Shown piece after piece: positions 1 to 34,585 of a stretch of DNA of 34,585 nucleotides. The translations under genes were made by a program, and so were the position numbers. The notes beneath the pieces were generated by a model, which was given only the letters and a program-made list of their open reading frames with translations, did no database searches and had not been told where the DNA came from. Positions within the stretch are counted from its first letter, which is position 1, and every line of letters starts with the position of its first letter. This stretch comes from Mariprofundus sp. EBB-1 (GTDB taxonomy: Bacteria; Pseudomonadota; Zetaproteobacteria; Mariprofundales; Mariprofundaceae), in assembly GCF_003665155.1 (NCBI RefSeq), contig NZ_RCFQ01000033.1:1-34585 (forward strand). Reading direction: 5' to 3'.

Positions 1-618
1 TTCTTGTTGTTGCTTCAGGAAGGCATAGTCCGATACGGTCACCGGGTGCATGCTTTTTGCTTGATGACAAACCATATTCACCTGCTCATTCAGGTTGATC
101 AGTCTCCACTCTCCCGAATCATTCAAAACCTTAGTTTCCGCTATACGCGTTATATTAACAGAAAAAAACAAGAAACCGGGCATTTGTTCCAAGGGCGGTA
201 TAAGGCGATCCTTGTGGATGAGGATTCCGAACCATCCACGTCAACTATAGAGGGAGTCGCTCAAGCGGAAGTTTCTGAGGAAAAAAAACTCGTTGAACCT
301 CAATCAGAAGAATTAAAAAGTCACAAAGATCTCACTCATATTGATCTGAGAAAGACTAAAGTGAATAGTGAATCAATTGTAAGTGAACCTGATATGTCTC
401 TGTCAAATATTGTCAGAGGGGGTGTTGCGATTCTTTTATCGTTGATAGCTATTATATATGGAGCTGTTGGAGCTGGACAAGGTGTATCTGAGGTGGCCTT
501 TTTTGGATTTGGGCTTTTTGTTTTTTCGATTTCGCTATTTTTTTATAAAAAGGGATGGTGGATTAGAGTGACAGGTGCTATTGGTTTGGCAGTAGCAATG
601 ATGGCTGTCCTTATATAA
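1..618 (+). pseudogene. Truncated REP-associated (IS200-like, Y1) transposase fused to a membrane segment; 5' end outside window
   Basis: The reading frame is open to the left edge, so the true start lies outside the window. The first ~75 visible residues match REP-associated tyrosine transposases (RAYT): the HUH-type metal motif NHIHLL is followed by the family segments YTRYINRKK and GHLFQGRYKAILVDED. In intact members the helix with the catalytic Tyr comes after this point. Here the homology stops near base 228 and continues in frame into a charged linker and then two or three hydrophobic segments (about residues 140-204) unrelated to transposases. The catalytic Tyr region is therefore missing and the product should be inactive as a transposase. 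I infer that a deletion or insertion joined two genes. The membrane part is unrecognised. Whether the chimera is expressed cannot be told. Confidence 0.7.
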
Positions 619-727
619 GACTTTTAGGGATGAAAATTAAATAATGATCATACAATGCAAGTTTTAGTGAAAATCGATTATCTATGACTGTCGAGATACG
701 GTACAAGAAAGTAGGAGGGATAAGGGT

Positions 728-1528
728 TTGTTAAGAGGTGTGTTTGTGGCTGTTTTATGGTTGGTGGCATTTCCTGCTTCAGCAGCGGATTTTGGTGTGA
801 ACTGGGAACAAGCCAATATCTTTGTGCAGGGCGTTGGCAAGCAGCATCCTAAAGCTAAACATATCAGTTGGCTGTTTGCGCAAAAAGGGGCAAGAGTCGA
901 TGCGCAGCGTAACTTTCTGGATACGGTAAAAGAAATTCGTCTGGATAACGACAGCCTTGCTAGAGATGAAATGGTGGAGAGTGATCGGGTCAGAGAGGAT
1001 GTCAGTGCTCTGGTGAGCGGTTTACATGTAGTCAGAGTTAGAAGGAGAAAGGATTTATCTGTTGAAGTTTTAGTTCGGGTTACAATGGCGGAACTTTTTT
1101 CAGCACTTATCCCTGAACAGCGCTTCCGTGAACTGACTGCTGATGTTCAAGCGCAAAAGATGCATGGGGATGAAAGAAAATATAGTGGGGTTGTGATTGA
1201 TGCAACCGGAGTCTCTTCATTTTCTCCTTCATTGTTACCTTGGATTAAAGGGTTTTCAGGCTCCCGAATTTACCCGAATGCTCAAACACCTTATGACGTT
1301 GTTCGGAGCCATATGGCTGTTGCATATGCGTATGATGTGGAATCAGCAATGAACAGGCAGGAGCGCGTTGGTGTTCATCCACTGCTGTTGAAGCTGCCTG
1401 CAGTTTCTCAGGGTAGCCGCTCTGAATTACGACTGAATAAATCAGCTACGGAAAAGTTTCTAGCCGCGTTATCTGGTGGCGTGAATCAATCGGCTGCTGT
1501 CATTATTGTTTTGGACAGTGCAAACTAA
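728..1528 (+). CDS. Exported LPP20-family-like protein
   Basis: This 266-residue protein begins with a signal peptide (positive start, hydrophobic core, ASA cleavage site near residue 19) and has no lipobox Cys. Residues about 50-130 follow the LPP20 lipoprotein pattern: an Ala/Arg-rich helix (GARVDAQRNFLDTVKEIRLD), then a strand pair ending in VEVLVRVTMAELFSAL. The segment YSGVVIDATG near residue 152 matches the GLIIDARG segment seen in the same family. The start is TTG at 728, chosen because an AGGAGGG ribosome binding site lies about 9 bases upstream and the signal peptide begins there. Members of this family are envelope proteins of unclear role and often sit near FlgO/CsgG-like or caspase/CHAT genes. 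Here the gene opens the CHAT cluster. The family call is from residue patterns only. Confidence 0.6.
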   Translation: MLRGVFVAVLWLVAFPASAADFGVNWEQANIFVQGVGKQHPKAKHISWLFAQKGARVDAQRNFLDTVKEIRLDNDSLARDEMVESDRVREDVSALVSGLHVVRVRRRKDLSVEVLVRVTMAELFSALIPEQRFRELTADVQAQKMHGDERKYSGVVIDATGVSSFSPSLLPWIKGFSGSRIYPNAQTPYDVVRSHMAVAYAYDVESAMNRQERVGVHPLLLKLPAVSQGSRSELRLNKSATEKFLAALSGGVNQSAAVIIVLDSAN

Positions 1529-1650
1529 TAAAGCAAGAGGGTTCTGGAACAATCCAGAGGCAGAAAGAAAATTGCGAAAAGACCATTTTTGTCCTATAAC
1601 TGGTAAATGGTATCGGTTGCGCTGAGTTGATGAGTTTGGAGGGAGGGATA

Positions 1651-3963
1651 ATGAGTAAATGGGTACTACTGTTAATGGTTAGTACGCTGCTCTTAAGTGG
1701 GTGTGCAGGTCAAAAAGACGCTATCAATTTGGCTTATGGAGACCACTCCAAAGTACGCGTAGGGCATGAAGATCTTAACAAAAAAAATTCTTTAAATTTA
1801 ATTGCATTGAGTAACTTATGCCGTTCATATTACGTGGCCAAAGATTTCGCTCAATTTAAAATTTGTTCTCAAAGATATTTCTCCAAATTTCCTCGTGATA
1901 AAGTGATTCAAAAGAAAACTTTATTTGGTGGGATTCAAAACAATTATGATCAAAACCCTGAATATCACTACCAAATGCTTTCTTCAAATGCTCTCATGAG
2001 TTTTGAAGTCGAAGATTACAACAGCTCTATTGAATTTGCTGAAATGGCTGAAAAGCAAGCTATGAAAACTTTTCATGCTGAAGGTGCATTTGCATTAACA
2101 TCACCTGAAGATGGCCCACTCATGATAAAAGGTATGGCGTTCGCTAAACAAAATAATCGAACCAAAGCGATCAGCATCATAAATGATATGAAAAAGATAA
2201 CTCAATTTGGGCTACAGAACTGGATAGATAATAACGTATTGTCATCTAGTGCAAAAATTTATTTTGCACTGAGGGATTATAATAAAGCTTACAATGAAAT
2301 AATCCAAGTTGTTGATACTTTTGATGATAAATTAATTAAGTTTAAAAAAGAAAACACGGCTGAAACTTTACCATTTTATTTACTCCAACGATTTTACATC
2401 CATGCAATCTCAGCCTATAAAGTTGGTAAAATAAAAGAAGCATCAGCCAAACTGGAACACTTTTTATCTAGAAAGAATGCAAAGAATTTCACTGGTCTAT
2501 ATTCATTCGCACTATATTACCGTGCACTTATAGATTTAAATGCGAACAAACAATCTATTGCAATAAATCGGTTAATGCTCGCCATCAAACTACTTGAAAA
2601 ACAACGAAGCAGTATTGCAAATGATGCGTCACGAATTGGTTTTGCCGGTGACAAACAAGAAGTATATTCAATGCTGGTTAAAACGTTGATGGATACAGGT
2701 CGATATGATGAAGCTTTTGCTTACGCTGAACGTGGCAAAGCTCGTGCGTTGGTAGATATGCTGGCTAGTAAGCAACAGTTTGGTAGCACCATTTCAACTT
2801 CTGAACAAAATAAGCTGTTAGCCCAACTTGATACTGCTGAAGCAAAAGACCTAGTAATTTCAGGTGATACTGAACGATCAACCACTCGAAGTATTGTAAT
2901 TAAAAACCGTGAAGCATTATCTCAACAAGCTCCTGAATTATCCTCTTTGGTAACGGTTGAAGCACCGGATGTGAAAGAGATTCAATCACTTCTACCCAAG
3001 GGTGAAACTCTGATTGAATACTACGGCTCTGGTGATGCTCTGTTCGCATTCGTGGTGACAGCGAATGGGATTCGCGGTGTGAAGCTAGAAGGCAAGGGGC
3101 TACAGGCTGATGTAACCGCATTCCGGGAAGCTATCCTTAATCCGAAAGGCAAAGCTTATCAGCAGAGCGGTAAGCGCCTCTACAATCGCTTGATTGTACC
3201 AGTGACATCGGGAATCAATACAAAAAACATCACCATTGTTCCACATGGTGCCTTGCACTACCTGCCGTTTGCAGCACTGAGTGATGGCAATCAATTTCTG
3301 ATTGATCGCTACAAGCTGCGGGTTTTACCATCTGCATCAGTGATGAAGTTCCTGAAACAGCATCAGAACAAGGCGGGTACGCTGCTGGCCTTTGGCAACC
3401 CTGATCTTGGTGAAGCCAAATACGATTTGCCCTTTGCACAGAAAGAAGCAGAGAAGATTGCCCGTGAAACAGTAGGTGCGAAATTGTTAGTGAGAGGGCA
3501 AGCTACCGAAACCGCTGTAAAAACTTACGGTAATAGTTTCCGTTATCTTCACTTCGCATCCCACGGTACATTCGACGCCGAGAAGCCTCTGAACTCAGGC
3601 TTGTTGCTCGCCAAGGATTCACAAAATGATGGCATGCTCACGGTGGGTGAGCTCTACGACCTCAATCTCAATGCCGATCTGGTTACGCTGTCTGCTTGTG
3701 AAACAGCCCTCGGCAAGGTTGCCAACGGTGATGATGTGGTCGGCTTCACTAGAGGTTTTCTCTACGCAGGAGCCAGCTCTATCGTATCCAGTCTGTGGCA
3801 GGTGGATGATGCCGCCACGAGTGATTTGATGACCGGCTTCTACGCAAATCTTGGCACGACAGATAAACGTTCGGCTTTGAGAAATGCGCAGCTATCTACC
3901 AAAGCGAAATATCACCATCCATATTACTGGGCAGCATTCCAGATTACTGGAGCAGTGCAGTAA
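1651..3963 (+). CDS. TPR-CHAT domain lipoprotein (putative caspase-like peptidase)
   Basis: The 770-residue product starts with a lipoprotein signal (MSKWVLLLMVSTLLLSGC, lipobox L-S-G-C at Cys18). ATG 1651 is chosen over the in-frame TTG at 1627 because a GGAGGGAGGGA ribosome binding site sits just before it and the signal peptide begins there. Residues about 75-370 are helical repeats of TPR type. The C-terminal ~300 residues are a CHAT domain (caspase HetF associated with TPRs) with the His-Cys dyad intact: HFASHG with His638 and LSACETALG with Cys683. Further CHAT signatures are GDDVVGFTRGFLYAGA and SSLWQVDD. CHAT proteins are caspase-like cysteine peptidases, mostly cytosolic, and a lipid-anchored one would act in the periplasm. 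Base composition changes inside the gene: AT-rich to about base 2950, then near 50% GC. The substrate is unknown. Confidence 0.85.
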   Translation: MSKWVLLLMVSTLLLSGCAGQKDAINLAYGDHSKVRVGHEDLNKKNSLNLIALSNLCRSYYVAKDFAQFKICSQRYFSKFPRDKVIQKKTLFGGIQNNYDQNPEYHYQMLSSNALMSFEVEDYNSSIEFAEMAEKQAMKTFHAEGAFALTSPEDGPLMIKGMAFAKQNNRTKAISIINDMKKITQFGLQNWIDNNVLSSSAKIYFALRDYNKAYNEIIQVVDTFDDKLIKFKKENTAETLPFYLLQRFYIHAISAYKVGKIKEASAKLEHFLSRKNAKNFTGLYSFALYYRALIDLNANKQSIAINRLMLAIKLLEKQRSSIANDASRIGFAGDKQEVYSMLVKTLMDTGRYDEAFAYAERGKARALVDMLASKQQFGSTISTSEQNKLLAQLDTAEAKDLVISGDTERSTTRSIVIKNREALSQQAPELSSLVTVEAPDVKEIQSLLPKGETLIEYYGSGDALFAFVVTANGIRGVKLEGKGLQADVTAFREAILNPKGKAYQQSGKRLYNRLIVPVTSGINTKNITIVPHGALHYLPFAALSDGNQFLIDRYKLRVLPSASVMKFLKQHQNKAGTLLAFGNPDLGEAKYDLPFAQKEAEKIARETVGAKLLVRGQATETAVKTYGNSFRYLHFASHGTFDAEKPLNSGLLLAKDSQNDGMLTVGELYDLNLNADLVTLSACETALGKVANGDDVVGFTRGFLYAGASSIVSSLWQVDDAATSDLMTGFYANLGTTDKRSALRNAQLSTKAKYHHPYYWAAFQITGAVQ

Positions 3964-4024
3964 TGATCGTTAACTGTTTACCTCGGATATTGTATCATTG
4001 ATGTTAACAGGCCATCATTAACAA

Positions 4025-4567
4025 ATGGTGTGTGAGTATAGAGTTTTAGCTTTTTTAGTGGTGTTGCTGGCTTGTTCAGCATGTACGATTCAGCCGAAGG
4101 TGGAGCTGGTGAGCGAGCAGACAGCTTTGGAAAAGCAGTTGCTGGGCCGTTTTGCTGAATTGGATGAGAAGGCACTGCTAATCGCTCCCATGCGCCATGG
4201 TGCTCATGCTGGTAAGGTGGCTACAGATTATAAGCGTGCTGTTGCTGGGCGCGCTTTTCGTTTTGATGAACTGGATGGCTGGATCAAAAAAGGCTGGTTG
4301 CTGGAAGATGAGAGTGGCGTGATCCGGCAGCGTCGTGGGGCGAACGTCACTCTGGTGGGAAAGATGAAGAAGCGATTTGAACGTTTGATCAAGCAGGAAA
4401 ATGGTGATCGGGCGATGATTATTGATCATGTGATTCATTACAGTGCAGATTTCCATGATAGCGATAAAAGTTCTTTGGCACAGCTATTCCATCAGTTACG
4501 TCTTAAAGAATTGCCGACTGGCGCATGGGTTCATGCTGATGGGCGAGACTTTCAGAAAAAGGAATGA
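4025..4567 (+). CDS. DUF1318-like lipoprotein
   Basis: A 180-residue protein with a lipoprotein-type start. The likely modified residue is Cys20 (Cys17 is possible); Cys20 is favoured because the following TIQPKVELVSEQTALEKQLL resembles the conserved start of DUF1318 lipoproteins (a TalE-QilG motif). The rest is charged and probably helical, with FDELDGWIKKGWLLEDESG and ENGDRAMIIDHVI recalling the 'GwiGE..dG' and 'eN.dR' segments of YdbL/DUF1318 proteins. There is no clear catalytic motif. The last four bases (ATGA) overlap the start of the giant CHAT gene, so the two are probably translationally coupled, which suggests a joint function such as an outer-membrane tether. The ribosome binding site is weak. 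The family assignment is by eye. Confidence 0.55.
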   Translation: MVCEYRVLAFLVVLLACSACTIQPKVELVSEQTALEKQLLGRFAELDEKALLIAPMRHGAHAGKVATDYKRAVAGRAFRFDELDGWIKKGWLLEDESGVIRQRRGANVTLVGKMKKRFERLIKQENGDRAMIIDHVIHYSADFHDSDKSSLAQLFHQLRLKELPTGAWVHADGRDFQKKE

Positions 4568-7500
4568 GAAAGCTATCGCTACTGATCTGTTTCTTTTTTG
4601 CTCTTGTTGGAGTTGCAACAGCCGAGTCCATTGAAAAAAATAGTATCACGATCATAGAAACAGGGGAGGGTAATAGTTTTTCTCCACTACCTTTGCCAGA
4701 TGGGCGGTTACTTTTTGTAACAGATAGGGCGGATAATCTTGATCTGGCTATCTGGACTCCGAATCAACAGGTTCAAATGTGGGAGCAGCATCCTGCCGAT
4801 GATAGTGGACCTGCTTTGTTGCCTGATGGTAAAACAGTTGTGTTCATGAGTGATCGTGGGGACACGTATCAAACATGGTGGCAGCGAGCATTATCGAGTG
4901 AATCAGCCAAAGCTTTGGCGAAAGCGCCAGAATCCAGACTCGGGAAGTATCATGTCATTCACCCGTTCGATAGCAATGGCGATGGGCAGATAAACAGTCT
5001 TGATGCGGGCTGGATAGTGGATACTGCAAATGGTAAACCACTGACGCCATTGTCACTTGATGCTGATGATCCCGTTGTGGGTCTGCAGGGTGTGTTGTGG
5101 TTTACCATTCTGCAAGATGGCATACGCCGTATCGCATATATTGCTGCTCCCGATTCTGATATTGAATCTAATTACAAACTTGCGAATTGGTTACAATGGC
5201 ACTTATTGCAAGGGGTAAGAGATAATGAATCTGATGCTGACCAGCGTGATCTGATCTGGGATGCTGGTATTCATAATCCATCTGTTCGTGGCAGTTCTGA
5301 ATCAACAGCTCAGGGTAGATGGCAGCAGCTACGCGCTAGATTATTTCATTCAAACACCAGTCTATCCGAAACTAAGGCTATGCAAGGGCTGAGAGATGCG
5401 AGTCGCATGCATGACCCTTATGCCGACCGTATGCACTATGATCTGGCTATATGGCTGAAGCGTGTCGGGCGTGGCACAGATGCGTTGCAACAATTAGCAC
5501 AGATATTCGAACCTGCACTGCGTGAGCGGGGCGGATTGATACGTGCGAATCTGCTAGTTGCATCAGGCCATGCAAAACTGGCGCTGGAGGAGTTGGCAGC
5601 AGACGAGTTTTCTGACTATCTGTTTCCTGAGCTTCAATCATTATCCAGTTACGTGCTGCAACAGCTATCCGTGGATCAGCATGAAATAGAAGTACTGCGC
5701 CAGTTGTATCAGACGAAATCGGGTGAGAGTCCTGATTATCTTCAATCGCTTTGGCAATTGAGATTAATAGAGCTCTATCTGCAGGGGGGGGCATATGAAG
5801 CAGGATTGTTTCTCTGTGGTAAAGCTGTTCACCCGGCGCTTAAAGCTCAACGGAAACAGCTGCGTCTGCAGCTATTAAGCAGTGTGGCTGGCGAAAAAGA
5901 GCGGCGGGGTATGTTGAATGAAGCGCTGGACCTTACCAGAGAGGCACTTTCAATTGATATTTTGGATACACATACTGCCCGGCTCCATTTTCTAATTGCA
6001 TCAAAGCTGGATCGCACTGCGGCAGAGGGGCAGTGGTGGCGTCAACATCTTGGGATAAAACATGGGGCCGAACATGGCTATATTGAAGCATTGATTCTAA
6101 CTTACGAAGGGCAGTTTAGTAAGGCAGAGAAGCAATTGGTTCACGTGGTGCAGGAGCGTCCGGAATTATGGGCTGCACATCAGACACTGGGTTGGTTGCT
6201 GGAAAAAGGTAGTAAAATCAACAGACAGCGGCAGGCCCTTAAATCATACGAAACAGCCTATGCTCTGGCTACAGATCAGAAGGCAGATCAATACGATATT
6301 GTTACGCTTCGTAGCAATATTATTAACCTCTCTTTTAATCTGAAATTGTACAACAGACAACTGCAACTGATGCAACTCTGGCGCACAGAAGAGATAGATA
6401 TAGCGGTTCCGTTCCTGATGCAGGCGGCACGCGCCTGTTTTAAACTGTCGCGCGGCAGCGATGGTTTGGTCTGGCTCGATATGTTGCCTGATAGTTTAAA
6501 CACAGCAGATAGGAATCTCGCCCTTCGTTTGCGTGCTCTACTGGCCGATCAAAGTGGTGATCATGCATCATCCATTCGTGCCTTAAGCTTGCTTATTGCC
6601 GATCCTGACCTTGATAAGTCGTTACGTGTTCGCCTGCTGTTGAGTCGTGCGTTGGCTTATATTCGCACTCAACAACTGGAATCTGCTATGCAGGACTTGA
6701 ATGAAGTATCCCGATTACCTGCTGTGAGTGATAAAACAGGTCTGCTGCGTATCGATGGTAAGAAACTGCCTTTTGATGCCGCATGGGTGGCTTCATCACT
6801 GCAGGCTGAGATGCAAATGCAAAATCAATCGTGGTTTGCATTGGCTAAATCACTGAAACACAAACGTGCCAATAAAGCCGCTTCGGAACGTTTGCAGGGA
6901 CTAACTTACCAGAATCTTGCCTATGCTTATATCCGGCAGGGAGCATGGATGCAGGCACAAAAACAGCTCGCATCTGCTGAGCTATTGGTAAAGAAGAGTG
7001 ATACGAAACTGTTCTCTCAACTATTGTGGATGCGCTTGCGTCTTAATGCAGCTTTGGGGCAGGTGATCAGTGAATCTGAGTTACTGTTCCTTGCTGAACA
7101 ATTTAAAGGTGATCTGAAACGTTCGCTAGAAATAGAGCTGTTAAAGCTATCCCGGGTTGTTGAAATAGCGGTCGATGCAACAGTGCAGAGTAGCATAAGT
7201 GATACCCGGCATATCAGGCAGAGCATAGCAGCGTGGAACAGCCTCAGACAAAAATCCGAGCGTGAATACCCGGAGCTTAGTGTCTGGATTGATGTCAATT
7301 ATTTCAGGTGGCTGCAACTGTATGGCAATGTTGAGGCAATGGCGTTGGTTCAACAGCGCATCATATCGAATAGACAGGCGAATCCTTGGCTGAAATGGTG
7401 GTTTGAGCGTACACAGGGTAACAGACAGCAGGGCGATCAACATCGGATTGATACTTTGATTACAGAGACAGACGTGGTTCTTCCCATGCATATGGAGATG

Positions 7501-10443
7501 TTAAAAGAGTATTATCAAGGTCAAGCCCTTGCCCTTCTTAGACAGAAAAAACAGAGAGATGCTATTCATACCTTATTTGAAGGTGAGCGAAATCTGACAA
7601 AGCTGCGTCATCAGGCTGTTAAAAGCAGGCCACTAGCGTCCTCTGCATCACTGGATCGTTTGCGTAGAGCGTTGAGAGCGGATGAAGCGATGCTGCTGAT
7701 TTGGCCTTCTTCAGCTGGCGAGGAAGAGAGTGAATTATGGTGGATGGATTATGATCACCTGATATACAAACATACCAAAGGTAGTGCGGCCACCGATTGG
7801 TATGCAGCTATTAAAGAGTGGCAGGGCGGAAAGAAGCGTTTGTTTGTTAGTTTTGTCAATCCTGCCATAGAAGATTTTGAAGCGTTCCGACAGCTAGTCA
7901 ACGGACAGGAAATAGTATTGTCACCCACGCTGCTGCATGCCGCAACGATTGGCCGTCTTAGCTCTGATCAACCATCTTTATCAGATGAATCATGGCAGGT
8001 TCAGCTATGGCAGCGGGCAGATGCCAGTCTGATGGACTGGAAATGGGAGCTTAAAGCTGGCATGTCATCATATAGGGATAGAGGCTGGACGGCAGCAGTT
8101 GATCATTTTGAAAGAGCGATGGTTTCATTGAGTCCTAAGCGGAAAGAAAAACTGTTACAATTAATCGCTAAGGCAGCGCTCAATGGAGGTGTTGAGGAGC
8201 GAGCATTATCTATATTTGAGCATCAGAGCAAGCTATCTGACGCTTTGACATTGATGCAGTTGAAACTCAAGGCAACACTGTTGGGTAAACAGGGATCACC
8301 GGTCACCTCTGCAAATATCTGGGCTGATTTTTATCAGCGGAGTAAACGCTGGTCAGACCGGGCTACTGCGGCAAATGCTTATGCTTCGATGGCATTGCGT
8401 GGAGCTGTGCCTCACGCGCAGGCCGATAAGATGCTTGCCGGAGCAATTTCTGCATTGCCTCTTCAAGCAGAGACAATGCAACTGACGCTGTTGATGAACC
8501 GTATGGCCTTAATGAATCGTTTCCAGGTAGAAGGGGGATGGGAGCAGTTTAATATATTAGCGAAGCAGGCCGAACGTCTACTTCAAGGTAAACATGGCAG
8601 TTCACGTTTATTGCATCTGAAATTGATGCGTATTGAGGCTGCGTGGAAATATGGTCACTTTGAAGGCTTACTTGCGTCACTGGATCAACTGCATCATCAG
8701 ATACCAGAGCATGATGCTTTGCGTTTTGATCTGGCTAATCTTACGGCCTTGATTCAGATGTCGATGGGTATGAGAAAAGAGGCAAGTGATAGTTTTTTAG
8801 TCGCTCGCCATGCACTTACCTGGGTGGAACCCGCTTTAGTGAGTGAACGGCTGGCTGGCTGGCATAATAATATGGGACGGCTGGAACGATCTGCTGGTGA
8901 TGAAAGTCGAGCGCTGGCTCATTTTCGTGCTGCTATAGATATTGATCACCGGCGTGGTGACCGGATTGGTCTGTTATATGATTGGAAAAACTTGGCGCGC
9001 TTACTGGTGCAATCTGATATGAAACATCGCAGAGAAGGTATGAAGTTATTACAGAAGGGGTTTGAGCAGGCGCAGTTGATGGAAATCCCTCAGTTGGAGC
9101 TTGAGTTTATCTTTATGTTGTTGGTGATAGATCAGGATGCGATAGATAAAAATAACAAGCATGAGAAATATTTTGACCGTTTTACCTATTTGATTAAAAC
9201 ACTCAATGATAAGAAAATGAACTGGGCACTGCACTGGCTCAAGGCAGAATCTTATATCCGTCAACATCAGCCGGAAAAAGCGATTGCTTCACTTCAGCGT
9301 TCTATATCCATGGTTGTTTCAGATAAGGTACCGTTTTCCCGCGATGATCTGCAATTTCATCCGCTGCGAGTTTTTGAACGTGCGATTGCTCTGCTTATAG
9401 AGCGTGATCCTCAACAGGCGCTCAAACTGGCCGAGAAGGCGAATCGATTAAGTCTGAATTACCGTTTTAACAGCTCTAACCTGGAGGCTAACCTGGATGG
9501 AGCTATTCCCGATATGCATGGCAGAACCCGTTTGGTCTATTTTAGCGGTGTTAAGCGAAGTTGGTGTTGGATTCTGAATGCCGATGGTATCAAAACGTTG
9601 GACCTTAAAATTGGTTATAAAGTGTTGGAAGCGCAATTGGCTAGCCTGAACCGTGCTACTTCAAACAGATTGCCGGTAAAGAGAGCGGCTATGCGTCTGA
9701 CGAAACAGATATGGTTACCACTCTCAGGCTGGTTGCCTGAGAGTGGTGATATTGAAGTGGTGGCCATTGGACCGTTGGAACGACTCTCTTTTGCGATGCT
9801 TATAAGCAAAGGGCAGTGGCTGCTTGATAAGTATGCATTCAGTTACCCTTTATCTCTTTATAGCGGCTCTTCTAAGGTCTTCGCTACAAGTCGAATGGCA
9901 TTAGTCTCACATATAGGAAAAGCTGCACAGCCTTTACTGCTAGCTTCGCAAGAAGTTGAGGCGGTTAACGATTTTAGCCACCTGACGGGTGATCGCATTT
10001 TCAATCCAACTGAGGATTCTTTTATTACCCAATCCAATCGTTATGGGTGGGTACATCTGGCAAGTCATATTGGTGTAGCAGACAATCAGCCTCGTTTTTC
10101 CTACCTTGGTCTTGAACAAGGCGATGGTGGGGATGGGCAATTGCATGTTCACGAACTGCTAAAACAGAAATGGAAGATGAACACTATCGTATTAAGTGGT
10201 TGTGGTAGCAGTAGTGGCGAGAATCCTTTTGCTCAGGCTTTCCTGCTTGCAGGAGTCAATCAGACCGTTACTAATATCTGGAAGGGGAATGATCTATCGC
10301 TTTCGTTGTTGATGAAGGGATTTTATCGCCAGCTGGAGAGTACGCGCTCTGTTACTAAAGTATTACAACTCTCTCAACAGTGGATGCGAAAACGCCATCC
10401 CGATCCTGTAGATTGGGCAGGAGTAAGAGTGAGTTATCATTGA
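4564..10443 (+). CDS. Giant exported propeller/EF-hand/TPR/CHAT protein
   Basis: This 1959-residue protein has a cleavable signal peptide (MRKLSLLICFFFALVGVATA) and no lipobox, so it is probably periplasmic or exported. Residues about 30-115 contain TolB/PD40-like propeller blades (SPLPLPDGRLLFVTDRAD; GPALLPDGKTVVFMSDRGD). Residues 136-147 form an EF-hand-type loop (DSNGDGQINSLD). Long helical repeats of TPR type fill about 240-1000. Residues about 1025-1130 resemble the N-terminal half of a CHAT domain, followed by a second helical-repeat block (1160-1600). A full CHAT domain ends the protein, with HLASHIG (His1835) and LSGCGSSSGENPF (Cys1880) as the catalytic pair. The usual 'SACET' is altered to 'SGCGS', but both catalytic residues remain. 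The gene overlaps the upstream lipoprotein gene by 4 bases. The substrate and any calcium dependence are unknown. Confidence 0.8.
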   Translation: MRKLSLLICFFFALVGVATAESIEKNSITIIETGEGNSFSPLPLPDGRLLFVTDRADNLDLAIWTPNQQVQMWEQHPADDSGPALLPDGKTVVFMSDRGDTYQTWWQRALSSESAKALAKAPESRLGKYHVIHPFDSNGDGQINSLDAGWIVDTANGKPLTPLSLDADDPVVGLQGVLWFTILQDGIRRIAYIAAPDSDIESNYKLANWLQWHLLQGVRDNESDADQRDLIWDAGIHNPSVRGSSESTAQGRWQQLRARLFHSNTSLSETKAMQGLRDASRMHDPYADRMHYDLAIWLKRVGRGTDALQQLAQIFEPALRERGGLIRANLLVASGHAKLALEELAADEFSDYLFPELQSLSSYVLQQLSVDQHEIEVLRQLYQTKSGESPDYLQSLWQLRLIELYLQGGAYEAGLFLCGKAVHPALKAQRKQLRLQLLSSVAGEKERRGMLNEALDLTREALSIDILDTHTARLHFLIASKLDRTAAEGQWWRQHLGIKHGAEHGYIEALILTYEGQFSKAEKQLVHVVQERPELWAAHQTLGWLLEKGSKINRQRQALKSYETAYALATDQKADQYDIVTLRSNIINLSFNLKLYNRQLQLMQLWRTEEIDIAVPFLMQAARACFKLSRGSDGLVWLDMLPDSLNTADRNLALRLRALLADQSGDHASSIRALSLLIADPDLDKSLRVRLLLSRALAYIRTQQLESAMQDLNEVSRLPAVSDKTGLLRIDGKKLPFDAAWVASSLQAEMQMQNQSWFALAKSLKHKRANKAASERLQGLTYQNLAYAYIRQGAWMQAQKQLASAELLVKKSDTKLFSQLLWMRLRLNAALGQVISESELLFLAEQFKGDLKRSLEIELLKLSRVVEIAVDATVQSSISDTRHIRQSIAAWNSLRQKSEREYPELSVWIDVNYFRWLQLYGNVEAMALVQQRIISNRQANPWLKWWFERTQGNRQQGDQHRIDTLITETDVVLPMHMEMLKEYYQGQALALLRQKKQRDAIHTLFEGERNLTKLRHQAVKSRPLASSASLDRLRRALRADEAMLLIWPSSAGEEESELWWMDYDHLIYKHTKGSAATDWYAAIKEWQGGKKRLFVSFVNPAIEDFEAFRQLVNGQEIVLSPTLLHAATIGRLSSDQPSLSDESWQVQLWQRADASLMDWKWELKAGMSSYRDRGWTAAVDHFERAMVSLSPKRKEKLLQLIAKAALNGGVEERALSIFEHQSKLSDALTLMQLKLKATLLGKQGSPVTSANIWADFYQRSKRWSDRATAANAYASMALRGAVPHAQADKMLAGAISALPLQAETMQLTLLMNRMALMNRFQVEGGWEQFNILAKQAERLLQGKHGSSRLLHLKLMRIEAAWKYGHFEGLLASLDQLHHQIPEHDALRFDLANLTALIQMSMGMRKEASDSFLVARHALTWVEPALVSERLAGWHNNMGRLERSAGDESRALAHFRAAIDIDHRRGDRIGLLYDWKNLARLLVQSDMKHRREGMKLLQKGFEQAQLMEIPQLELEFIFMLLVIDQDAIDKNNKHEKYFDRFTYLIKTLNDKKMNWALHWLKAESYIRQHQPEKAIASLQRSISMVVSDKVPFSRDDLQFHPLRVFERAIALLIERDPQQALKLAEKANRLSLNYRFNSSNLEANLDGAIPDMHGRTRLVYFSGVKRSWCWILNADGIKTLDLKIGYKVLEAQLASLNRATSNRLPVKRAAMRLTKQIWLPLSGWLPESGDIEVVAIGPLERLSFAMLISKGQWLLDKYAFSYPLSLYSGSSKVFATSRMALVSHIGKAAQPLLLASQEVEAVNDFSHLTGDRIFNPTEDSFITQSNRYGWVHLASHIGVADNQPRFSYLGLEQGDGGDGQLHVHELLKQKWKMNTIVLSGCGSSSGENPFAQAFLLAGVNQTVTNIWKGNDLSLSLLMKGFYRQLESTRSVTKVLQLSQQWMRKRHPDPVDWAGVRVSYH

Positions 10444-10491
10444 TGTTAAGATAAGTGTTGGGTACTTTCAAATTATTGGTGGGGCTAAATC

Positions 10492-10857
10492 ATGATGGCA
10501 TTGTTTAAAGCTGTTCTACCGGCTACATTTATATTGGTGGTGTTCGTTACGGTGCTATTGCTGCAGCATCCAAAGGCTGCAATTTATGCGGACTACGTCA
10601 GTTTGATGGAGTCTACTGCAGTTCAGAGAGTTCTTCATGACCCTAATCTCACGCATGAAGAGGCAGACCTTAAAGCGATGGAGCTTATAGAGAGTGTCGT
10701 TAGTTTTGTGTCTTCACCTTATAGTCTTGATCGTAAGCTTCATCGATTGGATATGAATACATTGAAGCGTATTGCACCTCAAGTTATTGCCCTGCAGCAG
10801 GCGGGTGAAGATCTAGAGTCATATGTCATTATTGATGCAAAGGTGGTGCCTGAGTAA
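10492..10857 (+). CDS. Small single-pass membrane protein, unrecognised
   Basis: A 121-residue protein with one N-terminal hydrophobic segment (about residues 5-24, ending LLLQHP) and a soluble, probably helical remainder facing the periplasm. I do not recognise the family. There are no Cys residues, no lipobox and no catalytic motif. It starts 48 bases after the giant CHAT gene, behind a GGTGGGG ribosome binding site, and ATG 10492 is followed directly by a second ATG that could also serve. Its place at the end of the CHAT cluster suggests it could be an accessory, inhibitor or substrate, but that rests on position alone. Confidence 0.6.
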   Translation: MMALFKAVLPATFILVVFVTVLLLQHPKAAIYADYVSLMESTAVQRVLHDPNLTHEEADLKAMELIESVVSFVSSPYSLDRKLHRLDMNTLKRIAPQVIALQQAGEDLESYVIIDAKVVPE

Positions 10858-11008
10858 CAGACTTACGACTTAGATTAAGGGTGATTGTAGACTGTTCAAC
10901 CTGAAATTATACCGTAAAAATAGACATGTAGCGCATGTTTGGGTAATGTGGTTTTGTATCATTGTTCATGGTTATCATAATTGCTTTATATTGATAAGGA
11001 GTAGGTTG

Positions 11009-11605
11009 ATGGAAAAGTCATTAATGGATGTGATGAATGACTATCTTAATCAAGGCATTGATCCGACAAGCAGAGAGGCGGAGATATGGCGGGAGTTTGG
11101 TAAACGATTTGCTATCCTCGTCATTGATTCCACTGGTTTTACCCGGACTACGAACGAGTTTGGTATTATCTACTTTCTCTCTAAATTGGCACAAAAAAGA
11201 AATATCACCATTCCTATCATCCAAGCATATGACTGTGAAACTTATATTACTGAAGCAGATAGTTTGATTGCGTTGTTCCCAAATGTGAAAAGTGCATTTA
11301 ATGCAGTGTTGGAAATTAGCGATGCCCTGAAACAAAAAAAATTAATGCTGACACCGGATGAACCATTTCGAATCTGTGCGGGTATTGGTTATGGTGATTT
11401 GTTGGTTACAGGTGAACACGGGGCCTTCTTTGGGCCAGAAATGAATATGGCCTCAAAGCTCGGAGAAGATACTGCTGATGCTGACGAGTTAATGTTAACT
11501 GATAGTGCATATGCAGAACTGGATGCAAAAGCTCAGTTGAGCTTCAAGAAAGGTTCAAGTCATGCATCTGGAAACGATATTCCATATCATATTATGCAAA
11601 TGTAA
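11009..11605 (+). CDS. Class III nucleotidyl cyclase-like domain protein
   Basis: The 198-residue protein is essentially a single class III cyclase homology domain. ATG 11009 is chosen over ATG 10946 because AAGGAG lies about 7 bases upstream and the earlier start would add an unrelated stretch. LVIDSTGFT (Asp40) matches the first metal-binding motif, EADSLIALF (Asp84) the second, and GIGYGDLLVTGE plus FFGPEMNMASKLGEDT the later strands, with the transition-state Asn at 146. The usual transition-state Arg is Lys150, and the purine-specifying Lys before the second Asp is absent (Ile80). It may make a cyclic nucleotide with unusual specificity, or may only bind. There is no membrane segment or regulatory domain. 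It lies 151 bases downstream of the small membrane protein, so it may have its own promoter. Confidence 0.7.
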   Translation: MEKSLMDVMNDYLNQGIDPTSREAEIWREFGKRFAILVIDSTGFTRTTNEFGIIYFLSKLAQKRNITIPIIQAYDCETYITEADSLIALFPNVKSAFNAVLEISDALKQKKLMLTPDEPFRICAGIGYGDLLVTGEHGAFFGPEMNMASKLGEDTADADELMLTDSAYAELDAKAQLSFKKGSSHASGNDIPYHIMQM

Positions 11606-11658
11606 GCATTAGAAGCAGAGTCTTAACATGCCAGTTTTTTTGTTTTAATAACTAATGA

Positions 11659-11787
11659 TGGGCACATTGGCTAATACTCACTTTTACGAATAGAGAAATA
11701 TCACCAATGTGCAGTTGGGCACGTGATGGGCACAGCTTGGGCACAAGATACTATCCGATATCTGTGCCCAATGTTGGCTGATAGTCA
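11659..11787. repeat. Cluster of TGGGCAC repeats with 11-bp spacing, plus flanking direct and inverted repeats
   Basis: TGGGCAC occurs at 11659-11665, 11716-11722, 11727-11733 and 11738-11744, and inverted (GTGCCCA) at 11764-11770. The three middle copies start exactly 11 bases apart, about one helical turn. GCACATTGG (11662-11670) is the inverse of CCAATGTGC (11704-11712). TTGGCTAATACTCA (11667-11680) is repeated with two changes at 11774-11787, so the direct repeats bracket the cluster. No convincing reading frame covers the stretch. Phased repeats beside a tRNA gene are typical of arm-type integrase or excisionase binding sites; this role is inferred, not shown. Confidence 0.7.
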
Positions 11788-11803
11788 ATTTGACTAAGGA
11801 AAA

Positions 11804-11880
11804 TGGCGCACCCTACAGGATTCGAACCTGTGGCCTGCAGCTTCGGAGGCTGCCACTCTATCCAGCTGAGCTAAGGGTGC
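11804..11880 (-). tRNA. tRNA-Arg (CCG)
   Basis: Read on the minus strand, the 77 bases fold as a complete tRNA with encoded CCA. The acceptor stem is GCACCCT/AGGGTGC, the D-arm is GCTC-GAGT, the anticodon stem is GCAGC/GCTGC around loop CTCCGAA (anticodon CCG, reading CGG codons), and the T-arm is ACAGG-TTCGAAT-CCTGT. All stems pair, apart from one weak D-stem position. The gene reads away from fabI. Its 3' end abuts the phased repeat cluster, the usual place for integration of mobile elements. Confidence 0.95.
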
Positions 11881-11888
11881 ATGTTTAT

Positions 11889-11919
11889 AATATATAAGAA
11901 ATGAAAGGGTGCTGGTCGA
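11889..11919 (-). promoter_or_regulatory. Candidate promoter for tRNA-Arg
   Basis: On the minus strand, TCGACC (11914-11919) resembles a -35 box. The TATATA/TATATT run at 11889-11896 resembles a -10 box, with a 17-19 base spacer depending on register, ending about 8-10 bases before the tRNA. The match is moderate and was found by eye. Confidence 0.35.
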
Positions 11920-12067
11920 TGCTATTGTTTAACGGCTATAGAATAACTCAGTATATCTTCAAAATCTCACGTCGAACCCTAATGAGGGTAAGAGAAAAAT
12001 GATACTGCCTCGTTGAATGGGTAAATGATTGTAAGCCTGTCAGGGCACAACCCTGATGACCCTAGCC

Positions 12068-12112
12068 CTCCGAAGCCGAAGGCCAGTGGTTCGAATCCAC
12101 TAGGGTGCGCCA
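12068..12112 (+). pseudogene. 3'-half tRNA-Arg(CCG) remnant / possible att site
   Basis: From the anticodon loop (CTCCGAA) through the T-arm and acceptor 3' strand to CCA, this 45-base stretch is nearly identical to the 3' half of the tRNA-Arg gene at 11804-11880, but in inverted orientation. The T-stem is different yet still paired (AGTGG/CCACT instead of ACAGG/CCTGT), so it descends from another functional tRNA-Arg allele and is not a recent copy of the neighbour. Upstream there is no matching anticodon 5' stem, D-arm or acceptor 5' strand, so it cannot be a working tRNA. 3'-half tRNA fragments are a hallmark of tyrosine-recombinase attachment sites. Confidence 0.7.
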
Positions 12113-12241
12113 ATTCTTCTACTTTGAAAGCGTCCATAATACCGATGAAAGGGATGCGCATTGTTTATACATGGCGCATGTGCGTGCGCTTTGGCAAGGC
12201 TGCTGATAATATTGCTCTCATCAAGAGTAAGGGAGTCTGGA

Positions 12242-13024
12242 GTGGGAATTCTGCAAGGTAAGAAAGGTCTGATTCTTGGCGTTGCCAATGATAAATCGAT
12301 CGCTTGGGGTGTAGCACGCGCTGCCCAGCGTGAAGGGGCGGTGCTTGGCTTTAATTACCTTGGGGATCAGATGGAAAAACGCGTGCGGCCGCTGGCTGAG
12401 AGTGTCGGTGCAGAGATTATTGCGCCGATGAACGTCTCTGAAGAAGCCAGTATGGATGCTTTCTTTGCCCAGGTAGCGGATACATGGGGGGAGCTTGATT
12501 TTATTGTTCACTCCATCGCCTATGCCAATAAAGATGCCTTGCGTGAGCCATTCTCACAAACATCTCGTGAAGATTTTCATCTGGCTCTGGATGTGTCTGC
12601 ATACTCATTTATTGGCTGTGCCAAACGTGCAGCTCCGATGATGAAAACTGGTGGCAGCATGGTGACCATGAGTTATCTGGGGGCTGAACGCGCTGTACCC
12701 GGTTATGGCACGATGGGTGTCGCAAAAGCGGCACTGGAAGCATCAACACGATATCTGGCGGCTGATCTTGGCCCACAAGGCATACGTGTAAACTCTCTTT
12801 CAGCGGGCCCAATCAGAACATTGGCTGCATCGGCAGTTGGAGATTTCCGTAAATTGATGGATAAAAGTGCCAGAGGCTCCATGCTGAAACGTAATGTGGG
12901 TCAGGAAGAGGTGGGTAATACCTGCGTGTATTTGTTGTCCGACCTTTCATCCGGTGTGACCGGTGAATTGCATTATGTAGATGCAGGCTTCCACGTTGGT
13001 GCCGGCGACCCGGGTGTAGCATAA
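12242..13024 (+). CDS. fabI: Enoyl-[acyl-carrier-protein] reductase [NADH] FabI
   Basis: FabI reduces the trans-2-enoyl-ACP double bond with NADH in the last step of each fatty-acid elongation cycle, in the cytosol. The protein is 260 residues, close to the usual ~260. The dinucleotide-binding start [11 protein letters not shown] is at 13-23. The FabI-type catalytic pair is Tyr145 ([11 protein letters not shown]) and Tyr155-x6-Lys162 (YGTMGVAK). The GTG at 12242 is preferred because the family begins right there ([19 protein letters not shown]) and a purine-rich AAGGGAG lies 8-13 bases before it; the frame extends upstream to 12161 but without homology. The stop overlaps the aroC start by one base (TAATG), so the two are coupled. 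Confidence 0.97.
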
Positions 13025-14088
13025 TGTCCGGTTCTTCTATGGGGCACATTTTTAAACTCACCACTGCTGGCGAGTCGCATGGCGCTGCTTTATTGGGCAT
13101 TGTTGAGGGCTGCCCTGCCGGTCTTGAACTCAGTGAAGCAGATATCCAACCTGATCTGGATCGCCGCAAACCCGGCCAATCCAAGTACACTACACAGCGC
13201 CGTGAAGCGGATGAGGTGGAAATTCTCTCCGGCGTGTTTGAGGGCAAAACGACAGGCTGTCCGATCGGTCTGCTGATCCGTAATACCGATCAACGCAGTA
13301 AAGACTATTCTGAGATCAAAGATAAATTTCGTCCGGGACACGCGGATTTCACCTATTATGAAAAATATGGTTTGCGTGACTACCGTGGTGGCGGCCGCTC
13401 TTCGGCCAGAGAAACTGCGATGCGTGTTGCCGGTGGTGCGATTGCCAAAAAGTTTTTACAGGTCTCTGCCGGTATTTCGATTCTGGGCTGGGTTGATCAA
13501 ATCGGGCCGGTGAAGTCCGACCCTGCCAAATTCGATGCGATAGAAATTGCTAATAATCCCTTCTTCTGTCCGGATGCTCAGGCCGCCAAAGAGATGGCTG
13601 AATATATGGATAAACTGCGTAAAACAGGCGATTCGATTGGTGCCGCTGTCACGGTCGAAGCACATGGCATGCTTGCCGGTTTGGGTGAACCTGTATTTGA
13701 TCGTCTGGATGCCGATATTGCTAAATCACTGATGAATATCCCGGCTGCCAAAGCGGTTGAAATTGGTGATGGTTTTTCATGTGTGGAGACCAAAGGCTCC
13801 GAGTTTGGTGATGCGATACGCGCATCAGGTTTTCAGAGTAACCATGCAGGGGGTATTCTGGGTGGTATTTCCAATGGGGATAGCATACGGGCCCGAATGA
13901 TGCTCAAACCTACATCATCCATCCTTCAATCACGTCCCACCATTGATATTCATGGTGATGAAACCGAAATTGTTACCAAAGGTCGGCATGACCCATGTGT
14001 AGGTATTCGTGCCGTTCCGATTGCAGAAGCGATGTTGGCTCTGGTTTTGGCCGATCATCTATTAAGGCATCGTTGCAGCCGTATTTAA
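13024..14088 (+). CDS. aroC: Chorismate synthase
   Basis: AroC converts 5-enolpyruvylshikimate-3-phosphate to chorismate using reduced FMN, the last step of the shikimate pathway. The 354 residues cover the whole family, with the signatures TTAGESHG (13-20, with the conserved His19), [40 protein letters not shown], and near the end [17 protein letters not shown]. All the well-conserved FMN/substrate segments look intact. The start overlaps the fabI stop (TAATG), which implies translational coupling and a two-gene transcript ended by the hairpin at 14106-14136. Linking fatty-acid and aromatic synthesis genes like this has no obvious functional reason. Confidence 0.97.
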
Positions 14089-14105
14089 GCCTTTTGCTAC
14101 TCTTG

Positions 14106-14136
14106 AGCGCGTGAATAGATTGTTTGTTCGCGCGCT
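14106..14136. terminator. Bidirectional terminator hairpin between aroC and mlaA
   Basis: AGCGCGTGAA (14106-14115) pairs with TTCGCGCGCT (14127-14136): ten pairs including one G-T wobble, around an 11-base loop. It lies between two convergent genes, 17 bases past the aroC stop and directly beside the mlaA stop. The T-tract on either side is short, so efficiency is uncertain. Confidence 0.65.
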
Positions 14137-15432
14137 TTATTTCGCTTTCGTTACTTCCAACCAGGCATTGCTTAGCCCGATAGTGGATCTGAGCATCTTC
14201 AGGCGGGCAAGTGCTTCGGCTCTGTTGTGATGTTTGCTGGCGAGAAGCCTGTACCACACATGCTGTTTAATGGTCACCGGTACGATAGTCGTTTGAATAT
14301 CAATTTTGGCAAAATGTCCTTGTTCGGAGGCCGCTTCAACTTCTGAATAGTGAGAAGAGAGATAGATGGAGTAGTTTGCCTGCCCTGATGGTGTGGCTGT
14401 TGTATGGTGTTCGGTATTTGCTGTTGCGGTTATTTGATCGTGGCTATTTTCATTTACTATTTCACTGCCTGCAGCGGCTACGATTGTGCTATTGGCGTTT
14501 GTTGGTGTCATGTCTGCAGGAGCGGCATTGTTCAGGCTTATTCTGGTTTTCATGCTTGAGTTCATCTCGCCAGTTTTATCGGCACTGTGCTCAATCTTAG
14601 TATTTTTATTGGCGTTTGTTGGTGTGTCAGTTGCGTCTATATTATCTAGCTCATCTGTGAACTCATCTGCGCCCTGCGTGTTATCATTACCCTCTTCTAA
14701 ATCAAAATCATCCTCTTCCCAATCATCATCTTTATTGACTGCCGGTGCAGGAGGGTGCCCGTCATGAATCAAGAAGTTCCGGTTCTGACGATAGGCTTCA
14801 CGCGTGAATACGTAAGGATCAAGTGCCAGCTCATCGCGCATGGATGATGCATCTAACAGTTGTGCACGTTTATCAATGTATTTAAGTGCTGTGACAGGAA
14901 TAGTTACATAAGGAGCAATGACCAGTCCTGCCCAGAATAGCGGGTCGGTAGCCGTAGCGGTGATAAAATCAGGTGTGTTGCGTAATGAGTTCGGCCCTAA
15001 CAGCGGGTAAACAATATAAGCTCCCTGTGAGACACCCCAGACTGCCAGTGTTTGACCAAAATCTTCATCATGACGTTCAAACCCCATGGGGGTTGCCACA
15101 TCAACCAGCCCACCAATACCCAGAATAGTGTTTATCAAAAACCGCATGAAATCCTGTGATCCTTGTGCACCCTTACCCTGTAAAAAACCATTCAGCACCG
15201 TATTCATATAGGTGGCATTGTCATAAAAATTGGATACTGCCGTACGCATAGGTTTGGGGATAGCTGCGCTGTATCCCTGTGCAAGGGGCTTTAAAGTGAC
15301 ACGGTCAATGCTGTCGTTGACCGTATCTGTTGCCCGGTTCACCGGTTGGATAGGGTCATGACTATTTTGTGTGGTGGCACAGGCGGAGAGCATCAATGCC
15401 AACAGTAATACCAGTATGGAAGTTGATTTCAT
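14137..15432 (-). CDS. mlaA: MlaA (VacJ) lipoprotein with acidic linker and C-terminal SPOR-like domain
   Basis: The first ~224 residues are MlaA, the outer-membrane lipoprotein that removes mislocalised phospholipids from the outer leaflet and passes them to the Mla system. The signal peptide has lipobox L-S-A-C (Cys18), and DPIQPVNR, FLINTILGIGGLVDVA, DFGQTLAVWGVSQGAYIVYPLLGP and DPYVFTREAYRQN are the family hallmarks. Typical MlaA ends there at about 230-280 residues. This one continues for ~200 more: a low-complexity, Asp/Glu- then Thr/Asn-rich linker (228-348), then about 352-431 with SPOR-like character (ANYSIYLSSHY, then VWYRLLASKHHNRAEALARLKML, and AWLEV). SPOR domains bind denuded septal peptidoglycan, so the fusion might tie lipid transport to the division site. 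The SPOR call is by eye. The gene stands alone on the minus strand. Confidence 0.9.
   Translation of the reverse strand: MKSTSILVLLLALMLSACATTQNSHDPIQPVNRATDTVNDSIDRVTLKPLAQGYSAAIPKPMRTAVSNFYDNATYMNTVLNGFLQGKGAQGSQDFMRFLINTILGIGGLVDVATPMGFERHDEDFGQTLAVWGVSQGAYIVYPLLGPNSLRNTPDFITATATDPLFWAGLVIAPYVTIPVTALKYIDKRAQLLDASSMRDELALDPYVFTREAYRQNRNFLIHDGHPPAPAVNKDDDWEEDDFDLEEGNDNTQGADEFTDELDNIDATDTPTNANKNTKIEHSADKTGEMNSSMKTRISLNNAAPADMTPTNANSTIVAAAGSEIVNENSHDQITATANTEHHTTATPSGQANYSIYLSSHYSEVEAASEQGHFAKIDIQTTIVPVTIKQHVWYRLLASKHHNRAEALARLKMLRSTIGLSNAWLEVTKAK
14491..14625. repeat. Exact 18-bp direct repeat in the mlaA linker
   Basis: ATTGGCGTTTGTTGGTGT occurs at 14491-14508 and 14608-14625, 117 bases (39 codons) apart and in the same frame, giving the repeated residues PTNAN in the linker of the MlaA fusion. 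It suggests growth of the linker by duplication. Confidence 0.85.
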
Positions 15433-15632
15433 GAGCCTATACTATGTCGTTGAAAGATAATTGCACGATCAACGGAGTCTTTTCTTTTTCGGCTTCGTCC
15501 AACCTTGATTCGCACTGACTTATTGCTGAGAAGTCTCTACCATTAGCGGTATGTTATGTTTAACGCCATCTTCTGATACCTCTGCTTCTTACGCAGTAGA
15601 TACGTGTTTGCCCATCATGGCTCCTGTTTAAT

Positions 15633-17504
15633 ATGTATCTGGAACATTTCGGGCTGAATGAGTTGCCCTTTACTATCGCACCTAATCCGCGTTATCTGTA
15701 TTTAACGCAACAACATCAGGAAGCACTTGCACATCTATCTTATGGACTGGGCAGTGCTGGTGGAGTGATTCTGTTAACGGGTGAAGTGGGTACTGGCAAA
15801 ACCACCATCAGTCGAAAATTGCTTGAAGATATTCCGGAACATATTGATATTGCCTGGATTGTGAGTCCGAGGCTTTCCGTTGAAGAGTTGTTGGCTTCGA
15901 TCTGTGATGAGCTTTCCATCGCTTACCCGGAAGCGAATAACAGCATTAAAATATTTACCGACCGTATTAATGCCTATTTGATCGAAGCCCATGGCCATGG
16001 GCGCAATGTTGTTGTGATGATTGATGAGGCACAAAACCTTTCGCCTGAAGTCTTGGAACAGTTGCGATTATTGACGAACCTAGAAACAAGTGAACGAAAA
16101 CTGTTACAAATTATCCTGCTTGGTCAACCTGAACTCAAAGAGAAGTTGGAGCGAAATGATTTACGACAATTGGCTCAACGTATTACAGCACGTTATCACC
16201 TGCGCTCTTTGAGCAAAGAGGAGAGCGGTGAATATATCCGTCACCGGCTTGCCGTTGCCGGATGTAACAGGCCCGTATTTTCCAGCAAGGCAATCGCTGT
16301 GCTGTTTGATTTCAGTCACGGCACACCACGTTTGATTAATTTGTTGTGTGACCGCGCCTTGCTTGGCGTTTACAGCTGCAATGAATCTATAGTTACGCCA
16401 GAGCATGTACGACAAGCAAGCAAAGAGGTGCTCGGTGATCATATTGAAGTGTCAAAACGGGGCAGCTTGATGCCGTTTGTGCTTGTTTTTGTGATGTGTA
16501 TTGGCATAGGTGTATTGCTGCATGGAATATGGCCCTGGTTCGTTGAAACATACGATTCGCATCCGGGTGTAACTACTTCGGCGACCTTGATGGATCATAC
16601 CGTTCATGAAAAAGAAATTGGCAATGCGAAAATAGCACATGATCCTCTGAATACTGAACAGCTTGTAGCATCAGCCCTTGATGCGACATTAGAGGGAGAT
16701 ATTGCAGCTGATGATAGTGCTGCATTGCACTCTAATGCGGATGAAACGCTTACAGAACAAGGATTGCAAGCGGCACGACCTGCAGAGGCCAGGCCGGAGT
16801 CTATGGCTGCTGAGGCAACTCCGGTTGAGCCTGCGTTGGCGCAGGAAACGCAACAGGAAGCCGGTGAGCCTGTAAGTCTGTTCCCTGACAACCCATGGGA
16901 GGTTATTGAAAAAACAGGTACCAAAGAGCTGGCTTTTCAGACCTTGGCAGCGTTGTGGGATACCAGTATTAGCAATGTGGGTGGGGCACTTTGTGATCAA
17001 TTGCGGGGTAAGCGTCTCTTATGTTTGCAGCAACGCACCAACTTGTGGTTGTTACGGGAGCATAATCGTCCCGCCATATTCCATATCAAGGGTAGTGATG
17101 GTCAGGATCATTATGCAGTGATCCGTTCTATTGAAGGAGATCAGCTGGTCATACAGCTTGATCAGCAATATTGGGATATATCGTTTAGTGAGTTGGAGCA
17201 GCATTGGCAAGGGCAGTTTACACTGTTCTGGCTTAAACCGCCGGGATATACCAAAGATATTCAGCAAGGTGATTCTGGGCCAATGGTGCAATGGCTTGCG
17301 CAGCAGATGGATAATATCCAAGGCGAAATGATCCCAAAACAGACATTTAAGACAATGAATGCAATGTTAGCTGAACGCCTTAAAAACTTTCAACAATCGG
17401 AAGGTTTGCCATCCGATGGTATTGTCGGACCGCTGACATTGATGCGTATCAATGAACGCATCGATCAAAGCATGCCAAGACTGACATATGGGGAATTGTT
17501 TTAA
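15633..17504 (+). CDS. exeA: ExeA/GspA-type AAA+ ATPase with C39-like and peptidoglycan-binding regions
   Basis: The 623-residue protein follows the ExeA plan. The start MYLEHFGLNELPF is the usual one for the family. A cytosolic AAA+ ATPase carries Walker A GEVGTGKT (50-57), Walker B VVVMIDEAQ (126-134) and the segment HGTPRLINLLCDRAL. One membrane segment spans about 280-302. A variable linker leads to a periplasmic part with a C39-peptidase-like fold without the catalytic Cys (about 420-540, including DGQDHYAVIRSI) and a PG_binding_1 domain (about 545-615, FQQSEGLPSDGIVGPLTL). In Aeromonas, ExeA with ExeB helps type II secretin assemble through the peptidoglycan. No other type II secretion gene lies here, so it could instead serve a type IV pilus or MSHA-like system. 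The stop overlaps the next start (TAATG). Confidence 0.9.
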   Translation: MYLEHFGLNELPFTIAPNPRYLYLTQQHQEALAHLSYGLGSAGGVILLTGEVGTGKTTISRKLLEDIPEHIDIAWIVSPRLSVEELLASICDELSIAYPEANNSIKIFTDRINAYLIEAHGHGRNVVVMIDEAQNLSPEVLEQLRLLTNLETSERKLLQIILLGQPELKEKLERNDLRQLAQRITARYHLRSLSKEESGEYIRHRLAVAGCNRPVFSSKAIAVLFDFSHGTPRLINLLCDRALLGVYSCNESIVTPEHVRQASKEVLGDHIEVSKRGSLMPFVLVFVMCIGIGVLLHGIWPWFVETYDSHPGVTTSATLMDHTVHEKEIGNAKIAHDPLNTEQLVASALDATLEGDIAADDSAALHSNADETLTEQGLQAARPAEARPESMAAEATPVEPALAQETQQEAGEPVSLFPDNPWEVIEKTGTKELAFQTLAALWDTSISNVGGALCDQLRGKRLLCLQQRTNLWLLREHNRPAIFHIKGSDGQDHYAVIRSIEGDQLVIQLDQQYWDISFSELEQHWQGQFTLFWLKPPGYTKDIQQGDSGPMVQWLAQQMDNIQGEMIPKQTFKTMNAMLAERLKNFQQSEGLPSDGIVGPLTLMRINERIDQSMPRLTYGELF

Positions 17505-18211
17505 TGTCCTATATTCTGGATGCGTTGAAAAAATCAGAGGAGAAGCGGGGGGCGAGGCGGGAGCCAGTGCAGCAGCCTGCTTTTGCTCCTGAACATGGCC
17601 ATAGAAAACGTCGGTTCGGTTTGTCGATCATATTACTCATGGCAGCATTGCTGATTGGTTGGTGCATTGCCCAATGGCAGCAGGAACCCAATCAAAAAAA
17701 TGCGTCGGCGACCGCTTCGATACCTGTTAAAGAGGTACCGAAGCAGGGTCTTGTAGAAAAAAATAGACCGGCAACAGCGCAAGTGAAAACAGTTGAGCCT
17801 CTGCTGGTAACAGAGACGTTGGCGCCATCCATTGCCGATGATCAGCCAGCCCCTGTCATTGATGTTGAAGCACAGCAGCCAGTCTTCAAACCAGTCACCC
17901 CGGCCTCCCCGGTTCGTGATATACAAGCTGGTCGTGTATCCGATGATGCTGGGCATAGGGAAGCGGCTGCTAATGTAGCGATTCAATCATTGCATGACTT
18001 GCCAGTAGCCGTACAGCAGTCTATGCCTGAGATTAAAATTGAAGGGCATATCTATGATATTGATCCGCATGCACGTATGGTCATTATCAACGGGCTAGTT
18101 CGCAAAGAAAAACATAGTATCGGTTCAGATATGCTTTTACAGGAAATTACGTCAGATGGTGTGATTATCAACTATAAGGGTGATCTGTTTCACATTGGTG
18201 TGTTTGATTAA
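17504..18211 (+). CDS. exeB: GspB/ExeB-type general secretion protein
   Basis: This 235-residue partner of the upstream ATPase begins with the family signature MSYILDALKKSEEKR (cytosolic), followed by one membrane segment (about 38-57) and a Pro/Ala-rich periplasmic linker. The C-terminal GspB domain (about 175-235) contains IEGHIYDIDPHARMVIINGLV and ends GDLFHIGVFD. GspB/ExeB forms an inner-membrane complex with GspA/ExeA and contacts the secretin. The 1-base overlap with the upstream gene (TAATG) fits translational coupling and a 1:1 complex. The call is firm on family, less so on which secretin it serves. Confidence 0.9.
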   Translation: MSYILDALKKSEEKRGARREPVQQPAFAPEHGHRKRRFGLSIILLMAALLIGWCIAQWQQEPNQKNASATASIPVKEVPKQGLVEKNRPATAQVKTVEPLLVTETLAPSIADDQPAPVIDVEAQQPVFKPVTPASPVRDIQAGRVSDDAGHREAAANVAIQSLHDLPVAVQQSMPEIKIEGHIYDIDPHARMVIINGLVRKEKHSIGSDMLLQEITSDGVIINYKGDLFHIGVFD

Positions 18212-18253
18212 TCATCTAGCATTGATGCCATAAAACAGTGATGGAGTGAAAGA

Positions 18254-19012
18254 ATGAAACGAATCAATTGGAATATAATAGTGATTGCGAGTCTGTTTGC
18301 AGGGCCAGTACCTCAGGCATCGGCTGGTTGGATGGATCAGGTGGGAGGCTTGCTTCAGGATTCGGGCATCACGCAGCCCGCATCACCTGCTGCATCTTCA
18401 ATCGCTGCTTTGAGTCATTCGGATATGGTTGCCGGTTTAAAAGATGCGCTGAAAGTTGGTTCGGAGAGTGTGGTTGCTCAGTTGAGCAAAGCTGATGGAT
18501 TTAACAAGGACAAAGCTATTCATATTCCATTGCCGAAAAATTTAGAAACGGTGAAATCAGCACTCAATACCGTTGGTATGGGATATATGATGGATGACTT
18601 GGAGTTGCGCTTAAATCGTGCTGCAGAAGCTGCCACTCCGAAAGCCAAACGCATTTTTGCTGATTCCATTAAGTCTATGAGTATTGATGATGCAAAAGGG
18701 ATACTCAATGGCCCGGATGATGCTGCCACGCAATATTTTAAAGGTAAGATGTCAACGCCGCTATCCAAAGAGATGCGCCCGATTGTTACCAATGCATTGA
18801 ATGAGGCCGGAGCGGTTCAGGCTTATGACAGTGTGATGGGTCAATACCAGTCATTGCCTTTCATGCCCGATGTGAAAGCCAATCTTACCCAGCATGTGGT
18901 TGATCTCGGTTTGTCGGGTATTTTTCACTATATGGCTGCTGAAGAAGCCGCTATTCGTAAAAATCCTGTTAAACGCACAACTGATATATTGCAAAAGGTG
19001 TTTAGTCGTTAG
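18254..19012 (+). CDS. DUF4197 exported protein
   Basis: A 252-residue protein with a signal peptide (cleavage near QASAG, residue 25), followed by the DUF4197 domain through to the C terminus. Family segments are VAGLKDALKVGSESVVAQLSKADGF, IHIPLPKNLETVKSALNTVGMG, LELRLNRAAEAATPKAKRIF and the Phe-rich end DLGLSGIFHYMAAEEAAIRKNPVKRTTDILQKVF (whole family length). The function is unknown; members are periplasmic and helical. The start follows a GAGTGAAAG purine run 42 bases after exeB, so it may be in the same transcript. Confidence 0.88.
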   Translation: MKRINWNIIVIASLFAGPVPQASAGWMDQVGGLLQDSGITQPASPAASSIAALSHSDMVAGLKDALKVGSESVVAQLSKADGFNKDKAIHIPLPKNLETVKSALNTVGMGYMMDDLELRLNRAAEAATPKAKRIFADSIKSMSIDDAKGILNGPDDAATQYFKGKMSTPLSKEMRPIVTNALNEAGAVQAYDSVMGQYQSLPFMPDVKANLTQHVVDLGLSGIFHYMAAEEAAIRKNPVKRTTDILQKVFSR

Positions 19013-19068
19013 AGTAGTGTATCTCAATAGATAAATAGTTTTTTCACTATGAATGAGAGGAGACCATC

Positions 19069-19119
19069 ATGGGTTTTATTATAGTTATTTGGCATGTTTT
19101 GAGCGTTGAAAAAATATGA
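19069..19119 (+). CDS. Candidate 16-residue leader ORF coupled to ppa
   Basis: ATG 19069 is preceded by a strong GAGAGGAG ribosome binding site (7 bases away). The frame encodes [16 protein letters not shown] and stops in ATGA, whose ATG is the start of the pyrophosphatase gene. The pyrophosphatase start has no ribosome binding site of its own, so ribosomes terminating here could reinitiate there. The peptide is hydrophobic. It may be a translated leader or just a ribosome-loading device. Confidence 0.5.
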
Positions 19120-19745
19120 AGAATTTTTCTCAATGGCGTCCGCATCCCTGGCATGGTCTGATGGTGGGATCTGAACCTCCGAGACTGCTGAATGCGTTTA
19201 TTGAAATCAGCCCTGTTGATACGGTGAAATTCGAAGTGGATAAGGAAACCGGTTATTTGCGTGTGGATCGATCCATACGTTCATCTTCCCAACATCCTTC
19301 CCTGTATGGTTTTGTTCCGCGTACACTGTGTGCCGACCGAGTTTGTGGGCTAATGGAGGGTGCGTTGCGGGGGGATGGTGATCCGTTGGATATCTGCGTA
19401 ATTTCTGAACGGCCAATTGCGCGTACTGAGATTATTGTTAATGCACGCGTGATTGGTGGGTTGCCAATGTGTGATCATGGTGAAGCAGATGATAAAATTA
19501 TTGCTGTGATTGAGGATGATCCATTGTGGTCGACAGCCAATGATATTTCAGAGCTACCGAAAGCTATCATTGATCGATTGATGCATTATTTTCTAACCTA
19601 TAAATTTTCCCCGAACGAAGATCATAAGGTTACTATTGGTGAGCCCTATGGCTTTGAACATGCGGCAAAAGTTATTGAAGCTGCAGTAGCCGATTATAAT
19701 GATGAATTTGATACCAGTTCGGAGCGGCACAACTTTACATCTTGA
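19116..19745 (+). CDS. ppa: Inorganic pyrophosphatase, family I
   Basis: It hydrolyses pyrophosphate to two phosphates in the cytosol, pulling biosynthetic reactions forward. The 209 residues contain [24 protein letters not shown] (substrate strand), SLYGFVPRT, the metal-binding [11 protein letters not shown] (Asp87, Asp89, Asp92), and [16 protein letters not shown] with further metal ligands. The length is slightly above the usual ~175-200, with a short N-terminal extension ([14 protein letters not shown]). The start lacks its own ribosome binding site and overlaps by 4 bases a 16-codon ORF that has one. It is a single gene followed by weak and strong hairpins in the convergent region. Confidence 0.92.
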
Positions 19746-19753
19746 TCAGCATT

Positions 19754-19784
19754 ACCCCTGATAACTGAAAGGATTCGGGGTTTT
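19754..19784 (+). terminator. Weak terminator-like hairpin after ppa
   Basis: ACCCC (19754-19758) pairs with GGGGT (19777-19781), followed by TTT. The stem is short and the loop is 18 bases, so it is a weak candidate that may act together with the long hairpin downstream. Confidence 0.35.
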
Positions 19785-19798
19785 AAACTAGATGTTGT

Positions 19799-19852
19799 TT
19801 TCAGAGCGCCTACACGGAAGCATTGTAAGCAACTGTGTAGAGCGCCCTGAAA
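19799..19852. terminator. Long imperfect inverted repeat between convergent ppa and DUF3012 genes
   Basis: TTTCAG/CTGAAA, GCGC/GCGC and CTACAC/GTGTAG stack into a 16-pair stem with one A-C mismatch and one bulged A, closed by a 19-base loop. On the plus strand a T-rich tract follows about 13 bases later. It sits between convergent genes, so a bidirectional terminator is the simplest reading; a REP-like element is an alternative. Confidence 0.5.
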
Positions 19853-19859
19853 CCAAGCA

Positions 19860-20042
19860 TTATTTTTTATAATTACCAACAACACAGTGTTTCGTGAATG
19901 TAATCCCTTCTTCAGCAGTCCATTTGGCTTTATCTTTGTCACCCATGCTATCACACCAGGCTTTTGTGCCAGGCTCAGCTGAACAGCCAGAGAAGGCTCC
20001 TAATAGAAGTAGTATAAAACTTAGGCTTAATAGTTTTTTCAT
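19860..20042 (-). CDS. DUF3012 small lipoprotein
   Basis: This 60-residue lipoprotein has signal peptide MKKLLSLSFILLLLGAFSGC (lipobox F-S-G-C, Cys20), leaving a ~40-residue mature part. GTKAWCDSMGDKDKAKWTAEEG and FTKHCVV match the DUF3012 pattern, including the conserved Trp-Cys and C-terminal Cys, which could form a disulfide. The function is unknown. A strong AAGGAG ribosome binding site lies upstream on the minus strand. It reads away from tex and convergent with ppa. Confidence 0.85.
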   Translation of the reverse strand: MKKLLSLSFILLLLGAFSGCSAEPGTKAWCDSMGDKDKAKWTAEEGITFTKHCVVGNYKK

Positions 20043-20193
20043 ATGAATGCTCCTTAATATGCATATCTGTGTAAATATTGATTGGATACTCTGTCCTAAT
20101 TGGTGCGGCGTGTGAATAGTGATGGTTTTGATGAAGGCTTGGCACGTTGCGAATGATCATTCCGGAAAACGGATTGTATTGGGATAATAATTG

Positions 20194-20248
20194 AACGGCT
20201 TAATGATTTTTGATGTATGGTGATATTAGCCGTTTTATTCTTTTTTTT
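20194..20248 (+). terminator. Terminator-like hairpin 1 in the tex leader
   Basis: AACGGCT (20194-20200) pairs perfectly with AGCCGTT (20228-20234) and is followed by TTATTC and eight Ts (20241-20248). The loop is long (27 bases) but the U-tract is strong. No plus-strand gene ends just upstream; the nearest is ppa, 450 bases away past a minus-strand gene. Confidence 0.5.
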
Positions 20249-20267
20249 AGGCGATAAGCTTCCTGTC

Positions 20268-20291
20268 CTTCGGCTTGGGCCGGAGTTTTTT
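20268..20291 (+). terminator. Terminator-like hairpin 2 just before tex
   Basis: CTTCGGC (20268-20274) pairs with GCCGGAG (20279-20285; one G-T wobble) around loop TTGG, followed immediately by six Ts. This is a compact canonical intrinsic terminator ending 26 bases before the tex start, so it could act as an attenuator. Confidence 0.6.
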
Positions 20292-20317
20292 GAGAGTGAA
20301 CTGTTTGTGGAGATAGC

Positions 20318-22846
20318 ATGAAAATCGAGTTACGCATTGCTAAAGAACTAAACGCCAGAGAGCAGCAGGTAGTTGCTGCAATAGAGCTGTTGGATAGCGG
20401 GGCAACCGTGCCGTTTGTGGCGCGTTATCGTAAGGAAGTTACCGGCGGGCTTGATGATACACAGTTGCGCCATCTCGAAGAGCGTTTGCGTTACCTGCGT
20501 GATCTGGAAACGCGTCGTAGCGCAATTCTTAAGTCCATCACTGAGCAGGATAAACTCACACCTGAACTGAAAAAGAGCATTCTGGCCGCTGAAACCATGG
20601 CGCGATTAGAAGATTTATATTTACCGTATAAACAAAAGCGCCGCACCAAGGCTCAGCTTGCGCGTGAAGCAGGTTTGGAATCACTGGCTACACGTTTGCT
20701 TGCAGACCCGAATCAGCAACCCAAGGTGGCCGCCTTTGCTTATGTCGATGCCGAAAAAGGTATTGAGAGCATAGAAGCGGCATTGGATGGCGCGCGAGAC
20801 ATTTTGATGGAGATGTTTGGTGAAGATGCCGATCTGATTGGGCGGCTGCGTGATTATCTTTATCAACATGCAGTGGTTACAAGTAGCGTGGTGAAAAGTA
20901 AGCAAGAAGAGGGTGCCAAGTTCGCTGACTATTTTGATTATAGTGAACAGTTGAAACGTATGCCGTCGCATCGGGTACTGGCGTTGTTTCGTGGTCAGAA
21001 TGAGGGGGTGTTACGCGTTAAGCTGCTGGAAGCAGCAGACATTGAACAATCCTCCGAGTCTGGACATTGTGAAACTGCCATTGCCAATCGATTCAGGGTG
21101 AGTAATCGCGGCAGGGCTGCTGATCAATGGTTATTGGAGACAGTAAGTGCAGCTTGGAAGCAAAAACTGAGCAAACGTCTGGAATCAGACCTGTTTGCTC
21201 AGCTGAGTAAGAAGGCAGAAGAGGAAGCTGTTAAAGTCTTTGCATATAATTTAAGGGATTTGTTGCTGGCTGCTCCTGCCGGTCAGCGGGCTACAATGGG
21301 GCTTGATCCGGGGCTGAGAACGGGCGTGAAAGTAGCGGTGGTTGATGCGACCGGTAAAGTGTTGGATGTAGCGACCATTTATCCACATGCACCTGCTAAA
21401 CGTTGGGAAGAAGCGATTGCAGCGTTGGCGGTATTGGCCAATAAACATCAGGTTGATCTTGTCTCCATTGGTAATGGCACTGGCTCACGTGAAACAGAGG
21501 CCTTGGTGGAAGAGTTGCGTGATCGTTTCCCTCAATTGCATCTCACCCAGGTGATGGTTTCTGAAGCAGGTGCTTCGGTCTATTCGGCATCTGCTCTGGC
21601 GGCCAAAGAGTTTCCTGATATGGATGTCTCTTTGCGTGGAGCCGTATCTATTGCAAGACGTTTACAGGATCCGTTGGCTGAACTGGTGAAGATTGAGCCG
21701 AAAGCGATTGGGGTGGGGCAGTATCAGCATGATATCAGTCAAAGCTTTCTAGCACGTAGTCTTGATGCGGTGGTTGAGGATTGTGTGAACTATGTAGGTG
21801 TTGATGTGAATACGGCATCAGCGGAACTATTGTCGCATGTTGCTGGTTTGAGTCGGTCGATGGCAGAGAATATGGTTCGTTTTCGTGATGAACAGGGTGC
21901 ATTTAAAAACCGCCAGCAGATTATCAAGGTAAAGGGGATCGGTGCAAAAAGTTTTGAGCAGGCCGCTGGTTTCTTGAGAATTATGAACGGTGACAATCCA
22001 TTGGATGCATCTGCAGTACATCCGGAAGCATATCCTGTTGTTGAGGCTATTGTGCAAAAAGCCGGTAAATCAGTGAAAGAGCTGATAGGCAATGCAGCAT
22101 TTCTACAGCAATTAAATGCAGCAGATTTTGCCAATGAAACATGTGGAGCCATTACGGTGTCAGATATCTTACTGGAATTTGAGAAGCCGGGCCGGGATCC
22201 ACGACCTGAATTTCGTACGGCTAAATTCAGATCCGGTGTAAATGATGTGCGTGATTTGCGTGCAGGGATGCAACTCGAAGGGGTAGTGACCAACGTAGCT
22301 AATTTTGGTGCCTTTGTGGATATCGGTGTGCATCAGGATGGTCTGGTTCATATATCGGCACTGACCAATACGTTTGTTGATGATCCACATAAAGTGGTGA
22401 AAGCAGGGCAAGTGGTGCAGGTGAAAGTATTGGAAGCGGATGTGAAACGAAAACGCATTTCTTTGACCATGCGACTGGATGATGAGCCGGAAGTCAAAAT
22501 TGAAAAGACAGCCCGTTCTGAGCATCGCGATGAAGGCCAGAAAAACGCGCGGAAATCTGATGCTATGGCAAGGCAAGGTAAGCAGAGAAGTGAAAAATCT
22601 GCGACTGATGGCTCTGCCGCTAAGGGGCGTTCAAACAAAGCCGCTGCCAATCATAAAGCTCCCGAAAAAGGTGGCAGTCGTAAGGGCGGAAAGCATCATA
22701 CAAATAGCAAATCCGGTTCAAAAGCGCATTCCAAGCGTCCGAACAGCGCCAAAGATCAGGTGAAACAGAAACTTGATCGGAATAAGCGAGCACCACAAAG
22801 TGCGCTTGCAGCAGCATTTGCCAAAGCTATGGCTGAGGATAGCTGA
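20318..22846 (+). CDS. tex: Tex-family RNA-binding transcription accessory protein
   Basis: Tex is a nucleic-acid-binding protein of the Spt6-like family linked to transcription and RNA metabolism. The 842 residues contain the N-terminal Tex helices ([39 protein letters not shown]), a YqgF/RNase H-like domain beginning near 327 ([17 protein letters not shown]), helix-hairpin-helix modules (about 497-560, [19 protein letters not shown]), and an S1 domain (about 648-725, [25 protein letters not shown]). The last ~110 residues are a Lys/Arg/Ser/Gly-rich low-complexity tail, longer than in E. coli-type Tex (~770 residues), probably RNA-binding. A GGAG ribosome binding site precedes the ATG. Two terminator-like hairpins in the leader suggest controlled read-through, possibly by Tex itself (inference). 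Confidence 0.96.
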
Positions 22847-22919
22847 TATAGTGCAGCTGAGACTGGTGACTTCGTCATAATAATAAGGTTGTTATCAGAG
22901 CTCTTCTGAGAGGGATATA

Positions 22920-23576
22920 ATGCTTGAAGCAGGTATTGACGGAATGTTGTCCAATCTGGAAGCGCGCGTGTTGGGCTGTTTGATAGAAAAACAGATGACC
23001 ACTCCTGATTATTATCCGCTTACACTCAAAGCGCTGACTGCGGCCTGTAATCAAAAAAGTAGCCGTGTGCCTGTGATGGATTTAAGCACGAGTGAAGTCG
23101 GTGGGGTGATCAATGGTTTGCGGTCACAAGGCCTGGCAACAGCGCGCATGGACGGTAGAGCAGACCGTTTTGAGCAGCACTTGTCACGTAAGCTTGCTCT
23201 ATCTACGAAGGAGAGGGCCGTCATTTGTGTACTGATGTTGCGTTCTGCTCTCACACTCAACGAAATTCGCATTAACACAGGGCGCATGGTTAGCTTTGAA
23301 AGCACTGAAGAGCTACAGGCATTGCTGGATCAGTTAAGCCATCGTGATGAACCATTACTGTTGAAGATTGATCGGCAGGCAGGACAACGGGAAGATCGTT
23401 ATGCCCATCTGCTTTGTGGTGCACCTGATATTGAGGTGCCGACTAAAGGTACTGGCGCTGCCTCAACTATTGCTGCGATTGAAATGGATCGCCTCTCTAA
23501 CCTGGAAAAAGAGGTTGCTGATCTTAAAGATGAACTGCGGCAGTTGTGGGTGTTAACCGGTTTAACAAAACAATAG
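22920..23576 (+). CDS. yceH: YceH/DUF480 family protein
   Basis: This 218-residue protein has the full YceH (DUF480) pattern: EARVLGCLIEKQMTTPDYYPLTLKALTAACNQKSSR near the start, then tandem winged-helix regions with RSALTLNEIRINTGRM, and a C-terminal coiled segment (LSNLEKEVADLKDELRQLW) that may dimerise. The fold suggests a DNA-binding regulator, but the biological role is not established. GAGAGGGA is the ribosome binding site. The gene starts 73 bases after tex and is probably cotranscribed with it; it converges with the Mrr-like gene. Confidence 0.92.
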   Translation: MLEAGIDGMLSNLEARVLGCLIEKQMTTPDYYPLTLKALTAACNQKSSRVPVMDLSTSEVGGVINGLRSQGLATARMDGRADRFEQHLSRKLALSTKERAVICVLMLRSALTLNEIRINTGRMVSFESTEELQALLDQLSHRDEPLLLKIDRQAGQREDRYAHLLCGAPDIEVPTKGTGAASTIAAIEMDRLSNLEKEVADLKDELRQLWVLTGLTKQ

Positions 23577-23629
23577 TTGAACGGTCTGTACGCCTGATCA
23601 ATCTGGTGAGATATAGAAACCATGTACGT

Positions 23630-24316
23630 TCAAAGCGAATGTCTGACCGTCGTCACTATCTCAAATAATTGTTTAGCTTGCCTATCATGAAGGCCTTTAA
23701 TCATGGAGAGGATGGTTTTTTTATCCATTAAAGTTATTGCTACCGATGCTGCATAGCTAGCTGCTTCCCGGGTGAAATGATTGTTGGTGATGAAATAACA
23801 ATGATCTACGCCTTTGGCTAACATAAGTGTGTGTAGGGATTGTATTTCCTCAGTTTCGATGAGCAAAGAGCAATTCCCTTTGCAGCGGGCGATTGAGGTG
23901 AGTTTGTCGGGGCACTCGTTAGAAAAGAGGCCAATGTCGGCATTGCCTGTTATTTTTTCAGGTACAAACAAAGTATATTCACCCTGTGCTTTGAATATTT
24001 CCACGACGAGTGTTGAAAACTGGCCACTACTGAGTTCTTGTATTGATTGAAGGTTCCAGCCGCTGAAGTGGCGTGGTTTTTTTATAGAATCGTGGGGTAC
24101 AGCATTGATTGTAGATCCTTTGAATAGCATAATGATAAAAGCTAAAAGCACCATGCCTGATAGCCAATATGTTACTGGTTTTGCAGATAATCTTGATATG
24201 GAAGACGAATCCAGTAGTTGAAGAATATCGCTATAAAAAAAGATCATCACGGCCATAATGCCGCATATCCACCACCATAAAATGAACAGCATATTGCGTT
24301 GATTGTTTTGCGACAT
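23630..24316 (-). CDS. Membrane-anchored Mrr-like (restriction endonuclease-fold) protein
   Basis: The 228-residue protein has two N-terminal membrane segments (about 9-28 and 50-66) and a cytosolic domain (about 88-215) resembling Mrr_cat/restriction-endonuclease-like folds: FSTLVVEIFKAQGEYTLF, then NADIGLF with the expected Asp, SIARCKG for the (Q/E)xK strand, and YFITNNHFTREAASYAASVAITLMDKKTIL for the late helix/strand. The Lys is kept but the Q/E partner appears to be Arg, so nuclease activity is doubtful. Membrane-tethered Mrr-fold proteins occur in defence and stress settings, but no partner gene for that is evident here. It is the last gene of the minus-strand run, 106 bases after its neighbour. 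Confidence 0.65.
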   Translation of the reverse strand: MSQNNQRNMLFILWWWICGIMAVMIFFYSDILQLLDSSSISRLSAKPVTYWLSGMVLLAFIIMLFKGSTINAVPHDSIKKPRHFSGWNLQSIQELSSGQFSTLVVEIFKAQGEYTLFVPEKITGNADIGLFSNECPDKLTSIARCKGNCSLLIETEEIQSLHTLMLAKGVDHCYFITNNHFTREAASYAASVAITLMDKKTILSMIKGLHDRQAKQLFEIVTTVRHSL

Positions 24317-24422
24317 GAATCATTCCTGCTGAATAGATTGTGCTCCTGCACTCAACCTGTATCCATACTTTTCAGTTAAGTATAGACGATGAATTGTGAT
24401 TCAGTGGAATTAAACGCATATA

Positions 24423-24755
24423 TTATTCAATAACTTTTATAAATTGATAGGACTGGACATTAAATAAAAATGTTGTCTTCTCCTGTAATTCAACATGAGT
24501 CCCGGGCTTAAGCACAGGGATGTCTAGCTGAATCCGATGATCATCCGCCAATTGTATGGTGAAAATGCCGCTGTTGGGGGAGGTGGCAGCAATGACAATA
24601 CCTTCTACATGTTGAGTGGATGCAGGGATAAAATTATACGCTGTATATGATGCGATCAGAGAGAACAGTATCAAAAATACCCAACTGTTTTCTTTGATCT
24701 TTTCCATCAACATTTGGCGTTGTACCTGTCTGATTCTTTTGTCGAGATCGTTCAA
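24423..24755 (-). CDS. Small single-pass membrane protein, unrecognised
   Basis: This 110-residue protein has a charged N-terminal helix (residues 1-23), one membrane segment (about 25-44) and a predicted beta-rich periplasmic part (GIVIAATSPNSGIFTIQL, DHRIQLDIPVLKPGTHVEL) that might be a small barrel or OB-like fold. I do not recognise the family. The likely start is TTG 24755 with AGGT about 8 bases upstream; no in-frame ATG lies before it, and the first internal Met is residue 15. It begins 48 bases after the deoxynucleoside kinase gene and is probably in the same transcript. Confidence 0.6.
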   Translation of the reverse strand: MNDLDKRIRQVQRQMLMEKIKENSWVFLILFSLIASYTAYNFIPASTQHVEGIVIAATSPNSGIFTIQLADDHRIQLDIPVLKPGTHVELQEKTTFLFNVQSYQFIKVIE

Positions 24756-24803
24756 TGCATCGTTACCTGTCGTGTTATGATTATTGTTGTGGAAGAGGGG
24801 CTT

Positions 24804-25475
24804 CTAGCTGTAATCGGCCCAGAATTCGGTTTGTGACGTCATATTGCCGATGCGTTCAATAAGAGCATCAACTGCCCCTTCATGATCGGCGAAATTCATG
24901 TGATCAGTTTGTACGATTAACAGTGGAGCATCCTGATAGTGGAAGAAATATTGATCGTAAGCGGCCATTACTTTCTGCAAGTAATCGATATGGATACTGC
25001 GCTCCATTTGTTTGTTGCGCCGATGTATGCGGTCCATAATGATGCTCGGTTTGGATTGCAGATAAATTACCAGATCAGGACGATGCATATCGACTTGAAT
25101 AAGGCGGGAGACCTGATCGTAGAGGGCCAACTCTTCATCCGACAATGTGACTGTGGCGAAAATATGATCTTTGGCGAAGAGGTAGTCGCTGATGATGCCC
25201 TGACTAAATAGATCCTGTTGATGCAGTGACTGCCAGTGTTTTAGACGTGAAAATAGAAACGAAAGTTGAACAGAGAGTGCGTGCCGGCTTGGGTCTTGAT
25301 AAAACAGCTCAATGAAAGGGTTGTTATCGAGCTGTTCAAAAAAAGCACTGGAACCAAGTTTATCGGCCAGTTTTCTGGTTAATGTTGTCTTACCAACACC
25401 GATGGCACCTTCAATGGCGATATGACAAAGATTCAGAGGCCTTTCACGGACACAAAAATCACTTGGTGTTACCAT
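24804..25475 (-). CDS. Deoxynucleoside kinase (dNK/deoxyguanosine kinase-like)
   Basis: It phosphorylates deoxynucleosides with ATP in nucleotide salvage. The 223-residue protein has Walker A GAIGVGKT (23-30), NPFIELFY, the DYLFAKDHIFA segment near the substrate pocket, and the Arg-rich lid IMDRIHRRNKQMERSI. ATG 25475 is chosen because AAGGGGAAAG lies just before it and homology begins soon after; the frame runs upstream to 25583 through the end of folK without homology. It overlaps folK by 7 bases. A folK-kinase pair in this order is common in beta- and gammaproteobacteria. Base specificity (dA, dG or other) cannot be read here. Confidence 0.9.
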   Translation of the reverse strand: MVTPSDFCVRERPLNLCHIAIEGAIGVGKTTLTRKLADKLGSSAFFEQLDNNPFIELFYQDPSRHALSVQLSFLFSRLKHWQSLHQQDLFSQGIISDYLFAKDHIFATVTLSDEELALYDQVSRLIQVDMHRPDLVIYLQSKPSIIMDRIHRRNKQMERSIHIDYLQKVMAAYDQYFFHYQDAPLLIVQTDHMNFADHEGAVDALIERIGNMTSQTEFWADYS

Positions 25476-25975
25476 ACTTTCCCCTTTGGCAAAATTGTTT
25501 CTCCTGTGTCTAGCAGAGTCTGTAATAATTGCGAGCTGGTTTGATGCAAGAGGGGATGTTGCCAGTTTGTATCGAGATCGCAAAGAGGTTGTAATACAAA
25601 CTGACGAAATTGCATTTGAGTATGTGGAATGATTAAACGATCAGCGTTGATGATCATCGAATCCATAGCAATAATATCCAGGTCCAATGTGCGTGGCCCC
25701 CAGTGCTCGATCCGTTTTCGATGGTGTTGTGCTTCAATGTGTTGCAGTGCATCAAGTAGCTGGAGAGGCTGTAACGATGATGCAATGCTAATGACTGCAT
25801 TAAAATAATCAGGCTGGCCTGCAGGGCCTATGGGTGGGGTGCGGTAGAGCAGAGATGATTGTTTTACCGATGTGTTGGTGAGCTGATCGATGGCAGCACG
25901 GGCAGAGCGGAAACTCGATTCGACATCTCCAAGGTTACCCCCGAAGGCGATAAAAATATGATTCACGCGACACAT
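25469..25975 (-). CDS. folK: 2-amino-4-hydroxy-6-hydroxymethyldihydropteridine pyrophosphokinase
   Basis: FolK transfers pyrophosphate from ATP to 6-hydroxymethyl-dihydropterin in folate synthesis. The 168 residues carry IFIAFGGNLGD at the start, LYRTPPIGPAGQPDYFNAVI, and the signature HWGPRTLDLDIIAMD with the metal-binding Asp pair, then PHTQMQFRQFVLQPL. Length is normal. The start could be ATG 25975 or the GTG three codons later; no strong ribosome binding site distinguishes them. The gene sits 22 bases after ggt and overlaps the kinase gene by 7 bases, so it belongs to the minus-strand operon. Confidence 0.95.
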   Translation of the reverse strand: MCRVNHIFIAFGGNLGDVESSFRSARAAIDQLTNTSVKQSSLLYRTPPIGPAGQPDYFNAVISIASSLQPLQLLDALQHIEAQHHRKRIEHWGPRTLDLDIIAMDSMIINADRLIIPHTQMQFRQFVLQPLCDLDTNWQHPLLHQTSSQLLQTLLDTGETILPKGKVW

Positions 25976-25997
25976 ATGGTCATGCGGTACGTCTCAT

Positions 25998-27602
25998 TCA
26001 GGCTAAACAAACTGCTCCCCCTCGTCGTGGATCACCACAGCCATGCGCTTGCCCTTTATGATCAAGGCTGATGGCATTAACACCACCGAAATAGACACTT
26101 TGTTGTTGCCATGTATTGAGTTCCCATCCCATCTGCAGACACTGTTCCCTGTCATGCTCCGAGAAAAATCCGGGCTCAATATCCAATCGGTTCCCTTCAT
26201 TGTGCAGACGCGGGGCATATACGGCATGTTCAATGTCCTGACCGAACTTTATATGGCGTGTCAGCACTTGCAAAATAGCACCGCGCAGGCGATTGGAACC
26301 ACCACTACCCAGCACAACCGCCGGTTTACCGTGCTTCATGAATATCGAGGGTGCCATCATGGAGGGCAGGGCAAGACCGGGTGGAGAACAGTGAAATCCA
26401 AGAGGGTTAATGTCTTCTTCTCCCAGCATATTATTTAGATGAATACCTGTACCGGGTACGACAATGCCTGAACCTTCACCATTGCTGCTGGTCAGGGATA
26501 CGGCCATACCATCGCTGTCGATAATGCTGATATGGGTTGTGCTGCCAAGGCGATTGGAGCGTTCATGGCTTTCTGGAGCAGAGGCGTTGCGAAGCTGCAT
26601 GCGGATACGATCTACTTGCTTATCGATATGCCTGGCATCAAGCATGTTTGATGCAATGTCGGCGAGATGAATGCGTCTATCCAAGCCTGATGAACCGTGG
26701 CGAATGCGGCTGGCACTGCGCAAGACTTCTGCCATCAGTACCGGCCATGGGATATTTTTTGTCTCATCCAGATCTATCAAGCCATCGAGCAAGGTGGCCG
26801 CAAGTGAGATTAACAGGCCACCGGATGATGGTGGAGGGTTACTTAATAAGGCACCGCCGAAAATAGCCGTGTTCAGGGGGGCGCGAACCTGGACCTGTTC
26901 GGCTCGCATATCATCCATATTGATTAAACCGTGAGGAATACAGGCGGCGACAATATGGCGTGCTAAATCACCATGGTACATCTCTTCAATGCCTTCAAAG
27001 AGTAACATTTCAAGTGTGTTGGCCAGATCGGAATTGCGAAATAGTTCACCCTCAGTGAGCAGGTTGCCATGTGGAGCATAGATATGTTTACACTGGTCAG
27101 TGCTGCTGAGAATGGGCTTGAGCAAGGCAATAAATGAGGCCTGTAGTGCATTTAATGAGACACCGTTTCTGGCTGCATCAATACCGGGGGCGAGTGCTTC
27201 TTTTAGGGGGATTTTACCATGTCGGTGATGTGCTTCAAAAAGCATGGCCAGCAGCGATGGTGTGCCAACTGATGCTTGACCAATATGAAAGGTCTGTTGT
27301 GAGTCACCAAAATCAATGGGGATAGCTTTTAGAGCGTCTGGCGAAAGCATGGAGGCTGGGACAGATCGGGCCATCAATGGCATACGGGCAAAACCATCAT
27401 AGAGTCTGGATTGCCCAAGCGCATCAGCGACAAGCATGAAACCGCCTCCGCCAGCTGATGTAAGTACAGGCTCGGCACAGAATGATGTGGTGATTGCAGC
27501 AATCGCAGCATCCACAGCATTGCCACCAGCTCTTAAAATGGAAGCGCCGGCATCCGCTGTTGCTGCATGCCCTGCAACGACCATGCCTTTGTATTTAGTC
27601 AT
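25998..27602 (-). CDS. ggt: Gamma-glutamyltransferase family protein without signal peptide
   Basis: The 534-residue protein is a Ntn-hydrolase of the gamma-glutamyltranspeptidase family, which cleaves the gamma-glutamyl bond of glutathione and related compounds. AGHAATADAGASILRAGGNAVDAAIA opens the domain (7-36). GSTTHISIID places the autoprocessing nucleophile at Thr355, and NPPPSSGG and LGSGGSNRLRGAILQVL are further motifs. Unlike E. coli Ggt (~580 residues with a signal peptide), it begins right at the catalytic fold with no export signal, so it is probably cytosolic. The start overlaps the upstream SPOR gene by 8 bases. The substrate may differ from glutathione, as cytosolic paralogues vary. 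Confidence 0.92.
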   Translation of the reverse strand: MTKYKGMVVAGHAATADAGASILRAGGNAVDAAIAAITTSFCAEPVLTSAGGGGFMLVADALGQSRLYDGFARMPLMARSVPASMLSPDALKAIPIDFGDSQQTFHIGQASVGTPSLLAMLFEAHHRHGKIPLKEALAPGIDAARNGVSLNALQASFIALLKPILSSTDQCKHIYAPHGNLLTEGELFRNSDLANTLEMLLFEGIEEMYHGDLARHIVAACIPHGLINMDDMRAEQVQVRAPLNTAIFGGALLSNPPPSSGGLLISLAATLLDGLIDLDETKNIPWPVLMAEVLRSASRIRHGSSGLDRRIHLADIASNMLDARHIDKQVDRIRMQLRNASAPESHERSNRLGSTTHISIIDSDGMAVSLTSSNGEGSGIVVPGTGIHLNNMLGEEDINPLGFHCSPPGLALPSMMAPSIFMKHGKPAVVLGSGGSNRLRGAILQVLTRHIKFGQDIEHAVYAPRLHNEGNRLDIEPGFFSEHDREQCLQMGWELNTWQQQSVYFGGVNAISLDHKGQAHGCGDPRRGGAVCLA

Positions 27603-28182
27603 TATTGTGTTGAACGATAAAACCTTTCTGTTTTAATTTACTGTGTATGGTTTTTAAGAGTGTCTCAGCCTCGGTTTTTGTTGATTTTGGACCGATCCAG
27701 ACTGCATGCATGCCGTTTTTTTTGGTCGCAATCTTTACACTCCAGCCTTTGCGTTTGAGTTGGTCGGCCAGACCCTGAGCGCGTGCTTTTTCATCAAAAG
27801 CACCAAGTTGAACATAAAAGCCAGGTGCCAGAACGGTTTTTTTCGGTGCAATGGTGGTTGGTTTTTTAGCAATATGTTTTGTCTGGACTGGCGTTACAGG
27901 TGTTGCCTGAGTAATGGGTTTGATAACGGCGGGTGTTGGCGGTGCTTTTTTTGGAGCAGGGATTTCTGCCGGTGTGATCGTGTTCATGCTTTTAGTGCGT
28001 GTCGGTTGCACTGGCTTGGTGACGGGCGTTGGTTGATGAACAGGGCTGTTTACAGCCGAGAGTAATTCAAACCATTGCGGCTGTGCTATTGCGATCAAGG
28101 TAATGATGATAGCGCAAAAAGAAAAGCTCCACGCGATACGTTGCTCAATGAGCGAAGCCTGCCAGTTCATCTTATGCGTCAT
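27595..28182 (-). CDS. SPOR-domain membrane protein
   Basis: A 195-residue protein of the FtsN/DedD-like plan: a short cytosolic start, one membrane segment (about 17-36), a Pro/Thr/Lys-rich periplasmic linker (about 45-118), and a C-terminal SPOR domain (about 119-190, GFYVQLGAFDEKARAQGLADQLKRKGW then MHAVWIGPKSTKTEAETLL). SPOR domains bind glycan strands lacking stem peptides at the division septum. It is not clearly FtsN. It sits 28 bases after the response regulator and overlaps ggt by 8 bases. Start Met1 or Met5 cannot be separated. Confidence 0.88.
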   Translation of the reverse strand: MTHKMNWQASLIEQRIAWSFSFCAIIITLIAIAQPQWFELLSAVNSPVHQPTPVTKPVQPTRTKSMNTITPAEIPAPKKAPPTPAVIKPITQATPVTPVQTKHIAKKPTTIAPKKTVLAPGFYVQLGAFDEKARAQGLADQLKRKGWSVKIATKKNGMHAVWIGPKSTKTEAETLLKTIHSKLKQKGFIVQHNND

Positions 28183-28210
28183 GATATAGTTGGAGGATTA
28201 AAGTCTGATT

Positions 28211-28597
28211 TTAGATTTTTAGCAGGGCATCCAGTTTTTCAGCAAAGGTGTTATAGCGGAATGGCTTTTGCAGGATGTTGAATGTCTTATCCGGGAAGCG
28301 TTCATGCAGATCTTCGGGGTAACCTGTAACAAACATGATACGATCAAGGATATCGGGATTGACCTGCTCAATAGAACTGTAAATTTCATCACCACTGAGT
28401 TTAGGGATACGCACATCCAATAAAATAAGCTGATATTGATTGCCGTGTGTAGTAAGCTCAAACAGGCTCTGAATCGGATCAGACATGCTTTCAACATTAC
28501 TTTCCATGCCCTTTTCAGTGACATAACGATTGAGGAATGCAGCCAGAATACTTTGTACTGAATCTTCATCATCAATAATTAACGTTTTGATTTCCAT
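28211..28597 (-). CDS. Receiver-only response regulator (CheY-like)
   Basis: The 128-residue protein is a single receiver domain. The acidic pair Asp9/Asp10 is in LIIDDED, the phosphoacceptor is Asp61 in LILLDVRIPKLSG, the switch Thr is Thr91 (MFVTGYP) and the conserved Lys is Lys111 (ILQKPF). There is no output domain, so it works through protein contacts or as a phosphate relay. TAGGAG is the ribosome binding site. It lies between an M23 peptidase gene and a SPOR gene, 31 and 28 bases away, suggesting a link to cell-wall control; no histidine kinase is in the window. Confidence 0.93.
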   Translation of the reverse strand: MEIKTLIIDDEDSVQSILAAFLNRYVTEKGMESNVESMSDPIQSLFELTTHGNQYQLILLDVRIPKLSGDEIYSSIEQVNPDILDRIMFVTGYPEDLHERFPDKTFNILQKPFRYNTFAEKLDALLKI

Positions 28598-28628
28598 CTG
28601 CTGAGACTCCTAACTATGGTGTGTTTGA

Positions 28629-29444
28629 CTATTGTACATTAACAATACTTTCAGGGTTAATGCGTGCATTATTAAAACGTATTCCCCAGTGTAAGTGGGG
28701 CCCTGTTGATCGTCCAGTAGTTCCTACTTCACCAATTTTTTGTCGCGTTTTCACCCATTCACCCTGCTTGACTGCAGTCGATTGCATGTGTGAAAAAACA
28801 GACACTAATCCATTGCCATGGCCGATGGCTACTGTTTTTCCATTCAAATACATATCTGCAACCATCAGAATGCGACCTGCCAGTGGTGCTTCAATGACTG
28901 TGCCTGCCGGAGCAGCAATATCAATGCCTGAGTGCGGAGATTTTGGTTTTCCATTCACATATCGCTGCGCACCAAAGGGGGTGGATTCGATACCTTCGAT
29001 CGGTTTGCCAAACATGATGATATCCGGGTTGGCAGATACCTGTTTCGTGTAGGTGGCTTTTAGCACTTTCACTTCTCTATAATAGCGTTCCAAGGTGGGC
29101 TTATCGAATTCGGCCATCTTCTTTGCAACCGTGATATGAGAGATGCGGAACTCTCCTTTTGTGACGTTCAGGAAATCTTCGGCGACAACCGTTTTACCAG
29201 AGCGCCATAACACATTGTGTTTGCCTGCTTTCGTTTTGAGATCCACGCCAATCCAGCCTTGCCAGTGGTTGTTGCCTTTGGCTTTGAGCGGCCATTTCTT
29301 TCCAAAACATGTCAGCGACAGTGTGTCGCCAGCGTAATCCATTTCAATAGAAGCAACATTACCCTGGATGACCGTCCATTCGCTGGCGTTGGCTGGCATG
29401 AGCCAGAGCATGGCGCATAAAAGTAGTGTGAGTTTTGTCTTCAT
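28629..29444 (-). CDS. M23-family peptidoglycan endopeptidase
   Basis: The 271-residue exported protein (signal peptide to about residue 20, PANAS) has an N-terminal beta domain (about 22-95) and a C-terminal LytM/M23 domain (about 145-265). Zinc ligands are intact: His171 and Asp175 in SPHSGIDIAAP and His252 in GPHLHWG, with His219 (FSHM) and His250 as catalytic partners. It would cut peptide cross-bridges in the periplasm. The ATG overlaps the xseA stop (ATGA), so it is coupled to it. Its layout is like stand-alone M23 enzymes with a DUF-type N-terminal domain, not like the EnvC/NlpD activators, which lack ligands. Confidence 0.93.
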   Translation of the reverse strand: MKTKLTLLLCAMLWLMPANASEWTVIQGNVASIEMDYAGDTLSLTCFGKKWPLKAKGNNHWQGWIGVDLKTKAGKHNVLWRSGKTVVAEDFLNVTKGEFRISHITVAKKMAEFDKPTLERYYREVKVLKATYTKQVSANPDIIMFGKPIEGIESTPFGAQRYVNGKPKSPHSGIDIAAPAGTVIEAPLAGRILMVADMYLNGKTVAIGHGNGLVSVFSHMQSTAVKQGEWVKTRQKIGEVGTTGRSTGPHLHWGIRFNNARINPESIVNVQ

Positions 29445-30865
29445 TTCGGATTCCTTGTTGTTGAAATTACTTTACTTTGCACGCTGCCATCACGGAAACG
29501 TACCTGCATACTGTCGCCAGCTTGTAGTTCAGACGCTTGGGTGATGACACGTCCATCGGCTGAAAAACTCATATTATAACCACGATCAAGTACACGTGAT
29601 GGATCAAGCTCTTTTAATTCGCCACAAAGCACAGCAAGTCTTTGGCGTTTCATCTGAACCTGCTTTTTCTGTTCTTTCAATCCCAGTGTGGCAGCGTTTA
29701 CAGTAATCTGGCGTTGTTGGAGTGCCGTGTGTGTCTGTTGTGACAGGCCACTGAATTGTTGATTGAGTAACAGGCGCTGCTGTTGAAGCCGCTGGATGGG
29801 TTGCAAGGGTACAAGTCGTTTTTCAAGCAGGCGCAGTGGTGTAGCTGCTTGATTGAGATGCCGATGAAATGCATGACTTAAACGGGATGAGAGTTGTACA
29901 CTGCTATGATGACGTGCATCTGTACCGCGTTGCCATGCCTGATTTTGTCGTTGTTGCAACATACGTTGATCGCGGTTCTTTTGACTTAAACGCTGATTGA
30001 GCAGACCGTACAAGCTGGAAATGCGCGGTAAGCGCTGGCGCAGTTCATCACGGGGCGGGCAGCATAATTCTGCGGCATTCGATGGTGTTGCGGCACGAAG
30101 ATCAGCAGCCAGATCAGCCAGTGTGGTATCAATTTCGTGCCCTACACCGGTGATAACAGGAATAGGGCAATCGACTATCGCTTTGACCACAGCTTCATCA
30201 TTAAAACACCATAGATCTTCCATGCTGCCGCCACCACGTATAAGTAGAATGACCTGTGGTGGTGTCTCCATGCTGCTTATTTTTTTAAGTGCGGTGGAGA
30301 TTGCTGTCGGGGCACTGCTGCCCTGTACTAAAGCCGGGCTGAGCGTGAGTTCAAGCCAGGCAGGACGTGTAGCGAGTACTTTTTTCACATCTTCAAATGC
30401 AGCAGCAGTAGGAGATGTGACAATGCCGATATGTTTGGGCAGGGCAGGGATGTCCTGTTTGCGGGATGCATCAAAATATCCTAAATCCGCATACAGTTGT
30501 TTGCGGCGTTCAAACTCAGCCGCCAGTTTGCCTGCACCAGCAGTTTCTACCCGGCTGATGATCAGCTGATAGGTACCACGCGGTTCGTAAAGGCTGATAT
30601 GGCCGGTGAAAATAAATTCACCACCTTCCTGTACAATGTTTTTCAAACGGGCAGCAGTCGAGCGCCAGATCACTGCTGAAATCGATGCGTGTGCATCTTT
30701 GATGGTGAAATAGAGGTGTCCGGAAGAGGGGCGGGTCAATCGGGAAATCTCACCGCTGACTTCAACCTTGGCAAAACCGATCTCCAGCATCTGTTTGATG
30801 CGGGCAGTTAGCTCGGTGACAGTGATCGGAGTATGTTGTTGTTCGGCAAGCACAGCTGCAATCAT
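29441..30865 (-). CDS. xseA: Exodeoxyribonuclease VII large subunit
   Basis: XseA with XseB forms exonuclease VII, which degrades single-stranded DNA from both ends into oligonucleotides. The 474 residues include an N-terminal OB-fold (about 13-105, VEVSGEISRLTRPSSGHLYFTIKD), the catalytic domain with LIRGGGSMEDLW and ITGVGHEIDTTLADLAADLRAATPSNAAEL, a long coiled-coil segment (about 270-410) and a short C-terminal strand domain (DRGYNMSFSADGRVI). Length is standard (~450-480). It heads the minus-strand run and overlaps the M23 gene by 4 bases. No clear ribosome binding site precedes ATG 30865. No xseB is seen in the window. Confidence 0.96.
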   Translation of the reverse strand: MIAAVLAEQQHTPITVTELTARIKQMLEIGFAKVEVSGEISRLTRPSSGHLYFTIKDAHASISAVIWRSTAARLKNIVQEGGEFIFTGHISLYEPRGTYQLIISRVETAGAGKLAAEFERRKQLYADLGYFDASRKQDIPALPKHIGIVTSPTAAAFEDVKKVLATRPAWLELTLSPALVQGSSAPTAISTALKKISSMETPPQVILLIRGGGSMEDLWCFNDEAVVKAIVDCPIPVITGVGHEIDTTLADLAADLRAATPSNAAELCCPPRDELRQRLPRISSLYGLLNQRLSQKNRDQRMLQQRQNQAWQRGTDARHHSSVQLSSRLSHAFHRHLNQAATPLRLLEKRLVPLQPIQRLQQQRLLLNQQFSGLSQQTHTALQQRQITVNAATLGLKEQKKQVQMKRQRLAVLCGELKELDPSRVLDRGYNMSFSADGRVITQASELQAGDSMQVRFRDGSVQSKVISTTRNPK

Positions 30866-31186
30866 GTCTTAAGTAAGGAGTGGGTCAATCTGTTTTTTGG
30901 GTGGGGTGCTTGCACCTGAGGAAATGAACGGCTGAGGATTGCTTTATCTCAAAATAATTTGTTTTTCGACATGAAATGCTTTTTGTGTTTCTCAAGATTT
31001 AATGACTGTATTGCGAGGCCTTCTACTCTGATTGCAATGCCTGTTCTCGTTTCCGAAGGCATTTGAGAGGTGTAGGGTGATGAATCATTTGCACTTCACT
31101 GCGTTTCAAAATATGTTCCTATATGATGTGTAAATAGAGTGACGAGAATCTAATCACCGATAGGTAGAGCGAATCCATTCATTGTT
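30866..31186. other. Divergent intergenic region between xseA and relA
   Basis: This 321-base stretch must hold the promoters for both the xseA run and relA; I see no boxes strong enough to mark. It contains AATGCCT (31036-31042), which can pair with AGGCATT (31057-31063), and GCCTTC (31018-31023), which can pair with GAAGGC (31055-31060). The two hairpins share bases and so exclude each other, an attenuator-like layout. No gene is supported. Confidence 0.5.
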
Positions 31187-33346
31187 ATGAAAAATACAAA
31201 GCAACATATTACATCGCAATACTCTGTCTCAGAGTATATCGACATGCTGATTACCAATTCAGCGCATCTGAACCAAAGCTCTGCCTTGCTTGAAAAGGCA
31301 TGCCAGTATGTTTGGGATGCACAAGATATTGATTCTGAACTGCCAAGTAGTCTGGATGTTGCCATCTTACTCAGTCAGTTAAGTGCGGATGAGACAACGA
31401 TGATTGTATGTTTACTCAGTGACAGTCGTCTGCGCTCAACTGAATTTCACCAGCGCATTCAACTTGAATTCACTGACGAATTACTTCACATGGTTCAGGG
31501 CCTTGAAAAGCTGCATGGGTTTAAAACAAGTCAATCAGATGGTCATGAGCAATCCGAGCGTCTGAGAAGAATGTTGTTGGCCATGGTTGATGATGTCCGC
31601 GTGGTGCTTATCAAGCTTGCATACAGGGTACAGCGGCTCAGAGAGCTTTCAAAAGCAGATGAAGAGACACGCAAAGCCATTGCATCCGAATCACTTGAAA
31701 TCTTTTCACCCATTGCCAATCGATTAGGTATCGGACAATTAAAATGGGAACTTGAAGATCTGTCCTTTCGCTATCTGCAACCTGAGACCTATAAGCGCAT
31801 TGCCAGGTTGCTTGAAGAAAAAAGAGGCGGACGTGAGACCTATATCAAACAGGTGGTCACAGAGATTGATGGGTTGCTAAAAAGTTCCGAGATTGATGCC
31901 AGGGTTTATGGCAGGCCAAAGCATATCTATAGTATCTGGTCAAAAATGACGCATAAAGACAAACAGTTTTCGGAATTGTTTGATGTTCTGGCCATCAGAG
32001 TCACGGTAACCACCATCGCAGAGTGTTATACCGCACTGGGGTTGATACATGGTCGCTGGCATCATATTCCTAAAGAGTTTGATGATTATATTGCCAACAC
32101 AAAAGCCAATGGCTACCAAAGTCTGCATACGGCCGTGTATGGGCCGGAGGGAAAACCGGTCGAAATTCAGATTAGAACGAAAGCCATGCACGAGTTTGCA
32201 GAATTTGGTGTGGCAGCACACTGGCGTTATAAGGAGCGAAGCAAACAGGACGACGTACTGGAAAAAACGATTCATTCGGTCCGAAGACTGTTGGAAACAG
32301 CTGAAGGTGATGATGAGGAATTTTTAGGTAGTTTTAAAACAGAGCTGTTCTCTGACCGGGTATTTGTGTTGAGCCCTGATGGTAAAGTCATTGATTTGCC
32401 GCAAGGCGCAACGCCGCTTGATTTTGCCTACGGCATTCACACAGAAGTCGGGCACAAATGTCGAGGCGCAAAAGTGAACGGTCACATCGTACCGTTAACC
32501 ACGCCACTTCAAAATGGTGTGCAAGTCGAAATTTTAACGACGAATCATGCCGCACCAAGCAGAGACTGGCTCAATCCGAATCTGGGATATATCACTAGCA
32601 ACAGGGCACGCGCAAAAATAAAAGCCTGGTTCCGGCAACAGAATTATGAGCAAAATGTGATAGATGGTAAAACCGCTATCGATCGCGAACTCAAACGCAT
32701 GCACATTTTAAATCCTGATATACATAAAGCTCTCACGCATTTTAAAGTGAAGAGTGAAAAAGAGTGGCAGGCAAAAGTCGGGCGCGGTGATGTTACATCA
32801 GCGCAGTTGACGCAGGGTTTAAATCAAGCCTATACCAGTGAGTCATTGAAAACGCTTCCTTCTAAACCTAAACCGAAAAAGAGAGGCAGTGCAGATCCAT
32901 CGATCAATGTTTGTGGCGTAGGTAACCTGTTATCCTATATGGCCAACTGCTGTAAGCCCGTTCCCGGTGATGAGATCATTGGCTTTATTACCCATGGCAA
33001 AGGGGTTTCGGTTCATCGCCCTGATTGCATAAACATACTTAATCTGGAACATGATAAGCAAAAACGACTCATTTCTGTTGAGTGGGCGGATCATGAACAT
33101 CAGACATTTGAGATCAAGCTTGCTATCCAGGCCATTGATCGAACAGGGCTGTTAAAAGATATTTCAAGCATACTGTCCGACCTGAAGGTTAACGTACTCA
33201 GTATTCAGACCTTATCAAATAAAGACATGCAAATGGCAGATATGCAAATCATGATGGAAATAGAAGACCTTGAACAACTGCAAAAAGTCACTGACAAAAT
33301 TATGCAGTTACAGAATGTATTTAAGGTTTATCGGCAGAACGCATAA
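31187..33346 (+). CDS. relA: (p)ppGpp synthetase RelA
   Basis: RelA makes the alarmone (p)ppGpp from ATP and GDP/GTP on stalled ribosomes during amino-acid starvation. The 719 residues have the RelA layout: a degenerate N-terminal HD hydrolase domain (no 'HD..ED' motif; the region around LLSDSRLRS lacks the metal ligands), a synthetase domain with GRPKHIYSIWSKM, EFDD (297-300, the acidic form typical of synthetase-only RelA rather than SpoT) and NGYQSLHTAVYGP, a TGS domain (about 385-450), the zinc-finger-like part around NCCKPVPGDEI, and a C-terminal ACT domain (about 645-719). It is therefore synthetase-only. The start has no good ribosome binding site, and a GGTAGAG lies too far upstream. 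Confidence 0.95.
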   Translation: MKNTKQHITSQYSVSEYIDMLITNSAHLNQSSALLEKACQYVWDAQDIDSELPSSLDVAILLSQLSADETTMIVCLLSDSRLRSTEFHQRIQLEFTDELLHMVQGLEKLHGFKTSQSDGHEQSERLRRMLLAMVDDVRVVLIKLAYRVQRLRELSKADEETRKAIASESLEIFSPIANRLGIGQLKWELEDLSFRYLQPETYKRIARLLEEKRGGRETYIKQVVTEIDGLLKSSEIDARVYGRPKHIYSIWSKMTHKDKQFSELFDVLAIRVTVTTIAECYTALGLIHGRWHHIPKEFDDYIANTKANGYQSLHTAVYGPEGKPVEIQIRTKAMHEFAEFGVAAHWRYKERSKQDDVLEKTIHSVRRLLETAEGDDEEFLGSFKTELFSDRVFVLSPDGKVIDLPQGATPLDFAYGIHTEVGHKCRGAKVNGHIVPLTTPLQNGVQVEILTTNHAAPSRDWLNPNLGYITSNRARAKIKAWFRQQNYEQNVIDGKTAIDRELKRMHILNPDIHKALTHFKVKSEKEWQAKVGRGDVTSAQLTQGLNQAYTSESLKTLPSKPKPKKRGSADPSINVCGVGNLLSYMANCCKPVPGDEIIGFITHGKGVSVHRPDCINILNLEHDKQKRLISVEWADHEHQTFEIKLAIQAIDRTGLLKDISSILSDLKVNVLSIQTLSNKDMQMADMQIMMEIEDLEQLQKVTDKIMQLQNVFKVYRQNA

Positions 33347-33438
33347 GCCTTTGGCATAGAGCAAGATCTGCCCCGAATGTTTCGACTTTTTTGGGAAACA
33401 CATCGAGTATGCCCCTGTTGATTCGATGATCTGATGTT

Positions 33439-33475
33439 TATAAGGGATGTTATATTGACCCTTATATATTATAAT
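33439..33475 (+). promoter_or_regulatory. Operator palindrome overlapping the hipBA promoter
   Basis: TATAAGGG (33439-33446) and CCCTTATA (33459-33466) form a perfect inverted repeat with a 12-base spacer. A TATAAT box lies at 33470-33475, with only a weak -35 upstream. A site so placed would let the HipB-like protein block its own promoter. If transcription starts about 7 bases past the box, the message would be nearly leaderless. Confidence 0.55.
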
Positions 33476-33483
33476 ACTATATT

Positions 33484-33816
33484 ATGGACACCATGTTGTC
33501 CTCTAATGAACTATTCTCCTTGCTCTCACCTAAAGATATTCAGGGTCAACTGGCCGCTGAGGTGAAGCGCTCACGTGTAGAGATTAATGGCTGGAAACGG
33601 GATACACTGGCGGAGAAATCAGGCGTGCCTGCATCGACCATTAAACGATTTGAAAATAGTGGTGAAATATCTCTGCGGCAGTTACTGATGCTTGTGCATG
33701 CGCTTGGTCTGTTGGATCGATTTGATCAACTGCTTAATAACGAGATTGAAGGCATGCGAATGGATGAGTATATCAAACAGAATGCGCGTAAACCTCGTGT
33801 AAGGGGTGTGAAGTGA
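33484..33816 (+). CDS. hipB: HipB-like antitoxin (Xre-family HTH regulator)
   Basis: The 110-residue protein contains an Xre helix-turn-helix (about 38-76, WKRDTLAEKSGVPASTIKRFENSGEISLRQLLMLVHALGL) and a basic C-terminal tail (RKPRVRGVK). In HipBA systems the antitoxin binds operators in the promoter, represses its own operon and neutralises the HipA kinase. The stop overlaps the hipA GTG by 4 bases (GTGA), so the two are coupled. There is no ribosome binding site before ATG 33484 or the Met at 33493; translation from a leaderless message is possible. Confidence 0.85.
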   Translation: MDTMLSSNELFSLLSPKDIQGQLAAEVKRSRVEINGWKRDTLAEKSGVPASTIKRFENSGEISLRQLLMLVHALGLLDRFDQLLNNEIEGMRMDEYIKQNARKPRVRGVK

Positions 33817-34585
33817 AAACCCTTGATGTCATCTATAAACCTAGAAATATGTTGGTCGGCCGATTACTGCATCAAGGATATGACCTGCTGTTTGAATATG
33901 ATCAGGAGTTTGTTGCGACGGGACTGAATTTATCTCCTTTCAAACTCAAATTTGAGGTAGGCATTCAGAAAAGTGATGCCCGCTTCAGACAATACCTGCA
34001 TGGCCTGTTTGATGATTCTTTGCCTGATGGCTGGGGATTGTTACTTATGAATAGAGAGCTGAAACGAAGAGGCATTCAATTCCCGATAAGCCCTCTGGAT
34101 CGGCTTGCCTATATTGGAGACTCTGCAATGGGCGCATTGAGCTATAGGCCGTCTATGGGTTCGGATAATGATGATCAGCTATTTGATATAAGCGAAATTG
34201 CTGAAGCATCGATCAAATTTTATGAGGGTGAGATAGAGAGCGTGCTTCCTGCTATGGCCAGGGCTGGTGGTTCACCAGGTGGCGCGCGACCAAAAGTAGT
34301 TGTAGGTATTAACGGTAATCAGATTATTTCTGGTGAAGGTGATCTGCCAAGTGGATATGAGCATTGGATCATCAAGTTTGCGGCCAGAAAAGATCTAAAC
34401 AGGGCAGGTGAAATGGAATATGCCTACTATCAAATGGCATTGGCTGCAGGCCTAAATATGATGGAATCTCGACTCTTTGAGGTTGGAGATTACAAGTTTT
34501 TTGGAACCAGACGTTTTGACAGGGTCGGAAATAAAAGAGTTCACATGCATACCGTTGCAAATTTGATTGATGCTAACTTTAGAGA
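33813..34585 (+). CDS. hipA: HipA-like toxin kinase, C-terminal part cut by window edge
   Basis: A reading frame starting at GTG 33813 stays open to the right edge (257 visible residues). It matches HipA: an N-terminal domain with LHGLFDDSLPDGWGLLLMNREL, followed by a kinase-like region with AGGSPGGARPK (residues 151-161), the Gly-rich/autophosphorylation segment, HWIIKF with nucleotide-binding Lys188, and RRFDRVGNKRVHMHTVANLI. HipA phosphorylates glutamyl-tRNA synthetase (or, in relatives, other tRNA synthetases), which raises (p)ppGpp and drives persistence; that relA lies just upstream is suggestive but may be chance. The catalytic Asp lies beyond the window. Confidence 0.88.
   Translation, partial: MKTLDVIYKPRNMLVGRLLHQGYDLLFEYDQEFVATGLNLSPFKLKFEVGIQKSDARFRQYLHGLFDDSLPDGWGLLLMNRELKRRGIQFPISPLDRLAYIGDSAMGALSYRPSMGSDNDDQLFDISEIAEASIKFYEGEIESVLPAMARAGGSPGGARPKVVVGINGNQIISGEGDLPSGYEHWIIKFAARKDLNRAGEMEYAYYQMALAAGLNMMESRLFEVGDYKFFGTRRFDRVGNKRVHMHTVANLIDANFR

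Follow-up and report, generated by a model that had tools for sequence, protein, structure and literature searches.

What does a pair of CHAT-domain proteins do in the cell envelope, and which of the genes around it belong to the same system? CHAT and caspase-like proteins have mostly been studied as cytosolic regulators or immune effectors. The question is raised by a cluster of six ORFs, all confirmed on the plus strand of the window (the whole 34,585-nt stretch of DNA analysed), whose host belongs to the iron-oxidiser-related Mariprofundales (Zetaproteobacteria).

Organization of the cluster

The cluster runs from an LPP20-like gene through a lipid-anchored TPR-CHAT gene, a DUF1318-type lipoprotein gene and a giant PD40/EF-hand/TPR/CHAT gene to a small membrane protein gene and a cyclase-like gene. 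Export was called from sequence by simple rules, and the features are as follows:

728..1528, plus strand: exported LPP20-like protein of 266 aa, starting at TTG and with a signal peptide that ends in ASA-AD
1651..3963, plus strand: TPR-CHAT protein of 770 aa with a lipid anchor; LSGC lipobox, His638 and Cys683
3160..3951, plus strand: CHAT domain of the lipid-anchored protein (PF12770 match)
4025..4567, plus strand: 180-aa lipoprotein of DUF1318 type, its stop codon overlapping the giant's start
4564..10443, plus strand: giant exported protein, 1959 aa (Pfam/NCBIfam); signal peptide, PD40, EF-hand-like, TPR and CHAT regions
4969..5004, plus strand: EF-hand/dockerin-like loop DSNGDGQINSLD, giant residues 136-147; motif conserved in orthologues
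9682..10425, plus strand: CHAT domain of the giant (PF12770, 2.5e-28)
10066-10068 and 10201-10203, plus strand: codons for His1835 and Cys1880 of the giant
10492..10857, plus strand: 121-aa single-pass membrane protein; truncated orphan, probably outside the system
10946..11605, plus strand: protein with cyclase homology, probably starting at ATG 11009 and without an export signal
11804..11880, minus strand: intact tRNA-Arg(ccg) with its 3' end towards the cluster (ARAGORN)
12067..12112, plus strand: 3' half of a second tRNA-Arg(ccg), 95.7% identical over 46 nt to a tRNA of G012

The six-gene layout that had been predicted was found as described, including two CHAT proteins (PF12770 E=2e-72 for 1651-3963 and 2.4e-26 for 4564-10443) with the named residues in place, His638 and Cys683 being counted from the ATG at 1651 and His1835 and Cys1880 lying in the giant. 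The LSGC lipobox and signal-peptide-like N-termini are likewise present and suggest the lipid anchor and the exported state, and the lipoprotein and giant genes share a 4-nt stop/start overlap at 4564-4567.

The family likenesses given for the two smaller exported proteins fared less evenly. The LPP20-like gene is preceded by a strong Shine-Dalgarno sequence (AGGAGGG), and its product is homologous to LPP20-like genes in the C21 cluster of the same genome and in G039:C93 (25-37% identity, E down to 1e-23); its resemblance to LPP20 itself is weak, since against the PF02169 cut-off of 25.9 the window protein scores 12.4 bits and its relatives 18.9-19.9. The DUF1318-type lipoprotein matches no Pfam family at E<1, so that there is no direct PF07027 match, but it shares 24-29% identity with proteins from three other loci (L065, L068 and L072) that pass the PF07027 cut-off, and the profile of its family aligns with E. 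coli YdbL (E=8.8e-5), which upholds the DUF1318 likeness through relatives. The lipoprotein is probably located in the outer membrane.

A conserved pair and its AsmA-like partner

Across 398 Pseudomonadota genomes, the lipoprotein and the giant are each present in 14; 13 have both, 383 have neither, and each stands alone in a single genome, counts whose co-occurrence statistics carry no correction for phylogeny. Both proteins span the same six families, and this co-occurrence argues that the core pair are not chance neighbours. It counts against the module that in family f21 the two genes lie 1.7-9 kb apart. The proposal of a dedicated lipoprotein is borne out for the giant, their partnership being conserved far outside this genome.

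A third gene, encoding an AsmA-like protein, joins the pair. Within the class, giant, lipoprotein and AsmA-like protein occupy an identical set of 3 of 78 genomes, and in two of these three, the window genome included, the AsmA-like gene and the giant are on separate contigs. The order AsmA-like, DUF1318 lipoprotein, CHAT giant is found in G159, G162, G168, G138 and G129, and also in G207, on a contig that is incomplete on both sides. The AsmA-like proteins match no Pfam model, PF11739 (YdbH) among them, and a profile comparison with YdbH was not significant; at their N-terminal ends, four of six give matches to TamB or GspN models (E 2e-6 to 2e-3).

The extended locus

Beyond these genes, an extended locus encoding LPP20, FecR, GNA1162-like and MltC-like proteins is conserved in G039, in the C21 cluster of the window genome (G000) and partly in G038. 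Given this content, the CHAT proteins might serve assembly and not surveillance, maturing or trimming an exported product (an envelope polymer, a surface fibre or a secreted protein) of the LPP20/GNA1162/MltC/FecR/AsmA-like locus. The company of lytic transglycosylase-like, GNA1162/beta-helix, FecR, LPP20-like and YfaZ-like proteins is consistent with such a role, as are the N-terminal matches of the AsmA-like proteins to TamB and GspN, which function in export and assembly (for GspN, PMC12802150). However, neither a secreted substrate nor an export channel is evident in the locus, and the published paper on the Zetaproteobacterial stalk cluster (sfz) does not mention FecR, lipoprotein, TPR, CHAT or AsmA. 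We consider an assembly or processing role rather unlikely, though worth keeping in mind. A link to the stalk cluster was rejected, as the gene names searched for are absent from that paper.

The AsmA-like/FecR/LPP20/GNA1162/MltC part, located on another contig, did not figure in the original prediction; nor did the two paralogues of the lipid-anchored CHAT protein, the two WD40-caspase genes of that second cluster or the changes in the giant's active-site motif.

Lipid-anchored TPR-CHAT paralogues and tRNA context

The lipid-anchored protein has a CHAT domain scoring 244.5 bits against the PF12770 cut-off of 24, with canonical motifs (HFASHG and LSACETALG), and two further paralogues in the same genome, making three in all. 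Their C-terminal CHAT halves share 77-83% amino acid identity, whereas the N-terminal TPR halves, the putative sensors, are unrelated (24%). Gene conversion was rejected as an explanation for the likeness of the CHAT halves, whose four-fold sites are near random, and the three paralogues appear from their sequences to be old. With CHAT halves alike and sensor halves unrelated, they would probably receive different inputs and feed a single output.

Downstream of the cluster, the tRNA-Arg(ccg) fragment at 12067..12112 is a remnant of a gene that is intact at this place in the congener G012, and the tRNA-Arg fragments beside the cluster suggest a genomic island. Exported CHAT and caspase proteins might be imagined to sense phage or attack at the envelope and to kill or lyse the cell. 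The patchy spread (3 of 78 class genomes), the island-like setting, the paralogues, whose sensor halves have diverged while the effector half is shared, the pair of WD40-caspase genes found in the sister cluster (C21) and the occurrence of CHAT effectors in conflict systems (PMC10907252) would all suit envelope defence or self-killing. Nevertheless, the partners that stay constant are AsmA-like genes and a lipoprotein of the envelope; neither a nuclease nor a STAND NTPase nor a pore-forming protein was seen as a partner, PADLOC reported no system and no integrase was found on the two contigs (C21 and C27). The defence-island reading was set aside on these last two grounds, and defence in general appears improbable to us.

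The active site of the giant

The giant combines a signal peptide, PD40 (TolB-like) repeats, an EF-hand-like loop, a long TPR arm and a C-terminal CHAT domain (93.3 bits against the PF12770 cut-off of 24). The PD40 region is common to the window giant and distant giants (hhalign E=1.1e-9), as is the CHAT domain, and all distant giants inspected have a signal-peptide-like stretch ahead of PD40. The EF-hand/dockerin-like loop motif is kept in all three Mariprofundales giants (G000 and its orthologues in G039 and G038) and in G138. Part of the TPR solenoid was modelled at pLDDT 70-85, structure models of the CHAT parts were of poor quality, and PDB sequence searches returned no useful relative. 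Residues ~1015-1150 gave no more than a hint of a degenerate second CHAT half (hhalign E 0.006-0.01), with a CHAT-like helix/strand order predicted at low confidence.

The CHAT His and Cys are invariant in the three Mariprofundales giants, but the motif around them is altered, HG having become HI or HA and AC(E/Q)TG having become (G/S/A)CG. Proteolysis by the giant of this order is therefore doubtful, and with such a non-canonical active-site context cutting may be absent. The Mariprofundales giant might thus have lost peptidase activity and act as a PD40/TPR platform, any cutting being left to the lipid-anchored paralogues. The lost motif context and the long branches of G000 and G039 speak for such a dead scaffold; against it, selection on the His/Cys dyad is argued by its invariance at only 28-29% overall identity among the three, and distant giants keep the canonical motifs (HG ... 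SAC[EQ]TG). On balance, a scaffold without activity seems to us quite unlikely.

Downstream genes

The 121-aa membrane protein had been put forward as a substrate or inhibitor of the CHAT proteins. This idea fails because the gene product is an orphaned, truncated form of a ~217-aa protein, matched in 41 of 78 class genomes, whose relatives sit in apparent cytochrome-oxidase clusters (neighbour genes inspected), mostly in genomes without CHAT; it is probably outside the CHAT system.

The cyclase-like protein has no Pfam match (PF00211 was looked for), and its cyclase-like fold is traced through its relatives, whose profile aligns with a CHASE2-cyclase domain (E=1.6e-7), a fold similarity of the family only. 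Close relatives occur in five other genomes, none beside these cluster genes. Across the class the gene tracks CHAT presence (5 of 6 genomes, p=3e-5, uncorrected for phylogeny). The cyclic-nucleotide output once suggested for the system is weakened by the lack of an export signal, of linkage to the giant elsewhere and of two key residues, the substrate Lys being absent and the transition-state Arg being replaced by Lys.

That all six genes are adjacent by chance, as is true of the 121-aa protein and probably of the cyclase-like gene, is very improbable for the cluster as a whole and is contradicted for the core pair by its recurrence in six families and its co-occurrence with the AsmA-like gene.

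Discussion

We tentatively favour, while granting it somewhat less than an even chance, a sensor-effector module of the envelope that is linked to lipid bridges of AsmA type. The three-gene module itself is well supported, and gene content, export features, conserved partnership and paralogue pattern are all seen in the sequences. The near-constant partnership points to envelope monitoring or processing of a kind not previously described. The inner-membrane-anchored AsmA-like protein probably spans between the two membranes and may function as a lipid bridge, and the TPR arm and PD40 segment of the giant would bind the lipoprotein/AsmA-like assembly in a physical complex and sense its state. 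When the arm is released or rearranged, this would switch the CHAT domain, which might cut an envelope target or, in Mariprofundales, perhaps bind it without cutting, and the three lipid-anchored paralogues would add parallel inputs to a common output in this genome. Of the periplasmic proteolytic system originally proposed, exported CHAT proteins and a dedicated lipoprotein for the giant are supported, and proteolysis in the periplasm is a part that we still infer.

More speculatively, and with a low expectation of being right, we propose an envelope checkpoint in which an effector of caspase fold, carried on a PD40/TPR arm and docked by way of the DUF1318 lipoprotein to an AsmA-type inter-membrane lipid bridge, might read bridge or outer-membrane integrity and trigger extracytoplasmic proteolysis, with some lineages having expanded to several sensor-specific CHAT lipoproteins that share one output. 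If true, caspase-type control would be placed at the outer-membrane lipid supply line. Three named genes are available for joint testing, and the module provides a setting for DUF1318, on whose role the literature searched has little to say.

Among known systems, the cluster resembles the TPR-CHAT proteases Csx29 of Craspase and HetF in combining a TPR arm with a CHAT domain bearing His and Cys, and the CHAT domain of the lipid-anchored protein matches the Csx29 model across the protease part at 63.9 bits. This falls short of the 300 bits for Csx29, and PADLOC found no system in the cluster; unlike Craspase and HetF, the latter anchored by a transmembrane helix and working with the divisome (PMC8406250), the present cluster has no Cas7-11 or CRISPR, and has export by signal peptide, a PD40 segment and DUF1318 and AsmA-like partners. 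Bacterial metacaspases of the exported kind (Peptidase_C14 joined to WD40 or TPR), whose N-terminal helices may be signal peptides (PMC3501461), similarly join a caspase-fold effector to repeat-type sensors, and the WD40-caspase genes of the sister cluster are two examples, but here CHAT replaces C14 and the lipoprotein and AsmA-like partners are fixed. Other CHAT genes of the class are also exported or membrane-linked (L058 with ShlB and DUF928, L126 with a CHASE2-cyclase), although their CHAT domains fall in separate tree branches and no DUF1318 or AsmA-like partner was seen there.

The E. coli operon ydbH-ynbE-ydbL, which has a lipid role (PMC8593681; PMC11784454), comprises an AsmA-like bridge, an outer-membrane lipoprotein and a DUF1318 protein, without a protease. 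It shares with the present module an AsmA-like gene followed by a lipoprotein/DUF1318 gene, and the lipoprotein profile aligns with YdbL. In contrast to the E. coli system, the AsmA-like proteins here are not YdbH by sequence, lipoprotein and DUF1318 domain are united in one protein, and a CHAT giant has been added.

Results

All six genes of the layout described in the original prediction are present in the window sequence (contig C27 of a 2.88 Mb assembly in 63 contigs):

728..1528, plus strand, LPP20-like protein
1651..3963, plus strand, lipid-anchored TPR-CHAT protein (770 aa)
4025..4567, plus strand, lipoprotein (180 aa)
4564..10443, plus strand, giant CHAT protein (1959 aa), from N- to C-terminus a signal-peptide-like start ending ATA-ES, TolB-like PD40, an EF-hand-like loop (DSNGDGQINSLD), TPR and a C-terminal CHAT domain
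10492..10857, plus strand, membrane protein (121 aa)
10946..11605, plus strand, cyclase-like gene

A profile search matched PF12770 (CHAT) in the lipid-anchored protein (E 2e-72), which is best started at ATG 1651 behind a strong ribosome site and has a clean lipobox (LSGC), and in the giant (2.4e-26), whose start overlaps the lipoprotein stop (ATGA, 4564-4567). In the giant, the stretch between two TPR arms at residues ~1015-1150 (about 7606-8013) gave a weak profile signal that might mark a degenerate, CHAT-like half. At the contig start (1-618), an IS200-like (Y1) transposase fragment, whose other half is absent from C21, another contig of this genome, runs in-frame into an unrelated membrane-protein-like tail, and 18254-19012 encodes a DUF4197 protein (PF13852, E=6e-75) with an N-terminus indicating export.

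Lipoprotein and giant occur together. The giant is found in 3 of 78 Zetaproteobacteria (the window's genome, G038 and G039), and the lipoprotein profile matches the identical three. The co-occurrence check suggested earlier, run on this pair in 398 Pseudomonadota genomes, bore out the association: each was found in 14 genomes and both in 13, with one genome holding the lipoprotein alone (77% complete) and one the giant alone (57% complete; Fisher p about 2e-22, not corrected for phylogeny). Giants here included giant architectures and contig-cut remnants and excluded the shorter CHAT proteins of G042, G105 and G183. The same six families carry both. In family f21 (loci L154, L155 and L156 of distant Pseudomonadota), 1.7-9 kb lie between lipoprotein and giant, and sensor-kinase/response-regulator-like genes, recognized by eye, are close by in places.

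The distant giants (about 2560-2760 aa) have a signal-peptide-like start directly followed by PD40 repeats alignable with those of the Mariprofundales giants (hhalign E=1.1e-9), as well as TPRs and an intact CHAT domain. The window lipoprotein had no direct Pfam match; because all three scanned lipoproteins accompanying distant giants pass the DUF1318 cut-off, it belongs, judged by its relatives, to a genuine DUF1318-type lipoprotein family, in which it is divergent.

A third partner is a large, AsmA-like protein (1128-1277 aa in complete copies; copies that include the start have an N-terminal membrane helix), encoded just before the lipoprotein in G159, G162, G168, G138 and G129, and likewise in G207 on a contig with both ends cut. 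The Mariprofundales version of its gene was found in the three genomes of the 78 that carry the pair and in no others; in the window's genome and G038 it lies on a different contig. TamB and GspN are AsmA-type, and N-terminal NCBIfam matches to one or the other were found in 4 of 6 proteins scanned, best in a 779-aa protein on C21 (2e-6) and in that of G129 (2.4e-5). As the Pfam scan gave no matches and the AsmA-like profile did not match YdbH, the label is supported, not proven.

In G039 (contig C93), the gene order is lipoprotein, giant, LPP20-like, TPR, MltC-like transglycosylase, YfaZ-like, FecR, GNA1162-like/beta-helix, LPP20-like, FecR and AsmA-like; contig C25 of G038 retains GNA1162-like, LPP20, FecR and AsmA-like in order. 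Most of the families of the G039 locus are present on C21, which also encodes a lipid-anchored CHAT paralogue, a DUF4384 protein and two WD40-caspase genes, both with a signal-like N-terminus:

L128:8355-11630, WD40 and caspase (C14) protein (1091 aa)
L128:13606-18567, OmpA-WD40-caspase protein (1653 aa)

The three lipid-anchored paralogues (C27, C21 and C41) share 77-83% identity over their last ~440 residues and 24% over the first ~290 aligned. Four-fold degenerate sites in the former match at 28-43%, near random, which rules out recent gene conversion. The CHAT half is thus under long-standing purifying selection, the TPR half having diverged freely.

The 121-aa protein, proposed as a possible substrate or inhibitor, is instead orphaned and truncated: its full-length counterpart (~217 aa) occurs in about half of the class in apparent terminal-oxidase clusters (read by eye from neighbouring genes). 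For the cyclase-like gene, the class III fold stood by family profile; its place in the system is doubtful, as the substrate Lys is missing, Lys occupies the catalytic Arg position, and close relatives in five other genomes never adjoin these genes.

Downstream, a tRNA-Arg(ccg) looks split:

11804-11880, minus strand, diverged intact tRNA-Arg(ccg), facing the CHAT cluster
12067-12112, 3' 46 nt, all that remains of the gene intact upstream of FabI in the congener G012
L129:12842-12882 (C21), 5' 41 nt identical to the G012 gene, near the paralogue cluster

CHAT genes also lie near this tRNA in G014 (3' piece) and G067 (intact), and the site is a possible island hotspot; no integrase was found on C21 or C27.

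Discussion

Building on the observed gene content, export features, partnership and paralogue pattern, we propose that the giant would dock through PD40/TPR onto the lipoprotein and AsmA-like bridge and sense their state, and that its CHAT domain would act on an envelope target. For the lipid-anchored paralogues, several inputs converging on one shared output or substrate is the simplest reading. The strongest rival is that the module serves assembly or processing of an exported product. Within the proposed sensing mechanism, cleavage by the window's giant is the least secure step, since the neighbours of its active site are replaced and branches are long: lipid-anchored CHAT proteins and distant giants have canonical HG and SAC(E/Q)T motifs, whereas Mariprofundales giants keep His and Cys among changed residues (HIG..SGCGSS, HAI..TSCGAT), and the two included in the tree form long branches. 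None of the papers searched, all outside subscription journals, describes DUF1318 or AsmA-like proteins as partners of an exported CHAT protein.

The AsmA-like/lipoprotein/giant order is analogous to E. coli ydbH-ynbE-ydbL (AsmA-like bridge, lipoprotein, DUF1318 protein), where YdbH is involved in outer-membrane lipid homeostasis (PMC8593681) and YnbE works together with it (PMC11784454). The module's lipoprotein profile matches YdbL (E=8.8e-5), covering most of that protein, including its C-terminal end.
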